From: Negativibacillus massiliensis
Lineage (GTDB): Bacteria; Bacillota; Clostridia; Oscillospirales; Ruminococcaceae
Length of the DNA: 64,000 nt
Reading direction: 5' to 3'
NCBI RefSeq assembly: GCF_900148495.1
Contig: NZ_FTRU01000007.1
Location: 124,001 to 188,000 of the forward strand
Under the pieces are notes generated by a model. It did no database searches. It was not told the origin of the DNA and saw only the letters and a program-made list of their open reading frames with translations. A program made the position numbers and the translations under genes. The first letter of the stretch is position 1; each line of letters starts with the position of its first letter. This document shows, piece after piece, positions 1 through 64,000 of this stretch.

Positions 1-1
1 T

Positions 2-55
2 CGACATATTGTAGGCTATTTCTCGACAATCTCAGGGGATATTGAAATCCGATAA
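2..55 (+). CDS. C-terminal tail of an upstream gene (partial)
   Basis: The frame that begins at base 2 is open for 17 codons and ends at a TAA at 53-55. It is followed about 25 bases later by an intrinsic terminator, as expected for the end of a gene that started before the window. The peptide is too short to identify. Confidence 0.35.
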   Translation, partial: RHIVGYFSTISGDIEIR

Positions 56-75
56 TTAGGGGACGACGAGAAGAA

Positions 76-110
76 AAAAGAGCGGTCAGATTGGCCGCTC
101 TTTTTCTGTT
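76..110 (+). terminator. Intrinsic terminator of the upstream gene
   Basis: The arms AGAGCGG and CCGCTCT pair around a short loop and are followed by a run of T. It closes the transcript entering from the left. Confidence 0.8.
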
Positions 111-391
111 ATATGAAAAGATGTAGATTTTTGGGATTCAGCGAAATAGGCAATAACTTAGATGATAAAAATAAAAAAATTATATAATACATCAATCAAT
201 TGATTTTACAAAAATAAATAGAAGGAAATGAAGTTGTATAATATGAATATATATATCCTGCATAATTCTTTTAAAATAGGTAATATAGAATAGTTTTAAA
301 CAGGATAGTAGATATTAGAAAAAAGTTTCTTTTCCGAAAAGAAAGGGTTAAAATAAAAAACGGAAAAGTTTAAGATTTGGGAGGAATGAAA
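111..391. other. AT-rich intergenic region upstream of pdxK
   Basis: About 280 bases of very AT-rich sequence without a coding frame. A TATAAT lies at 237-242 but has no convincing -35 at the right distance, so the pdxK promoter is not assigned. No riboswitch-like structure was recognised. Confidence 0.5.
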
Positions 392-1225
392 ATGGCAGTG
401 CCAAAGGTAGCAGCGATCAATGATCTTTCCGGTTTAGGAAAATGTTCGCTGACGGCGGCAATACCAATTTTATCGGTATGCGGAGTGCAGGCGGTTCCAA
501 TGCCTACCGCAGTTTTAAGCAATCAAACCGCTTTTGAAAGTTATACAGGGATTGACCTGTCGATGGATATGCCGATGATCGCGGCAGAATGGAAAAAGAG
601 AAAGGTTTCTTTTGATGGAATCTACACAGGATATCTCAGCGGAGTCAGCCAGGTGGAATGGGTTGAACAGTTTATGCAGGAGTTTGCAAATCCGCAGACC
701 AAGATTTTTGTTGACCCGGTGCTTGGCGATGAAGGGGTATATTACCGGGGATTTGGCGACGAGATGTGTCAGGCAATGAAAAAACTGTGTGGGAAAGCGG
801 ATGTGATTACGCCGAATCTCACAGAGGTTTTGTTCCTGCTTGGAAAAAAAGCAGATCTTAAGGCGGAAAGTCAGAACCTGGAACAAATCAGAAACTATGC
901 AAAGCAGCTTTCTAAGCTTGGACCGAAAACGGTCATTATTACGGGAGTAAGCCAGGGAGAAAAAATCTGGAATATTGGATATTCTGCAAAGGAAGACAGC
1001 TTTTTTGAGGTGAGCACACAAAAAACGGGAGAAGGTTATTCCGGGACAGGAGATATTCTGACTTCGGTGATTTGCGGGTGTATGATAAAAGGAGAAAGCC
1101 CGCAAAAAGCATTGAAGAAAGCAGCAGCATTTTTGCAGGCATCGATTGAGGAAGCCGTAGAAGACAAAACAGATCCAAACGAGGGTGTTGCTTTTGAACA
1201 TCATCTTTCGTTATTATTTGATTGA
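392..1225 (+). CDS. pdxK: Pyridoxal/pyridoxamine kinase (PfkB-like)
   Basis: It probably phosphorylates pyridoxal, pyridoxamine or pyridoxine in the cytoplasm as part of vitamin B6 salvage. The N-terminus reads as a typical pyridoxal kinase (AAINDLSGLGKCSLTAAIP, then a PMPTAVLSNQT segment), and a GTGD motif with the catalytic Asp lies near residue 220. The 277-residue length fits the family. I chose ATG 392 because a GGGAGG site sits 7 bases upstream; an ATG at 386 is too close to it. The next gene, an ECF-type vitamin transporter subunit, starts 14 bases downstream, which supports a B6 uptake and salvage operon. Substrate specificity within the B6 vitamers or hydroxymethylpyrimidine cannot be decided from sequence. 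Confidence 0.88.
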   Translation: MAVPKVAAINDLSGLGKCSLTAAIPILSVCGVQAVPMPTAVLSNQTAFESYTGIDLSMDMPMIAAEWKKRKVSFDGIYTGYLSGVSQVEWVEQFMQEFANPQTKIFVDPVLGDEGVYYRGFGDEMCQAMKKLCGKADVITPNLTEVLFLLGKKADLKAESQNLEQIRNYAKQLSKLGPKTVIITGVSQGEKIWNIGYSAKEDSFFEVSTQKTGEGYSGTGDILTSVICGCMIKGESPQKALKKAAAFLQASIEEAVEDKTDPNEGVAFEHHLSLLFD

Positions 1226-1239
1226 TGGGGGAATGAGCA

Positions 1240-1761
1240 ATGAGAGAACAGTCACATGAGAAGATGAAAAACCTGACCTTAAGCGCAATGTTCGCAGCCG
1301 TTATTATGCTGATGATCTTATACCTGTTTCACATTCCGGTAGGTTCGAACGGGGGATATATTCATTTTGGAGATGCCTTTATTTATCTGGCAGGATGTTT
1401 TTTGCCAATGCCGTATGCCTGTGCAGCAGCCGCAATCGGCGGTGGTCTGGCAGATATTATGTCCGGGTCAGCGATATGGGCAATTCCAACCATGATTATT
1501 AAGCCGCTCACCGTAATCTGGTTTACGAGCAAGGAAGATAAGCTGTTTAACAAAAGAAATATTGTTGCAGTTATACTTGCTGGAGTAGTGTCGATTGTTG
1601 GGTATTATCTGGCACAGGTGATTTTAACCGGAAATTGGGTTGCTTCTTTGTTGGGCATCTGGGGAAATATTGTGCAGGCGATTGGAAGCGGAGTTATCTT
1701 TTTGATTATGGCAGTGGCAATTGATAAGGTATCGCTCAAAAAAAGATTGAAAGAAATCTAG
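1240..1761 (+). CDS. ECF transporter S component (membrane)
   Basis: A 173-residue, very hydrophobic protein with about five or six membrane segments, resembling S components of energy-coupling factor vitamin transporters. The short charged N-terminus is followed by a membrane helix and a GGYIHFGDAF segment typical of these substrate-binding subunits. It would use shared EcfA/A'/T proteins encoded elsewhere. Its place between a B6 kinase and a radical SAM gene suggests a pyridoxine-type substrate, but this is inference from context. Its stop codon overlaps by one base a GTG that begins the open frame of the next gene. Confidence 0.75.
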   Translation: MREQSHEKMKNLTLSAMFAAVIMLMILYLFHIPVGSNGGYIHFGDAFIYLAGCFLPMPYACAAAAIGGGLADIMSGSAIWAIPTMIIKPLTVIWFTSKEDKLFNKRNIVAVILAGVVSIVGYYLAQVILTGNWVASLLGIWGNIVQAIGSGVIFLIMAVAIDKVSLKKRLKEI

Positions 1762-1790
1762 TGCTATATAATAGGAAAGAAGAAAGAAAT

Positions 1791-2396
1791 ATGTCGGATA
1801 TTTTATATACCTATCATGGTCAGCTCTATGTTAATCTGACAAACCGTTGTCCTTGTGCCTGCACATTTTGTGTGCGTTCTCAGACTAGGTCGGTGGGTTC
1901 GGCAGAGGACTTATGGCTGGAGCACGAACCGAGTGTTGAAGAAGTAAAACAGGCATTGGAAAATTACTGTTTGGATGACTTTGATGAGATTGTTTTCTGT
2001 GGATATGGAGAACCAATTTGCGCCTTGGATCGTTTAATCGAAGTGGCGGATTATATCCATGGAATCAGAAAAATCTCCATTCGGGTGAATACCAACGGAT
2101 TGGGTGATCTGATTTATCACAAGAGGGTTGCTCCTTTATTGAAAGGCCATGTGGATGTGGTTTCTATTAGTTTGAATGCACCGGATGCACAGGAATACTA
2201 TAAAGTGACCCGTCCTAAATTTGGAATAGAGTCTTTTGATGCGATGCTCCAGTTTGCCACAGATTGTAAAGAACAGGGAATAGAGACCCGTTTTACCGTG
2301 GTGGATGTAATTGGAGAAGAGGCAATTGCTCGGTCAAAAGCGCTTGCAGAACAAGTTGGAATTCCTCTGAGAGTCAGAGAATATACAGAAGAATAA
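1791..2396 (+). CDS. Small radical SAM protein (TatD-associated type)
   Basis: A 201-residue radical SAM enzyme. The cluster-binding motif is C20-x3-C24-x2-C27 after a YVNLTNRC lead-in, followed by an FCGYGEP stretch that matches the SAM-binding GGE-like region. The short length and N-terminus resemble the clostridial TatD-family-associated radical SAM group, whose reaction is unknown. ATG 1791 is preceded by a purine-rich GGAAAGAAGAAAG; a GTG at 1761 is possible but lacks a good site. It lies in the pdxK operon and ends in a strong terminator. The function, possibly cofactor modification or salvage, is not deducible. Confidence 0.8.
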   Translation: MSDILYTYHGQLYVNLTNRCPCACTFCVRSQTRSVGSAEDLWLEHEPSVEEVKQALENYCLDDFDEIVFCGYGEPICALDRLIEVADYIHGIRKISIRVNTNGLGDLIYHKRVAPLLKGHVDVVSISLNAPDAQEYYKVTRPKFGIESFDAMLQFATDCKEQGIETRFTVVDVIGEEAIARSKALAEQVGIPLRVREYTEE

Positions 2397-2398
2397 AA

Positions 2399-2430
2399 AA
2401 ATCCCAGGCAGAAAATGCCTGGGATTTTTT
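2399..2430 (+). terminator. Intrinsic terminator of the pdxK operon
   Basis: ATCCCAGGCA and TGCCTGGGAT pair around a four-base loop and are followed by T6. It separates the operon from the cell-wall gene downstream. Confidence 0.92.
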
Positions 2431-2683
2431 ATGTGGGTGAAAAGAATGGGTAAGAATAACAAAAGTAAAATCACATAAAATATTGTGAAATATGATAAAA
2501 TCTAACCTTATAACAAATAAAAAATAGTAAAAATGTAAAATCCTTGAAACGGTTAAAAATTTAGGACAAAATAAACAGAAAAAATATAAAAATTAAGCGA
2601 TAAAAAGAAATAGTGCACAATTTTTTACAAAAAGTTTTTAAATTCAATGAGGATTTGACAGGATTTTTACAGAGGGGATTTTC
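2431..2683. other. AT-rich intergenic region
   Basis: No coding frame is supported here. A dyad TCACA-N8-TGTGA lies at about 2471-2488; it could be an operator but no regulator is suggested by the neighbours. Confidence 0.4.
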
Positions 2684-2712
2684 TTGACACCTTGCAGGGG
2701 GATGAATATAAT
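2684..2712 (+). promoter_or_regulatory. Consensus SigA promoter of the 3D-domain gene
   Basis: Perfect TTGACA (2684-2689) and TATAAT (2707-2712) are separated by 17 bases. The predicted 75-base leader contains a small hairpin, TGCAAAA-gat-TTTTGCA at 2755-2771, about 10 bases before the ribosome binding site. Confidence 0.9.
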
Positions 2713-2793
2713 GGCAAAAGAGTTGCTAAAATACAGAGTGTGGCAGCACATTCATGCAAAAGATTTTTGCAAATCAGAACAAAGGAGAACTTT

Positions 2794-3816
2794 ATGCAAA
2801 ACTTCAGAAAAAAAGTCCGCAGTTTGGTGGAGACAATTCCAGCAGTTAAAATTGCGGCCTGTATGCTTTCTGTTGCGATGGCAGCGGTAATCTTTTGGGG
2901 ATTCACCCTCACAGGCAATACAGACACAACAGTACAGGAACTGACGGTAGCAGAATCCATCCGTGCAGCGGGGGATACTTTGACTGCATCGGCAGATCCA
3001 ACTAAATTTACAGGTGTTAGCAAAAAGGCAGTGCTCAGCAACATTTTCCTGAGTGCATCCGGACAGTCTCCAATTATGAACGAGGCTGAAAATAAAATGG
3101 TGCCAGAAGAAGTTTTGGAGGAACCTCAGACAGAGGAAGAAGAACAGCCGCTGGAACAAAACAATGAGGAGCCATCTAGCCAGAGAAAATTTTTGGGATC
3201 GACAAAGGAATTTTTAGAGATAGAAAAAGAGACTGTCACAAAAGAAGAAGTGATTGCTCATTCGGTAGAGGAGAGAGAAACTTCTCTGTTAAAGCCGGGA
3301 AAGAAAAAGGTGATCCAAGCCGGAGCAGATGGCAAAAAAATGGTAACCTATGAGCAAAAATTTGTGAATGGACAGCTGGAGAGCGAAAAGATTGTCTCAG
3401 AGGAAATGACTCAGCAGCCAGTGACAGAGATTGTTCTGGTTGGTGTAAATGGAAAGTCGGCAGCAGTTTCTCCGCTGGATTTTGGCGTTGAGCTGGATGA
3501 ACAGGGAGTTCCGGTATCATACAGTCAGGTGCTGACCAATCAGGTAGCAACAGGATATCATGTTGGAGATGGTGCGTGGGGAGCTTCCGGACAGAGCCTT
3601 TCGGCAGGATATGTCGCAGTACATCCGGGAGAAATTCCATATGGAACTAAGATGTATATTACCAGTCCAGACAATAGTTTTGTTTACGGATTTGCGATTG
3701 CAGCCGATACAGGATTGAGCCTGTTGGGAGATCAGATTGATGTGGATTTGTATTATGACACCTATCTGGAAAGCTGTCTGAATGGACGAAGAAATGTAAA
3801 TATCTATATCTTATAA
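2794..3816 (+). CDS. Secreted G5 and 3D domain cell-wall protein
   Basis: A 340-residue protein with an N-terminal membrane or signal segment (about residues 18-42). It is followed by an acidic low-complexity linker, a G5 domain (about 140-220) and a C-terminal 3D domain (about 245-340). The 3D domain has the expected conserved aspartates in AADTG and IDVDLYY, and the IPYGT segment before them. Related YabE and resuscitation-promoting-factor-like proteins act on peptidoglycan outside the cell. ATG 2794 has AAAGGAG at 7 bases; upstream in-frame ATGs lie before or within the promoter. It is monocistronic, with its own promoter and two terminators. It sits directly before the phage-like cluster, so a role in particle release is possible but speculative. 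Confidence 0.85.
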   Translation: MQNFRKKVRSLVETIPAVKIAACMLSVAMAAVIFWGFTLTGNTDTTVQELTVAESIRAAGDTLTASADPTKFTGVSKKAVLSNIFLSASGQSPIMNEAENKMVPEEVLEEPQTEEEEQPLEQNNEEPSSQRKFLGSTKEFLEIEKETVTKEEVIAHSVEERETSLLKPGKKKVIQAGADGKKMVTYEQKFVNGQLESEKIVSEEMTQQPVTEIVLVGVNGKSAAVSPLDFGVELDEQGVPVSYSQVLTNQVATGYHVGDGAWGASGQSLSAGYVAVHPGEIPYGTKMYITSPDNSFVYGFAIAADTGLSLLGDQIDVDLYYDTYLESCLNGRRNVNIYIL

Positions 3817-3818
3817 AA

Positions 3819-3848
3819 AAGAGCCGCTTTTTTAAGCGGCTTTTTTTA
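3819..3848 (+). terminator. Intrinsic terminator of the 3D-domain gene
   Basis: GCCGCTT and AAGCGGC pair and are followed by T7. It lies directly after the stop codon. Confidence 0.92.
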
Positions 3849-3858
3849 TAAGCTTTTT

Positions 3859-3895
3859 AAGCAGGAAACTCCAAAAAAGAGCCCTGCTTTTTTTA
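3859..3895 (+). terminator. Second terminator before the phage-like cluster
   Basis: AAGCAGG and CCTGCTT pair around an A-rich loop and are followed by a T run. It doubles the insulation between the host gene and the structural cluster. Confidence 0.75.
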
Positions 3896-3915
3896 TTTTT
3901 TTAAAAGAGAGTAAT

Positions 3916-3980
3916 TGTTGCATTTTACAATGCAATTTTTGGGCCCAAAACAGGTATAGGTGAAAAGCATAAGATGCTGA
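3916..3980 (+). promoter_or_regulatory. Dyads in the leader of the phage-like cluster
   Basis: Two inverted repeats with related cores lie here: TTGCATT-ttac-AATGCAA (3918-3935) followed by T5, and AGCAT-aag-ATGCT (about 3967-3979). I could not place a normal SigA promoter in this leader. They may be operators or a weak terminator. Confidence 0.35.
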
Positions 3981-3996
3981 ATGCAGAAAGGAGGAA

Positions 3997-4461
3997 TTGA
4001 TCGCGGGAGTATCGAAGGAAAAGATATTCGCTTACTGGTACTTTTGGAGCAGAGACGTCGATATTGCGGCGAGAAAAGCCGGAGTAGAAAGTATTTGGGA
4101 ACTGAGTCTGAGAAAAGTACGAACAGAATGGAAAAAGCTTTCCAATCTGTTTGCGCAGCAGTCACCGGTCGAGCTTGCAAAACTGGGACTTTATCAAATT
4201 TTGTTTTCAAGGGTATCGCTTGATCCGGAAGGCAGGATTTCTCCAGACAGTTTTCTGACAACGAAGTACAGTGAAGGAAAGGGAGTGGAGTATCAGTTTT
4301 ATGATAAGCTCAAGGCATGTGAACTACTGATGAGGCTGGAGGAACAGAGCAAATCAGAAAGGAAAGAGGATGGATTTTACAGCATCCTGGAGGCACTGCG
4401 TTGTGGTGAAAAAGAGGAGGGCGAACGCAAGGAAGAGTTGACAGAAGGTGAAGATATTTGA
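3997..4461 (+). CDS. Probable small terminase subunit (TerS)
   Basis: A 154-residue, highly charged protein immediately before the large terminase, the usual place of a small terminase that recognises packaging DNA. The N-terminal part (SKEKIFAYWYFWSRDVDIAARKAG) could form a helix-turn-helix. The TTG start at 3997 is only 2 bases after AAGGAGG, an unusually short gap, so the start is uncertain. It overlaps the next gene in a TTGA arrangement. Assignment rests on position and size rather than on a clear family motif. Confidence 0.6.
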   Translation: MIAGVSKEKIFAYWYFWSRDVDIAARKAGVESIWELSLRKVRTEWKKLSNLFAQQSPVELAKLGLYQILFSRVSLDPEGRISPDSFLTTKYSEGKGVEYQFYDKLKACELLMRLEEQSKSERKEDGFYSILEALRCGEKEEGERKEELTEGEDI

Positions 4462-5702
4462 ACAGGTTTAGTTCAAAGCAGAAAAAGGTACTTAGCTGGT
4501 GGTATCCACAGAGCAGCTATGACGGAATTATCTGTGACGGAGCGGTGAGAAGCGGAAAAACGCTTTGCATGACCCTGTCATTTCTGATTTGGAGTATGGC
4601 CTGTTTTGACAGGAAAAATTTTGCGATCTGCGGGAAAACAATTTCTTCAGTGCGCAGAAATGTGATTGTTCCGGTACGGGAACTGCTATCGGAAATGGGA
4701 TTTGAGTGCAGGGAAAAAATATCGCAGAATTATCTGGAATTAAGCTGTGGAGGAAGAACAAACCGGTACTATCTATTTTCGGGAAAAGACAGTGCGAGTG
4801 CGGCGTCCATTCAGGGAATAACTCTGGCAGGTGTATTTTTCGATGAGGTTGCACTGCAAAACCGGGATTTTGTGGAACAGGCGGTAGCCAGATGTTCCAT
4901 AGAAGGAAGTAAGTTCTGGTTTAACTGTAATCCGGAACATCCGGGACACTGGTTTTATACGGATTGGATCTGCAGGAGAAAGGAAAAAAATCTGTGTTAT
5001 CTTCATTTTCGGATGGAGGATAATCCTTCTCTTTCCGTCAGGATGCGCAGACGATACGAAAATCTTTACAGCGGAAACTTTTATGAGCGCTTCGTGCTGG
5101 GGAAATGGGTACAGCCGCAGGGGCTTGTTTATCCGATGTTTTCCAAAGAAAGGCACGTGTTGGACTGTTGTCCGGAGTGTAGGCGATTTTTGGTTTCCTG
5201 CGACTATGGAACGGTCAATCCATGTTCGATGGGGCTGTGGGGCGAGGCTGATGGAGTGTGGTATCGTCTGGATGAATACTATTATGATTCCAGAAAAGAA
5301 GGAGTCTGTCGGACCGATGAGGAGCATTATGCTCAGCTGGAACATTTGTGTACAGGGAAACAGGTGGAGGCAGTTATTGTAGACCCGAGTGCAGCAAGTT
5401 TTATCGAGTGCATCCGCAGACATGGAAAGTTTCGGGTTATCCCCGCAAAAAATCAGGTACTGGAAGGAATTGAATTGGTGTCCATGCTGCTTAATTCAGG
5501 GAAGATATTCTTTTGGCAAAATTGCAGGGACAGTATCCGGGAGTTTTCTCTTTATCGGTGGAGCGAAAAGGCGCAGAAAGATCAGCCTGTAAAAGAAAAT
5601 GATCATGCAATGGATGAGATTCGTTATTTTGCAATGGAAGTATTTCGCCCAAAAAGAAGTGGATTTTGTGCCATTGCACAGGAAAGGGAAAACAGGTCAT
5701 AA
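4458..5702 (+). CDS. Phage large terminase (PBSX XtmB-like)
   Basis: The ATP-driven DNA packaging motor of a tailed phage head. Residues 28-35 form a Walker A (GAVRSGKT) and a Walker B with catalytic Glu (VFFDE) lies near residue 127. The C-terminal RNase-H-like nuclease begins at VSCDYGT and continues through VDPSAASF. The 414-residue length is normal for the PBSX type and the motifs are intact, so packaging ability seems preserved. It starts with TTG, coupled to TerS by overlap, and is followed 19 bases later by the portal gene. Confidence 0.92.
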   Translation: MNRFSSKQKKVLSWWYPQSSYDGIICDGAVRSGKTLCMTLSFLIWSMACFDRKNFAICGKTISSVRRNVIVPVRELLSEMGFECREKISQNYLELSCGGRTNRYYLFSGKDSASAASIQGITLAGVFFDEVALQNRDFVEQAVARCSIEGSKFWFNCNPEHPGHWFYTDWICRRKEKNLCYLHFRMEDNPSLSVRMRRRYENLYSGNFYERFVLGKWVQPQGLVYPMFSKERHVLDCCPECRRFLVSCDYGTVNPCSMGLWGEADGVWYRLDEYYYDSRKEGVCRTDEEHYAQLEHLCTGKQVEAVIVDPSAASFIECIRRHGKFRVIPAKNQVLEGIELVSMLLNSGKIFFWQNCRDSIREFSLYRWSEKAQKDQPVKENDHAMDEIRYFAMEVFRPKRSGFCAIAQERENRS

Positions 5703-5721
5703 CAGAAAGGAGAAGGATTGA

Positions 5722-6936
5722 TTGCAGAGGTGGAAATGGAGCTGGAAAAAGAAAAAAGATTCTGAAGAGATGGGGAGAGGATACACCGCAGCAGTCCAGA
5801 CGGGACCGATCAAGGGTAGACCATTTTATCAGCTGGAACAAGCAGGCATGATGGATGCAGGAGAAAACCAGCTGTTTGATCAGATCCGGCAGGCGGTACC
5901 TTTGGTGGATGCATCGATCAATAAGATTATCCGTCTGGTAGGTGGATTTGAGGTTATCTGTTCCAATAAGGAAGGGCAGCGGGAACTAGATGAGTTTTGT
6001 GCGCAAGTTCCGGTGGGAGCTTCTTCTGTGGGGTTGACACAGTTTTTGTATTGCTATCTGGACAATCTGCTGACCTATGGAAATGCGGCGGGAGAAATGA
6101 TTCCTCTGCGCAATGGAGAGGGAATTGGGGCGTTATACAATGTTCCGCTTTCCTGTCTGAAGGTGAAACAGGGGGAAACACCGGTGGGAGTCGATTTCTT
6201 CACCTGTACAGATGGTGTAAAGGAATATCCGATTGCCCATCCGGAGCGAATTTTGTTTACGGCATTAAATCCAAAAGCCGGAGAGATAAAGGGACGTTCT
6301 CTGTTGTCAGGACTGCCGTTTATATCGTCCATTTTGCTCAATATCTATCAGGCGATAGGACAGAACTTTGAAAGGATGGGGAATCTGCGATTTGCGGTGA
6401 CCTACAATCCGCAGGGGAATATTGACGGAGCCTATGCCAGAGAGATTGCGCAGGATATGGCGCGTCAGTGGGCAGACACCATGCATGACAGCGGCAGAGT
6501 CAAGGATTTTATCGCTGTTGGGGATGTCAACATCCGGGTGATTGGTGCAGATAATCAAATCATCGATACACAGGTGCCAGTCAGACAGATGCTGGAGCAG
6601 ATTGTAGCAAAGTTGGGGCTGCCGCCGTTTATCCTGGGACTAAGTTGGTCCACCACCGAGCGAATGAGCCAGCAGCAAGCAGAAATTCTGGCAAGTGAAC
6701 TGGAAAGCTATCGGGAACTGCTCAATTCGGTGATTCTGCGGATCTGTCGGTATCATCTCAATCAAAAAGGGATTGGCGGAACGATACGGGTGAACTGGAA
6801 GCATGTCAGCATTACTGATGAAGTGGAACAGGCAAGGGCACAGCTTTTGAGGATGCAGGCAAAGGAAATTGAGAAAAAACTGGAAAAAGAATACGGAGAA
6901 AAGGCAGAAGAGGAGGAACATCACGGTGAACTGTAG
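5722..6936 (+). CDS. Phage portal protein (XkdE-like)
   Basis: The dodecameric portal is the channel through which DNA enters and leaves the head. The protein is 404 residues. The core contains the family-like VRQMLEQIVAKLGLPPFILGLS stretch followed by TTERMSQQQAE. The TTG start at 5722 has AAAGGAG about 9 bases upstream. The C-terminus is a charged coiled-coil-like tail that overlaps the start of the next gene by 11 bases. Confidence 0.9.
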   Translation: MQRWKWSWKKKKDSEEMGRGYTAAVQTGPIKGRPFYQLEQAGMMDAGENQLFDQIRQAVPLVDASINKIIRLVGGFEVICSNKEGQRELDEFCAQVPVGASSVGLTQFLYCYLDNLLTYGNAAGEMIPLRNGEGIGALYNVPLSCLKVKQGETPVGVDFFTCTDGVKEYPIAHPERILFTALNPKAGEIKGRSLLSGLPFISSILLNIYQAIGQNFERMGNLRFAVTYNPQGNIDGAYAREIAQDMARQWADTMHDSGRVKDFIAVGDVNIRVIGADNQIIDTQVPVRQMLEQIVAKLGLPPFILGLSWSTTERMSQQQAEILASELESYRELLNSVILRICRYHLNQKGIGGTIRVNWKHVSITDEVEQARAQLLRMQAKEIEKKLEKEYGEKAEEEEHHGEL

Positions 6937-7903
6937 TAAGTCGGGAAATTTAATCTGCAATGGCCTTTACATTGGTGAGGAAGATTTGCAGAAAATCAAC
7001 ACACTGACAAGAAGGGAATTTTCAGCAGAAGAACTGTACTGCTTTCGGGTCCTGTTATGTGATAATGACATTGATAGGGATATGGAACAGTTTGATGTCC
7101 AGACGCTGACACAGCTTTCCAACCTGTTTTTAGGCAAGACGGGAATCTGCGATCATGAGCCCAAAAGTCAAAACCAGATGGCAAGGATTTATGATGTGAG
7201 CGTAGAAAATTTCCCGGGAAAAGTGAATGCCTTAGGAGAACCATATTATGCGCTGATTGCAAAGGCCTATATGGTTCGTACCGAAGCAAACCGCGATCAG
7301 ATCCTGGAGATCGAGGCGGGAATCAAAAAGGAGGTGAGTGTAGGATGCAGCGTGCGTGAAAGTATCTGCTCGGTGTGCGGAAAAAACAGAAATGTTTTGG
7401 AATGCGGGCATGTTCCTGGTCAGGTATATGATGGGAAATTATGCTACACCATTCTGCATGATGCTCAGGATGCCTATGAATGGTCATTTGTTGCAGTACC
7501 GGCACAGCGTCAGGCAGGGATTATCAAACAGGCAGGCTGCAGTCGAGAAAAAAACGGAGTACAGAAGCTGTGGGAGGCAGCCAGAACACAAAATGGAGTG
7601 TGGATTGACAGGGAAGAGACAGGCCAGCTCAAAGAGCTAATTCAGAATCTTCTGGAGGACTGTGAGCAGGTGCGAAAAGCGGCAAGAAGAGAGCTGATGC
7701 AGGAGGTCGTTTCCAGAAAAGGTTTTGATGAGAGAACAAATCAGGAATTTGGTCAGATGCTTGACCATCTTTCTGTGGGACAGATGAAGATGCTGAAAGA
7801 GATATTTTGCCCACAGCAGATTTTGGAGGATGCACAGTTTTCACAGGCAGAACCTGCATCAGAACAGCACGACGAAATGTCGAACAGACAATTTATGATT
7901 TAA
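6926..7903 (+). CDS. Putative phage prohead protease (XkdF-like)
   Basis: It lies between portal and capsid genes, the classical place of the head maturation protease and scaffold. It is 325 residues from a GTG with AGGAGG 9 bases upstream. The first part resembles XkdF-type serine proteases (LLCDNDIDRD, ICDHEP, EWSFVAVPAQ). A C-x2-C...C-x-H cluster (SICSVCGK ... LECGH) near residue 150 looks like a zinc knuckle inserted in the protease domain. The C-terminal third is charged and may act as scaffold. Confidence 0.75.
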   Translation: MNCSKSGNLICNGLYIGEEDLQKINTLTRREFSAEELYCFRVLLCDNDIDRDMEQFDVQTLTQLSNLFLGKTGICDHEPKSQNQMARIYDVSVENFPGKVNALGEPYYALIAKAYMVRTEANRDQILEIEAGIKKEVSVGCSVRESICSVCGKNRNVLECGHVPGQVYDGKLCYTILHDAQDAYEWSFVAVPAQRQAGIIKQAGCSREKNGVQKLWEAARTQNGVWIDREETGQLKELIQNLLEDCEQVRKAARRELMQEVVSRKGFDERTNQEFGQMLDHLSVGQMKMLKEIFCPQQILEDAQFSQAEPASEQHDEMSNRQFMI

Positions 7904-7916
7904 GGAGGACAATCGG

Positions 7917-8258
7917 ATGAAAGATATTTGTTTACAGGGTTACAACAGTCGTTATATCACAATGCTTTGTGATGGGGAAGCAGCACCGGGTGATCTGGTC
8001 GTAATGAGTGCAAACAATACCGTAAAGAAGGCAACTTCGGGTAAATTTATGGGTGTGATTCACTCGATGAGAGGAGAATATGCCCTGATTCAGACCGGAG
8101 GTTTTACGGTACTGCATTATTCCGGTGAGGATCCGACAGTGGGATTTGTCGGTCTGATGGCGGACAGCAATGCAGATGCGGTCAAAGGAGAAGGCGGCAG
8201 AGAGGTGCTGGTGACAGAGGTAGACACTGCTGCAAAAAATGTGGGTATCTTATTTTAA
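7917..8258 (+). CDS. Probable capsid decoration protein
   Basis: A 113-residue small beta-rich protein directly before the major capsid gene, where phages usually keep a head-decoration or cement protein. It has ATG with AAGGAGG upstream and no membrane or signal segment. Assignment is from position, length and general composition. Confidence 0.6.
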   Translation: MKDICLQGYNSRYITMLCDGEAAPGDLVVMSANNTVKKATSGKFMGVIHSMRGEYALIQTGGFTVLHYSGEDPTVGFVGLMADSNADAVKGEGGREVLVTEVDTAAKNVGILF

Positions 8259-8279
8259 GAAAAACAGGAGGATTTTACT

Positions 8280-9290
8280 ATGAAGTACAATTATCAGAAC
8301 ATTTCTATTTCGAAGGATTTTTATAAAACAGCAGAAGGCTTTTCCAAGTGTCTGGAGCGACTGGACCCGTCCGAGCAGTATCGCGGTACTGAGCTTGCAG
8401 GATATGATGCATTCCAGCGTCAGCTCAAGCGTTTTGATATCAAGGTGTCCGGTCACGACAGCGACAGACTTCAGAAATTCTTTGCAACATCGGACAGTGC
8501 AGCACTTTTCCCAGAATATGTTTCCAGAGCAGTAAAGCAGGGTGTGGATGACAATCACATTCTGGAAGAGATCTGTGCGGCGCAGACACAGATTGAGGGA
8601 ATGGATTATCGTGCTATTGTGTCTGATGCAAACTGGGAAGAACAGTCGCCAGCGGTTATTGAGGAGGGCGGTTTTATTCCGGAAACATCCATCCATCTCA
8701 AAGACAGCCTGATTAAGCTGAGAAAAAGGGGCCGCATGATGGTGGCTTCTTATGAAGCAATCAAGTTCCAGCGACTGGATCTGTTTACCGTGGCGCTTAA
8801 ACAGATCGGTTCCTGCATCGGCAAGGCACAGCTTGAAGATGCGGTCAATGTCCTGATTCATGGTGACGGAAATGACAATGCGGCGGAAAAGGTATCGCTA
8901 TCCAGCGGTGACAGTCTGACCTATCAGGATCTGCTCAATCTGTGGGGCAGCTTTGGAGAATACCAGATGAATGTGATGCTGGCATCTCCTGATATGATGC
9001 TCAAGCTTCTGCAGGTTCCAGAGTTGCAGAATCCGGAGACTGGACTGAATTTCCAGGCGACCGGCTGCCTGTCCACCCCTCTGGGCGCAAAGCTGTTTGT
9101 TTCCTCCGCAGTTCCGGAAGGAACTATCATCGGTTTGGACAAGCGTTATGCACTGGAAATGGTGACTGCCGGCGGCATTAATGTTGAGTATGACAAACTG
9201 ATTGACTGTCAGATGGAGCGTGCAGCGGTTACCTCGATTGCAGGATTTTCCAAGATCTTCCCGGATACAGTGAAGATTCTTGCAAAATAA
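8280..9290 (+). CDS. Phage major capsid protein (XkdG-like)
   Basis: A 336-residue HK97-fold-type capsid protein by position and general pattern. It has a charged N-terminal helix region, an ESxVxxxG-like AVIEEGGFIPE stretch and a C-terminal part with MVTAGGINVEYDKLID. ATG 8280 has AGGAGG 8 bases upstream. The gene is intact. A strong hairpin lies just downstream, inside the next gene, and may separate its expression level from the following genes. Confidence 0.8.
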   Translation: MKYNYQNISISKDFYKTAEGFSKCLERLDPSEQYRGTELAGYDAFQRQLKRFDIKVSGHDSDRLQKFFATSDSAALFPEYVSRAVKQGVDDNHILEEICAAQTQIEGMDYRAIVSDANWEEQSPAVIEEGGFIPETSIHLKDSLIKLRKRGRMMVASYEAIKFQRLDLFTVALKQIGSCIGKAQLEDAVNVLIHGDGNDNAAEKVSLSSGDSLTYQDLLNLWGSFGEYQMNVMLASPDMMLKLLQVPELQNPETGLNFQATGCLSTPLGAKLFVSSAVPEGTIIGLDKRYALEMVTAGGINVEYDKLIDCQMERAAVTSIAGFSKIFPDTVKILAK

Positions 9291-9303
9291 GGAAAGGGAC
9301 AAT

Positions 9304-9660
9304 ATGGATGAAATTTTGTTAATGCAGAATTTCTGCCTCATCAGCGGTTTATCCGCTGATGAGGCAGAGCAATGGGAACCGTTAGTATTGGCATGCTGGG
9401 AGGAGTTAAAAGGGAAACTGCGTGCAGGAGTGGACGTAAAAAATCACGAACAGCGTTTAGCTCTTGCATGCGCAGTACTTGCGAACCATCGATTCCAGAG
9501 TATTCAGGGAACGGTGTGTGCCAGTGTGAAGGTGGGGGATCTTTCTTTTACCCAGAGCGATGGTCAGGCTGCCCGCAAGGAACTGATGGAGATGGTGGGA
9601 GATCTGATCGATTCACAAGGGGTCTGCCTGAAAGGAGTGGAGATATGTCCTGCCAGATAA
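9304..9660 (+). CDS. Probable head-tail connector protein
   Basis: A 118-residue mainly helical protein after the capsid gene, in the position of a head-completion or gp6-like connector (XkdH region of PBSX). ATG 9304 has AAAGGGA upstream. Codons 11-21 contain one of the strongest hairpins in the window. It overlaps the next gene by 16 bases. Confidence 0.55.
   Translation: MDEILLMQNFCLISGLSADEAEQWEPLVLACWEELKGKLRAGVDVKNHEQRLALACAVLANHRFQSIQGTVCASVKVGDLSFTQSDGQAARKELMEMVGDLIDSQGVCLKGVEICPAR
9332..9368 (+). promoter_or_regulatory. 16-bp perfect hairpin inside a connector gene
   Basis: TCTGCCTCATCAGCGG pairs perfectly with its complement across a five-base TTTAT loop. It lies about 40 bases after the capsid stop codon and within the translated start of the next gene. 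There is no T run, so it is not a standard terminator. It could be an RNase III site or a translational brake. Confidence 0.65.
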
Positions 9661-9974
9661 TTGCAAAACGGCTGATTTATCAGTGTGGGAGAAAAGTATA
9701 TTTTCCGTATGAGCAAGGGGAAAAATGTTTTACTGCTTACTTAAATCCGATTCGGGAACGGACAGAAAAAATTGTGCCCACAGAATCAGGTGTTTTGCAC
9801 CAGGGAAAATGGTTGATGTTGGCAGCGGCTCAGGATGCAGACTTGGTACAAAGCGGAGCAATTTTCCGTACAGGAGAGGATCGATTCATCGTTGAGCGGG
9901 CAGAGAAAGTATTTTTCGGGGAAGAGACTGCCTATCTCTGGGCAATCGTACAGAAGGCGGAAGGAGTGGAATAG
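9645..9974 (+). CDS. Small phage head-tail junction protein
   Basis: A 109-residue protein with ATG and AAAGGAG 7 bases upstream, located between the connector and tail-completion genes. No firm family motif is visible. Position suggests a minor capsid or head-closure protein. Confidence 0.5.
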   Translation: MSCQIIAKRLIYQCGRKVYFPYEQGEKCFTAYLNPIRERTEKIVPTESGVLHQGKWLMLAAAQDADLVQSGAIFRTGEDRFIVERAEKVFFGEETAYLWAIVQKAEGVE

Positions 9975-10457
9975 ATGGGGGAGTTTTCGCAGGTCATGCA
10001 GATTGTGGCAGAACAAATTAAGAGTGCCAGTCCGCAGATGGAAGTAGTGAATGCATTTCCCAATGCACCCCGGAATAATCCGCAGAAAGAAAACCTTGCG
10101 GTGGTTGGGATTCAAAAAGTTTCCTTGCAGCCAATTAGTTTTGAGGATTTTTGTGGTGAGAGCTTTCAGGTACGAGGCAAAAAAGCTGAAGTCTGGGTCA
10201 AGGTCTCCTTTTGCTGCAAGAGTGCCCAGCAGTGCTTGGAAAGCTGGGAGAGCGTACTAAACTCTATGATGTTTTCTAAAAAGCTGAAGGTGGGTCAGGC
10301 GGAATGTGGAGAGGCAGTATGGCAGAAGGACTGGGGAGGAATTGTTCTGCCGGTACGGTTTTGTCTGGACTTTATCATCAGCGGAGAAAAAGACCAAGAG
10401 GAAACGGAACTCCATCCGGAACAGTTCAGGATTATCAGGAAAGGAGAAAAGATATGA
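9975..10457 (+). CDS. Probable tail completion/terminator protein
   Basis: A 160-residue protein starting on the base after the previous stop. It lies just before the sheath gene, where PBSX-like phages encode the tail terminator. The pattern of alternating beta strands (VEVWVKVSFCC-like) fits this loosely. It overlaps the sheath gene by an ATGA. Confidence 0.5.
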   Translation: MGEFSQVMQIVAEQIKSASPQMEVVNAFPNAPRNNPQKENLAVVGIQKVSLQPISFEDFCGESFQVRGKKAEVWVKVSFCCKSAQQCLESWESVLNSMMFSKKLKVGQAECGEAVWQKDWGGIVLPVRFCLDFIISGEKDQEETELHPEQFRIIRKGEKI

Positions 10458-11521
10458 AAAAAAGCTATCGCCCGGGAGTGTATTCCCAGTACGATATTAT
10501 CAGCAAACCGAAAAGCTATGAGCAGCGGTATGCCTTTTTCTGCGGTGGGGCAAAGGTGAAGGAAGAAAAGAGCATTCCAGCAAATACGGTGGTTCAGCTT
10601 CGTTCGGTGGAAGAGCTGAAGGAATACTTTTTGGAAGAAGGTTCCGGAAAGGTTTTTTGCAGTATTGCAAGGATGCTGCTGGAGAGTGGAATCAGCGGAC
10701 TATATGTGGTGCCGATTACGACGGACGGTTCTGTACCAGCAGCAGAAGATTATGCAGCTGCCATTCAAAAGCTGTGTGAGATAAAAAAGAACGGCGTAAT
10801 CCTTTGTGACAGCAGTGAGCAGAGTGTTTTGCAGGTGCTCAAAGACAAGACACAGGAAGCATCACAGAATCAGAGGGAAAGGGTTGCGGTTGCGGCAGTA
10901 CCTAAAAGTAATGCGAAAAGTGTTGCTCAGAGTTTAAACAGTGAGAGAATGGTGCTGTGCTGTCAGGAGAGTGGAAGCAGTTTTGCAGGGGAAGAAAAGT
11001 CAGTTTTATTCTCAGCGGCAGCGGTGGCAGCAATGCTGGCAGTGTCCCAGCCAGATGATCGCTTTTATTCCAGAAAGATGGAGGGTTTGGTTTCGACTGA
11101 GCAGCTGGAAGAAAGTGAGATTGAGACACTGCTGCAAAGTGGCGTGACCGTTTTAGAGGAAGTAGAGTCAGAAGTTGTATGTATTCGGTGTGTAACAACC
11201 AGAACACAGACGGGTGGAGAAGAAGACAGAACTTTTGTTTCGATCAATACAGTGCTGATGATCGATGACATTATTCGGGCAGTGAGAGTGCAGCTGAGTG
11301 CGTTGCTGAAAGATAGCAGGATTGGATTTTCCGAGGACAGCATTGCTTCCCAGGTGGCAGTGATTCTGGATGAAAAAGTGCAGCAGGGCTTTGTAACAGA
11401 ATTTGAACCGCCGGTTGTGTATGAATCGGAGGAAGACCCTACTGCATGTGTTGTGGAGCTGGAGTTCCATCTTGCATCGGTACCAAGTCAGATCTACCTG
11501 ACTGCCCATATTTCGATTTAA
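10454..11521 (+). CDS. Contractile tail sheath protein (XkdK-like)
   Basis: The sheath contracts and drives the tail tube through the target envelope. The 355-residue protein begins with RPGVYSQYD, the usual PGVY opening of sheath proteins. It has a C-terminal beta region (VVELEFHLASVPSQIYLTAHISI) typical of the sheath handshake domain. It is shorter than PBSX XkdK (about 460 residues). It is translationally coupled to the previous gene. Confidence 0.85.
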   Translation: MKKSYRPGVYSQYDIISKPKSYEQRYAFFCGGAKVKEEKSIPANTVVQLRSVEELKEYFLEEGSGKVFCSIARMLLESGISGLYVVPITTDGSVPAAEDYAAAIQKLCEIKKNGVILCDSSEQSVLQVLKDKTQEASQNQRERVAVAAVPKSNAKSVAQSLNSERMVLCCQESGSSFAGEEKSVLFSAAAVAAMLAVSQPDDRFYSRKMEGLVSTEQLEESEIETLLQSGVTVLEEVESEVVCIRCVTTRTQTGGEEDRTFVSINTVLMIDDIIRAVRVQLSALLKDSRIGFSEDSIASQVAVILDEKVQQGFVTEFEPPVVYESEEDPTACVVELEFHLASVPSQIYLTAHISI

Positions 11522-11533
11522 GGGGGGAGAAAA

Positions 11534-11908
11534 ATGGCATTTGTATCGATTCCGACCAGTGCGGATATTTATATTGAAGTCAATGGGAGAAAGATTGCAG
11601 CAGCGCAAAGCTACAAGGTCAAATCTTCCAGAGAAAGCAAATATATCGAAGCGTTTGGCAGTCAGGAGCCGGTGGGAACAGTGGGAGGCAGAGTACAGCA
11701 CTGGATTGAGTTGTCCAGAGTATGTCTGTACCAGACCGAAGGGATTGATTTTTATGATTTGAGCGGATTTAATCTGGTGGTGGTTCGACCGGACTGCAAG
11801 ATTATCTACTCAGGATGTGAGTGGGCGGACATTACACAGTCGGCCTCTGTAGGTGATGTAATTTTGGAGAAGGTCAGCCTTGTCGCCAGCCGAAGAATGA
11901 AGATCTAA
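11534..11908 (+). CDS. Tail tube protein (XkdM-like)
   Basis: A 124-residue protein directly after the sheath gene, the standard place of the inner tail tube. Size and composition match the short tube proteins of contractile tails, with a preserved PTSADIYIEVNG start and central KYIEAFGSQEPVGTVGG. ATG 11534 has a strong GGGGGGA site. Confidence 0.82.
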   Translation: MAFVSIPTSADIYIEVNGRKIAAAQSYKVKSSRESKYIEAFGSQEPVGTVGGRVQHWIELSRVCLYQTEGIDFYDLSGFNLVVVRPDCKIIYSGCEWADITQSASVGDVILEKVSLVASRRMKI

Positions 11909-11921
11909 GGAGGGAAAGAGG

Positions 11922-12230
11922 GTGGAGTACAGAAAACTGTCAGCGGTGGAAGAACTTTGCTTGGAAGAGCAGGCAAGAAAAGGATATGATTATCTTTGCT
12001 TTCGGGTAGGGCAAGGATTGTCGGCACAGAAAAAGGAAAACTTTTGGGCAATTGCAAATAATGCTGCGCTGATTTTCTTTTTGGAAAGGTCAGAACGAAA
12101 ATTTTATTCTGTGGAAGAAGTGCTGGAGAAATATAGCTTAGAGGAAATCGCGCAGAAAGCAGAGAGGTATCAGCAAAGGGAATGTGGTGACAAAACAGAG
12201 GAAAAAGATGAGGATCGAAGAAAAGATTAA
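11922..12230 (+). CDS. Probable tail assembly chaperone
   Basis: A 102-residue protein from GTG with AAGGAGGG, following the tube gene as XkdN-like chaperones do. The C-terminus is very charged. It overlaps the next gene by 23 bases in another frame, as chaperone pairs joined by programmed frameshifting do, but no classical slippery heptamer is obvious. Confidence 0.55.
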   Translation: MEYRKLSAVEELCLEEQARKGYDYLCFRVGQGLSAQKKENFWAIANNAALIFFLERSERKFYSVEEVLEKYSLEEIAQKAERYQQRECGDKTEEKDEDRRKD

Positions 12231-12579
12231 AAAGAACAGGGAAGTTTTTCAGGATAGTCCATTTTTCTCCCACCCAAGAGAAAGTATTTCCAGGGAAATA
12301 GCAGAACCTTTTTTAGACTCATACAAAGTAAGCAAAGTGCGGGAAGAGAGCGATGAAATGCTACAGGAACAAAAGAGCGTTTCGGTGGGAAATGCGGTTA
12401 TGCGGGAAGCGGAAACTGAAAAAACAGAACTTGTTTTTACGGAAGAACCGTTTGTACAAAAGGAGACACCTGTTTTTGAAAGCCTTCCGCTAAGGGAAAT
12501 GTCAGACGAACTAGAACGGCTCTCCCAGCGATATGGAAGAGGAATGGAGGAATGGCTGGATGACCAATCTCCGATTTAA
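12208..12579 (+). CDS. Charged 123-residue protein in tape-measure position
   Basis: This short, highly charged, probably helical protein occupies the slot that in contractile phages holds the tape-measure gene (usually several hundred to over a thousand codons). ATG 12208 has a GAGG 6 bases upstream. No membrane segments or lytic domains are seen. It may be a miniature tape measure, a second chaperone or the remnant of a deleted tape measure. Confidence 0.5.
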   Translation: MRIEEKIKKNREVFQDSPFFSHPRESISREIAEPFLDSYKVSKVREESDEMLQEQKSVSVGNAVMREAETEKTELVFTEEPFVQKETPVFESLPLREMSDELERLSQRYGRGMEEWLDDQSPI

Positions 12580-12916
12580 GGATTATACCTTCCGGCACAA
12601 TCCGCGGAAAATTGTTGTGGGGTATCTGAAAGAAACAGCACAAAGCCGATGTTATGGATTTGGAGCATCATTACAGGAATTGGGAAGTGGATTAACGATT
12701 GTGGAAGGGGAAGGAGAGCTGTTTGGCTCCGATGCACTGGAACAGTTCCTTTCTTTAAAAAAGATGATGGAACAGCAAGGGAGCGGAATTTTAAGTGGTG
12801 CAGGAATAGAGCCAATGTATGCTGTGTTTGACAGCTTGCAGATGGTTGGAAAAGGCGGAGACAACACTATCAGCTATACCTTTCGGTTTGTACAGGAAAG
12901 GAAGATGGAAGAATGA
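12560..12916 (+). CDS. Baseplate/tail-tip protein (XkdP-like, no LysM)
   Basis: A 118-residue protein before the hub gene, where PBSX has XkdP. It resembles only the N-terminal, tube-like part; the C-terminal LysM domain of XkdP is not present. ATG 12560 has GGAGG 9 bases upstream. It overlaps the preceding gene by 20 bases and the hub gene by an ATGA. Confidence 0.6.
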   Translation: MTNLRFKDYTFRHNPRKIVVGYLKETAQSRCYGFGASLQELGSGLTIVEGEGELFGSDALEQFLSLKKMMEQQGSGILSGAGIEPMYAVFDSLQMVGKGGDNTISYTFRFVQERKMEE

Positions 12917-13827
12917 AGCTGGAACTTTTTGTGGAAACATTAGAAGGAAGTCGAAGAAGAAAGATGTTTCCAGTCCATTTTTCCTGTGTTTCCTCGGTTG
13001 ATACACCAGCGGACAGCATAAAGGCGACATTTTTGATTTCTCATCCAAAGGAATGGATGAAGGAAATTAAGACATTGGAGTTGCAGGGAGATGGGAACAG
13101 GTTGTTTCATGGAATCTGTGACAGACAGATTGTGAGTTTGCAGCAGGATGGATGCAGGATGACTGTGTGGGGAAGATCGGATGCGGCACTCCTGCTCGAT
13201 AATGAAGCAATTCCGCAGGAATATGTCAGGGTTTCTCTGGATGAGATGTTTGACAAGCATATAAAACCTTATGGCTTTCAAAACGAGCTGGGACTTACAG
13301 GAAGCTTGAGCAATTATCGGGTGGGAAAAGGTATAAGTGAGTGGGAGGCTTTTTCTACCTTTTGCAGGAGAACGGTTGGAAGAACACCTCATATTCACTT
13401 TGGTAAGGTTTCTTTTTTTCTGCCGGGAAAAGGAAATCATATCATATCCGAAAAAGCACCAGTGATTTCTGTCAGGTGGATCAACCGCCGAAGTGAGATT
13501 ATCAGTGAAACATTGATTCGGGATGAGATGGGAAGCTATCGGAACTGTGTTCGAAATGAAAAAGCAGAAGGATTGGAGATTGTTCGCCGACGCTGCTTGA
13601 TCCCTTCTGCACAGTGGGCAAATCCGGCAGTGGACGCAAAATTGCAGATGGAAGAATCAGCTAGAGGGAAAGTTTGCCTGGAAGTGGAAATGCCGCAGAT
13701 TTTAAGCTGGGAGCTGGGAGAAGAGGTAATAGTGTCTATACCGGAATTTTATTTCCGGGGAAATATTGTAAAACGGGAACTGGAGTTTTCACAGAGTGGG
13801 GCAGTCAGCCGTTTTGTTTTGGAATAG
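12913..13827 (+). CDS. Baseplate hub protein (XkdQ / gpD-like)
   Basis: A 304-residue hub protein that would join the tail tube to the spike. It shows the late-control-gene-D-like arrangement: an N-terminal beta barrel, a central RVGKGISEWEAFSTFCRR segment and a C-terminal VSIPEFYFRGNIVKRELEFS strand region. It is coupled to the upstream gene by overlap and followed 10 bases later by the spike-like gene. Confidence 0.75.
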   Translation: MKLELFVETLEGSRRRKMFPVHFSCVSSVDTPADSIKATFLISHPKEWMKEIKTLELQGDGNRLFHGICDRQIVSLQQDGCRMTVWGRSDAALLLDNEAIPQEYVRVSLDEMFDKHIKPYGFQNELGLTGSLSNYRVGKGISEWEAFSTFCRRTVGRTPHIHFGKVSFFLPGKGNHIISEKAPVISVRWINRRSEIISETLIRDEMGSYRNCVRNEKAEGLEIVRRRCLIPSAQWANPAVDAKLQMEESARGKVCLEVEMPQILSWELGEEVIVSIPEFYFRGNIVKRELEFSQSGAVSRFVLE

Positions 13828-13837
13828 AGGTGGGAAT

Positions 13838-14185
13838 ATGTGGCTTGCAAAAAATGCGGCAGGAAAAAGAAAGGAAAGTACAGAATACAGCGGAAATGCA
13901 CCAGCCAGCAGCATCTGTGCCAGAAGCGGGGAGCATTTTGCAGTGGGTGCATGTGAATATCGCAGACTTCCCCACTGCGCCCCGTATGGAATCTATACCA
14001 GACCTGCACAGGGAGAAGATTTGATGATTTTATCTGCCCAGAGCGGTGACGTTTGCCTTGGGGTTGTGTCCCAGCAGCAGGAGGAGCTTTTGCCCGGAGA
14101 GATTCTGTTGAAGTCGTCGGGTGGAGCAAGTATTCGCCTGTGCAACGATGGGACCATTTTGTTAAACGGGAAAAAGGTGGAGTAG
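13838..14185 (+). CDS. Probable baseplate spike protein (gpV-like)
   Basis: A 115-residue protein. Its C-terminal half (LLPGEILLKSSGGASIRL then NDGTILLNGKKVE) looks like the OB-fold and beta-helix end of gpV/gp45 baseplate spikes. ATG 13838 has AGAGGTGGG upstream. No metal-binding HxH tip is visible, so the tip may be supplied by another protein. Confidence 0.65.
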   Translation: MWLAKNAAGKRKESTEYSGNAPASSICARSGEHFAVGACEYRRLPHCAPYGIYTRPAQGEDLMILSAQSGDVCLGVVSQQQEELLPGEILLKSSGGASIRLCNDGTILLNGKKVE

Positions 14186-14196
14186 GGAGGTAAGAT

Positions 14197-14565
14197 ATGG
14201 ATACCTGGTTATATCGGGGCGACCACAAGAAAAATGAACAGGGGTTTGTTGAGAAAATCAGTGGTGGAATGGAGAAAATTCAGCGGGCAATCATCCGCTT
14301 ATCCGTTCCAAAGGGGAGCTTTGCTCTGGACGAAGAGCTGGGGAGCAAACTGAGCATGCTGGGGAAAGTGCCGGGGAATCAGCGGGAAGAACTGGCACTT
14401 GAGTATGCAAGAGAAGCCATTTTACCAGTGGAAGGGGTAGAGGTAACATCGGTGCAATGCAGACAGGCTGACTTTGAAAAACTAGTGCTGGAAATGATAC
14501 TGGAGTATAGCGGCGAAGATGCACCAAAAGAACAGGCAATGTTTTTGTGGCAGCTGAATTTTTAA
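14197..14565 (+). CDS. Baseplate wedge protein (gp25 / XkdS-like)
   Basis: A 122-residue protein between spike and baseplate J genes. The pattern of a short N-terminus, a PKGSFALDEELGSKL core and an ALEYAREAILPV helix fits gp25/XkdS-type sheath initiators. It has ATG after GGGAGGTAAGAT. Confidence 0.7.
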   Translation: MDTWLYRGDHKKNEQGFVEKISGGMEKIQRAIIRLSVPKGSFALDEELGSKLSMLGKVPGNQREELALEYAREAILPVEGVEVTSVQCRQADFEKLVLEMILEYSGEDAPKEQAMFLWQLNF

Positions 14566-14581
14566 AAAGGAGGTGGAGAGT

Positions 14582-15658
14582 GTGACAGATTATGCAAACT
14601 TTTTGGAGCAGATGCAGCAAAGCTATGAGCAGCTTGCAGGGATGCGTGCGGATGACGCTTCGGATGTTGGCATCCGATTCAAGATTTTGGCAGAGCAGTT
14701 AAGCAAGATAAAAGAAGAGCTGGAGTTTGCAAAACAGCAGTCTTTTCCACAGACAGCGACAGGTGAAAATTTGGAAATGCACGCGTTGGAACGTGGAATT
14801 TTTCGCAAGAAGGCAACCTATGCAAAAGGAACGGTTCGATTTTCCCGGGAGTCAGCTGCATCGGAGGATATTTTGATCCCAAAGGGTGTATTCCTGACGT
14901 GTTCCCAGACAGAGGGAAATCATGGAACGGATATTCGTTTTGTTACAAGCAGTGAAGTGACTTTGCGGCAGGGCCAAACCAGTGTAGACGCACCGGTAGA
15001 GTGTCAGACAGAAGGAAGCAGGGGCAATCTGGCTGCTGGGATACTCAATGTGATGATTACACCGGTGCAGGGCATCACGGCGGTAAGCAATCCGGGGCCA
15101 ATTCTTTCCGGAGAGGACGCGGAAAGCGATGAAATGCTGCGGCAGAGACTGCTGGACAGCTATCGCATGGTGACTAATGGAAGCAATACAGCGTTTTATT
15201 ACAATAAGGCAATGAGTTACGAAGGAGTTTCTTCTGTAAAGGTTCTGCCAAGGGTAAATGGAGTTGGAACAGTTGGGATTGTGGTGTATGGACCAGGTGT
15301 AGACGAGGATCTGCTGGCAAGAATGAAGGAAGAAATCGGACAGATCAAAGAGATCAATGTGGAACTGACGCTGGAGCAGGCAACGGAAAAACAGACGGAA
15401 GTCTCAGTTGAGATTGCGGTCAGTGACGGATACAGTTATGAGGACGTGAGCACTGTTTGCAAAAAAGCGGTGGAGGAGTATATGAAAACACAGAAAATTG
15501 GCAAAGCACTTTACCTTGCACTGCTGATGCGAGAAGTTTTAAACTGTGAAGGTGTAGCAAATTGTCGGATTAAGCTGCCGCAGGCCGATGTATACCCATT
15601 GGAAAAAGAAATTCTGGTTTTGTCTGAGTGTACTATTTCCCAGATGGAGCGTCAGTAA
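14582..15658 (+). CDS. Baseplate J protein (XkdT-like)
   Basis: A 358-residue baseplate wedge protein of the gpJ family. It has an N-terminal helical part, the conserved central GPILSGEDAESDEMLRQR and SNTAFYYNKAM regions, and a repeated beta domain at the end. GTG 14582 is chosen for its AAAGGAGG site. In contractile tails this protein forms the wedges around the hub. Confidence 0.88.
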   Translation: MTDYANFLEQMQQSYEQLAGMRADDASDVGIRFKILAEQLSKIKEELEFAKQQSFPQTATGENLEMHALERGIFRKKATYAKGTVRFSRESAASEDILIPKGVFLTCSQTEGNHGTDIRFVTSSEVTLRQGQTSVDAPVECQTEGSRGNLAAGILNVMITPVQGITAVSNPGPILSGEDAESDEMLRQRLLDSYRMVTNGSNTAFYYNKAMSYEGVSSVKVLPRVNGVGTVGIVVYGPGVDEDLLARMKEEIGQIKEINVELTLEQATEKQTEVSVEIAVSDGYSYEDVSTVCKKAVEEYMKTQKIGKALYLALLMREVLNCEGVANCRIKLPQADVYPLEKEILVLSECTISQMERQ

Positions 15659-15671
15659 GGGGGAAAAGCGG

Positions 15672-16274
15672 ATGAATTTGAGAGAGCTGTTCTATTCGAG
15701 AATGCGCTCTTTGGGAATTTATGATCTGTCAAAGGGAACTCAGTCTTTGGTATGTTGTGAGATTGAGAGTTATCTGCGTGTACTGGAACCTTTATTTGAT
15801 GAGATAGAATGGCTGAGAAAAAATGCAGTGGTATCAAGCTGCAGTCCGGAGCGTTTGGCACAGTACGAGAGGATGCTGGCGATTCCGGTAAAACAGCAAA
15901 TTCCAGAAGAAAAGCGCAGAGAGATTGTACAGAGTAAAATGGCAATTGGCCCCAGTGATTTTCATCGGGAAGGGATTGAACAATCTTTGAGCGCACTGGG
16001 AATCAGGGCTAAGGTGGAGGAAATGCCGGAAAAAGGAAGCATTCTGGTGACAGCGTTGGAAATAGCGGACAGTTCCATGACGCTGGATCAGGCAAAGGAT
16101 GCCTTTCAGGCACTGATGCCGGCACACCTTTTGGCAGAGTTTGTAACAGGGGGCATTAGCTTTATAGAGTTTGATCAGCTGGATAAAAGCTTTGCTCAGC
16201 TGGATCAGATGGAGAAAAGCTGGTCACAGCTTGAAATGATGGGAATAGAGGAATGGCAAAAAGGAGGAAAGTAG
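15672..16274 (+). CDS. Baseplate protein I-like (XkdU, DUF2313)
   Basis: A 200-residue protein following baseplate J, as in PBSX and P2-like tails. It has the family-like start (LRELFYSRMRSLGIYD) and a segment of helices followed by a short repeat near the end (QLDKSFAQLDQMEKSWSQL). It would connect wedges to fibres. The fibre gene starts one base after its stop. Confidence 0.78.
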   Translation: MNLRELFYSRMRSLGIYDLSKGTQSLVCCEIESYLRVLEPLFDEIEWLRKNAVVSSCSPERLAQYERMLAIPVKQQIPEEKRREIVQSKMAIGPSDFHREGIEQSLSALGIRAKVEEMPEKGSILVTALEIADSSMTLDQAKDAFQALMPAHLLAEFVTGGISFIEFDQLDKSFAQLDQMEKSWSQLEMMGIEEWQKGGK

Positions 16275-16275
16275 A

Positions 16276-16755
16276 ATGGCCAGCACATATAAGACCAACT
16301 ATCTGGGGCTTAACAAGTTTGTGGGAAGCGATAAGCCCAAGATGGACGATTTTAATTTTGACAACGAAACGCTCGATCAGAAGTTTCAGGAGCATGTACA
16401 GTCAAGCCTTCATATCACGGAAGAAGAACGGCAGATGCTGGGGAAATCAAATTATGTGATCGGAACCTATACGGGAAATGGAGAATCACCTAGAACAATT
16501 GATGTCGGATTTAATGTGGAGTTTGGAATCATTTTTGCACTGGAAGAGCCAATTTCAATGCTGCATGCTTCAGCAGGTGTAACAGGGATTTATGCAGCAT
16601 TCATCACTCAGCAGGGATGCAGTAAGGGAGTGTACACAACAGAAAACGGTTTTATCGTCCAGCAAACTAGTATTAATCCGCCGGATGGGAAAAAATGCAT
16701 GCTCAATCAGAGTGGCAGTACCTATATTTACTGGCTTTTTCCAAAGAAGGCATAA
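16276..16755 (+). CDS. Short tail fibre / receptor-binding protein
   Basis: A 159-residue protein with a fibre-like N-terminus (TNYLGLNKFVGSDKPKMDDFNFDNE), common in clostridial prophages as the baseplate attachment part. A compact beta-rich C-terminus follows that may bind the target. No chaperone or second fibre gene follows. It is the last gene of the cluster and ends at the shared terminator with ftsK. Confidence 0.7.
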   Translation: MASTYKTNYLGLNKFVGSDKPKMDDFNFDNETLDQKFQEHVQSSLHITEEERQMLGKSNYVIGTYTGNGESPRTIDVGFNVEFGIIFALEEPISMLHASAGVTGIYAAFITQQGCSKGVYTTENGFIVQQTSINPPDGKKCMLNQSGSTYIYWLFPKKA

Positions 16756-16790
16756 AAAAGGTCTGTGGCAATTTGCCACAGACCTTTTTT
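16754..16790. terminator. Bidirectional terminator (phage cluster / ftsK)
   Basis: AGGTCTGTGGCA and TGCCACAGACCT-type arms are flanked by A6 and T6. It serves the converging phage-like cluster and ftsK and marks the right edge of the cluster. Confidence 0.92.
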
Positions 16791-19700
16791 AGTAGTTTCT
16801 TCGGTTGTCTTCTGCACGGGCAGCTGCAATCATTTTCATTTCAATCCAGCGTTCCTTGGTGATTAGAACCTGTCTGGGTTTGCTGCCTTCAAACGGACCA
16901 ATGATGCCTTTTTCTTCCATGGCATCCATCAATCTGGCTGCACGGGCATAGCCTAATTTGAGCTTTCTCTGCAGCATGGAGGTGGAAGCCTGTCCGGTTT
17001 CCACAACAATCTCGATGGCACTTGGGAGCATTTCGTCTTCATCCTCAAAGCCACCACCATCATCCTTGGAGCCTTTTTTCTTATTATCCGAAACAGCGTG
17101 TCGGTCGATTTCGGCGAGGATCTGTTCATCGTAGGTCATCTTCTGGGAAGACTGCTTGATAAATTCAATGATGCGCTCTACCTCACCGTCAGTGACAAAA
17201 CATCCCTGAACACGGGTCGGTTTGGAGGAACCGATTGGAGAGAAGAGCATATCGCCGCGTCCCAACAGTTTTTCAGCGCCGCTGGAATCCAGAATGGTGC
17301 GCGAATCGACTTGAGAGGAAACAGCAAAGGCGATACGGGAAGGAATATTTGCCTTGATAACACCGGTGATGACATCGACAGATGGACGCTGGGTCGCGAT
17401 AACAAGGTGCATTCCGGCAGCACGAGCCATCTGCGCCAGTCGGCAGATAGAATCTTCAACTTCACCTGGAGCTGCCATCATCAGGTCAGCTAGCTCATCG
17501 ATGATAATAACGATCTGCGGCATTGGCTTAAGTCCGTTTTTCTCGGCAGCCCGGTTAAAGCCTGCCATATCACGCACGCTGTAATCCTTAAACATCTGGT
17601 AGCGGTTGAGCATCTCATTTACCGCCCAGGAGAGCGCACCTGCGGCCTTTTTGGGGTCGGTGACAACTGGAATCAGCAGGTGTGGAATGCCGTTATAAAT
17701 GCCAAGCTCGACCATTTTCGGGTCGATGAGCAGCAGTTTTACTTCCTGTGGGGTGGAGTGATAAAGAATGCTGACAATCAGGGAGTTGATGCAGACCGAT
17801 TTACCGGAACCGGTGGAACCGGCAATCAGAGTATGCGGCATCTTTGCCAGATCGGCAACCGTGATTTTGCCGGCAATATCGCGCCCCAAAGCAACAGCCA
17901 AAGGGCTTTTTGCCTGCTGAAATTCCGGAGAATCAATGATTTCGCGGATGGAGACAGTGCTGACCACCTTGTTTGGAACCTCAATGCCAACGGCAGGTTT
18001 GTTTGGAATTGGAGCTTCGATGCGGACACCGGAAGCAGCAAGATTGAGCGCAATGTCGTCGGCAAGGTTGGTGATCTTGCTGATTTTCACACCAGCAGAA
18101 GGCTGAAGCTCGTACCGTGTAACAGCCGGGCCGCGGGCAATGTCGATAATCCTAGTCTGAACTCCGAAACTTTGCAGGGTGGAAACCAGTTTTTCTGCGT
18201 TGGAACGAAGTTCTTCCTGAAGGTTTTCCTCACTCGGCTTGTCCACTTCATTTAAGATGGAAATTGGAGGTTTGATATATTCCGGCTCTTCCGGTTCTGG
18301 TTCCGGTGCATCCATCGAATGAGAAGCTCCCTGTAAATCCATGCCCTGAGCACGAATTTCGTCAGGGGAAACCTCGATGATCTCATGAGAAGAGTCTTTG
18401 CGAGTATTTGGCTGCGGTGTAAGGTCGATATTTTCTGTATGGAAAACAGGAATATCTTCCGGTTCCTCAGCTTCTTCTGGCTGCGGCTGAGGGAAATCCA
18501 GAGAAAGGTCATCCACAACTGGCTGGAAGAATTCTGCCGGTTCTGCAGACTCTGGCTCTGATACATCATGGTCGGTATCAACATGGTTTTGAGCAGTATA
18601 ATCCGAAGTATCTTCATCCGGCAGATGAAAGGTAAAGTTTTCGGGCAAAATAAAATCGTCACCAAGTTCTGAGTCATCCGATTCATCAGGGGTGTCTTCC
18701 CAGGAAAGGCCGGTTTGCTGTACATTGCCAAGTTCTTCTTCAAAGATACGCATTGCTTTTTGCGCATCTGATGAATCGACAACCGGACGAACCTTTGGAT
18801 CAACCATATTAGATTTTAAGGTATTGAGTACATCCTGATCTTCCCGGGCAAGGGTAGTTTTTCCGCCGGAGGTGACACGATGAATTAGATCGTCCAGATA
18901 AGGAGAAGTGACCGGCTCATCCTCCTGATCCGAAATTGCAGAAGGGTCCCAGAGATCATCCACCTGCTCATTTTGTTCTTCCAGCAAAGCTTCCCGTTCA
19001 TTGCGCGGCATCGAGAGCAGCTGGGCGCGCTCCATTTCCTGCTGCTTTTGCTGGGCGCGTTCCAGAGAAAGTTTTTCTTTCCAGGCAGCACGATCCTTTT
19101 GTGTTTGTTCCTGTGCCTGGCGAAGCTGCTGGAGTTCTTCTTCTTTTTTCTGCTTTGCATTAAAAAAGCTGGAAGCATGTGGAGCAGTATCGTCATAGCC
19201 ATCCTCGTCAACGGGAAGTTCCTTGTCGGCAACGGGAATATTGATGTTAAAGTGAGGTTTTCGTCCGGAAGTTTCTCCCTCCGATTCCATCTGTTCCTGT
19301 CGAAGCAGCCGCTGCTGATTTCGGATTTCGGAGTGAGCAACATAGACTTCCTCCATCTTCTGCATCGGTTTTTTAGCCGACTGGTAAAGACCAATAAGGG
19401 TGCCTCCGGTAAGTACCATGATGACCACAAAGATCAGGAGAATCATGGTGACCTTGGCGCCGGTAGAACCAAACCAGTACAGAAGCGGAAGTCCGAAAAT
19501 ACCAGACACAGCGCCGCCGCCATGCCCATCAATTCCGTTTTGGAACAGGAAAAGGAACTTTTCAATCAGATTTCCGTTCGGGATGCCGGTGCCGAACACC
19601 TGAGTGGCACCGCTGAGCAAACAGATGAGCAGCATGGTCTGCCATACCTTGTGGCCGACCAGACCGATAGGCTTGTCCAGTGTGGTCATGATGGAGATAT

Positions 19701-19944
19701 AGAAAAGAAGCGGAGCGATCAAATATGCACTCCAGCCAAACATACCCAAAAAGAAGTTATGTATCCAGTTCCAGACATTCTGCCCCTCAATCAGGGTGGT
19801 TGCCATGATAAAGATGGCGACAGCAAACACAACAATTGCCCAGAATTGCTGACGGGAATGAAGCTCCCGTTTTTGTCGTTCTTTTTCGCTTGCCGCAGCG
19901 CTGGTCTTTGCTTTGCTGCGGGTGGAAGTTTTCTTGGTTGCCAT
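16789..19944 (-). CDS. ftsK: DNA translocase FtsK/SpoIIIE
   Basis: A 1051-residue membrane-anchored, ATP-driven DNA pump that moves chromosomes during division or sporulation. It has four predicted membrane helices near the N-terminus (about residues 30-190) and a long acidic low-complexity linker. The motor has Walker A GSTGSGKS near residue 710, and a winged-helix gamma domain ends the protein ([22 protein letters not shown]). ATG 19944 has AGGAGGA 6-7 bases upstream; an in-frame upstream extension lacks support. It follows ylzJ and tepA as in Bacillus, pointing to the SpoIIIE ortholog. Confidence 0.95.
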
Positions 19945-19996
19945 GAGTGTCCTCCTGTCTGTATCAATATGTAATGCGGCAAAATGCCGCGAAGAA

Positions 19997-20269
19997 TCAA
20001 AGAAGATGGGGATAATGGAAGAGGTAGTTTTGTCCTTCTTGTTGGTTGGAAGAATATGGGATATTTGCTCCAAGAGACAGCTTGAGGTAATCGCCTGGAT
20101 TGGTGGAAAGGATACGGTTTATGGTAAACTGACCACCCTGCGCGACACCTTCTACCATGCTGGTGGGGGAAAGACTCAGCACAGACTGAGCTTTTGGGAG
20201 CGGAAGGTCTGCCTGATCGGCAAACATCTGCTGCATGATGGGAACGGGCACAATGGAGTGAAGGATCAT
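19997..20269 (-). CDS. ylzJ: YlzJ-like protein
   Basis: A 90-residue conserved protein of unknown function. The MIL-S-IVP start, the MVEG segment and the [16 protein letters not shown] end match Bacillus YlzJ. It lies exactly between tepA and ftsK/spoIIIE, as in Bacillus, and overlaps the tepA stop by 4 bases. The high conservation of this arrangement supports it being real despite the short length. Confidence 0.8.
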
Positions 20270-21081
20270 TTTTTCTTCTTCCCTCCTGCCTTGGAGTGGG
20301 TTTTGGACTTTTCGTTTGGCTTGGAAGAACCTTCGATCATCTCATAAAGACAGGCGATTGCTTCGTTTAAACCGCCCAGATGGTCGATCAGTCCGGTTTC
20401 TACCGCTTTTTCACCGTCAAGCACAGTGCCCACATCCATCACAAGCTCACCGGTATTCATCATCAGCTGGCGAAAATCCTTGGAAGAAATCTGGGAATTT
20501 TCAGTGACAAAGCGCACAATTCGTTCCTGCATCCGGTCAAAGTAAGAAAGGGTCTGCGGAACACCTAAAACCAAACCATTCATGCGGACCGGATGGACGG
20601 TCATGGTAGCGGATGGGGCGATGAAGGATTGTTTTGCACTGCATGCAAGCGGTACACCGATGGAATGACCGCCGCCCAGTACCAAGGAAACGGTCGGCTT
20701 TTTCATCCCAGAAATCAGCTCAGCAATGGCAAGTCCCGCTTCCACATCACCGCCGACCGTATTGAGAATAATCATCAGTCCCTCGATGGAAGGGTCCTGT
20801 TCGATTGCCACCAGCTGTGGAATGACATGTTCATATTTTGTGGTTTTGTTCTGCGGCGGAAGGATATAATGACCCTCGATCTGACCAACAATGGTCAGGC
20901 AGTGGATCACATGCTTTGCCTTTGTCATGGTAACAGAACCGCTTTGCAGAATCTGTTCGGACTGGTCGTTTTCTTCTGTTTCTTCATCGGGAGCTTCGGT
21001 GCCGTTTGCAGGCTGAGCAGGGGAAGGCATCTCGATGAGGGTGATTTTTTGTCTTTGGCTTTTTTTATTTTTCTGACCCAA
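20266..21081 (-). CDS. tepA: ClpP-like serine protease TepA (YmfB)
   Basis: A 271-residue relative of ClpP named translocation-enhancing protein in Bacillus. The N-terminal 50 residues are charged and low complexity. The core has [15 protein letters not shown] and the nucleophile in [11 protein letters not shown], and TVHPVR supplies a His. The C-terminus is lysine rich. The TTG start at 21081 is chosen for its GGAGG 8 bases upstream. The gene is first in the tepA-ylzJ-ftsK operon and has its own promoter. Confidence 0.88.
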
Positions 21082-21159
21082 GCGTCACACCTCCGAAAAT
21101 AGTTTTTCAAAGTTAGTGTGCGCATGAGAAAACAGAATATACCCGATTGCCTACTCTTT

Positions 21160-21188
21160 ATTATAGCGTGATTTGATCGCGCAGGCAA
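21160..21188 (-). promoter_or_regulatory. SigA promoter of tepA-ylzJ-ftsK
   Basis: On the minus strand TTGCCT and a perfect TATAAT are separated by 17 bases, about 80 bases upstream of the tepA start. Confidence 0.75.
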
Positions 21189-21334
21189 CCGAAGAAAGGC
21201 GGATGGATTCTGCTGGGAAAGAACAGATTTTTGCCGAAATCTTTGAGTTTTACAGGGAAAAGATCATCCAGTGTTTTTGGATATCAGAGAAAAAGTATAG
21301 CACAAAAAAAGGCAGTGACTCAAGCAAGGATTGT

Positions 21335-21382
21335 AAAAAAATAAAAAAGAAAGAGCATCCCGCAATTTTGCAGGATGCTCTG
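21335..21382 (-). terminator. Intrinsic terminator of fba
   Basis: AGAGCATCC and GGATGCTCT pair, and on the minus strand the stem is followed by a long T-rich tract. It terminates the fba transcript after a 350-base 3' untranslated region that contains repeat copy A. Confidence 0.8.
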
Positions 21383-21420
21383 TTTATTGAGCAAAATGAA
21401 AAGAATTTTGTTTAGCTGCA

Positions 21421-21737
21421 CGAGAGTAACTAGGAACCATCGCGAAGCAAACACTTTTCTTTTGGTTTTGTCGACAGAATCGAATTTTACTCTTGCTCAA
21501 AAGAGCGAGTGTGTTAACACGAGCGAGCGCCGTGTACTGAAACTATCGCCTTACACAAAACCAAAGCGCGATATTGGGACCAGGCTCAGCCAGGTCTAGC
21601 TTCAAGCTGGCTTTTCTTTTAGCAAAGAGCAGGCAGAGGAAAGAAAACTTGCCGTATCGCACAAACCAGCGATAGAACTGTGCGAAGCGAACACTTTTCT
21701 TTTGGGTCTACCTTTTCTTTTAGCAAAGAAAAGGTAG
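21421..21737. repeat. Intergenic multi-hairpin repeat, copy A
   Basis: A chain of hairpins between the fba stop and its terminator. It includes CTACCTTTTCTTT pairing with AAAGAAAAGGTAG (21708-21737), a GTGTTAACAC palindrome, and the word CCAGGCTCAGCCAGG. An internal 24-base direct repeat occurs at 21441 and 21681. The stretch at 21504-21590 matches copy C at 34078-34180 with changes. No coding frame is supported. Confidence 0.7.
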
Positions 21738-21738
21738 A

Positions 21739-22602
21739 TTAAGCTTTGTCGATGGAGCCGAACAGTTCCATTTTTTCTTTTACTTTTGCTTTGATTGCTT
21801 CAAAACCAGGTTTGAGAACTTTTCTTGGGTCGAAGCCTTTCTTCTGCTGATCGAGATTTTCTTCGAAGTATTTGCGAGTAGCTTCAGTAAATACGATCTG
21901 GCATTCGGTGTTTACGTTGATCTTGGAAACACCCTTGGAGATAGCGTCTTTTACCATCTCATCCGGGATACCTGTTCCGCCATGCAGAACCAGTGGCATT
22001 TTACCGGTCTTTTCCTGGATCTTAGCCAGAACGTCCAGACGCAGACCAGCCCAGTTTTCTGGATATACGCCATGGATGTTGCCGATACCAGCAGCCAGCA
22101 TATCAACGCCCAGTTCGCAGATGCTTGCGCATTCGTTTGGATCAGCGATTTCGCCGCCGCCGAGTACGCCGTCTTCTTCACCGCCGATTGCGCCTACCTC
22201 AGCTTCAACAGAGATGCCTTTTGCATGAGCCAGAGCAACGATTTCTTTTGTTTTTTCGATATTTTCTTCAATGCCGTATTTGGAACCATCGAACATAACG
22301 GAGGAGAAACCTTTTTCGATGCATTCTTTTGCACCTTCATAGGTACCATGATCCAGATGCAGAGCAACTGGAACAGTGATGTTCAGCTCTTTGAGCATAC
22401 CGTTAACCATGCCGACAACAGTGCTGATACCGCCCATGTATTTACCTGCGCCTTCGGATACACCCAGGATAACAGGGGAGTTGTTTTCCTGTGCAGTCAA
22501 CAGGATTGCTTTTGTCCATTCGAGATTGTTGATGTTAAAGTGACCTACCGCATATTTGCCGGCTTTTGCTTTGTCCAGCATCTCTTTTGCAGAAACTAAC
22601 AT
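21739..22602 (-). CDS. fba: Class II fructose-bisphosphate aldolase
   Basis: A zinc-dependent glycolytic enzyme that splits fructose 1,6-bisphosphate in the cytoplasm. The 287-residue protein has the class II signature with H82-L-D84-H85 and GGEEDGVLGGG. The C-terminal VLHGGTGIPDE and INVNTECQ regions supply further metal and phosphate contacts. ATG 22602 is preceded by AAGGAGG. It has its own promoter and a leader with a perfect palindrome. Confidence 0.95.
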   Translation of the reverse strand: MLVSAKEMLDKAKAGKYAVGHFNINNLEWTKAILLTAQENNSPVILGVSEGAGKYMGGISTVVGMVNGMLKELNITVPVALHLDHGTYEGAKECIEKGFSSVMFDGSKYGIEENIEKTKEIVALAHAKGISVEAEVGAIGGEEDGVLGGGEIADPNECASICELGVDMLAAGIGNIHGVYPENWAGLRLDVLAKIQEKTGKMPLVLHGGTGIPDEMVKDAISKGVSKINVNTECQIVFTEATRKYFEENLDQQKKGFDPRKVLKPGFEAIKAKVKEKMELFGSIDKA

Positions 22603-22629
22603 ATGAAATTCCTCCTTATTTTGAAGAGC

Positions 22630-22653
22630 CTGGTTTCCCGAAATTTCGGGAAA
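22630..22653 (-). promoter_or_regulatory. Perfect palindrome in the fba leader
   Basis: Two 12-base arms, GGTTTCCCGAAA and TTTCGGGAAACC, adjoin without a loop between the fba -10 region and its ribosome binding site. It could be an operator or an RNA hairpin that blocks or protects the messenger. Confidence 0.6.
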
Positions 22654-22673
22654 CCGCCATTCCTTGTGCTTTT

Positions 22674-22702
22674 ATTATAAACAATTATAGTAGGAAAATC
22701 AA
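22674..22702 (-). promoter_or_regulatory. SigA promoter of fba
   Basis: On the minus strand TTGATT and TATAAT are separated by 17 bases, about 70 bases before the start codon. Confidence 0.7.
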
Positions 22703-22808
22703 TTGCTTTTGGTAAACACACAGGTTGATGGCTGTTTAGAACAGAACTGGGAAAGCGTATTCATAAAAAAATTTACGATGTCAGAGGAGCCTTTCGACGG
22801 ATTTTTTG

Positions 22809-22837
22809 TTGACTTTTCAGTAAAAAAAGCTTAAAAT
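22809..22837 (+). promoter_or_regulatory. SigA promoter of the phosphoglucomutase gene
   Basis: TTGACT and TAAAAT are separated by 17 bases, with the start codon about 85 bases downstream. Confidence 0.75.
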
Positions 22838-22924
22838 AAGAATGGAGTATATTAATTTTGTATAGTTTTTGAAAAAAAGGGAAATTCTTAAAACTCCCAT
22901 TAAGATTAGAAAGGGTGGATTGCG

Positions 22925-24637
22925 GTGAACTATCTGGAAACTTATGAAATTTGGAAAAAAAGACAGCTGGAAGATCCGGACCTGATCGCAGAAATGATTG
23001 AGATCGAGGGAAACGAACAGGAAATCAAAGAACGCTTTATCCGTATGCTGGAATTTGGAACAGCAGGTCTGCGCGGTATTCTGGGTGTGGGAACTAACCG
23101 GATGAATATTTATACAGTCGCACTGGCAACTCAGGGTATGGCTGACTATATCAACGAACAGTATGAAAACCCAACCGTTGCGATTGCTTATGACAGCCGT
23201 ATTAAAAGTGATCTGTTTGCAAGGGTGACCGCACGTGTCTTTGCAGCAAATGGCGTAAAGGCATATCTGTTTAAAGAACTGATGCCAACTCCAACCCTTT
23301 CGTTTGCAGTTCGTCAGCTCAAATGCAGTGCTGGTATCGTGATTACTGCCAGCCACAATCCATCTCAGTACAATGGTTACAAGGCTTACGACGAGGAAGG
23401 CTGCCAGCTGAATCCGGAAGCCGCTGCAAAGGTGCTGGAATATGCAGCAAAACGTGATATTTTTGATGGTGTCAAGAAGATGTCTCTGGATGAAGGTCTG
23501 CGCACCGGTATGATCGAGTACATATCCGATGAACTGGTAGACCAGTATCTGCACAAGGTATTCTCCCTGAGAATCAACAAAACTCCGGTAACCGAGAGCA
23601 GCCTTAAGGTAGTATACACTCCGCTTAACGGTACCGGAAATAAACTGGTTCGCCGTATTTTGGGCAAGATGGGCATTGAAGATATCGCAGTTGTACGGGA
23701 ACAGGAGCGTCCAGATGGCAAATTCCCAACCTGTCCATACCCAAACCCGGAAGAAAAAGCAACCTTGCAGCTTGGTATTGAGCTGTGCAAGAAGATAAAC
23801 GGTGACCTGGTTCTGGCAACTGACCCGGACGCAGACCGCGTTGGTGTTGCGGTAAATCATCATGGAGAGTATGTGCTTCCAACCGGAAATGAGATCGGTG
23901 TGCTGATGCTTGACTATATTGCAAAACAGCGTATTGCACATGGAACCATGCCAAAGAAACCGATTGCAGTTAAATCCATCGTATCCACACCACTGGCTGA
24001 TGTGGTTGCAAAGAGCTACGGTATCGAGATGGTGAACGTCCTGACTGGATTTAAGTATATCGGTGAGCAGGTCACCATGCTTCAGAAACAGGGCGAGGAA
24101 AGCCGCTTCCTGCTGGGCTTTGAGGAAAGCTACGGCTATCTGACCGGCGCACATGTCCGCGATAAGGATGCAGTAAACGGCTCAATGATTATCTGCGAGA
24201 TGGCAGAGTACTACAAGAAACAGGGCAAGACCCTGATTGACGCGCTGGACGATATTTTTGCTCGCTTTGGCGTTTATGCAGCAAGAGTAAAAGGCTATAC
24301 CTTCGAAGGCACTGATGGTATGGAAAAGATGGCAAATATCATGAAAAAGCTGCGCTCCAATCCACCAACATCCTTTGCAGGATATGAGGTGCTTTCCTGT
24401 GCAGATTACCAGACTTCAATCAGAAAGGATTTCCGTACCGGCGGTGAGACCAAGATTGATCTGCCAACTTCCAACGTACTGGAATACAATCTGGAGAACA
24501 ATCTGAAGGTGATTATCCGTCCGTCCGGAACTGAACCAAAGATCAAAGTATATCTGACAATCGTGACAAACGATAAGCCACAGATCGATTTGATTGCAGA
24601 AAACCTGTTCCACAGCGCACAGGGTTTGATGGCATAA
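22925..24637 (+). CDS. Phosphoglucomutase/phosphomannomutase
   Basis: A 570-residue alpha-D-phosphohexomutase that interconverts hexose 1- and 6-phosphates for glycolysis and envelope precursors. The active-site phosphoserine is S143 in TASHNP and the magnesium loop is DPDADR. The sugar loop is GFEESYG and the phosphate loop is RPSGTEPK. GTG 22925 has AAGGGTGG 6 bases upstream. It resembles PgcA-type bacterial enzymes and stands alone between promoter and terminator. Confidence 0.93.
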   Translation: MNYLETYEIWKKRQLEDPDLIAEMIEIEGNEQEIKERFIRMLEFGTAGLRGILGVGTNRMNIYTVALATQGMADYINEQYENPTVAIAYDSRIKSDLFARVTARVFAANGVKAYLFKELMPTPTLSFAVRQLKCSAGIVITASHNPSQYNGYKAYDEEGCQLNPEAAAKVLEYAAKRDIFDGVKKMSLDEGLRTGMIEYISDELVDQYLHKVFSLRINKTPVTESSLKVVYTPLNGTGNKLVRRILGKMGIEDIAVVREQERPDGKFPTCPYPNPEEKATLQLGIELCKKINGDLVLATDPDADRVGVAVNHHGEYVLPTGNEIGVLMLDYIAKQRIAHGTMPKKPIAVKSIVSTPLADVVAKSYGIEMVNVLTGFKYIGEQVTMLQKQGEESRFLLGFEESYGYLTGAHVRDKDAVNGSMIICEMAEYYKKQGKTLIDALDDIFARFGVYAARVKGYTFEGTDGMEKMANIMKKLRSNPPTSFAGYEVLSCADYQTSIRKDFRTGGETKIDLPTSNVLEYNLENNLKVIIRPSGTEPKIKVYLTIVTNDKPQIDLIAENLFHSAQGLMA

Positions 24638-24649
24638 TCCCCAAAATAT

Positions 24650-24688
24650 AAAGGCAGGGCATCCTCTTTGGGTGCCTTGCCTTTTTTG
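24650..24688 (+). terminator. Intrinsic terminator of the phosphoglucomutase gene
   Basis: AAGGCA-G-GGCA pairs with TGCC-T-TGCCTT and is followed by T6. Confidence 0.85.
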
Positions 24689-24751
24689 TCCCAAAACAGG
24701 AAAAACAGAAAATGAGAAAAAAGAGGGACGAATTTTTATACATCAGGACAC

Positions 24752-24779
24752 TTGAATTTCATACGCATCTTGCTATAAT
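24752..24779 (+). promoter_or_regulatory. Promoter of the MATE gene
   Basis: TTGAAT and TATAAT are separated by 16 bases, with an extended -10 (TGC before TATAAT). Confidence 0.75.
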
Positions 24780-24832
24780 AAAAAATATGACTTTGTTAAG
24801 GTAAAGTAAAATTTTAGAAAAGGATGGGTGTT

Positions 24833-26194
24833 ATGAAGAAGTCTTATGAAATGGACATGTGCAGCGGACCACTTTTGAGCAAGATTTTGGTGTTTTCGAT
24901 CCCGCTGATGCTTTCCGGTATTTTGCAGCTGCTGTTTAATGCAGCGGATATCATCGTTGTCGGACGTTTTACAGGAAGTGAAGCTCTGGCGGCGGTTGGT
25001 TCCACCTCAGCGCTTATCAACCTGATCATCAACCTGTTTATCGGTATTTCGGTCGGTGCAAACGTTGTGGTTGCACGTTTTTATGGCGCAAGAGATGTGG
25101 ATGGCGTTCATGAAGCAGTTCACACCTCTATTTTGACCGCAATTATCGGTGGTATTATCCTGATCTTCGTGGGTGTTCTGCTTGCAAAACCGCTTCTGGA
25201 ACTGATGGGAACTCCGGAAGACGTTATTGATCTTTCGGTTTTGTATATGCGCATTTACTTTGTCGGTATGCCGGCATTTATGCTGTATAACTTTGGTGCA
25301 GCGATCCTTCGTGCAATCGGTGATACCAAACGTCCTTTATACTTTTTGACCTTGTCTGGTGTGGTCAATGTTGTTTTGAACCTGTTTTTTGTTATTGTGT
25401 TCAAGATGGGTGTTGCCGGTGTTGCACTGGCAACCATTATTTCCCAGGCAATATCTGCAGTGCTGATTGTGCTGTGTCTGATCAAGATGGAGGGACCATG
25501 TCATCTGGACTTAAAACATCTTCAGTTTCACGGCAAAACACTGGCAGCGATGCTCCGTATCGGTCTGCCTGCCGGACTTCAGGGTGCAGTATTCAGCATC
25601 TCCAACGTGTTGATTCAGTCTTCGGTCAACTCCTTTGGCTCTCTAGTTATGGCGGGAAATACCGCAGCAAGCAACATCGAGGGCTTTGTATACACAGCAA
25701 TGAACGCAGTATACCAGACCTCTCTGAGCTTTACCAGCCAGAATATGGGTGCAAAACAGTTTAAACGTGTCGATAAGATTCTGATGGAATGTCTGCTGGT
25801 TGTTGCAGTGGTTGGCCTGGTACTGGGAAATGGCGCATATTTCCTGGGAAATCAGCTGCTGGGTATTTACTCCTCCGATCCGCAGGTTATTCAGTACGGA
25901 CTGATTCGTCTGAGCTTTGTTAGTGCGACCTATTTCCTTTGTGGTTTGATGGATGTTATGGTCGGCAGTATTCGTGGTCTGGGCTACTCCATCATGCCAA
26001 TGCTGGTTTCCCTGACTGGTGCATGCCTGTTCCGCGTAATCTGGATTTTCACCATCTTCCAGTTAGATCGAACATTGGAATGTCTGTATATCTCCTACCC
26101 GATTTCCTGGATTCTGACGGCAGGAGTTCACTTTATCTGTTATCTTTGTGTTCGCAAGAAAGCTTTTGCAAGAGCAGAACAAGCTACACTTTAA
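24833..26194 (+). CDS. MATE family efflux transporter
   Basis: A 453-residue inner-membrane protein with twelve predicted helices that would export drugs or metabolites in exchange for Na+ or H+. It has the family-like N-terminus (PLLSKILVFSIPLMLSGILQLLFNAADIIVVGRF) and a similar repeat half after residue 230. ATG 24833 is placed 8 bases after AAAGGA; an in-frame ATG three codons earlier overlaps that site. The substrate is unknown. Confidence 0.9.
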   Translation: MKKSYEMDMCSGPLLSKILVFSIPLMLSGILQLLFNAADIIVVGRFTGSEALAAVGSTSALINLIINLFIGISVGANVVVARFYGARDVDGVHEAVHTSILTAIIGGIILIFVGVLLAKPLLELMGTPEDVIDLSVLYMRIYFVGMPAFMLYNFGAAILRAIGDTKRPLYFLTLSGVVNVVLNLFFVIVFKMGVAGVALATIISQAISAVLIVLCLIKMEGPCHLDLKHLQFHGKTLAAMLRIGLPAGLQGAVFSISNVLIQSSVNSFGSLVMAGNTAASNIEGFVYTAMNAVYQTSLSFTSQNMGAKQFKRVDKILMECLLVVAVVGLVLGNGAYFLGNQLLGIYSSDPQVIQYGLIRLSFVSATYFLCGLMDVMVGSIRGLGYSIMPMLVSLTGACLFRVIWIFTIFQLDRTLECLYISYPISWILTAGVHFICYLCVRKKAFARAEQATL

Positions 26195-26203
26195 TTCAAA
26201 AAG

Positions 26204-26235
26204 AAAAAGCCCGGGAATTTTCCCGGGCTTTTTTG
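26204..26235. terminator. Bidirectional terminator (MATE / LTA synthase)
   Basis: AAAAAGCCCGGGAA pairs with TTCCCGGGCTTTTTT. It serves two converging genes. Confidence 0.92.
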
Positions 26236-26240
26236 TTATC

Positions 26241-28061
26241 TTATGGTGCCTGATAATATTGTGCGTGGCGGGTTTGTCCGCCAAACAGATTATCGTAAGC
26301 AAAGGTGCGGTAGTCCTCAATCATCGAGGTGTAGTCATTGGTTTCCAGATGACTGTATGCTTTGCCGTTTGCATCGACATAGCCGACGAAGGTCATGGCA
26401 GGAAGCTTCTGCTGGAAATCAGTCAGATAATTTTCATAGGTAGAAGCTTCGATTCCTGCATAGGAAAGCAGGTACTGGCCGAGGAAGTTTAAGCTACTGG
26501 TTGGAATCTGGTCATCAGGCAGGTCGTAGTTTGCCCAGATGAGGAATGGGGTCTTGTATTTGTCCATGTACTGCTCCATGGTCATGTTGTCCTGGGTGAC
26601 GCCATAGGCTTTGTCCAGAAATTCCTGCTCGACAGAAGGCTGGTGGTCACCAAACATCAGGATGATGGTCGGCTCGTCCTGATGGATGAAATAATCCACA
26701 AGCAGTTGGAAAGCTTCATCGCTCTTGTTTGCGAGGGTGAGGTACTGTTCTGCCATCGGATATTTTCCGGGCTCATCGGTGAGGGTGACCTCAGCAGGGT
26801 AATTTCCTACGGTGTAGCTGCCGTGATTCTGGATGGTGACGTTAAACAAAAACAGGCGTTCTTCCGGAGACTTATGCTCAAATTCGTAGATGATCTGGTT
26901 AAAGGAAGATTGGTCGCTGACATAGCCATGCTCCTCGGTCAGTGGAACATCCATATCCTCTACACATTTAAACTGGTCGAATCCCAGCAGCGGATATGCC
27001 TGATTGCGCTGCCAGGAGGTTCGTTCGCCTGGATGGATGGCAAGGGTGCGATAGCCATTTTCTTTGAGCAGGGAGGCAAGCGAAGCGGTAGGCTCCAGCA
27101 CATACTGCTGGTAAGGGATGCTGCCCGACGGCAGAAATGCCATCGAGTTTCCGGTCAGGAATTCAAATTCGCTGGCGCTGGTTCCTGCTCCAAAAACGGA
27201 GGTATAGCTGTGACCCTGAATACAGTTGTCCAGTGAGTTTATGTAGTCAGTGACGCTCTCGCTTAAGGAGAGATTGCCGAAATCTTCAAAGTCTGCCCAG
27301 GACTCGTTCATGATAGCAACGATGTTGGGGCGGGTATCAGTGGAAACCGCCGGAGTGTGATCGGTGACACCCGAAACGATGCGGTTGAGGTTCTCTTCGG
27401 AGCTGTCTTTTGGCTCTTCTACCGACATAAACTGGGTGTTGCGCAGGAATACTGCTAAAGCGCCATCCTGCGAGTAGGATTTGGACTGATCCCAGACATC
27501 AGTTTCAATGCCGAGATAGCCCAGCGCGTTTGGCTGCAAAACCGGGTAGGCACAGAGCAGAATCGCACAAAGGTAGGTGACGCGCAGACGCAGACGATTT
27601 TTGGATGGACGGAAGCGTCCTGTTTTGAGCTTTTTGCGCAGCAGGAAGATCATTGCCGCAATCAACAGGATGGAAATTGCCATCGGGATGTTGAGGGAGA
27701 ACTGGTAGCTGTCTGCAACAGCAGCAGCGGTTCCCAGAGCGGTGAAATCCCAAGGGAGAATCGGTGTGCCGCGAAACAGCGAAACATAGTGGTTTGCAAT
27801 ACCCCAGATACAGCACAGGATGTGAGTGAGGATGGAGCAGACCACGATATAGTTTGTGACAGCGCAGAGGGTAAAGTGAACCACACCGATGCACAGATAG
27901 TTTGCCAGCAGGACATTGAGGGAATATTCCCAAGGGAGTCCGCCGCTGTAGGCAAACTGCATGAGGTAAAAGGCGGTCAGTGGGGTGACCAGCAGGAGGA
28001 TGCTCAAAAAGACCTCATCGCGGGAGAGGTGCTTTTTGAGAAAGGTTTTAACTGGATTCAT
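26241..28061 (-). CDS. LTA synthase family sulfatase-like membrane enzyme
   Basis: A 606-residue protein with about five N-terminal membrane helices (about residues 15-190) and a large extracellular alkaline-phosphatase/sulfatase-like domain. Expected active-site pieces are NIVAIMNESWAD (metal-binding Glu), GAGTSASEFEFL (nucleophilic Thr), HPGERTSW and GDHQPS. Such enzymes polymerise or transfer glycerol phosphate to lipoteichoic acid or glycolipids. ATG 28061 is selected for AAAGGA 10 bases upstream and because the 57 codons before it translate repeat copy B. It has a long leader of about 300 bases. Confidence 0.9.
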   Translation of the reverse strand: MNPVKTFLKKHLSRDEVFLSILLLVTPLTAFYLMQFAYSGGLPWEYSLNVLLANYLCIGVVHFTLCAVTNYIVVCSILTHILCCIWGIANHYVSLFRGTPILPWDFTALGTAAAVADSYQFSLNIPMAISILLIAAMIFLLRKKLKTGRFRPSKNRLRLRVTYLCAILLCAYPVLQPNALGYLGIETDVWDQSKSYSQDGALAVFLRNTQFMSVEEPKDSSEENLNRIVSGVTDHTPAVSTDTRPNIVAIMNESWADFEDFGNLSLSESVTDYINSLDNCIQGHSYTSVFGAGTSASEFEFLTGNSMAFLPSGSIPYQQYVLEPTASLASLLKENGYRTLAIHPGERTSWQRNQAYPLLGFDQFKCVEDMDVPLTEEHGYVSDQSSFNQIIYEFEHKSPEERLFLFNVTIQNHGSYTVGNYPAEVTLTDEPGKYPMAEQYLTLANKSDEAFQLLVDYFIHQDEPTIILMFGDHQPSVEQEFLDKAYGVTQDNMTMEQYMDKYKTPFLIWANYDLPDDQIPTSSLNFLGQYLLSYAGIEASTYENYLTDFQQKLPAMTFVGYVDANGKAYSHLETNDYTSMIEDYRTFAYDNLFGGQTRHAQYYQAP

Positions 28062-28094
28062 AATAGCACGTTCCTTTGTAGTTGTCATTTGGAT

Positions 28095-28320
28095 AAACGA
28101 TCTGTCTTTGCGCCGAAGGCGAACAGAAGTTTTTTGTAGTTGAAAACTTGTTTTCAACTGGCTTTTCGTACACAAAAGCTCATGGGGGTAAACAGCACAA
28201 GATGTGCTGTGGGAAATGCCCCTGTGACACATAAATAAAAAGAGAAAAACGTTCGGGGCAGGATGTTGGTCAGAGGCTGCCGCACGTCAGTGCGCAAAGA
28301 CGGAGTCTTTGGATTTGCAT
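28095..28320. repeat. Intergenic multi-hairpin repeat, copy B
   Basis: This lies in the untranslated leader of the LTA-synthase-like gene. Hairpins include GTTGAAAAC-tt-GTTTTCAAC (28139-28158), CGCAC-gtca-GTGCG (28281-28294) and CAAAGAC-gga-GTCTTTG (28295-28311). The last two follow the same order as in copies C and D. Much of it is an inverted homologue of 63380-63530. Confidence 0.75.
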
Positions 28321-28364
28321 AGTAATTTTTGAGCGGTTGACCTCTACCCAAAGACGCAAAATGA

Positions 28365-28393
28365 ATTATAGTATAAAACGGGATAAATGTCAA
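28365..28393 (-). promoter_or_regulatory. Consensus SigA promoter of the LTA synthase gene
   Basis: On the minus strand a perfect TTGACA and a perfect TATAAT are separated by 17 bases. It gives a transcript whose first 300 bases are repeat copy B. Confidence 0.85.
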
Positions 28394-28417
28394 AAACAAG
28401 TCAAAAATGAGTAAAAA

Positions 28418-28445
28418 TTGCGTAAATTACGCAGGTGCGTATACC
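28418..28445 (+). promoter_or_regulatory. Putative promoter/operator of the RHH gene
   Basis: TTGCGT and TATACC are 16 bases apart, and the palindrome TGCGTAA-a-TTACGCA (28419-28433) overlaps the -35. A palindrome here is a reasonable autoregulatory site for the ribbon-helix-helix protein encoded downstream. Confidence 0.4.
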
Positions 28446-28490
28446 AAGAAAAGCAGAAGAAAGTATACTCAAACAAAGGGAGATGAGAAG

Positions 28491-28688
28491 ATGGGAACAG
28501 TTTTCAGAATACCAAAACCAGAAAAAAGAGTGCTGGTTAGCCTTCGTATGGATAAAAAGAATCTTTGTGAGATCACAAAGAGTGCAAAGAAGATTGGAAT
28601 ATCCAGAAATGAGTGGATTGTGCAGGCAATTGAGTATGCCATAAACAGTATGGAGCAGGAAGAGAATGTAGGAAAAACGGAAAAATGA
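28491..28688 (+). CDS. Small ribbon-helix-helix-like protein
   Basis: A 65-residue protein whose pattern (RVLVSLRMDKKNLCEITKSAKK then IGISRNEWIVQAIEYAI) is that of Arc/MetJ-type ribbon-helix-helix DNA-binding proteins. The beta strand is near residues 13-19 and two helices follow. ATG 28491 has GGGAG 8 bases upstream. It has no toxin partner beside it, so it is more likely a stand-alone regulator than an antitoxin. Confidence 0.7.
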   Translation: MGTVFRIPKPEKRVLVSLRMDKKNLCEITKSAKKIGISRNEWIVQAIEYAINSMEQEENVGKTEK

Positions 28689-28725
28689 AAAAGGACTGCG
28701 AACAACTGTTCGCAGTCCTTTTTGT
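28686..28725. terminator. Bidirectional terminator (RHH / nrdD)
   Basis: AAAGGACTGCGAACA and TGTTCGCAGTCCTTT pair with A and T runs outside. The stem begins at the RHH stop codon. Confidence 0.9.
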
Positions 28726-28732
28726 TCTCTTA

Positions 28733-31075
28733 TTAAGCTTTGGAAAGCCCGTGTTTTACCCTGTCACGTTCCTCCGCGCGTTTTGCATCGTTAAAATGCT
28801 CGAGCGAACCGACCAGATAGCCGGTGATGCGGCGGATACGCTCGATTGGCTGATCTTCCGTTTCTTTGCGGTGGCAGTGTGGGCACTCGTCTCCAATGAT
28901 GCCGGTATAGCCGCAGACTGGGTCGCGGTCGACCGGATGATTGATCGAGCCGTAACCGATGCCGGATTCTTTCATGCAGCGGATGAGCTGTTCAAAAGCG
29001 TCCACGTTCTGGAGCGGGTCGCCGTCCAATTCCACATAGGTGATGTGTCCGCCATTGGTGAGAGCATGATACGGTGCCTCCAGACGGATTTTATCAAAGG
29101 CGTTGATGTCAAAGTAGACTGGAATATGGAAGGAGTTGGTGTAGTAGTCGCGGTCGGTGACGCCAGGAATCACACCAAAACGCTCGCGGTCGATTTTGAC
29201 AAATCGTCCGGACAAGCCTTCTGCCGGGGTGGCGATGAGCGAGAAGTTGAGCTTTCTCTTTTCGCTTTCTGCATCCATTCTGGCGCGCATATGGCCGATG
29301 ATCTCCAATCCCAGATTCTGCGCGTATTCGCTCTGTCCGTGGTGCTGACCAATCAAAGCAGTGAGTGTTTCGGCAAGTCCGATAAAACCGATGGTGAGGG
29401 TACCGTGCTTTAATACTTCGGCAATCTCATCGTTCGGACCGAGTTTTTCCGAGTCTAGCCATACTCCCTGTCCCATCAGGAATGGGAAGTTGAGCACCTT
29501 CTTCTGTCCCTGAATGCGGAAACGGTCCAGAAGCTGCTGGATGACAAGATCGATTTTTCGATCGAGCAGGTCAAAGAACAGGTCGATGTTTTTGTTGGAC
29601 AGGATGGCAAGGCGCGGCAGATTGATCGAGGTGTAGGAAAGATTTCCGCGTCCGGTGGTAATTTCCCGGGTCGGGTCATAAACATTTGCAGCAACGCGGG
29701 TGCGGCAGCCCATATAGGCAACCTCGGTTTCCGGATGACCCTCCTTGTAGTACTGGAGGTTAAACGGTGCATCCAGGAAGGAAAAGTTTGGGAAAAGACG
29801 TTTTGCCGATACCTTGCAGGCAAGACGGAACAGATCGTAGTTTGGATCACCTGGATTAAAGTTTACCCCTTCCTTTACCTTGAAAATATGGATTGGGAAG
29901 ATCGGGGTTTCGCCGTGACCCAAGCCGGCCTGTTCTGCCAGCAGCATGTTTTTGATGACCATTCTGCCCTCTGGAGAGGTGTCGGTGCCGTAGTTTAAGG
30001 AGCTGAACGGAGTCTGTGCTCCTGCGCGGGAATGCATAGTGTTAAGGTCATCAATCAGGGTCTGCATTGCCTGATAGGTCGCACACTCGGTTTCGGTGTA
30101 GGCGTGTTTTGCAGCAAACTGTTGAGCAGAAATAATCTGTGCTTCCGGACAGCCCAGAAGAGCCTGTAAAGCTTCCCGTTCCGCGGCAGTGTAGCTTTCG
30201 TTTGATTCGAGAGTTGGCACAAGCTGTTTTTCTTCCAGAGCGGCAAAGACCGGAGAGAGGGCTTCTGAGCTGTTTTCCAGTCCGCACAGAAGCTCACAGG
30301 CGTTGCACAGACAGCGGCGATAATGCTTCTGGTAGGTTTTGCGCACACCGGGGGCCATATCAAAATCAAATTTCGGTACACTCTGTCCACCATGCTGGTC
30401 ATTCTGGTTTGCCTGAATAGCGGTATAAGCCAGAGCAGCATAATCTGCAATGTCCTCCGGTTCCCGCAGATAACCGTAGCCGCAGTTAAAGCCACCGGCA
30501 AACAATCGGGTTAGGTCAATCTGACAGCAGGTGGTGGTCAGGGAGAAAAAGTCGAGGTCGTGGATATGGATGTCGCCGCAGTCGTGAGCGCGGGCGTGTT
30601 CCGGGTCGAGTACAAACATCTCGTAAAATGCCTTGGCACCTTCAGAGCCATATTTGAGCATAGTTCCCATGGCAGTGTTGCCGTCGATATTGGCATTTTC
30701 ACGCTTGATGTCGTTTTCCGCAGCACTTTTGAAGGTGAGATCTTCGTAAACCTTCATCAGCTTGGTGTTCATCTCACGCACGCGGGTACGCTGTGCGCGG
30801 TAGAGGATGTATTCTTTGGCAGTGCGGGAGTGACCATTTTCGATCAGCACCTTTTCCACCATGTCTTGAATCTGTTCCACCGTAGGTGATACAGTCAGAG
30901 ACTGTGACGGAGCATATTTTTCCTCCAGACGCTGGCCCACCTGCAAAGCAAGATGATAAGCGGTCTGATAGTCCTTTCCTCCGACCGAAGTTGCTGCGCG
31001 GAAAATCGCGTTGGCGATCTTCTCGACGTCGTAAGCCGCAGTGCGGCCATCTCGCTTAATGATGGTGGTAAACAT
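28733..31075 (-). CDS. nrdD: Anaerobic ribonucleoside-triphosphate reductase
   Basis: A class III ribonucleotide reductase of 780 residues that makes deoxynucleotides without oxygen. Residues 3-95 form an ATP-cone allosteric domain (TTIIKRDGRTAAYDVEKIANAI). The C-terminus has a zinc site (VCGYTG and CPHC) and the glycyl radical site in RITGYLVG near residue 750. ATG 31075 has AAAGGAG 7 bases upstream. The activating enzyme NrdG is not encoded next to it. Its presence marks an anaerobe or facultative anaerobe. Confidence 0.95.
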   Translation of the reverse strand: MFTTIIKRDGRTAAYDVEKIANAIFRAATSVGGKDYQTAYHLALQVGQRLEEKYAPSQSLTVSPTVEQIQDMVEKVLIENGHSRTAKEYILYRAQRTRVREMNTKLMKVYEDLTFKSAAENDIKRENANIDGNTAMGTMLKYGSEGAKAFYEMFVLDPEHARAHDCGDIHIHDLDFFSLTTTCCQIDLTRLFAGGFNCGYGYLREPEDIADYAALAYTAIQANQNDQHGGQSVPKFDFDMAPGVRKTYQKHYRRCLCNACELLCGLENSSEALSPVFAALEEKQLVPTLESNESYTAAEREALQALLGCPEAQIISAQQFAAKHAYTETECATYQAMQTLIDDLNTMHSRAGAQTPFSSLNYGTDTSPEGRMVIKNMLLAEQAGLGHGETPIFPIHIFKVKEGVNFNPGDPNYDLFRLACKVSAKRLFPNFSFLDAPFNLQYYKEGHPETEVAYMGCRTRVAANVYDPTREITTGRGNLSYTSINLPRLAILSNKNIDLFFDLLDRKIDLVIQQLLDRFRIQGQKKVLNFPFLMGQGVWLDSEKLGPNDEIAEVLKHGTLTIGFIGLAETLTALIGQHHGQSEYAQNLGLEIIGHMRARMDAESEKRKLNFSLIATPAEGLSGRFVKIDRERFGVIPGVTDRDYYTNSFHIPVYFDINAFDKIRLEAPYHALTNGGHITYVELDGDPLQNVDAFEQLIRCMKESGIGYGSINHPVDRDPVCGYTGIIGDECPHCHRKETEDQPIERIRRITGYLVGSLEHFNDAKRAEERDRVKHGLSKA

Positions 31076-31177
31076 AGAAATTCTCCTTTGATGTAATCTA
31101 TCCCATAAAAAAAGAATAGTGTACGACAGAGCTTTCTGTGCGCACATATTCTTGCAGCAGATTATTTTATCCTCACT

Positions 31178-31206
31178 ATTGTATCGGGTAGTGAAATTTT
31201 CGTCAA
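31178..31206 (-). promoter_or_regulatory. SigA promoter of nrdD
   Basis: On the minus strand TTGACG and TACAAT are separated by 17 bases. A dyad CACTA-N10-TAGTG overlaps the -10. It is not a good match to an NrdR box because the centre is too long. Confidence 0.75.
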
Positions 31207-31569
31207 TTAGCAAAACCCACGAATTTTTGTTGTTTACTCCGAGTATATCACAAGATACAGTATACTAAATTTTAAAATGGACTGATAGACACCAGATATA
31301 GAAATCCTGTCAGAAAAGAAGTAAAAAATGGTAGGATATTCGTAGAATATCCTGCGTATTTTTTAGGCAGATTTCCGGAAAGTTAAAAAACGACTTGACA
31401 ACCTTCATTTTTTAAGCAAATCAAAGCAGGGAAAAGAAAACGGGCGCGCGGCAAAGAAGAATGATAAAAGGAAAACAGGGTAAGAATGGGAAAGGATTAT
31501 CCGCAGAGGAATGAAAACATAAAAGACAAAAAGAATTTGAAAAAGCAATAGACAATCTGCCGAAATTTT
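31207..31569. other. Gene-free region with an orphan hairpin
   Basis: No coding frame is supported. AGGATATTC-gta-GAATATCCT (31333-31353) is followed by a T6 tract on the plus strand and looks like an intrinsic terminator without a gene. A TATACT at 31261-31266 could start a short RNA of about 90 bases, but a good -35 is lacking. Confidence 0.35.
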
Positions 31570-31603
31570 GCAAAAAGAAAAGGCTCCCTAAGTAAGGGAG
31601 CCC
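31570..31603 (-). terminator. Terminator of the NERD-domain gene
   Basis: GGCTCCCT pairs with AGGGAGCC and on the minus strand is followed by a T-rich tract. Confidence 0.75.
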
Positions 31604-31620
31604 TGAAAAGATGCAGTAAA

Positions 31621-32223
31621 TTAGTGAAGATTGGAAAGAACATCGGTAACTGCAGCAACGTCAATGTTGTTGTCCTGCTCAAATTTTTCTTTTTCCAGCA
31701 ATTTCTTAAACTGGTTTACCGTCATGACGATGTTTTCCTTGCCAACATGGCTTAAGTACATTGGAGCGTCTGCCTTGGAGCCGACAATAACAACAGCCGA
31801 TTCAATCTTAAGGTTATATACCTTCTTTTTCGCCATCAGTCTGCGGAACATATCGAGCTTTTTGTCCATTTCCTTAACTGGGTTTAAGAAGCGAACCTTC
31901 TTTTCGTTATCCACAAAGGACCAGTATTCCTCAGTAAAGTCACCATAAAAATCGCCCTTGCCCTGCAAAGCAGAAACAAACAGCAGTCCGAATTCGCCTA
32001 CCATAACAAAATCGATGGTCTGTGTTTTGCCGTCCAGCTCCATCGAAACGTTTTCCAGTACCTTATATTTTCTAGGAAATGCAAAGCGTTTGAGGATGGA
32101 TTTTACGGTCTGCTTTCCATAGTTCCCTTTGGTAAAGCGGAGATTTTTCATCAGATACCATGCGATAAAAACTGCGGCACAAAATGCGACAACAGCGATG
32201 AGGATGATAACAGAGTTGTTCAT
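31621..32223 (-). CDS. Membrane-anchored NERD-domain protein
   Basis: A 200-residue protein with one N-terminal membrane helix (about residues 4-26) and a cytoplasmic nuclease-related (NERD) domain. The fold is visible as GKQTVKSILKR, an IDFVMVGEFGLLFVSA core and GDFYGDF...W. The Asp of the core is kept, but the usual E-x-K after the second strand is replaced by SALQG and the early GE is GKQ. The nuclease may therefore be inactive. It is monocistronic with its own promoter and terminator. Confidence 0.75.
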   Translation of the reverse strand: MNNSVIILIAVVAFCAAVFIAWYLMKNLRFTKGNYGKQTVKSILKRFAFPRKYKVLENVSMELDGKTQTIDFVMVGEFGLLFVSALQGKGDFYGDFTEEYWSFVDNEKKVRFLNPVKEMDKKLDMFRRLMAKKKVYNLKIESAVVIVGSKADAPMYLSHVGKENIVMTVNQFKKLLEKEKFEQDNNIDVAAVTDVLSNLH

Positions 32224-32281
32224 AACAAAGTCCCTTCTTCGAAAAAATGATCCTCAGCAAAATGGTGAGGAGAATAGAACT

Positions 32282-32310
32282 ATTGTATCATAAGAGAACA
32301 AAACCGTAAA
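32282..32310 (-). promoter_or_regulatory. Promoter of the NERD-domain gene
   Basis: On the minus strand TTTACG and TACAAT are 17 bases apart with an extended TGA before the -10. Confidence 0.65.
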
Positions 32311-32393
32311 GAGAAAACGGGAAATTTCCCCCTGCATTGTCGGACAGAGTGTAAACTTTTGGCAAAGAAAAAGGCAGAGCAGGGTCAGAGCGC

Positions 32394-32421
32394 TTGACAG
32401 TTTTACGATATCCATTATAAT
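32394..32421 (+). promoter_or_regulatory. SigA promoter of the lipoprotein gene
   Basis: TTGACA and TATAAT are separated by 16 bases and lie about 95 bases before the chosen start codon. Confidence 0.85.
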
Positions 32422-32514
32422 TTGAAGATAGGATTTTTTTAACAGACAAGCCCTTTTGACAGGATGGAGGACATTTTGGGTCCTGCAAAAACAGAAAGGT
32501 GGAAACACAAACGA

Positions 32515-33084
32515 ATGAAGCGTTTTTATAAAAAAGCGGTCAGCCTTTTGATGGCGGCAGTGCTATGTACAGGGATTTTTTCGGGCTGTGAAGCACTGGA
32601 TACCACCCTTCCAGACGAAGAGGAGACGCAGGAGGCAATTGAGACCCGCAAAGCACAGGCAAATCCCCAGAAGGCACTGGAGCAGATCTATTCTGATCTG
32701 GGTAAGCGCATCGGGCTGGTGGAACCAACCGAGGAACAGCTGGAATCTGTGGTGGGATTAAATCTGGATGATGTGGAAAAAGCCTATGTGCGCTATGTGG
32801 AAATGGACTTTGGTGCAGATGATGTTTATATCATCCTTCCAAAAGATGGGGAAGATGAGAACGGAAACTCTCACCATGAGAACGTTTTGGCAGCACTGCG
32901 GGAGCGCAAAGACGACCGGATTCGGGAATTTGTCAATTACGATGTCTACAATTCTTCAGCAATTGCAGAAAATGCAGTCATCTTTGAACGAGGCGGATAT
33001 GTGGTTATGCTGATGCTGGAGGACAACGATTCGGCAAGACGAATTGTCGAACGTTATATCCCGGAAAAACTGAATCTGTCATAG
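32515..33084 (+). CDS. Putative lipoprotein, DUF4358-like
   Basis: A 189-residue protein with a lipoprotein signal peptide: KRFYKKAV, a hydrophobic stretch and the lipobox FSGC. The mature part resembles the clostridial DUF4358 family in size and pattern (YSDLGKRIGL and a YVRYVEMDFGADDVYIILP strand). Its function is unknown, probably at the outer face of the membrane. ATG 32515 fits the signal peptide, although the AGGTGG site is 13 bases away; an upstream in-frame ATG at 32464 is an alternative. Confidence 0.7.
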   Translation: MKRFYKKAVSLLMAAVLCTGIFSGCEALDTTLPDEEETQEAIETRKAQANPQKALEQIYSDLGKRIGLVEPTEEQLESVVGLNLDDVEKAYVRYVEMDFGADDVYIILPKDGEDENGNSHHENVLAALRERKDDRIREFVNYDVYNSSAIAENAVIFERGGYVVMLMLEDNDSARRIVERYIPEKLNLS

Positions 33085-33085
33085 T

Positions 33086-33115
33086 GAAAAAGAGGAAGGG
33101 TGACCTTCCTCTTTT
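33086..33115 (+). terminator. Terminator of the lipoprotein gene
   Basis: AGAGGAAGG and CCTTCCTCT pair and are followed by T4. Confidence 0.8.
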
Positions 33116-33150
33116 GTGTATGGAACAGGAATGGAGGGAGAAGAGCAACT

Positions 33151-33774
33151 GTGTTTTCGGATATTCTATGGATCTTTTTTGATATGGGCTCTACTTTGGT
33201 GGATGAACAGCAGGCATTTCGTCATCGGGTAAGGGATGCTATTCAAGGAACCGATATTGGAGAAGAACAGTTTTATCAAACGATGATTTCGTACTACCAG
33301 CAGAACAAAAAGGGAGACAAGGAGGCATTTGCTTTTTATAACCTTGCAAAACCGGAGTGGCACTCGGAAGATGAGGTGCTGTATGCAGGGGTAAAAGAAT
33401 GCTTAAACAGGCTGAAAGGTCGGTATCGGTTGGGAATTATTGCAAATCAACTGCCCGGTGCATATAAGCGCTTGGAACAATGGGGGATTTTGCAGGAGTT
33501 TTCTCTGATTGTTACTTCTGACCAGGAAGGTATTGCAAAACCAGACCTGCGCATTTTCGAGGCTGCCCTGCAAAGAGCAGATTGTCCGGCAGAGCGCTGT
33601 GTCATGATTGGAGACAGGCTGGATAATGACATTGCGCCGGCAAAAAAGCTGGGCTTTAAGACCATTTGGGTCAGGCAGGGATTGAGCGCGTATACTTCTC
33701 CGACCAGTCAATGGGAGCAGGCAGATACAGTGGTGGATAGGATAGAACAGATCGCGGCTCTGTTTGGAGTATAA
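33151..33774 (+). CDS. HAD family hydrolase
   Basis: A 207-residue haloacid-dehalogenase-type phosphatase. Motif I is FFDMGSTL, so the nucleophilic Asp is kept but the usual second Asp is Gly. Motif II is IIANQ, motif III is GIAKPD and motif IV is IGDRLDND. The loss of the second Asp is seen in some clostridial members and may change activity. GTG 33151 has GGAGGGAG about 10 bases upstream. Substrate is unknown. Confidence 0.85.
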   Translation: MFSDILWIFFDMGSTLVDEQQAFRHRVRDAIQGTDIGEEQFYQTMISYYQQNKKGDKEAFAFYNLAKPEWHSEDEVLYAGVKECLNRLKGRYRLGIIANQLPGAYKRLEQWGILQEFSLIVTSDQEGIAKPDLRIFEAALQRADCPAERCVMIGDRLDNDIAPAKKLGFKTIWVRQGLSAYTSPTSQWEQADTVVDRIEQIAALFGV

Positions 33775-33808
33775 AAAAGGTCGATGCTTTTAAGCATCGA
33801 CCTTTTTG
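33773..33808. terminator. Bidirectional terminator (HAD / lepA)
   Basis: AGGTCGATGCTT and AAGCATCGACCT pair between A6 and T5. It follows the HAD stop directly and would also end the lepA transcript after repeat copy C. Confidence 0.9.
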
Positions 33809-33840
33809 TTTCTTTGTTTGTTTTGGCGACATAAGGAGAA

Positions 33841-34186
33841 GCAACTTCAAGTTAGTACTGCCGAAAACTTCCCACTGGGAACTTTTCGGGGATAGCTACT
33901 ATTTACAATCGGTTTTCGAGAACCTTTTCTCTTGCAAAAAGGTTCTCGAGCTCTCCCAATAAGCGCCTGAATGATAAAGGTGTTTCGCACTCTGCGGAGT
34001 GCGACCAAAGACGCTGTCTTTGGAATCTGTGAGCTTTTTGAAAAAAGCTCAACCAAAAACTTTTCGATTTCGCCAAACGAGCGAGTGTGATAACGCGAGC
34101 GCCGCGTGCTGAATCCAAAGCAATACGCAAAGCCGAAGCGCGATACAGCTTTGGTACTTTCTCAGAAAGTACAGGGCTCAGTCTGC
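33841..34186. repeat. Intergenic multi-hairpin repeat, copy C
   Basis: At least six hairpins lie between the lepA stop and its terminator. They include CCGAAAAcTTCCC pairing with GGGAAcTTTTCGG (33861-33889), CGAGAACCTTTT with AAAAGGTTCTCG (33917-33948) and TCGCACT with AGTGCGA (33985-34004). Further ones are CCAAAGAC with GTCTTTGG (34005-34023), GAGCTTTTT with AAAAAGCTC (34031-34050) and GTACTTTC with GAAAGTAC (34154-34172). The block 33980-34052 aligns with copies D and F. Confidence 0.78.
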
Positions 34187-35998
34187 CTACTCGTCGAGCT
34201 TGAGAACAGCCATGAATGCTTCCTGTGGAACCTCAACAGAACCAAGCTGACGCATACGGCGTTTACCTTCCTTCTGTTTCTCCAGCAGTTTCTTCTTACG
34301 GGTGATGTCACCGCCGTAACATTTTGCAAGAACGTCTTTGCGGAACGCCTTAACCGTTTCACGGGCGATGATCTTGCCGCCGATAGCTGCCTGAATCGGT
34401 ACCTCAAACATCTGACGTGGGATGTTCTCCTTGAGCTTTTCTGCCATCTTGCGTGCGCGGGAATATGCGCGGTCAGCATGAACGATGAAGGAAAGAGCAT
34501 CGACAACATCGCCGCTAATCATGATGTCCAGCTTAACCAGCTTAGAGGTCTTGTAACCGGACAACTCGTAGTCAAACGAAGCATAACCTTTGGTGCGGGA
34601 TTTGAGTGCATCAAAGAAGTCATAGACAATCTCGTTGAGCGGCAGCTCGTAGTGGATCTCGACACGGTCAGTATCCAAATACTTGGTGTCCTTGTAAATG
34701 CCGCGGCGTTCCTGACACAGTTCCATGATGGTACCGATGTATGCGGAAGGGGAGAAGATGCTCGCCTTGACATACGGCTCCTCCGCAGACTCAATGTCGG
34801 ATGGGTCAGGGTAGTTTGTCGGGTTGTCGATCATCATGGTGGTGCCGTCGGTCATGTTCAGTTTATAGATAACGCTCGGTGCAGTGGTAATCAGGTCAAG
34901 GTTAAACTCACGTTCCAGACGCTCCTGAATGATCTCCATGTGCAGAAGTCCCAAAAATCCGCAGCGGAAACCAAAGCCCAGTGCTTTGGAGGTCTCCGGC
35001 TCGAAGGAAAGGGATGCGTCATTGAGCTGCAATTTTTCCAGAGCATCGCGCAGATCCGGATATTTTGCACCATCCGAAGGATAGATACCACAGAATACCA
35101 TCGGGTTTACCTGACGGTAACCGGCAAGCGGTTTTTCCGCAGGAGCGTCCACATGGGTAACAGTGTCGCCGACAACGGTATCGCGTACGCTCTTGATGCT
35201 GGCGGTGATGTAGCCTACCTCGCCAGCAGACAGTCCGCTGGTTGGAACCAGGTTGGTCGCGCCCATATAGCCGACTTCCACGATGTGGAACTGTGCGCCA
35301 GTCGCCATCATCAGGATGTCGTCGCCCGGTTTTACAGTACCTTCCATCACACGGATATAAACGATAACGCCCTTGTAGCTGTCATAGTAGGAGTCAAAAA
35401 TCAACGCCTGAAGCGGAGCATTCGGGTCGCCTTTTGGAGCAGGAATATCGGTTACGATGCGTTCCAGAACTTCCTCTACATTAAGACCGGTTTTAGCGGA
35501 AATGCGCGGAGCATCCAGTGCAGGGATACCGATGATGTCCTCGATCTCGTGGCAGACCATCTCTGGGTTTGCGCTTGGCAGGTCAATCTTGTTGACTACC
35601 GGAACAACCTCCAGGTCATGCTCGATGGCAAGATAGGTGTTTGCCAGAGTCTGTGCTTCAATACCCTGGGAAGCATCCACAACCAGCAGCGCACCTTCGC
35701 AGGCAGCCAGAGAACGGGATACCTCGTAGTTAAAGTCGACATGTCCAGGGGTGTCGATGAGGTTAAATTCATAGGTGTCCCCATCTTTTGCTTTGTATTC
35801 AACCTTAACGGCGCGGGCTTTGATGGTGATGCCGCGTTCCCGTTCCAGGTCCATGTTGTCCAGAAGCTGATCTTCCATTTCACGCAGGGAGATCGCCTGT
35901 GTCTTTTCCAAAATTCGGTCGGCAAGGGTCGACTTGCCGTGGTCAATGTGGGCAATGATGCAGAAATTTCGAATGTGGTCCTGCCGCTTGTCTGCCAT
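34187..35998 (-). CDS. lepA: Elongation factor 4 (LepA GTPase)
   Basis: A 603-residue translational GTPase that acts on the ribosome. The P-loop is AHIDHGKST near residue 16; DTPGHVDF and NKIDL complete the GTP site. The C-terminal LepA-specific domain ends with [23 protein letters not shown] 35998 has AAAGGTGAG upstream. Length is normal. It is the only gene of its transcript. Confidence 0.96.
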
Positions 35999-36066
35999 GA
36001 AATCTCACCTTTCTATTATAAAAAAAGTTACTTACCAAAAAATCGGGAAATCCCGCATAACAACTT

Positions 36067-36095
36067 ATTATACCATAAATTCTGCATGTGAGAAA
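36067..36095 (-). promoter_or_regulatory. Extended -10 promoter of lepA
   Basis: On the minus strand TGG-TATAAT forms an extended -10. The -35 (TTTCTC at 17 bases) is weak. Confidence 0.5.
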
Positions 36096-36171
36096 AGGGG
36101 GGAAGAAGCCAAAAAAGTTGCTTTTCTTTTGAAAAATTGTATCACAGCTACCGCCCTCAGGGCAAGAGGAA

Positions 36172-36480
36172 TCAGAAAAGAGGCAGGCGCACGGGCTCGG
36201 TCCCAAACGGCAAAAATCCGACGAAGTATAAAAGCGCTGCAACACAGCTAAAAACCAGAATGGTAACGAGGATAGCAGCTCCTCTTGAAAGGTAGCGGCG
36301 GAGATTTTGCCAGAACAGGGAATAGAGCCAGCAGTTTGCTGCAAACAGCAGAATGGAAACAGGACTTTTGGAAAAGGAAAAGTCAGCACAGCCCAAAAGA
36401 TAGGTGATGGTGACAAATCCTGCTATATCACACAGACAGCTGAGGATAGTTCCAATCCAATTTGTTTTGGCAGTTTTCAT
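36172..36480 (-). CDS. Small membrane protein
   Basis: A 102-residue hydrophobic protein with about three membrane helices. ATG 36480 has an excellent AGGAGGG 8 bases upstream, which supports it as real. No family was recognised. It follows the glycosyltransferase gene on the same strand at a distance of about 80 bases and may be in its operon. Confidence 0.65.
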   Translation of the reverse strand: MKTAKTNWIGTILSCLCDIAGFVTITYLLGCADFSFSKSPVSILLFAANCWLYSLFWQNLRRYLSRGAAILVTILVFSCVAALLYFVGFLPFGTEPVRLPLF

Positions 36481-36558
36481 TTGAGAATCCCTCCTGACAG
36501 AAGTTTCTTTTATGATACCATAAAGTTTTCTGTACAGGCTAGATAGGACAGCAGATTT

Positions 36559-37392
36559 TTAAGAAAAGCTTTCCATATCGTGGAGAAATTCCTGATAGAA
36601 AATGCCGAGTTTTCCGTGATAACCTTCTTTCCAAGGCTTGTTTCTTCCATAGTAGTGCACAACGGCAGTGTGATTGCGGACCCAGTCGATTCCAAGTTTC
36701 TCTTCCTTTGGAAGGTGCAGATTTTTTAGCCGCAGATATTTTTCTCCAAGATTATAGATCAGGGGGTCCAAAAAGATGGTGCGGTCAGCGTACAGGGCAT
36801 TGAGAATGTCCTGATCCGGGAGCAGCAGAGAGGTTTTGTGTTCGTTGATAAAATCATAGATTTCCTGCGGGTGCTGCTCTTTTCGCAACAAGGAGAGATT
36901 GAGCATCATGACACCGGAATTGATATAGCGGGCTTCTTTGGAAAGATGGAGGCGGTGACGGTTAAAGTTCTTAAAAAAGGTGCTTTCGATGTGGGAGGAA
37001 GCGGCAAACAGATGATTTTGAAAGTCGATGGAATAAAGCCCGCGCAGATCGTTGAGGATAACAAGGTCCGGGTCAAGATAGAGGATGCGGTCCAGTTCTT
37101 GCGGCAGATACTGTGCAGCAAAGAGTCTGAAGTACATTTCCTTCGGGTAACGGTCGGAGATCGGCGCACCCAAAAGAAGTTTATCACAGACGCGGACGTC
37201 CACAAACTCGGTACGGGGGATGAGGGTGCGCAGAGAGGAAAAATCATCCTCGGTCAGACTGTTGTTTGCGACATAGACAGTAAAAACTGCGTCCGGATCG
37301 GACTGGGACAGCGAATAGAGCATGACACTTAAAACCTTGAGGTAGTTGCGGTCAAGGGTGACCAGAATGTTGTAGTGAAAAATGTTTGACAT
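36559..37392 (-). CDS. Glycosyltransferase family 8
   Basis: A 277-residue retaining glycosyltransferase that probably adds galactose or glucose to a surface glycan or lipid. The N-terminal NILVTLDRNYLKVLSVMLYSL, the metal-binding LYLDPDLVI (DxD), INSGVMMLNL and the C-terminal VVHYYGRNKPW are typical. ATG 37392 follows AGGAGAG. It may act with the LTA-synthase-like enzyme in cell envelope assembly, but this is inference. Confidence 0.88.
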   Translation of the reverse strand: MSNIFHYNILVTLDRNYLKVLSVMLYSLSQSDPDAVFTVYVANNSLTEDDFSSLRTLIPRTEFVDVRVCDKLLLGAPISDRYPKEMYFRLFAAQYLPQELDRILYLDPDLVILNDLRGLYSIDFQNHLFAASSHIESTFFKNFNRHRLHLSKEARYINSGVMMLNLSLLRKEQHPQEIYDFINEHKTSLLLPDQDILNALYADRTIFLDPLIYNLGEKYLRLKNLHLPKEEKLGIDWVRNHTAVVHYYGRNKPWKEGYHGKLGIFYQEFLHDMESFS

Positions 37393-37470
37393 AAAAACTC
37401 TCCTAGACGATAAGATAGTGATTTCCCGTGAATGCATTTCTGTGAAAAGCTGGGGAACAAAAGGGAAATA

Positions 37471-37499
37471 TATTTATTTAAGACAAAATATGCTATAAT
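37471..37499 (+). promoter_or_regulatory. Extended -10 promoter of the ABC exporter operon
   Basis: TGC-TATAAT (37491-37499) is a good extended -10. The -35 position holds only TATTTA. The start codon lies about 48 bases downstream. Confidence 0.6.
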
Positions 37500-37546
37500 C
37501 ATATCATGTCAGATTATTAAGATACAACGGAGGAAATGAGAATAGA

Positions 37547-39301
37547 ATGTTAAAGTTTGCAAAATATCTCAAAAGCTTTCAAAAAGAGGTTTTTCTTGGC
37601 CCTGTTTTTAAGCTGATCGAGGCAATTTTTGAGCTGATTGTTCCTTTGGTTATGGCAAGAATGATTGATGTGGGAATTGCAAATGGGGACAGGTTTTATG
37701 TGATCAAGATGGGCTGCGTGATGATTTTGCTGGGACTGGTTGGTCTTGGATGCGCGCTGATCTGTCAGTATTTTGCGGCAAAGGCAAGCCAGGGCTTCGG
37801 AACGGTTGTGCGCTCGGAAATGTTTGCGCATATCAACAGCCTTTCTCACGGGGAGATCGATCAGATCGGTACTCCTTCCCTGATTACCCGAATCACCAAC
37901 GATGTAAACCAGCTGCAGCTGGCAGTTGCCATGCTGATTCGACTGGTAGTGCGTGCACCGTTTCTGGTAATCGGCGCGACGGTGATGGCAGTTATCATTG
38001 ACTGGAAGCTGGCGTTGATCTTTTTCCTGGCAGCACCGCTGGTGGCTGTTGTTTTATATTTTATTATGAGCCGCTCGGTTCCTTATTACCGCATTATTCA
38101 GAGGAAGCTGGACCGTATCTCGCTGATTACCCGGGAAAATCTTTCGGGTGTCCGCGTTATCCGCGCTTTTTCCCGTCAGGAGCAGGAGAAGAGTCGATTT
38201 TCTGCTGCAAGCGACGATCAGATGGAGACCTCCATCCGGGTTGGAAAGATTTCTGCCCTATTAAATCCCCTGACTAGCACCATCATCAATCTGGCAATTG
38301 CTGCTGTGGTGTGGTTTGGAGGTGTCAGGGTAAATGCAGGCGGTATGACACAGGGCGAAGTGATTGCCTTTGTCAATTACTTAAACCAGATCCTTTTAGC
38401 GATGATTGTGGTGGCAAACCTGGTCGTGATTTTTACCAAAGCATCTGCTTCGGCTGCCAGAGTGAATGAGGTAATGGAACTGGCCCCTTCTATTGTAAAC
38501 CGTACGCTCAAAGAAGTGGAGCCCCCAAAACAGGATGTAAGCAAGATTTCATTTGAAGATGTGAGCTTTGTTTATCCGGATGCGGGAGACTATGCGATCC
38601 ATGACCTGTCACTGGAAGTCGGCAGAGGACAGACACTGGGTATTATTGGTGGTACCGGCTGTGGTAAATCGACCATGATAAACCTTATCCCTCGGTTTTA
38701 CGAAGTATCCAAGGGATGTGTTAAGGTAGATGGCACCGATGTGCGGGATTTTCCGGTGCGTCAGCTGCGAAAGAAAATCAGTATGGTGCCGCAAAAGGCG
38801 GTGCTGTTTTCTGGTACGCTCAGAAAGAACATGCAGTGGCGCGATGAAGATGCCAGTGATGAGGAGATATGGAAAGCACTGGAAGTGGCACAGGCAGCGG
38901 AATTTGTACGCAAACTGCCGGATGGACTGGACACGATGATTTTGCAGGGAGGCAAAAACCTTTCGGGTGGACAAAAGCAGCGTCTGACCATTGCCCGCGC
39001 GCTGGTGGGTTCTCCGGAAATTTTGATTTTAGATGACAGCGCAAGTGCTCTGGATTTTGCGACCGATGCCGCACTGCGCCAGTCGATTGCAGCACTTTCC
39101 AAAGAATCGGGCAATAACATGACCGTTATCTTGGTTTCGCAGCGCGCCAATACGGTTCGATATTCGGATAAAATTATTGTGCTGGATGACGGCAGGGCAG
39201 TTGGAATTGGAACACATGAACAGCTGCTTGCAGGCTGTGAGCAGTACAGAGAGATCTACTGGTCGCAGAATGAAGAAAATGAAAAAGGAGGTCAGGAATA
39301 A
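37547..39301 (+). CDS. Heterodimeric ABC exporter, degenerate-site subunit
   Basis: A 584-residue half-transporter with six membrane helices followed by an ATPase domain. Walker A is GGTGCGKS and the signature is LSGGQKQR. The Walker B reads LILDDSAS, so the catalytic Glu is replaced by Asp. This is the pattern of the degenerate site in heterodimeric multidrug exporters such as TM287/288 or BmrCD. It overlaps the partner gene by one base (TAATG). Confidence 0.9.
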   Translation: MLKFAKYLKSFQKEVFLGPVFKLIEAIFELIVPLVMARMIDVGIANGDRFYVIKMGCVMILLGLVGLGCALICQYFAAKASQGFGTVVRSEMFAHINSLSHGEIDQIGTPSLITRITNDVNQLQLAVAMLIRLVVRAPFLVIGATVMAVIIDWKLALIFFLAAPLVAVVLYFIMSRSVPYYRIIQRKLDRISLITRENLSGVRVIRAFSRQEQEKSRFSAASDDQMETSIRVGKISALLNPLTSTIINLAIAAVVWFGGVRVNAGGMTQGEVIAFVNYLNQILLAMIVVANLVVIFTKASASAARVNEVMELAPSIVNRTLKEVEPPKQDVSKISFEDVSFVYPDAGDYAIHDLSLEVGRGQTLGIIGGTGCGKSTMINLIPRFYEVSKGCVKVDGTDVRDFPVRQLRKKISMVPQKAVLFSGTLRKNMQWRDEDASDEEIWKALEVAQAAEFVRKLPDGLDTMILQGGKNLSGGQKQRLTIARALVGSPEILILDDSASALDFATDAALRQSIAALSKESGNNMTVILVSQRANTVRYSDKIIVLDDGRAVGIGTHEQLLAGCEQYREIYWSQNEENEKGGQE

Positions 39302-41052
39302 TGGATATGGAAAAAAGAACCGATCTTTTCAAGAGAATCCTGACCTTTGCAAAACCGTATTGGCTGTATTTAGCTGGTGCGGTGGTCAGTGCACTACTGA
39401 GTGTATCAATGGTGCTGTATGCTCCGATTCTGATTGGACAGGGCATCGACCAGATTGTTGCACCGGGAAAGGTTGCATTTGATCAGCTGCTCCCGATTTT
39501 GGGAGAACTGATTGCCGTTGCACTGCTGGGAGCGTTGTTTCAGTGGTTGATGACGCTGTGCACCAATATGGTAACCTATAAGACAGTGCGTGACCTGCGT
39601 GTTTGTGTTTTTAATAAGCTGGAAGAAATTCCGCTGAGCAAGATAGACAGCCGCTCTCATGGAGATATCATCAGCCGAATCATCAATGATATTGACTCGA
39701 TTTCGGACGGACTGCTTCAGGGATTTTCTCAGTTGTTTACCGGAATCATCACGATTGTGATTACGCTGGGATATATGCTTGCTATTAATTTTAAGGTAGG
39801 GCTGGTTGTGGTCGTCATCACACCGCTTTCGCTGTTTGTGGCATCCTTTATTGCAAAACATTCCTTTTCGATGTTCCGCAGGCAGAGCGCCATCAAGGGA
39901 CAGCTCAGCGGCTGTATTGAGGAGCTGGTTGGGAACCAGAAGGTGGTTAAGGCGTTTTGCTATGAGGAGCGCGCACAAAAGGAATTTGACCGCATCAACC
40001 ACGAGCTGTACGATGCAGGTGTCAAGGCACAGTTTTATTCCTCGCTGACTAATCCCTGCACGCGATTTGTCAACAGCGTGGTGTACGCGGCGGTTGCTCT
40101 GGTGGGAGCGCTCTCCTGCATTGGCGGCGGATTTACCGTCGGTGCATTATCCAGCTTTTTGACCTACGCAAACCAGTACACCAAGCCATTTAACGAGATT
40201 TCGGGGGTTGTTACCGAACTTCAGACCGCTCTTGCCAGCGCAAAGAGGGTGTTTGCGGTGATGGATGAGCCGGCAGAAACACCGGATGACCCGGATGCTG
40301 CACATCCTTCCCGTGCAGAAGGCAGAGTGGAGATTGACCACGTTTCGTTTTCTTATCATAAGGAGCATCCGTTGATTCAGGATTTTAACCTTAAGGTGCA
40401 GCCGGGACAGAGAATCGCACTGGTCGGTCCAACCGGCTGCGGAAAGACCACCATGATCAACCTCCTGATGCGCTTTTATGATACCGATGAGGGGGAAATC
40501 CGGGTGGATGGCGTTCCTTCCCAGAAGATTGCGCGGGATGCACTGCGCTCCCTGTACGGCATGGTGCTTCAAGATACTTGGATGTTCAAAGGCTCGGTTC
40601 GGGATAATATTGCCTACGGAAAACCGGATGCAACTGATGAAGAGGTAGTTGCAGCGGCAAAGGCCGCCTTTGCACACAGCTTTATCATGCGTCTGCCGCA
40701 GGGATATGACACCATCCTTTCGGAGGACGGGGGAAATATCTCACAGGGTCAAAAACAGCTTTTGTGCATTGCCCGCGCCATGCTGACCAAGCCTTCTATC
40801 CTGATTCTGGATGAGGCAACCTCCAGCATCGATACTCGAACAGAAGTAAAGATTCAAAAGGCATTTGCCGAGATGATGAAGGGACACACCAGCTTTGTGG
40901 TGGCGCACCGTCTTTCCACCATCCGCGAGGCAGACTGTATTCTGGTGATGCGTGACGGGAAGGTAATTGAACAGGGTACCCATACAGAATTGCTTGAGAA
41001 AAACGGATTTTATCATGAGCTGTATTACAGCCAGTTTGTTCGGACAGAATAA
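39301..41052 (+). CDS. Heterodimeric ABC exporter, catalytic subunit
   Basis: A 583-residue partner of the preceding half-transporter. It has six N-terminal helices and an ATPase with Walker A GPTGCGKT and the complete Walker B ILDEATSS. The signature is ISQGQKQ, a variant typical of this subunit type. Together they would pump drugs, lipids or peptides outward. AGGAGG before its ATG lies inside the end of the first gene. Confidence 0.9.
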   Translation: MDMEKRTDLFKRILTFAKPYWLYLAGAVVSALLSVSMVLYAPILIGQGIDQIVAPGKVAFDQLLPILGELIAVALLGALFQWLMTLCTNMVTYKTVRDLRVCVFNKLEEIPLSKIDSRSHGDIISRIINDIDSISDGLLQGFSQLFTGIITIVITLGYMLAINFKVGLVVVVITPLSLFVASFIAKHSFSMFRRQSAIKGQLSGCIEELVGNQKVVKAFCYEERAQKEFDRINHELYDAGVKAQFYSSLTNPCTRFVNSVVYAAVALVGALSCIGGGFTVGALSSFLTYANQYTKPFNEISGVVTELQTALASAKRVFAVMDEPAETPDDPDAAHPSRAEGRVEIDHVSFSYHKEHPLIQDFNLKVQPGQRIALVGPTGCGKTTMINLLMRFYDTDEGEIRVDGVPSQKIARDALRSLYGMVLQDTWMFKGSVRDNIAYGKPDATDEEVVAAAKAAFAHSFIMRLPQGYDTILSEDGGNISQGQKQLLCIARAMLTKPSILILDEATSSIDTRTEVKIQKAFAEMMKGHTSFVVAHRLSTIREADCILVMRDGKVIEQGTHTELLEKNGFYHELYYSQFVRTE

Positions 41053-41059
41053 AGATAAT

Positions 41060-41092
41060 TAAAAAACGCTCCCATCTTGGGAGCGTTTTTTG
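41060..41092 (+). terminator. Terminator of the ABC exporter operon
   Basis: AAAAAACGCTCCCA pairs with TGGGAGCGTTTTTT. Confidence 0.92.
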
Positions 41093-41119
41093 CTGATATC
41101 CTTTTTGTATTGTTTTTGT

Positions 41120-41405
41120 TGAAGATGTTTCACTCGCTGCAACGAGCGACCAAAGGCAAAGCCTTTGAAAACCGCGAGCTTTTTGTAGAAAAGCAAGTTG
41201 AAAACAAATGTTCAACTACCGAAACTTCATTTTTTTACCCAACTACCCGTCTTTGCGCTATAGGCGAATGGGTAATGTTTTACTCTTTGCTCAAAGCTGG
41301 CTTTGCATTCATTGCCCCCAAGAATATCGTTTCACTCCATTCTCTGAAAGATTGCGGCGAAGCCGAACAGGGTCCAGGCTCAGCCTGGGATTTGTTTTTA
41401 CTTTA
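41120..41405. repeat. Intergenic multi-hairpin repeat, copy D
   Basis: Hairpins include CTCG-N6-CGAG (41133-41146), CAAAGGC-aaa-GCCTTTG (41151-41167), GCTTTT-N5-AAAAGC (41178-41194), GTTGAA-N8-TTCAAC (41197-41216) and CCAGGC-N3-GCCTGG (41374-41388). The first three have the same order and spacing as in copy C with different stem sequences. No coding frame is supported. Confidence 0.78.
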
Positions 41406-41418
41406 ACAAACTAAATTC

Positions 41419-41447
41419 TTGTACTGAGGCCGAAAGTATGGTATAGT
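41419..41447 (+). promoter_or_regulatory. SigA promoter of ppaC
   Basis: TTGTAC and TATAGT are separated by 17 bases, about 70 bases before the start codon. Confidence 0.7.
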
Positions 41448-41517
41448 TTTTGCAGATGAAAGCAGTATTTAACCGACATAAAATAGAAATGTAAGAAAAA
41501 CGAGAGGAGAAAAGACA

Positions 41518-43167
41518 GTGAATCAGGAAAAGGAAATCATCGTCATCGGACATAAAAATCCTGATACCGATTCCATCTGTTCCGCAATTGCCTACGCAAA
41601 CTTAAAACGAAAGATGACCGGCAAGACCTATACTCCAAAACGTGCGGGCGAAGTGAGCAAGGAAACTGCTTTTGCTCTGTCCTATTTTGGAGTGGACTGT
41701 CCACAGTACCTTTCCAATGTCCGTACCCGTGTTTCGGATATGGAAATCAAGGAAGTTCCGGGTGTGGACCGCAAAATTTCCATCAAGCAGGCGTACAGCA
41801 CCATGAAGGAAAACGAAGCCAGCACCCTGTGTATCACCAATCAGGAGGGTGTGCTGGAAGGTATCATCACCATTTCCAACATCGCAGCATCCGATATGGA
41901 TGTGTACGACAACCGAATCGTATCCAAAGCAAAGACTCCGTATGAAAATATCGTCAAGGTGCTGGAAGCAAAGGTAATCTGCGGAGATGTCAGCGGTACT
42001 TTTGACAAAGGACGCGTTACCATCGCGGCAAATACACCGGAGCGAATGGTGGACTATGTGGCAGAGCACGACATGGTTATCATTGGAAACCGATTTGAGT
42101 CGCAGTTTTTCTCGATTGAGATCGGAGCATCCTGCATTATTCTGTGCACCAATGCAGAACCAAACGAGACCATCATCGAGCGGGCAAAAAATAAGGGATG
42201 CATCATTCTATCCAGCCCATATGATTCCTATACAGTAGCAAGACTGATTAACCAGAGCATGCCGGTTGATTTCTTTATGACCCAGCACGGTATCTTGTCC
42301 TTCTCGATGGATGATTATACCGACGATGTCAAGGAAGTTATGGCAAAGGAACGTCACCGTTATTTCCCAGTTCTGGGCGAAAACAACCACTATATCGGTC
42401 AGCTGTCCAAGCGTTCCTTCCTTGCAACCGAGAAAAAACAGGTCATCTTAGTCGACCATAACGAGAAGAATCAGGCTGTGGACGGGGTAGAGTGTGCAGA
42501 TATTCTGGAAATCATTGACCATCACCGTCTGGGAGGACTGGAGAGCATCAATCCGGTTTATTTCCGCAACCAGCCGCTTGGCTGCACTGCAACCATCATC
42601 TACCAGATGTATTGCGAAAACGGCATTGAGATTGAACAGAGCATCGCAGGACTGCTCTGCTCGGCAATTTTGTCCGATACCCTGATGTTCCGTTCTCCAA
42701 CCTGTACCGAAGTGGACCGTGCAGCAGCGCAGGAGCTTGCAAAGATCGCAAAGATCGACATTCCGACCTACGCACAGCAGATGTTTGAGGCAGGAAGCGA
42801 CCTGTCCTCTCGTTCCACCGAGGAGATCTTCTATCAGGACTACAAGACCTTCTGCACCGCAGGGGCAAACTTTGGTGTGGGACAGATCACTTCGGTGAGC
42901 GAAGCAGGTCTGCGCGCGCAGATTCCGGCATTGCAGCAGCTGATGAAGGAAAAGACCGAAAAAGATCCTTCCACCATGCTCTTCTTCCTGCTGACCAACA
43001 TCATCGAGGAAAACAGCATCGTTTTGTGTAGCGGAGCAAAAGCAGAGGAGATCCTTAAGCAATCCAATCACATTGAGGAAATCCCAAGCGATGGGTTGTT
43101 GGTTCCAGGTATGGTATCGCGCAAAAAGCAGTTTTTGCCATCCATCATTGCAACCTTGCAGCAGTAA
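41518..43167 (+). CDS. ppaC: Mn-dependent inorganic pyrophosphatase, CBS/DRTGG type
   Basis: A 549-residue family II pyrophosphatase that hydrolyses pyrophosphate in the cytoplasm. The DHH-type metal motifs are GHKNPDTDS near the N-terminus, VDHNE and DHHRLGG. Between the first and second parts lie a CBS pair and a DRTGG domain (residues about 75-300), which bind adenine nucleotides and regulate the enzyme in clostridia. GTG 41518 has AGAGGAG about 8 bases upstream. Confidence 0.93.
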   Translation: MNQEKEIIVIGHKNPDTDSICSAIAYANLKRKMTGKTYTPKRAGEVSKETAFALSYFGVDCPQYLSNVRTRVSDMEIKEVPGVDRKISIKQAYSTMKENEASTLCITNQEGVLEGIITISNIAASDMDVYDNRIVSKAKTPYENIVKVLEAKVICGDVSGTFDKGRVTIAANTPERMVDYVAEHDMVIIGNRFESQFFSIEIGASCIILCTNAEPNETIIERAKNKGCIILSSPYDSYTVARLINQSMPVDFFMTQHGILSFSMDDYTDDVKEVMAKERHRYFPVLGENNHYIGQLSKRSFLATEKKQVILVDHNEKNQAVDGVECADILEIIDHHRLGGLESINPVYFRNQPLGCTATIIYQMYCENGIEIEQSIAGLLCSAILSDTLMFRSPTCTEVDRAAAQELAKIAKIDIPTYAQQMFEAGSDLSSRSTEEIFYQDYKTFCTAGANFGVGQITSVSEAGLRAQIPALQQLMKEKTEKDPSTMLFFLLTNIIEENSIVLCSGAKAEEILKQSNHIEEIPSDGLLVPGMVSRKKQFLPSIIATLQQ

Positions 43168-43196
43168 TGCATAACTGAACTAATTTTATAAAAAGA

Positions 43197-43230
43197 AGCG
43201 GCAGCAGGATTCCCTGTTGCCGCTTTGTAA
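43197..43230. terminator. Bidirectional terminator (ppaC / membrane gene)
   Basis: AAGCGGCAGCAGG and CCTGTTGCCGCTT pair around a short loop. The stem resembles the attenuator hairpin at 44103. Confidence 0.75.
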
Positions 43231-43245
43231 TTTTGGGGGATAGAG

Positions 43246-43707
43246 TTAGAGAGTGGAATCAGAAAGGCTTTCCTTTCGACTTTTTCGGCTGGAAAGGCAG
43301 ACAAACAAAAGTAGTCCCAAGACAGAAAATAGTGCAATGTATTTGGTATAGATTCCTCTGATTGAGTAATGCAGATGCTCTGCGATATCAAACGGCAGAA
43401 AGGCAGTAAAAACATGAACCGTTAACAGGACGGCGATTGCCAGATATACAATAAGGAAGCCAAGATTCAGGATGAGAAGAACCTTTTCCATGGTCGGAGA
43501 CATAAAAATGAGGCTTCTATGCAAGAGCAACTGTCCCAACAGATATCCGCCGAAGAAATAGGCAGCAGGAAAGAAATAATACCAGTAAAAACCAACCCGG
43601 TAATAGGTGTAAGTTGCGCGTGTTTCCTCCTGCGCCTGCCCGTATCCCAACAGAACAACTAGGTCAATCACAAACAGAATCAGGAAAAGTCGGTTTATTT
43701 TTTTCAT
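43246..43707 (-). CDS. Four-helix membrane protein of unknown function
   Basis: A 153-residue protein with four predicted membrane helices and a basic C-terminus (SSRKSRKESLSD). No known domain was recognised. ATG 43707 has AGAGGGA upstream. It stands alone between convergent ppaC and the divergent ABC-F leader. Confidence 0.65.
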   Translation of the reverse strand: MKKINRLFLILFVIDLVVLLGYGQAQEETRATYTYYRVGFYWYYFFPAAYFFGGYLLGQLLLHRSLIFMSPTMEKVLLILNLGFLIVYLAIAVLLTVHVFTAFLPFDIAEHLHYSIRGIYTKYIALFSVLGLLLFVCLSSRKSRKESLSDSTL

Positions 43708-43814
43708 GTTATCCCTCTTTTCGTCAAAAGCTTCCCGATAAGTTTAGTTTAGCATATCAGGAGAAAATTGTCGATTTCCTTCAGGAAGAGAACAGGTGGA
43801 TTTTGCAGCAGCAC

Positions 43815-43843
43815 TTGACAGAACAAAGCTGAATTGCTATACT
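43815..43843 (+). promoter_or_regulatory. Strong SigA promoter of the ABC-F gene
   Basis: TTGACA and TATACT are 17 bases apart, with an extended TGC before the -10. The predicted leader is about 310 bases. Confidence 0.85.
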
Positions 43844-43880
43844 GGCAAAGGATTTTAATTTTAAGATTTGAGGTGAAAAT

Positions 43881-43901
43881 ATGCGCAAATTTTCCTGCTA
43901 A
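43881..43901 (+). CDS. Leader peptide MRKFSC (attenuator uORF)
   Basis: A six-codon open frame with ATG and an AGGTGA site directly upstream. Codons 4-6 contain TTTCCTGCT, which can pair with AGCAGGAAA at 43984-43992. This is the expected layout of a short sensing peptide in antibiotic-controlled leaders. Confidence 0.65.
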   Translation: MRKFSC

Positions 43902-43982
43902 TCAAGTAAGGGTAAAATGCAGATTACGAAAAGGCGGACAGAGATTCTTTAAAATTTCTGTGCCCAAATTGCGTTTGCCCGC

Positions 43983-44137
43983 CAGCAGGAAACAAAGCTT
44001 GTGCATATTTTCAGAATATAGAAAAAGGTGTCGGGATTTTATGTTCACAGACGGATGTTCTGCGGGATAAGATTTCTGTTTGACCTTTTGTTCCCTTCTG
44101 AAAAAGCGGCAGCAGGATTTCCTGCTGCCATTTTTGT
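43983..44137 (+). promoter_or_regulatory. Transcription attenuator of the ABC-F gene
   Basis: A terminator hairpin (GGCAGCAGG pairing with CCTGCTGCC at 44108-44129, then T5) lies 13 bases before the ABC-F ribosome binding site. Upstream, CAGCAGGAAA at 43983-43992 is the exact complement of TTTCCTGCTG (44118-44127) in the terminator's 3' arm. The same element is complementary to TTTCCTGCT inside the leader peptide codons. Three mutually exclusive pairings are therefore possible, as in known ribosome-mediated attenuators. Confidence 0.75.
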
Positions 44138-44163
44138 TGCCTGAGTTTTGGGAGGGAAACGCC

Positions 44164-45660
44164 ATGTCAATCATTTTGTTATCGAATGTTAGTTTTTGTT
44201 ATGAAGGAAGTTATGAGCCAGTTTTTGAAAATCTCTCGGCAAACCTGGACACCGACTGGCATCTGGGTTTGACCGGACGTAATGGACGGGGAAAAACCAC
44301 TCTTCTGCGCCTGATGCTTGGCTCCCAGCAGCATCCTTATGGACTGACCGGGTTTGGAGGAAGCATTGGAGCAAAGGTCTCTTTTGTTTATTTTCCACTT
44401 CCGGTCAAACACCCGGAGTGGCTTGCAATGGAAGTGATGGAAGAGCTTTGTTCAGGATGTCCGGAATGGAAAATCCGGCGGGAGCTTTCTCTTCTGGGTG
44501 TGGAGGAGGACGCTTTGTGGCGGCCATTTGAAACGCTTTCCGGAGGAGAAAAAACGAAGCTGCAGCTGGCCGCACTGTTTTTGCAGGAGGGCTCCTTTCC
44601 ACTCATTGATGAGCCGACCAATCACCTTGATATTGAATCAAGAAAGATCGTTTCGGAGTATTTAAGGCGACAGAAGGGATTTTTGCTGGTATCGCACGAC
44701 CGAGCCTTTCTGGACGGATGTGTCGATCATATCCTTTCCATCGGACGCAATGATATTGAGGTTAGAAAAGGAGATTTCAGCGGCTGGTACCACGATTATC
44801 AGACCCGTATTCAGTCTGAGCGGGAGCAGAACGAAAAGCTCAAAAAGGAAATCAGCCGACTGCATGAAGCAGCAAAGCGCACCGCCGAATGGTCGGACCG
44901 GGTGGAGGCGACCAAGATAGGAGAAGGTCCCTGTGACCGGGGATATATTGGACACAAAGCTGCCAAGATGATGAAGCGCTCCAAGTCGATCGAGATGAGG
45001 AAACTGGATGCTGCACAGGAAAAATCCAAATTGCTCAAAAACGTGGAGAATGTCGGAAAGTTAAAGATTCAGCCGGAGAAGCATTTTGCAAAGAAACTTG
45101 TGGAGGTCGGAGAACTGTCTGTCTGTTTTGGTGGAGAACCTTTGTTTTCTCCGGTGAGCTTTTCAGTTGGAACAGGAGAAAAGGTTTGTTTACAGGGCAA
45201 AAACGGCTGCGGAAAAACAAGCCTTTTGAAATTGATTGCTGGAGAAAAACTTGATTATCAGGGAACACTTCGGATTGCTTCGGGACTTACCTTTTCTGTA
45301 GTCTCACAGGACACCTCAGGACTGCAGGGCAGTTTACAGGAGGAACTTTTGAAAAGCGGAGTGGACCAGAGCTTGTGTATGACCATCCTGCGCAATCTTG
45401 GGTTTGAGCGAACCCAGTTTGAGATTCCGCTCGAGCAGTACAGCATGGGTCAGAAGAAAAAGGTGTTGATTGCAAAAAGTCTGTGTCAGAAGGCGCACCT
45501 GTACCTCTGGGATGAGCCGCTTAACTACATCGATATTTTTTCCAGAATGCAGATTGAAAAACTGCTTTTGGAGCAGGAAGCGGCAATGCTGTTTGTCGAG
45601 CACGATGCAGCATTCTGCGAAAATATTGCGGATAAGATTGTAAGCATCCAAAGAATTTAA
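44164..45660 (+). CDS. ABC-F protein, Lsa/Vga-like
   Basis: A 498-residue soluble protein with two ATPase domains and no membrane segments. It probably protects the ribosome from lincosamides, streptogramin A or pleuromutilins, as Lsa/Vga proteins do. The first site has GRNGRGKTT and LSGGEKTKLQLA, the second GKNGCGKTS and YSMGQKKKVLIA. The linker between them is charged. ATG 44164 has GGGAGGG 7 bases upstream. The attenuator in its leader supports antibiotic-induced expression; the actual drug is not known. Confidence 0.85.
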   Translation: MSIILLSNVSFCYEGSYEPVFENLSANLDTDWHLGLTGRNGRGKTTLLRLMLGSQQHPYGLTGFGGSIGAKVSFVYFPLPVKHPEWLAMEVMEELCSGCPEWKIRRELSLLGVEEDALWRPFETLSGGEKTKLQLAALFLQEGSFPLIDEPTNHLDIESRKIVSEYLRRQKGFLLVSHDRAFLDGCVDHILSIGRNDIEVRKGDFSGWYHDYQTRIQSEREQNEKLKKEISRLHEAAKRTAEWSDRVEATKIGEGPCDRGYIGHKAAKMMKRSKSIEMRKLDAAQEKSKLLKNVENVGKLKIQPEKHFAKKLVEVGELSVCFGGEPLFSPVSFSVGTGEKVCLQGKNGCGKTSLLKLIAGEKLDYQGTLRIASGLTFSVVSQDTSGLQGSLQEELLKSGVDQSLCMTILRNLGFERTQFEIPLEQYSMGQKKKVLIAKSLCQKAHLYLWDEPLNYIDIFSRMQIEKLLLEQEAAMLFVEHDAAFCENIADKIVSIQRI

Positions 45661-45678
45661 AAGGACAGGAGGAGTGGA

Positions 45679-45744
45679 ATGATTTTCACAAAATGGCTGA
45701 CTTTTCATATTCTGAAAAGGAGAAGAAATGGATTCTCTGAATGA
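45679..45744 (+). CDS. Possible 21-residue small protein
   Basis: An ATG with AGGAGGAG 4-5 bases upstream opens a frame for 21 residues (MIFTKWLTFHILKRRRNGF...). A further ten-codon frame (ATG 45728, AAGGAG upstream) overlaps its end. They may be small peptides, a translational leader for the next gene, or remnants. Confidence 0.3.
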   Translation: MIFTKWLTFHILKRRRNGFSE

Positions 45745-45804
45745 ATTTCCCGGGAAATAGAGAAGCCGGTTCTTGTATCCTTTGAGAAAAGGTGGTCTGA
45801 AACC

Positions 45805-46722
45805 ATGAGTGAAAATCAAAACAACCTGCGGCAGATGTCCGCTGCGGATATTCCACAGACTTTGCCAAGCTTTCCCAGTGAAGATGGTTCGGGAAGTGCG
45901 GTAGTAGTGCCGGATGACATTCCGCAGACCCTGCCAAGTTTCCCGAGTGTTGACGGCTCGGGAAATCCAATCCCAGATACTCCACAGACGCTCCCAAGTT
46001 TTCCGCAGCCGATTCCGCCTTCCAACAATACGCCAAACCAGCCAACAACACGCTGCTGCCGGGTAAGGTTTTTCCATGCAGCTGCACAGGCAGGAGCAGT
46101 CAATGTGAATGTCGGTTCCCAGAGGGTAGCTACCAACCTTGCTTTCGGTAATTTTTCTACATATTACTGCTTTGGGCAGGGCTTCCGCACCGTTACCGTT
46201 TTAAATGCAAGTTCGAACCGAACGGTGCTTCTGCGAAAAACAGTTCCGATGCAGGCGGGAGAGACGATTACTTTTGTGCTGCTTAACAATGCATCGACCG
46301 GAACACTGGAACTAAGCCGAATTGATGATACCTCCTGCTCCGGACAGATGGGTGGGTTTGCCTGCCTGCGGATGGCAAATTTCCTGCTGGGAAGTACCGC
46401 ATTGGATATGATGACCTCGGATGGCAGAGTGGTATTCTCGGATGTCCGTTATAAAGAGAATACTCTTTCCAGACGTCTGCGCCCGGGAAGCTACAGCTTT
46501 TATGTGGTCAACACACCACTGCGGATTGAACCTCGCATTGAAGATGTGGAACTCGATGACAGCGATTACCGCGTCAGCGGACGTTATCTGCCGGGCTACG
46601 GGGAACTCAGTCCAGTTATTTCCTTTTCCCTGCAGGCGCGAAGAGGAGTTATGTATACCGCTTATATTATCGGGCAGGCAAATACGGACGAAATTCAGGT
46701 CGTCATTGCTGCAAACAGTTAG
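45805..46722 (+). CDS. DUF4397 domain protein with N-terminal repeats
   Basis: A 305-residue protein. The N-terminal 75 residues hold three copies of a PQTLPSFP repeat with acidic-glycine spacers (SEDGSG, SVDGSG). After a proline-rich linker and a CCRVRFFHAAA start, two beta-rich halves follow that match DUF4397. It has no signal peptide, unlike many DUF4397 proteins. ATG 45805 follows AAAGGTGG. Spore or surface localisation is possible but not shown. Confidence 0.7.
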   Translation: MSENQNNLRQMSAADIPQTLPSFPSEDGSGSAVVVPDDIPQTLPSFPSVDGSGNPIPDTPQTLPSFPQPIPPSNNTPNQPTTRCCRVRFFHAAAQAGAVNVNVGSQRVATNLAFGNFSTYYCFGQGFRTVTVLNASSNRTVLLRKTVPMQAGETITFVLLNNASTGTLELSRIDDTSCSGQMGGFACLRMANFLLGSTALDMMTSDGRVVFSDVRYKENTLSRRLRPGSYSFYVVNTPLRIEPRIEDVELDDSDYRVSGRYLPGYGELSPVISFSLQARRGVMYTAYIIGQANTDEIQVVIAANS

Positions 46723-46734
46723 CGAAAAACTGCT

Positions 46735-46765
46735 AAGAGAGAGGAGAGTTCCTCTCTCTTTTTTT
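46735..46765 (+). terminator. Terminator of the DUF4397 gene
   Basis: AGAGAGAGGA pairs with TCCTCTCTCT and is followed by T7. Confidence 0.9.
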
Positions 46766-46901
46766 ACTAAAAACACAATTTTCTTTTTGGTCACAACTTC
46801 CAGTCTTTTCCAGAGGCTTATTGACAGATGTTCATTTTTGTGTCACCCTAATAATGGAGTAATATCAGATTATAACAAAATATATTGGAGGGAAACAGAA
46901 C

Positions 46902-48191
46902 ATGTCTCATGAGAAAAAGGACTCAGCGTTACAAAAGATGCAGCTGATCCTGCTTTCAGCGGCAATTATGATTGTGCTGGCTCAGCTGAACATCAACCTT
47001 ATCATCAATGGATTTAAGATATCTCTGGCGGTTATCTGTCTGCCGCTGTTTGCTTTCTTGTTTGAGCATTTTCCGGTTTTCCCGGTTACGCTCATTACAG
47101 CACCGGGTATTTTGCTGGTGCGGTGCATTGTGGAGTGGCTGCATAGCGGCGAGATAGCAGAGGCGTTCTGGTCCTATTCGCCGGAGATGTTTTTCCATTT
47201 GATGTACGGCGGACTGTTTGCCATTTATGTGCGATTTTTCCCGATCCGGCATTTTCGTCTGGAACAGTTCCTGCCTATTCTGGGAATTGACGTAATCTCC
47301 AACCTGACTGAAATCTTTGTTCGTCTGGGAACCGATGCACTGACCACGGCGGTTTTGCTGCGGTTGGTGATTGTGGGAATTGGCAGAACGGTTCTGGCAG
47401 TTGTGTTGCTGGCATCCTTTGATGCGTATGGACTATCCATCCTGCGCAAAGATGACCGGATTCGTTACCGAAAGCTTTTGCTGTTGACCTCACAGCTCAA
47501 GAGCGAAGTGATCTGGATGAACAAGAATACTTCACGCATTGAGGAAACAATGGCAGTTTCTTATAGCCTGTTCAATGAACTTAATGCAAAAGAAGGAATG
47601 GGTGAGATTGCCCAGAAGGCACTGACCGTCGCGAAAGATATCCATGAGGTGAAAAAGGAATACTATCTGATTATGAACGGGATTTCCGATGCGCTCAACA
47701 CCGACCAGGAAGAGAGCGGCATGTGGATGAAGAATATCTTTGGTATCATGCAGGAAAGTGTTCGCCATGTGTTTGGGGACTATGGGCAAAACATGCGGCT
47801 GGATGTGGTTTTGGAAAAAAACTTTTATACCGATAAGCATTACTATCTGATGTCAGTTTTGAGAAACCTGATCAACAACGCAGCAGAAGCAGCGGGAAAC
47901 AGACATGCCCGGGTAGTGCTTTCCGGCAAGGAAGATGGGGAAGATTATGTGATCGGGGTGCATGACGACTGCGGCGGTATTGATGAGGAATATCTTCCAA
48001 CGATCTTTATGCCGGGATTTTCGACCAAGATTAACTATGAAACCGGACAGGTCAGTCGAGGATTGGGGCTTTCGCTGGTCAAGGATATTGTGGAATCCGA
48101 GCTTGGGGGAAGCATCAGTGTAACTTCGGAAGATGGATGTACCGACTTTACCATCCGGATTCCAAAAGAAAATTTGGAGGTGGAAGCATGA
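46902..48191 (+). CDS. Sensor histidine kinase (GlnK/YcbA-like)
   Basis: A 429-residue membrane kinase. The first 200 residues form about six helices, probably the sensor. A dimerisation helix contains DIHEVKKEY, with the likely phosphorylated His. The ATPase has the N box NLINNAAEAAG, VIGVHDDCGGI and GLGLSLVKDIVES. The general layout and the partner match the GlnK/YcbA group, which in Bacillus senses glutamine. ATG 46902 follows TTGGAGGG. It overlaps the regulator gene by an ATGA. Confidence 0.85.
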   Translation: MSHEKKDSALQKMQLILLSAAIMIVLAQLNINLIINGFKISLAVICLPLFAFLFEHFPVFPVTLITAPGILLVRCIVEWLHSGEIAEAFWSYSPEMFFHLMYGGLFAIYVRFFPIRHFRLEQFLPILGIDVISNLTEIFVRLGTDALTTAVLLRLVIVGIGRTVLAVVLLASFDAYGLSILRKDDRIRYRKLLLLTSQLKSEVIWMNKNTSRIEETMAVSYSLFNELNAKEGMGEIAQKALTVAKDIHEVKKEYYLIMNGISDALNTDQEESGMWMKNIFGIMQESVRHVFGDYGQNMRLDVVLEKNFYTDKHYYLMSVLRNLINNAAEAAGNRHARVVLSGKEDGEDYVIGVHDDCGGIDEEYLPTIFMPGFSTKINYETGQVSRGLGLSLVKDIVESELGGSISVTSEDGCTDFTIRIPKENLEVEA

Positions 48192-49069
48192 TGAAAATTT
48201 ATCTGATAGATGATGACGCGAGTGTATGTAACATTTTGAAAATTATCATTCAGCAGAAAAAGCTGGGTGAGGTTTGTGGAACCGCCTCAAATGGTATGGA
48301 CGCGCTGGAGGATCTGGCGTATGTTTCACCGGATATCGTGGTGGTAGATCTGCTTATGCCGATTATGGACGGCATCAACTTTGTGCGCAAAGCAAAAGAA
48401 CAGTATCCGGATATCAGCTATGTCATGCTCTCCCAGGTGAGCAGCAAGGAAATGATCAGCCAGGCGTATGAGTGTGGCGTAACCTTCTTTATTCAAAAGC
48501 CGGTCAACGGTATGGAAGTAGTGCGTGTTCTGACTAATGTAATCGACTCCATTCAGATGCGCCGAACCTTCAATCAGATGCAGTCTTTGTTCTTAAAAGA
48601 TACGCCTCCGAATGCCGCAGCTGCACCGATTCCGGAAATTCGCCTTGCTTCTGAGCAGCCTGCAGAAGAAAAGCCGCACATCAAACGGCTGCGCTCTATC
48701 CTGCAAAAGTTGGGCATCATCGGAGAAAGCGGCAGTGCGGATATTATCACGCTGGTCGATTATATGATTGAGCAGGGACCAGAATCGGGCAAATTTACTG
48801 TATCCGAATTGTGCAGCAAATTTAGTCCCAACAATTCCAAGTCGATGGAACAGCGTATTCGCCGTACCGTCAATGCAGGGCTTACGAATCTTGCCAACAT
48901 GGGAATTGAAGATTATTCCAATGATACCTTCCATGATTTTGCAGGTTCCATTTACAGTTTTGAGCAGATTCGCAAAGAGATGGATTATATCCGAGGAAAA
49001 TCGGACAGCCATGGCAAGGTTTCGCTCAAAAACTTTTTAAACTCTCTGATCTTTTACTGTACCAATTGA
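48188..49069 (+). CDS. Response regulator with YcbB domain (GlnL-like)
   Basis: A 293-residue regulator. Residues 1-120 are a receiver with IDDD near the N-terminus, the phosphorylated Asp in VVVDLLMP and FIQKP. The C-terminal part (about 170-290) resembles the YcbB domain of Bacillus GlnL, which binds DNA. Targets would be nutrient transporters; the EIIC-like gene beyond the IS element is a candidate. Confidence 0.85.
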   Translation: MMKIYLIDDDASVCNILKIIIQQKKLGEVCGTASNGMDALEDLAYVSPDIVVVDLLMPIMDGINFVRKAKEQYPDISYVMLSQVSSKEMISQAYECGVTFFIQKPVNGMEVVRVLTNVIDSIQMRRTFNQMQSLFLKDTPPNAAAAPIPEIRLASEQPAEEKPHIKRLRSILQKLGIIGESGSADIITLVDYMIEQGPESGKFTVSELCSKFSPNNSKSMEQRIRRTVNAGLTNLANMGIEDYSNDTFHDFAGSIYSFEQIRKEMDYIRGKSDSHGKVSLKNFLNSLIFYCTN

Positions 49070-49086
49070 TCGAAACAAAAACAGCG

Positions 49087-49120
49087 AAAAAGCGACCTGA
49101 ATTTTCAGGTCGCTTTTTTT
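49087..49120 (+). terminator. Terminator of the two-component operon
   Basis: AAAGCGACCTGAA pairs with TTCAGGTCGCTTT and is followed by T7. Confidence 0.93.
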
Positions 49121-49205
49121 ATTAGTGCTTTAGCAAAGAACTTTCGCCAATAAGCGAAAGTTCAACAACCGCCCGCTATGCGGGTGGATTAAGGCTTAAG
49201 CAAAG

Positions 49206-49267
49206 AAACATCCTTTCTGGTAAGATAGAGATTGTTCAAGCCTCTAAAAAACCAGGAAAGGATGTTT
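49206..49267 (+). promoter_or_regulatory. Hairpin that sequesters the tnpA ribosome site
   Basis: AAACATCCTTTCTGGT (49206-49221) pairs with ACCAGGAAAGGATGTTT (49251-49267), with one bulged base. The right arm contains the GGAAAGGA ribosome binding site. Such a hairpin represses tnpA translation in IS200 elements. Confidence 0.7.
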
Positions 49268-49270
49268 CTT

Positions 49271-49696
49271 ATGGCAAATAGTTTAGCACATACCAAATGG
49301 GTATGCAAGTATCACATCGTTTTTACACCAAAGTACCGTCGGAAAATAATCTATAAAGAATTGAGAAAAGATATCCAGCAAATCATAAAAGATTTGTGTA
49401 AGTGGAAAGGTGTAGAAATTATAGAAGGGCATATGATGCCGGATCATGTACATATTCTGGTAAGTATACCGCCCAAATACAGTGTATCCCAATTCATGGG
49501 ATACCTCAAAGGGAAAAGTGCGATGATGATATTTGAAAGGCATGCAAACCTAAAATACAAGTGATATTATGTAAGTACAGTAGGAATCAATACTGCGACA
49601 ATACAAAAATATATCCGAGAGCAAGAAAAGCAAGATCAAATAGAAGATAGTTTAAGCAAGAAGGAGTATGTAGACCCTTTCAAGGGTAGCAAGTAA
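49271..49696 (+). pseudogene. tnpA: Y1 transposase TnpA with internal deletion
   Basis: A REP/IS200-type single-strand transposase. The first 97 codons contain the catalytic H-x-H in MMPDHVHILVS. The reading frame then stops at TGA 49562-49564, after KYK, and continues in the same frame with YYVSTVGINTATIQKYIRE to a TAA at 49696. In intact relatives KYK is followed by a YGNRxFWxxG-like stretch before YYVSTVG. The sequence is best explained by a 27-base in-frame deletion that created the stop. The catalytic Tyr lies after the stop, so the element is very probably not autonomous. Confidence 0.8.
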
Positions 49697-49810
49697 TCAT
49701 ACCACCAGAGGCTTGAACAAAGTGAAAGCCAGCGTCATTTAGGCGCTGGCTTTTATCACGGCCTTATAGGCCGCTCGTCATGCCACCCCTCTTAGGGGTG
49801 GTCATGACTT

Positions 49811-50216
49811 GTTTAATAGAAACCCGGAGATGGGAAGGTGTAACTTTTTGAAATTCCTAATCAAATTCAACAGAAGATGTTTACAGAGATAGTAAAAGAG
49901 AAGAAAAAGGGAATCTTATTGTACGACAGGTACAATAAGATTCAAAGCGGATCAGGGAATAGATGTGATAAACGGGAATTATGGAAGGATTTTATGAGAA
50001 AAAAGCGGATTTTTCATGAAGGAACGATGAAATAGAAGAATTAAGTGTAGAGAAATGTGGAAAATATTTAGATATAATAACGAAACATAGATTTACAAGA
50101 GACAAGAAAACAACCTTTTTTGTTGTACATCACGTCAGAGATTGCACCGAATAACTAAACAAATTTAACAAAGTTGCGTTTTCGCGGTATTTTGACAAAA
50201 TAATTTCTGTAACTTT
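49811..50216. other. Gene-free region before the EIIC-like gene
   Basis: About 400 AT-rich bases with no supported gene. It contains one long hairpin: GAATCTTATTGTAC (49911-49924), a five-base GACAG loop and its exact complement to 49943. No T run follows, so it may be an operator or a processing site rather than a terminator. Confidence 0.5.
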
Positions 50217-50246
50217 TTGTAGTTTTATAAATCTTCCCTCTATAAT
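50217..50246 (+). promoter_or_regulatory. Promoter of the EIIC-like gene
   Basis: A perfect TATAAT (50241-50246) is preceded at 18 bases by a weak TTGTAG, so activation by a regulator is plausible. A TTGACA at 50192 has no matching -10. Confidence 0.55.
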
Positions 50247-50323
50247 CTAGGCATAGTCAATCACAGAGGTACACAAGATAAAATGTACCGAAAAAATGTA
50301 AGTTTCGTATGGAGGTTTCAAGT

Positions 50324-51382
50324 ATGTTAACAATTCTTTCCGGAGTCGGTTTCCTGCTCCTCACACTGGCCGTTTTCTCCCTGTTCAGCTTAAAGTTTCC
50401 TAAGGGAAGCGAAGCAATGTCCGGTATGGCAAATGCAGCTGTTGCATCTTTCCTGGTAGAAGCAGTACACAAATACATCACTGGTGATCTTTTGGGTATT
50501 GCATTCCTCGGTGAAGTTGGCGCAACCGCAGGCAGCCTCGGCGGCGTTGCAGCAGGCGTTATGGTTCCAATCTGCATGGGTGCAAATCCAGTATTTGCAG
50601 TAGTAGGCGGTCTTGCCTGCGGCGGTTACGGAATCCTGCCAGGTTTCATTGCAGGTTACATTATCGGTCTTGTTTCCCCATACATTGAAAAATATCTGCC
50701 AACCGGTCTGGACCTGATCCTCGGTGCACTGACCGTTGCTCCTCTGGCAAGACTGGTTGCATTCGCAGTTGATCCAGCAGTTAACTCTGTTCTGACCATG
50801 ATCGGCGGTACCATTTCCGCAGCAGCAGAACAGTCCCCACTGGTAATGGGCTTCCTGCTCGGCGGCATCATGAAGATGATCTGTACTTCCCCACTCAGCT
50901 CGATGGCTTTGACCGCAATGCTTGGTCTGACCGGTCTTCCTATGGGTATCGCTGCAATCGCATGTTTCGGTGGTTCCTTCACAAACGGTATGATCTTCCA
51001 CAAAATGCACTACGGCGACAAGAGCAATGTTATCGCTGTTATGCTTGAGCCACTCACCCAGGCACACATCGTTACAAAACATCCAATTCCGATCTTTACT
51101 TCCAACTTCTTTGGCGGCGGTCTGGCAGGTCTGGCAGCAGCAGCTCTGGGCATCGTAAACAACGCTCCTGGTACTGCTTCCCCAATCCCTGGTATGATTG
51201 CTCCATTCGGATTCAACCCACCGCTCAAAGTGGTTCTCGCACTGGTACTGGCAGCAGCTGGCGGTCTGCTTGCAGGTTATGTTGGCGGCACAGTCTTCAG
51301 CCGTCTGGAAAACAGAAAAGCAGCACCTGTTGTTTATGGCGATCCACTTGCAGATGACGAAGAAGAAGCATTCAACGCTTAA
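50324..51382 (+). CDS. PTS EIIC-like membrane protein (PTS_EIIC_2 type)
   Basis: A 352-residue protein with about nine membrane helices of the EIIC_2 type, rich in Gly and Ala. The SPIPGMIAPFGFNPPLK stretch and GGSFTNGMIFHKMHYGDKSN loop are typical. It lacks EIIA and EIIB domains, so either these come from elsewhere or it works outside a normal PTS. ATG 50324 has GGAGG 8 bases upstream. It follows a two-component system, separated by the IS element. Substrate unknown. Confidence 0.85.
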   Translation: MLTILSGVGFLLLTLAVFSLFSLKFPKGSEAMSGMANAAVASFLVEAVHKYITGDLLGIAFLGEVGATAGSLGGVAAGVMVPICMGANPVFAVVGGLACGGYGILPGFIAGYIIGLVSPYIEKYLPTGLDLILGALTVAPLARLVAFAVDPAVNSVLTMIGGTISAAAEQSPLVMGFLLGGIMKMICTSPLSSMALTAMLGLTGLPMGIAAIACFGGSFTNGMIFHKMHYGDKSNVIAVMLEPLTQAHIVTKHPIPIFTSNFFGGGLAGLAAAALGIVNNAPGTASPIPGMIAPFGFNPPLKVVLALVLAAAGGLLAGYVGGTVFSRLENRKAAPVVYGDPLADDEEEAFNA

Positions 51383-51428
51383 TTTCATTTTAGATAACTC
51401 ATCTATATTTCATAATCCTCGTAACTTA

Positions 51429-51472
51429 CACAAAGAGCCTAAAACCGTAATCGGTCTTAGGCTCTTTGTGTT
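51429..51472. terminator. Bidirectional terminator (EIIC-like / GH18)
   Basis: CAAAGAGCCTAA and TTAGGCTCTTTG form a long stem with an inner ACCG/CGGT pair and serve converging genes. Confidence 0.85.
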
Positions 51473-51485
51473 TATATTTATATTT

Positions 51486-52592
51486 TTACTCGGTTTCTTG
51501 GGTGCTGAAAGCAGCGTTTGAAACAGCGCAGATCAGAGAATCCTCATCTGTTTTGTCACACAGCAAGTGGTAAATCATCACTCCACCAAGTTCCTGTTCT
51601 TTTGCGTATTGTGCTTTTTCGGCAGCAAGCTGCGGGGTATTAAAAAAGAAATCTCCGATTCGATTGGGGTCTTGCGGAGAAACCGCAGAAAGGTCGATAT
51701 CGGAATAGAGCAGCCACTGTGCCGAAGCATCCAACGGTCTTCCATAGGCCGGGATTCCCAGCACAAGCTGCTCAGGAGAAAATCCCAGCGATAAAAAGTA
51801 ATCGATGCTGTCTTTTGCAGTCTGCATGGTGCTGTGCAGCCCTTTACTGTCAAACTGGTCATACGCCATGATATGGACGCGGTCGATAGAATCAATTGCG
51901 GGCTGCTCTAGCAGGATATCCTGCGGATACAAAGCCAGTGAAAGATCAATATCAGAAGCGTCGAGTAAATCTTTCAAGGTGACCAGAAAAGCGGAAAAAT
52001 CCTCCCATTCGTTTTCCAGAGGAAATTCCCAGTCAATGTCGATACCAGACAGCTTGTGTTCCTCTGCAAACTCGACGATATTCTGTGCCAGATTCTGACG
52101 TTCCTCATCGGTATCGATGGTGCTGCCGGCAATCTGAGAACGGATCAGTTCTCCTTGTGGATTGACGGTACACCAGAGCTCGATTTGACCATCCAGAGCC
52201 TGAACAGCCGAAGAAAAATGATCGGAGACGAGGAGTTCACCATTTTCGTCCCAATAGACACCGGTGTTTAAGACAAGGTAGTCGAGCAGGGCGATATTTT
52301 GGGCATAGGGAGAAAGATCATCCGGAGCAGAAGAGGTCGGAAGGTAAGCACAGAGAAGAAATGGACTTTCTTTGGAAGGATTTTGCTCGTCGGGAAAAAT
52401 TTCCCGGGAAGTATTTTCTTGAGAATCGTTTTCCAAGCTATCTAATTGCGGTGTGGAAGATTCCGAGGGCTTTTCTTCCGAGGTCTCTGTTTGTTCCGTT
52501 GAGCCAAACAGTTCCATTTTTTCAGATTGAAAAGAGGAACAGCCGCAGAGCAGGAGAGAAAAGGTGAGGATCAGGCAGAGAATTTGTCTCAT
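51486..52592 (-). CDS. GH18-family lipoprotein
   Basis: A 368-residue putative glycoside hydrolase outside the cell. A lipoprotein signal ends at LLCGC near residue 18 and is followed by a Ser/Glu-rich linker to about residue 75. The GH18 barrel has its active-site motif as SGIDIDWEFP, so the first Asp of DxxDxDxE is Ser but the catalytic Glu is kept. Later GIPAYGRPLD and GGVMIYHLL also fit. It could cut peptidoglycan or chitin-like sugars, as YaaH/SleL-type proteins do. It overlaps the glycosylase gene by an ATGA. Confidence 0.82.
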   Translation of the reverse strand: MRQILCLILTFSLLLCGCSSFQSEKMELFGSTEQTETSEEKPSESSTPQLDSLENDSQENTSREIFPDEQNPSKESPFLLCAYLPTSSAPDDLSPYAQNIALLDYLVLNTGVYWDENGELLVSDHFSSAVQALDGQIELWCTVNPQGELIRSQIAGSTIDTDEERQNLAQNIVEFAEEHKLSGIDIDWEFPLENEWEDFSAFLVTLKDLLDASDIDLSLALYPQDILLEQPAIDSIDRVHIMAYDQFDSKGLHSTMQTAKDSIDYFLSLGFSPEQLVLGIPAYGRPLDASAQWLLYSDIDLSAVSPQDPNRIGDFFFNTPQLAAEKAQYAKEQELGGVMIYHLLCDKTDEDSLICAVSNAAFSTQETE

Positions 52593-53506
52593 ACACAGAC
52601 CTCCTGCTTTTTGCGGGATGTTTTTTTCGGCTTTTCCTCAGCAGGAAAGACATCCGGACAGGTACGTGCGTAATGGAACAGATACTGCTGGGCAATGCCG
52701 ATGTAATCTTTGGCGCAGGAGGGAAGCCCGTTTGGATAGAGATGGGAAAAAACACGCTTCATCCAGACGTCCATCGGGCAGCATTCCAGACGGTAAAATC
52801 CGTACAGCAGTGCACAGTCGGCGACTTTAGGACCGACACCGAAAATTTTCATCAGTTCTTCCTTGGCCTCTTCCAGAGGCATGGATGGGATGGCGGAAAG
52901 GTTTACCTCACCTGAGCTTACCTTCTGCGCGGCATCGATCAGATATTTGGCACGAAAGCCGCAACGTAGGGGTGCAAGATCTTCTACCGAAGCGGCGGCA
53001 AGTGTCTGTGGAGAAGGAAAGGAAAACAATCCATCGCCGATTGTGCTTCCAAAGCTCTCACACAGCCGCTCAACAATTCCTTTGATACGTTTGATGTTGT
53101 TGTTCTGACTGATGATAAAGCAGCACAGAGCTTCCCAGCCGTCCTGACGAAGGATACGGATTCCTGGAGCGTAGTGGATAGCATCGTGCAGAATAGCATC
53201 CTGAGAAAGAAGCTGTTTAATGTGGGTGTAGTCGGTATCCAGGTCAAAATAATGTTCCCAGAAGGAAGAAAATACTTCGGGAGTTGTGTTATGAAACAGC
53301 AGGGTACCGTTTTCCAACTGAGAAATAGTCAGCGGATGGTTTAACGCAAAGCCTTTCCAGGTTTCCAGAATGCCGTCCATGCAATCGGAAGCCGGAATGG
53401 GTGAGAAGGTAAAGCACTGACCGCAGTCCAGAATCTGGGGAAGGGAAAAATCGGTTACACCTTCTACAAGCAGCCCGCAGGGGTGCTGGGTCAAGGTAAG
53501 GGGCAA
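52589..53506 (-). CDS. ogg: 8-oxoguanine DNA glycosylase (OGG1-like)
   Basis: A 305-residue base-excision repair enzyme that removes oxidised guanine. The SQNNNIKRIKGIVERL segment matches the OGG1 substrate pocket. The helix-hairpin-helix FGVGPKVADCALLYGF carries the catalytic Lys, and PMDVWMKRV carries the catalytic Asp. TTG 53506 is chosen because AGGAGG lies 8 bases upstream; the open frame extends 9 codons further. It lies between the helicase and the GH18 genes in one operon. Confidence 0.88.
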   Translation of the reverse strand: MPLTLTQHPCGLLVEGVTDFSLPQILDCGQCFTFSPIPASDCMDGILETWKGFALNHPLTISQLENGTLLFHNTTPEVFSSFWEHYFDLDTDYTHIKQLLSQDAILHDAIHYAPGIRILRQDGWEALCCFIISQNNNIKRIKGIVERLCESFGSTIGDGLFSFPSPQTLAAASVEDLAPLRCGFRAKYLIDAAQKVSSGEVNLSAIPSMPLEEAKEELMKIFGVGPKVADCALLYGFYRLECCPMDVWMKRVFSHLYPNGLPSCAKDYIGIAQQYLFHYARTCPDVFPAEEKPKKTSRKKQEVCV

Positions 53507-53539
53507 GAAGAACACCTCCTGAAGAAAGATCAAATGGGC

Positions 53540-55411
53540 CTATTTGTGTTTGGAATGGAATTTCCCGCGGGTTTTATTATGCTTTTTACCGCGGAATTTT
53601 TCGTTTTGGGAAGAGTTTTCCGGAGAGCTTTCGGTGTAGGAAGCAAAACGCTCGGAGTAGGAAGCTTTTTTGCGCTTGGAGTTGTTTTTGTTTTCGGAAA
53701 ATCCGCGTTTGCGTGGATTTTGAAAGCTGGATTTTTCAAAGGAGGCTTTTTTGCCATCCTTTTTGAATTTCTCCTTTTGGTCTGCACCTTTGCGGCGTTT
53801 TTCAGTCGGGAGAACCGAGATTCGAACCTTTTTGCCGTTGATGCGGCAGTCCTGCATGGAGGATAGAACCTCTTCGGCCTGTTCCTGTGGAATCTCGACG
53901 GTGGTGTTGTCCTCAAAGATTTCGATTTTTCCGATATCTCGTCCGGAGAGTCCGGTGCGTTCTGCAATTGCGCCGACGATAAAGTTTGGAACCATCCGCG
54001 CGTTGTAGCCAGCGTCGATGATAAACTTGACGTAATCTTTTGGACTGCGGCGCTTCTTCTCACGGTTTAAACCAGTTGCATCCGGAAGGTCGGACTGTTG
54101 TGCTCCGTAAAGAAGTTCCAGTGCAGCGGCAGCAATCTGCTCTGCGGAGAAGGTGGGTACCTGTTCGTCTTCGGTATGCATCAGCGACAGCACCATATCA
54201 AGATATGGGAAGTCGGTTTTTCCAGTCAGAAAGGTTCGGAGTTTCTGCGCACCTTCCTCACGGCGCTTCTGTAAAATTTCGTCTGGCATTGGAACCGGTG
54301 CAAGTGTTGCCTGGGCTTTTGCAAAGCGAAGAATCTGCTCCATCTGGCGGAGCTGATTTCGTCCGCAGCATAGGGTATAAGCGCTGCCGCTTTTTCCGGC
54401 ACGTCCGGTACGTCCAATGCGGTGAACATAGTATTCTGCATTTTGCGGAATGTCGTAGTTGAACACACAGTTGATGTCATCCACATCGATGCCGCGGGCA
54501 GCGACATCGGTCGCAACGAGGATAGAGGTTCTGCCTGCCTTGAAGGCATCCATAACAACGGTTCGCTGGGACTGCTTCATGTCTCCGTGCAGTCCTTCTG
54601 CTTTAAATCCGTGGTCAAGGAGCCAGCCTGTCAGGTCGTCCACCATCTTTTTGGTGTTGCAGAACACCATCGAGCGGGATGGTGCATAATAGTGCAGCAA
54701 CAGTCCCAGAGCATCATTCTTGCGTCCGGTTGGGATATCGTAGTAAAACTGTTCGATACTGTTTAAAGCAACCTGAGACTTGTTGATCTCCACCAGAGTA
54801 GGATCTTTCTGATAGTTGTCGATCAGGTTCATGATTTCCTTTGGCATGGTTGCGGAAAAAAGGATGGTCTGGCGATTTTCCGGAGCCTGAGTCAGGATCG
54901 TTTCGATGTCCTCACGAAAGCCCATGCTCAGCATTTCGTCCGCCTCATCCAGAATAACCATGCGCAGCTCGGAAATCTTTAAGGTGCGGCGACGCAGGTG
55001 ATCCATCACGCGGCCAGGAGTTCCAACAACAATATTGGCATCCTTGAGCTGAACGATCTGGCGTTCGATGGGTGCGCCTCCGTAAACGGCACAGACATGG
55101 ACACCGCGGGTGTGGTGGGCAAGTTTTTTCAGTTCCTCGCAGGCCTGTACCGCTAGTTCTCTGGTCGGGCACAGCAGAAGGATCTGCGCCATGCGGCGAT
55201 CAAGATTTGGGTCAACCATCTGGATAGCAGGAATACCGAATGCGGCTGTTTTACCGGTTCCGGTCTGGGAGCGGCCAACCACATCGCGCCCTTCCAGAAT
55301 CAGTGGGATGCTCTGCGCCTGAATGGGGGTCGGTTCGGAAAAGCCCATTTCTCCGATAGCGCGCAGCAGTTCAGGAACGAGGGGAAGTTCTGCAAATAAG
55401 TTCTGATTCAT
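53540..55411 (-). CDS. DEAD-box RNA helicase (CsdA/DeaD-like)
   Basis: A 623-residue RNA helicase that probably helps ribosome assembly or RNA decay, often in the cold. It has the Q motif, SQTGTGKT, DEADEM and SAT in the first RecA-like domain, and HRIGRTGRAG in the second. A DbpA-like RNA-binding domain (about residues 455-535, DYVKFIIDAGYN...) follows, then a basic low-complexity tail rich in Lys, Ser and Asn. It is first in the operon with ogg and the GH18 gene. Confidence 0.93.
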   Translation of the reverse strand: MNQNLFAELPLVPELLRAIGEMGFSEPTPIQAQSIPLILEGRDVVGRSQTGTGKTAAFGIPAIQMVDPNLDRRMAQILLLCPTRELAVQACEELKKLAHHTRGVHVCAVYGGAPIERQIVQLKDANIVVGTPGRVMDHLRRRTLKISELRMVILDEADEMLSMGFREDIETILTQAPENRQTILFSATMPKEIMNLIDNYQKDPTLVEINKSQVALNSIEQFYYDIPTGRKNDALGLLLHYYAPSRSMVFCNTKKMVDDLTGWLLDHGFKAEGLHGDMKQSQRTVVMDAFKAGRTSILVATDVAARGIDVDDINCVFNYDIPQNAEYYVHRIGRTGRAGKSGSAYTLCCGRNQLRQMEQILRFAKAQATLAPVPMPDEILQKRREEGAQKLRTFLTGKTDFPYLDMVLSLMHTEDEQVPTFSAEQIAAAALELLYGAQQSDLPDATGLNREKKRRSPKDYVKFIIDAGYNARMVPNFIVGAIAERTGLSGRDIGKIEIFEDNTTVEIPQEQAEEVLSSMQDCRINGKKVRISVLPTEKRRKGADQKEKFKKDGKKASFEKSSFQNPRKRGFSENKNNSKRKKASYSERFASYTESSPENSSQNEKFRGKKHNKTRGKFHSKHK

Positions 55412-55466
55412 AAAGTTCCTTTCTAATAAATACTTTACTATTTGTCCGTTCTTTTTTATCTCAAAC

Positions 55467-55496
55467 AGTGTATCATCTGACCAAGACGAATGTCAA
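55467..55496 (-). promoter_or_regulatory. SigA promoter of the helicase operon
   Basis: On the minus strand TTGACA and TACACT are separated by 18 bases with an extended TGA before the -10. Confidence 0.7.
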
Positions 55497-55596
55497 TCGT
55501 ATCGGGAATGCGAGAGATTTCTTTGTCAAATGGGGGGATAACTGACAAATAATTAGAAAAAATTTTGGTTAAAACTGAATAATTTCAAAAAATCCA

Positions 55597-55625
55597 TTGA
55601 CAATGACTGTTACATTGGTAATAAT
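55597..55625 (+). promoter_or_regulatory. Promoter and operator of the BlaI-family gene
   Basis: TTGACA (55597-55602) and AATAAT (55620-55625) are 17 bases apart. The dyad TTAC-attg-GTAA (55610-55621) lies between them and resembles BlaI/MecI operators. This suggests autorepression. Confidence 0.5.
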
Positions 55626-55687
55626 TATAAATGTGGATGAATCTAAAATTAGTCTGTAAAACCATACAGACGGAAGCGGGTGAACAT

Positions 55688-56074
55688 ATGTTTGACAAAA
55701 TGAGAAGATTGCCGGATGCAGAACTGGAAGTTATGAAGGCAATCTGGGACAACACACCACCAATGTCGACCAATGATGTAATGAAGGTAATCAGCAACGA
55801 AAAGAACTGGAATATCTCCACTTTGCTGACCCTGCTTTCCCGACTGATCGACAGAGGTTTTCTCTCCTCGGAAAAACGCGGAAGAGAAAGAATCTACTAT
55901 CCTCAGGTAGAGCGTGAGGAGTACATGGAGTACGAGACCAAGAACTTCATCAAAAAACTGCATAAAAATTCTTTTATGAGTTTGGTTAACACCCTGTACG
56001 ACAACAATGATCTGACCGAACAGGATATCGACGAACTCTCCCAGTGGCTGGAAGAGAAAAAGAATAACGGATAA
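55688..56074 (+). CDS. BlaI/MecI/CopY-family repressor
   Basis: A 128-residue winged-helix repressor. The LPDAELEVMKAIWD start, the recognition helix in NISTLLTLLSRLIDRGFL and the wing SEKRGRERIYYP are typical. The C-terminal helices dimerise. No BlaR1-type membrane sensor or beta-lactamase is adjacent, so the ligand is unknown. ATG 55688 lies after GCGGGTG. Confidence 0.88.
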   Translation: MFDKMRRLPDAELEVMKAIWDNTPPMSTNDVMKVISNEKNWNISTLLTLLSRLIDRGFLSSEKRGRERIYYPQVEREEYMEYETKNFIKKLHKNSFMSLVNTLYDNNDLTEQDIDELSQWLEEKKNNG

Positions 56075-56077
56075 TCT

Positions 56078-56135
56078 GCCCTAGGGGAATCCCCTAGGCA
56101 CACAGGAGATTCCCTGACGGGACTTCTCCTGTGAA
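56078..56135 (+). repeat. Two hairpins after the BlaI-family gene
   Basis: CCTAGGGG-aat-CCCCTAGG and CACAGGAGA with TCTCCTGTG lie one after the other. They precede the shared terminator and have no T run. Confidence 0.5.
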
Positions 56136-56150
56136 CAATCTTAACCGCTT

Positions 56151-56189
56151 AAAAAAAGGAACCGAAGATTTTCTTCGGTTCCTTTTTTT
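56151..56189. terminator. Bidirectional terminator (BlaI / pseudo-ATPase)
   Basis: AAAGGAACCGAAGA and TCTTCGGTTCCTTT pair between A and T runs. Confidence 0.92.
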
Positions 56190-56194
56190 ATGTC

Positions 56195-59143
56195 TTAATA
56201 TTTTTTGAGGTTTGGAATCAGGGTTCCGATCAAAGCAAAGATTCCCTGGAACAAAATCAGGTGCAGAATGCTCAGGTAGGAAAGATTTCCCATCAGCGAG
56301 AACAGGGTTACCAGTGCATATCCGACGACCAGAGCGATCATCTGAATCAGCACTGCCTGATCGATTGCGGTTTTTGCGGTCATACAGTCGAGGATGGCGG
56401 TTACCATCATGCGGGTGGAACCGATAAAACCGATCTTTGCAGGAGAGTGTTCCTTCTGTGCAGTCAGTTCTTCATAGGCTGCATGGAATTTTGCAGGCAT
56501 GAGTTTGATCTGATCCAGCGGGAAGTCGTAAACAGCATGAATCTTTTCTGCTGTGATGTTCGGGTCGGAAGTGTTGATAATCAGGGACATTCCCTTTTCG
56601 TTCATACGATCCAGCTGTTCGCGGGTCTGGTTGTTTGGACGGTAGCTGATGACAAACATTGCCGAAAGCTGACCGGAGTTAGAAAGATAGATGATGTTTT
56701 TGCGATCCTTAACAAAACGCATCTCATAATCGTTGCTTGGAACCTCGATTCCGTGGTTTACCATCAGCTCACGGTTGCCGATCAGCACCCGTTTGCCATC
56801 TACCCAGGCAGAAAGTCCCATTGCATCTTCATAAGTAACGTTTTCTACCGGACGCAGCATTGCTTTGTTGGAACCGATGATCTTATTAAATACATCGGTG
56901 AGCATGCCGTCGGTGTTGCAGACAACACTTGCAGCATCTAGAATGACCGAGTCAATCTTGCTCTGATCAAATGGTTTGATTCCGTGCAGGATGATGTCGG
57001 AAGGACGGAACAGATCTTTTGCGTCCAGAATGACTGCTTCGGTGCGGGAGAAGGCATCAACTGCCGAATATCCCGAAACCATTGCGCCAGCAGGGATGAG
57101 CTTCTTGGACATTCGATAGAGTGGAAGGTTTGCTGCGATGGTGGAGGTGAGCGGAGCGCTGACACACATGATCGCAGTGAAGGTGGAAACTGCTTCTGCG
57201 ATATTTTTGTTAAAGAGGTAAGCCAACACCGCCAGAACGATACCTGCAAGCAGACAGATTGGGGCAAGCACACGGCTCATTCGTTCTGCATGGTCCTCGG
57301 AATAGGAATTATCCAGGAAGTTTGCAAGGAATGGGCTGGTTTCTGGATAAGCGATGGTGTATTCTTCCATCGAAAGTCCTTTGGAGATGTCGCGCAGCAG
57401 GTTGCGGTCCTTTAAGAATACCGCAGCATGTTTGAGCTTTTCGGAAGATACGAGTTTGAAGTTATTCTGGATACGAAGGATAACCAGAATCTTTCCAAGC
57501 AGGTTAAACAGCAGGATGAACAGTGCGACCGGGAAGAACAGATACAGGTTGCTTCCAAAATCGGCTTTGTCAACGCTGAAGTATTCTGGCTTGATGATAA
57601 AACAGATTCCCTGAGCCAGGGTGCCAAGCAAAGCAAGCATCGGCAGGGTATCGGTGTTTGCTCTGAATTTTAATAGAGCGAGCAATCCGCCGCCAATCGT
57701 GTTGGAACAGATGACAGCGCCGATAGCACTGAGGATACAGGAAACCACCATATACGTTCTTAAGTGCAGCTCCGGCTGGATAAAGGTTGGCAGCGGGAGC
57801 AATTCATCACCGATCTGGATGTCTCGGGCAGCAAGTGCCAGATACAGAGACAGCGAGAACAGAACAACCATCAGAACAACGCGGATAAGCAGTCCTGTTT
57901 TGATGCTCTTCATGTCCCGCAGAATAGCTTCCTTATCCTTTGGAGAGGAATAATCCTCTAACTCTTCTTCCTCTTCGGAAATATCTTCCGGAACAGGGAC
58001 TTCAGCAGAGGCGAGCCGTGATTTTGGTTCTTCTGCCGGGGCTTTTTTCTTGCCGAATATCCCGCCCTTTTTTTCCTGTTTTTGAGAAGGTTGCTGTTTT
58101 TCTGAGGGTACATCCTCTTCTTCCTCGGCATCTCCGGGAAGGTCGATGTGAAAGTGCTTCTGCGAAGATTTTGAAGATTTTGCGGAAGCACGGGAGGAGG
58201 AGTCTGCTTGGGATTTTGTTGCAGAAGAGAACATCTGCGCAGCAGCAAATTCTTCGGTAAGTCCGGTTGGGGTGGATGCGAAGATGTCTTCCTGTGTCGA
58301 TTCCCCATCAAAGTTTAACGAAGAAGTATCAAACACAGCGTCTTCAGAAGAAGGCTGGGAAGTGTTTGGTTTTGTGTTTTGCTTAGGAGCTTCTTCCTGA
58401 GAAACAAAGAATTTCTGATATTCGGTTTTATCCTTCATCATCGAAGCTTCTTTCTGCTCCGGAGAAGGGGTGACCGGTTCAAAATCTCCAAATGGGGTGC
58501 TGCTTTGATTTTGCGGAAGGTCTGCAGGCTGCTGCTCTAAGAAGAAGGAATCGGTAATCTCATCGACTGGTTCTGCCTGCTTTTGGGAAGCCTGTTCCCG
58601 AGCGATACGAAGCTGCTCTTCTTCAAGGCGTTTTTTCTCTTCCAGCAATTCTCTGCGGCGGCGTTCCAGACGTTCCCGTTCTTCGTGCTCCTGCGTTTTT
58701 ACCGTTTCCCGGTGGCTGGAGAGGGAACTGAAAAAGACGCCGGTACTGCTCATTGGATCAGGAGAAACAGGTTCTGGTCTGGAAAAGGAACTAGAACGGG
58801 AAGCAGGTTCCGGTGTCCTTTCTTCAGCAGGATGTTCCTGAACCGGACGTTCCGAAACAGGAATGGTCTGTACCGGTGTTTCTGGTTCTCTTGTTGGAGC
58901 AGCTTCCGAAACAGACTTAACGTCAGAATGGAAGGAAAGGACATTTTCTTCCTTTGGTTTTGCAGATTCTGCCGGTTTTGCAGGGGAAGGTTCGAACGAA
59001 AGATCCTCGATGTTTTCAGCAACCGGTCTGCGTGCCGGACGAGGTTCCGGTCGGTAAGAAGGACGTGCAGAGGCTTTGTTCTGCCGTGCTTTTTTGGCTT
59101 TAATCTCATTTAAGATGTCATCGACATTGTATTGATTGCTCAT
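56195..59143 (-). CDS. Pseudo-P-type ATPase with disordered N-terminus
   Basis: A 982-residue protein. Residues 1-415 are a Pro/Glu/Ser/Gln-rich low-complexity region with a coiled-coil stretch (RERLERRRRELLEEKKRLEEEQLR). About eight membrane helices follow in the layout of a metal-type P-ATPase. The phosphorylation motif DKTGT is replaced by D707-AKDL, TGD by NTSD and GDGxND by a GSTRMM stretch. An IGNRELM nucleotide-domain-like segment remains. It is therefore probably catalytically inactive and may sense or scaffold. It is co-transcribed after rlmB with a 36-base gap. Confidence 0.72.
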   Translation of the reverse strand: MSNQYNVDDILNEIKAKKARQNKASARPSYRPEPRPARRPVAENIEDLSFEPSPAKPAESAKPKEENVLSFHSDVKSVSEAAPTREPETPVQTIPVSERPVQEHPAEERTPEPASRSSSFSRPEPVSPDPMSSTGVFFSSLSSHRETVKTQEHEERERLERRRRELLEEKKRLEEEQLRIAREQASQKQAEPVDEITDSFFLEQQPADLPQNQSSTPFGDFEPVTPSPEQKEASMMKDKTEYQKFFVSQEEAPKQNTKPNTSQPSSEDAVFDTSSLNFDGESTQEDIFASTPTGLTEEFAAAQMFSSATKSQADSSSRASAKSSKSSQKHFHIDLPGDAEEEEDVPSEKQQPSQKQEKKGGIFGKKKAPAEEPKSRLASAEVPVPEDISEEEEELEDYSSPKDKEAILRDMKSIKTGLLIRVVLMVVLFSLSLYLALAARDIQIGDELLPLPTFIQPELHLRTYMVVSCILSAIGAVICSNTIGGGLLALLKFRANTDTLPMLALLGTLAQGICFIIKPEYFSVDKADFGSNLYLFFPVALFILLFNLLGKILVILRIQNNFKLVSSEKLKHAAVFLKDRNLLRDISKGLSMEEYTIAYPETSPFLANFLDNSYSEDHAERMSRVLAPICLLAGIVLAVLAYLFNKNIAEAVSTFTAIMCVSAPLTSTIAANLPLYRMSKKLIPAGAMVSGYSAVDAFSRTEAVILDAKDLFRPSDIILHGIKPFDQSKIDSVILDAASVVCNTDGMLTDVFNKIIGSNKAMLRPVENVTYEDAMGLSAWVDGKRVLIGNRELMVNHGIEVPSNDYEMRFVKDRKNIIYLSNSGQLSAMFVISYRPNNQTREQLDRMNEKGMSLIINTSDPNITAEKIHAVYDFPLDQIKLMPAKFHAAYEELTAQKEHSPAKIGFIGSTRMMVTAILDCMTAKTAIDQAVLIQMIALVVGYALVTLFSLMGNLSYLSILHLILFQGIFALIGTLIPNLKKY

Positions 59144-59179
59144 GGTGATTCTCCTTTTTTGCGTGTCCCTTGCAGGAGA

Positions 59180-59962
59180 TTATTTTTTGTGGAAGGAAGG
59201 CAGGCCGTTTCTCTGGCGAACTGCTTCGTAAATGACAATGGCAGCGGCAACCGATGCGTTCAGGGAGTTGACCTGACCGTTCATCGGGAGGGATACCACA
59301 AAGTCACAGTGCTCTTTGGTCAGACGGCTGACGCCGCTGCCTTCGGCACCGACAACAATTCCGATTGGTCCGCCCATATCGGTGGAACACCATGGCTGAC
59401 CGTCCATATCGGCGCAGAAAATCCAAAGGCCTTTCTGCTTGAGTTCCTCAATGGTGGAGACGATATTTGCTACGCGGACAACCGGCATATATTCCACTGC
59501 ACCGGCAGAGGTTTTCGCTACGGTAGCGGTCAATCCTACGCCGCGGCGTTTTGGAATGATAACGCCGTGCGCGCCTGCAGCTTCTGCGGTACGGATGATA
59601 GCACCCAGATTGTGTGGGTCCTCAATGTTGTCGCAGATAATGATAAATGGCGGCTGATCGCCGGCTTTTGCAAAAATATCTTCCATCGTGGAAAAGTCAT
59701 GGCAGGCAGCCATTGCAGCAACACCCTGATGAACAACCCCTTCACAAAGGGTATCCAGTTTCTGCTGGGCAGCGTCCTTAATCGGAATGCCGCGCTCTTT
59801 TGCCAGAGCAATGATTTTTCCCATACTGCCGCGCTCGATGCCTTTGAGGATGTAGATACAGTCGATTGGGCGGCCTTTTTTCAGCGCTTCGGTGACGGCG
59901 TTTCTGCCGGCAATAACCGAACTTTCCTGATTTGTTTTCTCAGATGCAAATTCTCTGGACAC
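59180..59962 (-). CDS. rlmB: 23S rRNA 2'-O-methyltransferase RlmB (TrmH family)
   Basis: A 260-residue SPOUT-fold enzyme that methylates a guanosine in 23S rRNA. It has the substrate-binding N-terminal domain (VIAGRNAVTEALKKGRPID), NIEDPHNLGAIIRTAEAAG, and the knot residues IVVGAEGSGVSRL and LPMNGQVNSLNASVAAAI. Start ATG 59962 fits the family length. It is the first gene of the operon with the pseudo-ATPase. Confidence 0.93.
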   Translation of the reverse strand: MSREFASEKTNQESSVIAGRNAVTEALKKGRPIDCIYILKGIERGSMGKIIALAKERGIPIKDAAQQKLDTLCEGVVHQGVAAMAACHDFSTMEDIFAKAGDQPPFIIICDNIEDPHNLGAIIRTAEAAGAHGVIIPKRRGVGLTATVAKTSAGAVEYMPVVRVANIVSTIEELKQKGLWIFCADMDGQPWCSTDMGGPIGIVVGAEGSGVSRLTKEHCDFVVSLPMNGQVNSLNASVAAAIVIYEAVRQRNGLPSFHKK

Positions 59963-60034
59963 TGATAATTCCTCCGAAAATATGTCAAAAATTTATGATT
60001 CACGACAAAAATAAAATCATGATCTGTACCTTTC

Positions 60035-60063
60035 ATTATAACATATTTTGGCAGGATTTCCAT
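60035..60063 (-). promoter_or_regulatory. Extended -10 promoter of rlmB
   Basis: On the minus strand TGT-TATAAT is an extended -10; the -35 is weak. Confidence 0.5.
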
Positions 60064-60177
60064 TAAAAAAAGGAGAAATCAAAAACTTTTGTTTTCTCAA
60101 AGAATCGAGTGCATGAATACCCAAAGATGATGTGTGAAACGTGCAGTTTTTGGATTAGACCAAAGCTGCATGTCAGC

Positions 60178-60444
60178 TTACCACAAAAACCACAGGGTCA
60201 GGGCACAGCCGGCAGCGGCAGAAAGCAGAAGTTTCCCGGCTGACCACAGGCGGCTAGTCAGACCCGAACGCAGGAATGCAGGTTTTGATGTCCGCAAATT
60301 CCCCAGAAAACTCTGGGCCTGTGTTTCCAGTGCTTTTTTGGAGGAATCCGCCTGATTGTCCTTGAGATAGAGCACGGCGCGTTCAAAATAAGGGTTTTGT
60401 GTGTCATTGATTTCGATGATGCGCTTGTTGATGCCTCGTACCAT
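60178..60444 (-). CDS. Small tail-anchored protein
   Basis: An 88-residue protein with a charged first half (VRGINKRIIEINDTQNPYFERAVLYLKD), a pattern seen in small clostridial proteins of unknown function. A C-terminal membrane helix (about 67-88) follows. ATG 60444 follows AAAGG at about 11 bases. Function unknown. Confidence 0.65.
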   Translation of the reverse strand: MVRGINKRIIEINDTQNPYFERAVLYLKDNQADSSKKALETQAQSFLGNLRTSKPAFLRSGLTSRLWSAGKLLLSAAAGCALTLWFLW

Positions 60445-60884
60445 AATTGTTCATACCTTTCTTGAGTTAATTTTGAAGGATAAAAGTTGAAAATACTGTT
60501 AATAATGTTGAAAACTATAAAAATTCGGGTAATTATCCGAATTGTATAACAAAAATCGACGAAAAGTGCGTTCTCAAATGAGAATATGTTGAAAACCTAG
60601 TTTAAACTGTTTAAAATCCCTGTGATAAAACAAAAAAATAACAAAGATAAAAATGTTAATAATTTGAAAACTTCAATTACAAAAAGTAATATTAAGGAAA
60701 TTAAGTGTTTTTTTATCCATAAAACGGGATGTTTACAAGCTTATTATGGATAAAAAATCAGGTTTTACACGACCTTATAAAAGAATGTTGGAAACTTTTT
60801 GTTGAAAAGTATGGCGAAAAAGAGAAAAACATTGTGATATAACTGACAAAATAAGGCTAAAATGCAAACTTTTTCCGTTAGATG
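60445..60884. other. AT-rich region with dyads upstream of htpG
   Basis: No gene is supported. Inverted repeats include AATTCGG-N8-CCGAATT (60522-60543), TTCTCA-aa-TGAGAA (about 60571-60584) and TTTTTTATCCATAA with TTATGGATAAAAAA (60709-60722 and 60744-60757). The word TTGAAAA recurs several times. Two nine-base words differ by one base from the DnaA box. Confidence 0.45.
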
Positions 60885-60912
60885 TTGACATTTCAGAGTA
60901 AAAGAGTAAAAT
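60885..60912 (+). promoter_or_regulatory. SigA promoter of htpG
   Basis: TTGACA and TAAAAT are separated by 16 bases, about 100 bases before the start codon. No CIRCE element was seen. Confidence 0.75.
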
Positions 60913-61015
60913 AAATTTGTAAAATTAATATAGTTTCGCAAAGTATATTATGGAATTAATCCTGCGACTTTTGGATGAATTTAAAAACACAGGATTTTGC
61001 TGGGAGGTTATTGCT

Positions 61016-62914
61016 ATGAAACGTGAAGGACAAATCAGCGTTAACTCAAAGAATATGTTTCCAATCATCAAGAAATGGCTGTACTCGGACAAGGACATCT
61101 TTTTAAGAGAAATTGTTTCCAACGGCTGTGATGCAATTAAAAAACTGGAAAGCCTTCAGGGAATTGGAGAGGCACAGCTGGAAGACGGATACCAGCCAAA
61201 GGTGATTGTCACCATTGACAGCGAGAAAAAACAGCTGATCGTATCGGATAACGGTATTGGTATGACCGAGGATGAAGTAGAGCGCTATATCACCCAGATC
61301 GCTTTCTCGGGCGCAGAGGAATTTTTGGAAAAATACAAAGAAAAGAGCGAAGAAAGCGCCGGAATCATCGGACATTTTGGTCTGGGATTTTATTCTGCGT
61401 TCATGGTATCGGATACTGTAGAGATCGAGACCCTGTCCTACAAAGAAGGAGCAAAACCGGTACATTGGGTTTCCGCAGGGGAAGACAGCTATGAAATTGA
61501 GGATGGTACCCGCACCGAACACGGAACCACCATCATCATGAACATCACCGAAGAGGAACAGGAATTTTTGCAGGAAAGCAGAATCCGCGAGATCCTGCAC
61601 AAATACTGCCAGTTCATGCCATATGAAATCTACCTCAATCCACATGACGAGGAACGTCCGGTTTATGACAAGGACGGCAACATCGAGAAAAACGAAGACG
61701 GCACCGAAAAGAAACGCATTGTAAAACCGCTGCCGATCAACGACATCCATCCTCTGTGGCTCAAAGCACCAAAGGACTGCACCGATGAGGACTACAAGGC
61801 ATTTTACCAGAAAGTCTTTATGGACTTTAATGAACCACTGTTCTGGATTCACCTGAATGTAGATTACCCATTTAATTTAAAAGGTATTCTTTATTTCCCG
61901 AAGCAGCTTAACCGCATGGAAGTTATGCCAGGTCAGGTTAAACTGTACAGCAATCAGGTCTTTGTTGCGGACAACATCAAGGAGATTATTCCAGAATTCC
62001 TGCTTCTGTTAAAGGGTGTCATCGATTGTCCGGACATGCCGCTTAACGTTTCCAGAAGCTTTTTGCAGAATGACGGCGAAGTACAGAAGATTGCCCAGCA
62101 CATCACCAAGAAGGTTTCGGACAAGCTGCATCAGATCTTTAAAAATGACCGTCCAAGCTATGAAAAATACTGGAATGATATTTCTGCATTTATCAAGTTT
62201 GGCTGCCTGAAAGATGAGAAATTCTATGACCGTATGAAGGATATTCTGCTGTTCAAGACCATCGATGGAGAGTACAAGACCCTGGAAGAATATCCAAAAG
62301 CAGAAGGTAACAAGATTTATTATGTAACCGATGAAAATCTGCAGGCACAGTACATCTCGATGTTTAAAGAAAATGGACTGACCGCTGCAGTACTGACCCA
62401 TGCGATCGATCCTCACTTCATCAGCCTGCTGGAATACAAGAATCCAGAAGAGATGAAATTCCTGCGCATTGATGCGGACTTGGGAGAAGCACTGAAAGTT
62501 TCTCAGCCGGAAGCGGAATCGGAGGACGCAAAGAAAGCACAGGAAGAGGAAAACAACAAGCTGATTGAGTGCGTCAAAGCCTGCCTGCCGGATGAGAAGT
62601 TGGAATACAAGGTTGAGAGCCTCAAAGCGACCGAAACACCGGCAGTTATCCTGCTGTCCGAATATGCGCGCCGTATTCAGGATATGAACAAGGTATTGGG
62701 CGAAAGCTTTGCACCAGAAGGTCAGGTAACGCTGGTACTCAACAGCGAAAACGAGATTGTCAAGAAGATCCCATCCTTGACTGAGGAAAACCGCAAACTT
62801 GTCTGCGAACATATCTACGACCTTGCACTGATGGCACATAAGCCATTGAGCGCTGAGCAGATGTCCAAGTTTATTGCAAGGAATGTAAAACTGCTGGAGC
62901 TGTTGGCGGAGTAA
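61016..62914 (+). CDS. htpG: Chaperone HtpG (Hsp90)
   Basis: A 632-residue ATP-dependent chaperone. The ATP pocket shows FLREIVSNGCDAIKKL, VSDNGIGMT and IGHFGLGFYSAFMVSD. The middle domain follows with NVDYPFNLKGILYFP and NVSRSFLQND, then a dimerisation domain. SNGCD is the usual SNASD with changes but keeps the Asn and Asp. ATG 61016 has GGGAGG 8 bases upstream. It stands alone with its own promoter. Confidence 0.95.
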   Translation: MKREGQISVNSKNMFPIIKKWLYSDKDIFLREIVSNGCDAIKKLESLQGIGEAQLEDGYQPKVIVTIDSEKKQLIVSDNGIGMTEDEVERYITQIAFSGAEEFLEKYKEKSEESAGIIGHFGLGFYSAFMVSDTVEIETLSYKEGAKPVHWVSAGEDSYEIEDGTRTEHGTTIIMNITEEEQEFLQESRIREILHKYCQFMPYEIYLNPHDEERPVYDKDGNIEKNEDGTEKKRIVKPLPINDIHPLWLKAPKDCTDEDYKAFYQKVFMDFNEPLFWIHLNVDYPFNLKGILYFPKQLNRMEVMPGQVKLYSNQVFVADNIKEIIPEFLLLLKGVIDCPDMPLNVSRSFLQNDGEVQKIAQHITKKVSDKLHQIFKNDRPSYEKYWNDISAFIKFGCLKDEKFYDRMKDILLFKTIDGEYKTLEEYPKAEGNKIYYVTDENLQAQYISMFKENGLTAAVLTHAIDPHFISLLEYKNPEEMKFLRIDADLGEALKVSQPEAESEDAKKAQEEENNKLIECVKACLPDEKLEYKVESLKATETPAVILLSEYARRIQDMNKVLGESFAPEGQVTLVLNSENEIVKKIPSLTEENRKLVCEHIYDLALMAHKPLSAEQMSKFIARNVKLLELLAE

Positions 62915-62924
62915 CCGAAGAATA

Positions 62925-63210
62925 AAAAGTTTCGATAGAGCGAAACAGAAGTTTTCGTCCACCTTTTTCAAAAGCAGGCTGAGCCTGCACCCTGTTCGCC
63001 TACGGCGCAAAGACGGGCGGCAAGTGGACAAAACAAAAGTTTTACTCAATTTTTTTCAAAAAATTGTGGGTTTCCCAAGGGTAAAGCCCTTGGGCGCTCG
63101 TCGCAACGAGCGAAAGGCTTATCGTCAGGCGCCTTTGCGGGTGAACTTTTCAATCCAAACTTTGGATTGAAAAAGAGGGGGCTTTTGTAAGAAAAAAGCC
63201 CCCTAAGGGA
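62925..63210. repeat. Intergenic multi-hairpin repeat, copy F
   Basis: Hairpins include GCAGGC-tga-GCCTGC (62974-62988), CAATTTTTT with AAAAAATTG (63047-63066), CCCAAGGG with CCCTTGGG (63074-63094) and CGCTCGT with ACGAGCG (63095-63112). Others are CAATCCAAA with TTTGGATTG (63151-63169) and GGGGGCTTTT with AAAAGCCCCC (63176-63203). Read on the minus strand, 63045-63118 has the same three-hairpin order as copies C and D. Confidence 0.78.
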
Positions 63211-63545
63211 CAAACGCTATGCACTTTCCAGAAAAACCTCCCAGTGGGAGATTTTTCTGCTGTCTGTACGGAAGGTATTAGTGATGGAAAAGTGTCTATC
63301 ATGAAATTTGGTATTGGCGACGGAAATCTGTTCCGAATTACAGGCGCGCTGCTGTGAGCAGGCACACTTGCCGTGTGCCACGCACTGACGTGCGACAGCC
63401 ACAGAAGAACACTCTGCCTCTATCGTTTTCTTTTTTATTGTTAAGTGTCACAGGGGCGTTGCCCCCGTACCCCCACAAACTTTTGTGTACGAAAAGTCAG
63501 TCGAAAACTTGTTTTCGACTACAAAAAAACTTTATTTTTTGCAGT
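63211..63545. repeat. Repeat copy F, right part (homologue of copy B)
   Basis: It contains CAGAAAAAcCTCCC paired with GGGAGaTTTTTCTG (63228-63257), the same hairpin as 33861-33889 in copy C with different bases. It also has CGCAC-tgac-GTGCG (63381-63394) and GTCGAAAAC-tt-GTTTTCGAC (63500-63519), which correspond in inverted order to copy B. A short frame at 63244-63357 (ending GKVSIMKFGIGDGNLFRI...) may be a gene remnant. Confidence 0.65.
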
Positions 63546-63570
63546 GCCAAGCCCGGAAAGGAGTATCCTT

Positions 63571-64000
63571 ATGACCGAAGAAATCAAACGCTTGTCCCAA
63601 CTGATAAAGCAAAGCCAACGCATCGTCTTTTTTGGCGGAGCCGGTGTTTCCACTGAATCGCAGATCCCTGATTTTCGCAGCGATGATGGACTGTATGGCG
63701 ACAAACAGGCAAAACGGTACCCCTATCCGCCTGAAACAATGCTCAGTCACTCCTTTTTTGAACAACATACCAAAGAATTTTTTGAGTATTATTTTGACAA
63801 GATGGTTTATCCGGATGCAAAGCCGAATCCGGCTCATATTGCCCTTGCAAAGCTTGAGCAGATGGGAAAACTCAGCGCGGTCATCACCCAGAATATTGAT
63901 GGGCTGCATCAGATGGCTGGAAGCAGGAGAGTGTGCGAACTGCACGGCAGTGTCCATCGGAATTTCTGCATAAACTGTGGGAAAAAATATAACCTCAGTC
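63571..64000 (+). CDS. NAD-dependent deacetylase, Sir2 family (partial)
   Basis: The first 143 residues of a sirtuin that would remove acyl groups from lysines. The NAD-binding site is GGAGVSTESQIPDFRS, the ribose and base region is TQNIDGLHQMAG, and the catalytic His is in ELHGSVH. The first Cys pair of the zinc site is CINCGKKY. The gene runs off the end of the window. ATG 63571 has AAAGGAG 7 bases upstream. Confidence 0.92.
   Translation, partial: MTEEIKRLSQLIKQSQRIVFFGGAGVSTESQIPDFRSDDGLYGDKQAKRYPYPPETMLSHSFFEQHTKEFFEYYFDKMVYPDAKPNPAHIALAKLEQMGKLSAVITQNIDGLHQMAGSRRVCELHGSVHRNFCINCGKKYNLS

Follow-up and report, generated by a model that had tools for sequence, protein, structure and literature searches.

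A candidate ribosome-sensing transcription attenuator upstream of Lsa-like ABC-F genes in Clostridia

The locus analyzed here lies in a 64,000-nucleotide stretch of Negativibacillus massiliensis DNA (contig NZ_FTRU01000007.1, positions 124,001 to 188,000), hereafter the window, in which a short upstream open reading frame (uORF) and an intrinsic terminator precede a gene of the ABC-F family (Table 1). A preliminary description of this DNA had noted a strong promoter, a leader peptide MRKFSC with its own ribosome site, a terminator just before the ABC-F gene and an intervening element complementary over 10 bases to the 3′ side of the terminator and over nine bases to the uORF codons, and all four features were confirmed in the sequence. 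Transcription would start near 43850, and the terminator (44108-44138) reads GGCAGCAGG-ATTT-CCTGCTGCC followed by ATTTTTGTT.

Table 1. Positions of the leader features and of the ABC-F gene in the window
Feature	Position	Strand	Basis or role
Sigma-A-type promoter, TTGACA-17-TATACT	43815-43843	+	11/12 consensus matches
Shine-Dalgarno (SD) of uORF, GAGGTG	43870-43875	+	Sequence; SD kept in relatives
uORF MRKFSC-stop (ATG-CGC-AAA-TTT-TCC-TGC-TAA)	43881-43901	+	M[RIKY]xFSC[KR]-stop class conserved in relatives
Element 1, TTTCCTGCT, within uORF	43891-43899	+	Putative partner of element 2 (anti-antiterminator)
Element 2, CAGCAGGAAA	43983-43992	+	Putative partners: element 1 in the off state, element 4 in the on state
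Intrinsic terminator hairpin	44108-44129	+	Conserved in relatives
Terminator 5′ arm, element 3	44108-44116	+	
Terminator loop	44117-44120	+	
Terminator 3′ arm	44121-44129	+	
T-rich tail of terminator	44130-44138	+	
Element 4, TTTCCTGCTG	44118-44127	+	Terminator loop and 3′ arm; putative antiterminator partner of element 2
SD of ABC-F gene, GGGAGGG	44150-44156	+	
Lsa-like (ARE3-like) ribosomal-protection ABC-F gene	44164-45660	+	498 aa

The highest-scoring model for the 498-aa product is the NCBIfam Lsa family NF000167, and its score of 659.8 bits does not reach the curated cut-off of 750 bits, so we refer to the product as Lsa-like. The product does exceed the cut-off of the broader ribosomal-protection model NF000355 (442 versus 380), and among solved proteins LsaA (7nhk) is the closest to it, aligning over the full length with E = 2e-127, the next best hit being at 4e-53. 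By analogy with these relatives, the protein probably gives resistance to lincosamides and pleuromutilins, a drug spectrum that we infer from the family. The protein encoded further downstream (45805-46722) starts with three PQTLPSFP repeats, and similar repeats, read on the other strand, are seemingly also encoded beside the gene in a relative of the same genus.

The sequence of the leader is organized around three mutually related segments. Element 1 duplicates the terminator 3′ arm; nine bases of element 2 are complementary to it, and element 4 is exactly complementary to element 2. In the window the helix between elements 1 and 2 (1:2) exceeds the nine pairs of the preliminary description and includes the uORF start codon, with AAAAUAUGCGCAA paired to UUGUGCAUAUUUU and then UUUCCUGCU to AGCAGGAAA for about 23 pairs in total, and in the fold the pairing of the element 2 strand with the start-codon region extends to about 44012. 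The leader is more stable than 100/100 shuffled versions (z = -4.9), and a shuffled uORF region had 9 nt in common with the terminator arm in 2/5,000 cases, the uORF slice in this comparison being off by one base, which leaves the 9-mer unaffected.

To place this arrangement in a wider context, Lsa-like genes were gathered from relatives and their upstream regions were read in gene orientation. Most of these regions contain an SD-preceded uORF of the form M-[RIKY]-x-[FILV]-S-C-(K/R) at about -180 to -340, and the 3′ arm of the downstream terminator there repeats the TTTCYTGC of the uORF; about 75 upstream regions combine an M[RIKY]xFSC-class uORF with an element 2 and a terminator that match it. 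Scanning 84,980 species genomes for an MR[K/N]FSC uORF pattern returned 68 matches, one of them too close to a contig end to judge. An Lsa-like ABC-F gene stands 180-490 nt downstream of the uORF in 50 of the 67 informative matches, which span Oscillospiraceae, Desulfosporosinus, Desulfitobacteriaceae, Emergencia, Sinanaerobacter, Eubacterium, Caproiciproducens and others. The remaining 17 lack such a gene there and are spread over many phyla, a number near the roughly 15 matches expected by chance according to our own arithmetic from the length of the pattern. A covariance model made from 46 leaders yielded a single match in each matching genome, including one copy in the genome of the window, and the ABC-F gene lies immediately 3′ of the leader in all 58 of the 58 loci examined. 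The presence of a candidate attenuator before Lsa-like ABC-F genes across Clostridia is thus well supported by these comparisons. In three relatives (L118, L123 and L194) the uORF lies unusually far from the gene, at about 335-490 nt, which suggests inserted sequence or one more hairpin in the interval that separates element 2 from the gene.

Across 46 distinct leaders, 96.9% of the cells of the 9-bp core of the 1:2 helix are paired. In a separate comparison, the wobble base of the Ser codon, which is synonymous for the peptide, covaries with element 2 with no mismatches (T-A 28, C-G 16, T-G 16, C-A 0). Element 2 had been picked by its pairing with element 1 in the conservation and Ser-wobble comparisons, so that the evidence for the 1:2 helix in those two comparisons is partly circular. 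Double-sided changes, present in one or more of the 46 sequences, affect seven of the nine core pairs; column shuffles give 1.6 such pairs, and slid versions of the helix 0-3. When mapped on the protein tree, the 1:2 states change 7-11 times, with none of the independent pairs in the wrong direction; since only about 5-6 pairs fall on well-supported branches, the tree-aware test of covariation is without reach to significance (p no better than 0.06).

Evidence for the helix between elements 2 and 4 (2:4) comes from a non-circular test, in which the terminator was chosen blind to elements 1 and 2. Selecting element 4 automatically through its resemblance to element 1 had led to incorrect hairpins at several loci, and that procedure was abandoned. 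With its own terminator, element 2 forms an uninterrupted helix of 10.6 bp on average, versus 8.58 bp (sd 0.20) with permuted terminators (0/5,000). The bases of the terminator loop match their own element 2 at 2.60 of 4 positions, versus 1.71 when permuted (0/5,000), and this match constitutes direct evidence for an antiterminator because the terminator stem puts no constraint on the loop. It also suggests that the loop, as the first part to emerge, offers element 2 a foothold from which the antiterminator wins. A subgroup of relatives with the very short uORFs MKR, MRR or MK (L100, L101, L104, L106 and L107, and also L098 and L103) carries a different terminator, of the GGAACTGTTTGGCAGCAAACGGTTCC type; by eye, element 2 in the same subgroup, TGCTGCCAAA, pairs with the terminator 5′ arm and loop, TTTGGCAGCA. 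On its sequence, this subgroup apparently has a second antiterminator geometry, not one of loop plus 3′ arm.

We propose, with a probability of about 0.84, that this leader senses ribosomes and thereby attenuates transcription of the Lsa-like antibiotic-resistance ABC-F gene that follows it. In drug-free cells, ribosomes would leave the tiny uORF, and element 1 together with the start codon would fold back onto element 2; with element 2 occupied, the terminator would form directly before the ABC-F gene. A drug blocking the peptidyl transferase center (PTC), presumably a pleuromutilin, lincosamide or streptogramin A, would arrest the ribosome on the uORF start codon or immediately beyond it. 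The footprint of the arrested ribosome, to about +16, would cover element 1 and free element 2, which would then capture the emerging terminator loop and 3′ arm before the stem forms, allowing RNA polymerase to read through. Within this proposal, we infer the start-codon arrest, the kinetic switch, the drug class and the resistance function of the protein.

Folding predictions with growing 3′ ends are consistent with such a switch. In the window, free RNA always gives the terminator, and masking -15 to +16 around the uORF AUG yields the antiterminator at every length short of the final bases of the arm, after which the two structures are evenly balanced. In 71 loci folded with half of the 3′ arm made, the 2:4 helix beats the terminator stem (3:4) in 3 when the RNA is free, and the antiterminator is dominant in 62 with a ribosome on the AUG, in 59 with codon 3 in the P site and in 46 with the ribosome at the stop codon, compared with just 4-5 for control masks of equal size placed elsewhere. 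Once the full 3′ arm is available, equilibrium folding in the presence of the ribosome predicts the antiterminator in 20/71 loci and the terminator in most; because the terminator is regained with a complete arm, the switch would have to be kinetic or aided by pausing. Pausing of RNA polymerase has been shown for vmlR (PMC9226507) and, by analogy, could help here.

Where the ribosome would stop can be gauged from the natural variation in uORF length. Several relatives carry uORFs of only two or three codons (MR, MK, MF, MRK, MRN and MRR, as in ATG-AGA-TAA, ATG-AAA-TAA, ATG-TTC-TAA, ATG-CGC-AAC-TAA and ATG-CGT-AAG-TGA), some with a stop at the position of the Phe codon, and these retain the RNA pairing at a nearly unchanged distance from the AUG, with a helix that runs from the start codon to about +20. 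Pairing between elements 1 and 2 is likewise intact in the two-codon uORFs of L134 and L071 (MR), L131 (MK) and L008 (MF), each one codon short of the three found in the vmlR and cplR uORFs. The pairing kept in short uORFs implies that the ending of the peptide is dispensable. In vmlR, lincomycin and retapamulin act on initiating ribosomes at the uORF, and a ribosome with the AUG in its P site gives a measured toeprint at +16 (PMC9226507); by analogy, a ribosome halted during or immediately after initiation would be the most economical trigger.

The preliminary description had joined a three-way pairing model to stalling specifically on MRKFSC. The pairing model is supported: the complementary segments are kept in relatives and bear compensatory changes, and RNA folding of the alternative pairs predicts a passage from terminator to antiterminator only with a ribosome over the uORF start. 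Stalling on MRKFSC in particular would not be needed, given the pairing kept by uORFs of two or three codons. The same observation bears on the possibility that MRKFSC is a true drug-dependent arrest peptide, with F-S-C read by ribosome and drug as in ErmCL-type leaders. Although FSC is the commonest ending and a length of six or seven codons is widely kept, endings in relatives vary (ISC, LSC, VSC, TSC, FSR, ISR, NPC, LFC and VTC), and the covarying Ser base is silent in the peptide. Arrest peptides of the ErmCL type need a conserved nascent-peptide motif, whereas here uORFs of two and three codons keep the architecture, and we regard an arrest peptide as unlikely. On the sequence comparisons, FSC is conserved mainly as RNA, as a copy of the terminator arm, and the peptide is probably not the sensor. 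We lean, by a small margin of confidence, towards a Clostridia-wide element in which the uORF serves only to park a start-codon-arrested ribosome and its later codons act as an RNA decoy of the terminator 3′ arm; if the later codons are kept as such a decoy, what looks like conservation of a leader peptide would really be conservation of RNA, a conclusion we hold as slightly favored.

A lower probability attaches to control mainly by translation attenuation, in which a stall on the uORF would expose the ABC-F SD and the hairpin would be incidental. Both layers are used by cplR and vmlR (PMC10201436, PMC9226507), and in the window the gene SD is predicted to be 0.04-0.05 unpaired in free read-through RNA and 0.27-0.32 unpaired with a ribosome; yet over 71 relatives its accessibility is unchanged (0.32 and 0.32), and what relatives conserve are the terminator and the antiterminator pairing, which makes this reading quite improbable. 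A layer sequestering the gene SD thus appears in the fold of the window and is not general across the 71 loci folded, and it may be an addition in the genus of the window. In the predicted fold of the free read-through RNA, a CCC-rich segment ahead of the terminator (about 44087-44100) sequesters the ABC-F SD.

Sensing of starvation for Cys (or Ser/Phe) by an amino-acid attenuator is very improbable: a Cys codon is frequent near the end of the uORF and cysS uORFs with Cys codons are known elsewhere (PMC8632094), but there is a single Cys codon, it is missing from FSR, ISR and the two- and three-codon uORFs, and the downstream gene always encodes an ABC-F ribosomal-protection protein and never an amino-acid function. 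Least credible is that the gene is constitutive, the terminator unrelated and the complementarities accidental, because, although the 1:2 duplex of the window, considered by itself, does not stand out from those of shuffled spacers (p = 0.08), both complementarities of element 2 occur together in only 8/5,000 dinucleotide-shuffled spacers, and class-wide conservation and covariation contradict it.

The proposed attenuator suggests that Clostridia of the gut and the environment widely possess an intrinsic, inducible means of protecting their ribosomes from PTC-targeting drugs. It would also constitute an RNA family absent from Rfam, with a uORF consensus usable to find such genes, and its natural series of 2- to 7-codon uORFs bears on whether ABC-F leaders respond to the peptide itself or simply to ribosome arrest on the start codon. 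Neither the window nor any of the leaders from 11 loci contains a match reaching the gathering score of an Rfam 15 family; a CsrC match below threshold corresponds to the terminator hairpin. No paper on the MRNFSC/MRKFSC/MINFSC uORF class was found in the open-access literature, and no matching motif was seen in passages of two Breaker-lab ncRNA surveys.

Features shared with uORF-controlled ARE-ABCF attenuators comprise a uORF with an SD, an anti-antiterminator helix, a ribosomal-protection ABC-F gene and, computationally, an intrinsic terminator with a mutually exclusive antiterminator. The closest parallel is the vmlR leader of Bacillus subtilis, in which retapamulin and lincomycin stall initiating ribosomes and induction needs initiation at the uORF MIN (PMC9226507). 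Both leaders have a short uORF in an anti-antiterminator hairpin, an antiterminator, an intrinsic terminator and an ARE-ABCF gene. In contrast to vmlR, the uORF here usually has 6-7 codons, which copy the terminator 3′ arm; the antiterminator pairs with the loop and 3′ arm of the terminator; no conserved hairpin sequestering the gene SD was found across relatives; and the gene is Lsa-like (ARE3-like) rather than ARE2. The cplR leader of Clostridioides difficile, also from Clostridia, resembles the present leader in having a uORF in a 5′ hairpin and a terminator before the gene, and differs in its three-codon uORF MR[I/M], a terminator that itself hides the gene SD, an ARE1-type gene and another sequence (PMC10201436). 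The Enterococcus LsaA leader precedes a gene of the same protein family and has another uORF consensus, MAGN; the published search for it used an 80% identity cut-off to LsaA (PMC10201436), which leaves more distant clostridial Lsa-like proteins outside it. The lmo0919/VgaL leader of Listeria monocytogenes shares ribosome-dependent read-through before an ARE-ABCF gene, in Listeria of ARE1 type, a likeness drawn from its description as cited in PMC10201436. The leader thus appears to be an attenuator of the vmlR/cplR/lmo0919 kind, known in its type of mechanism and as yet unreported in this widespread form, whose putative design feature is a uORF that is a copy of the terminator arm with which it would compete.
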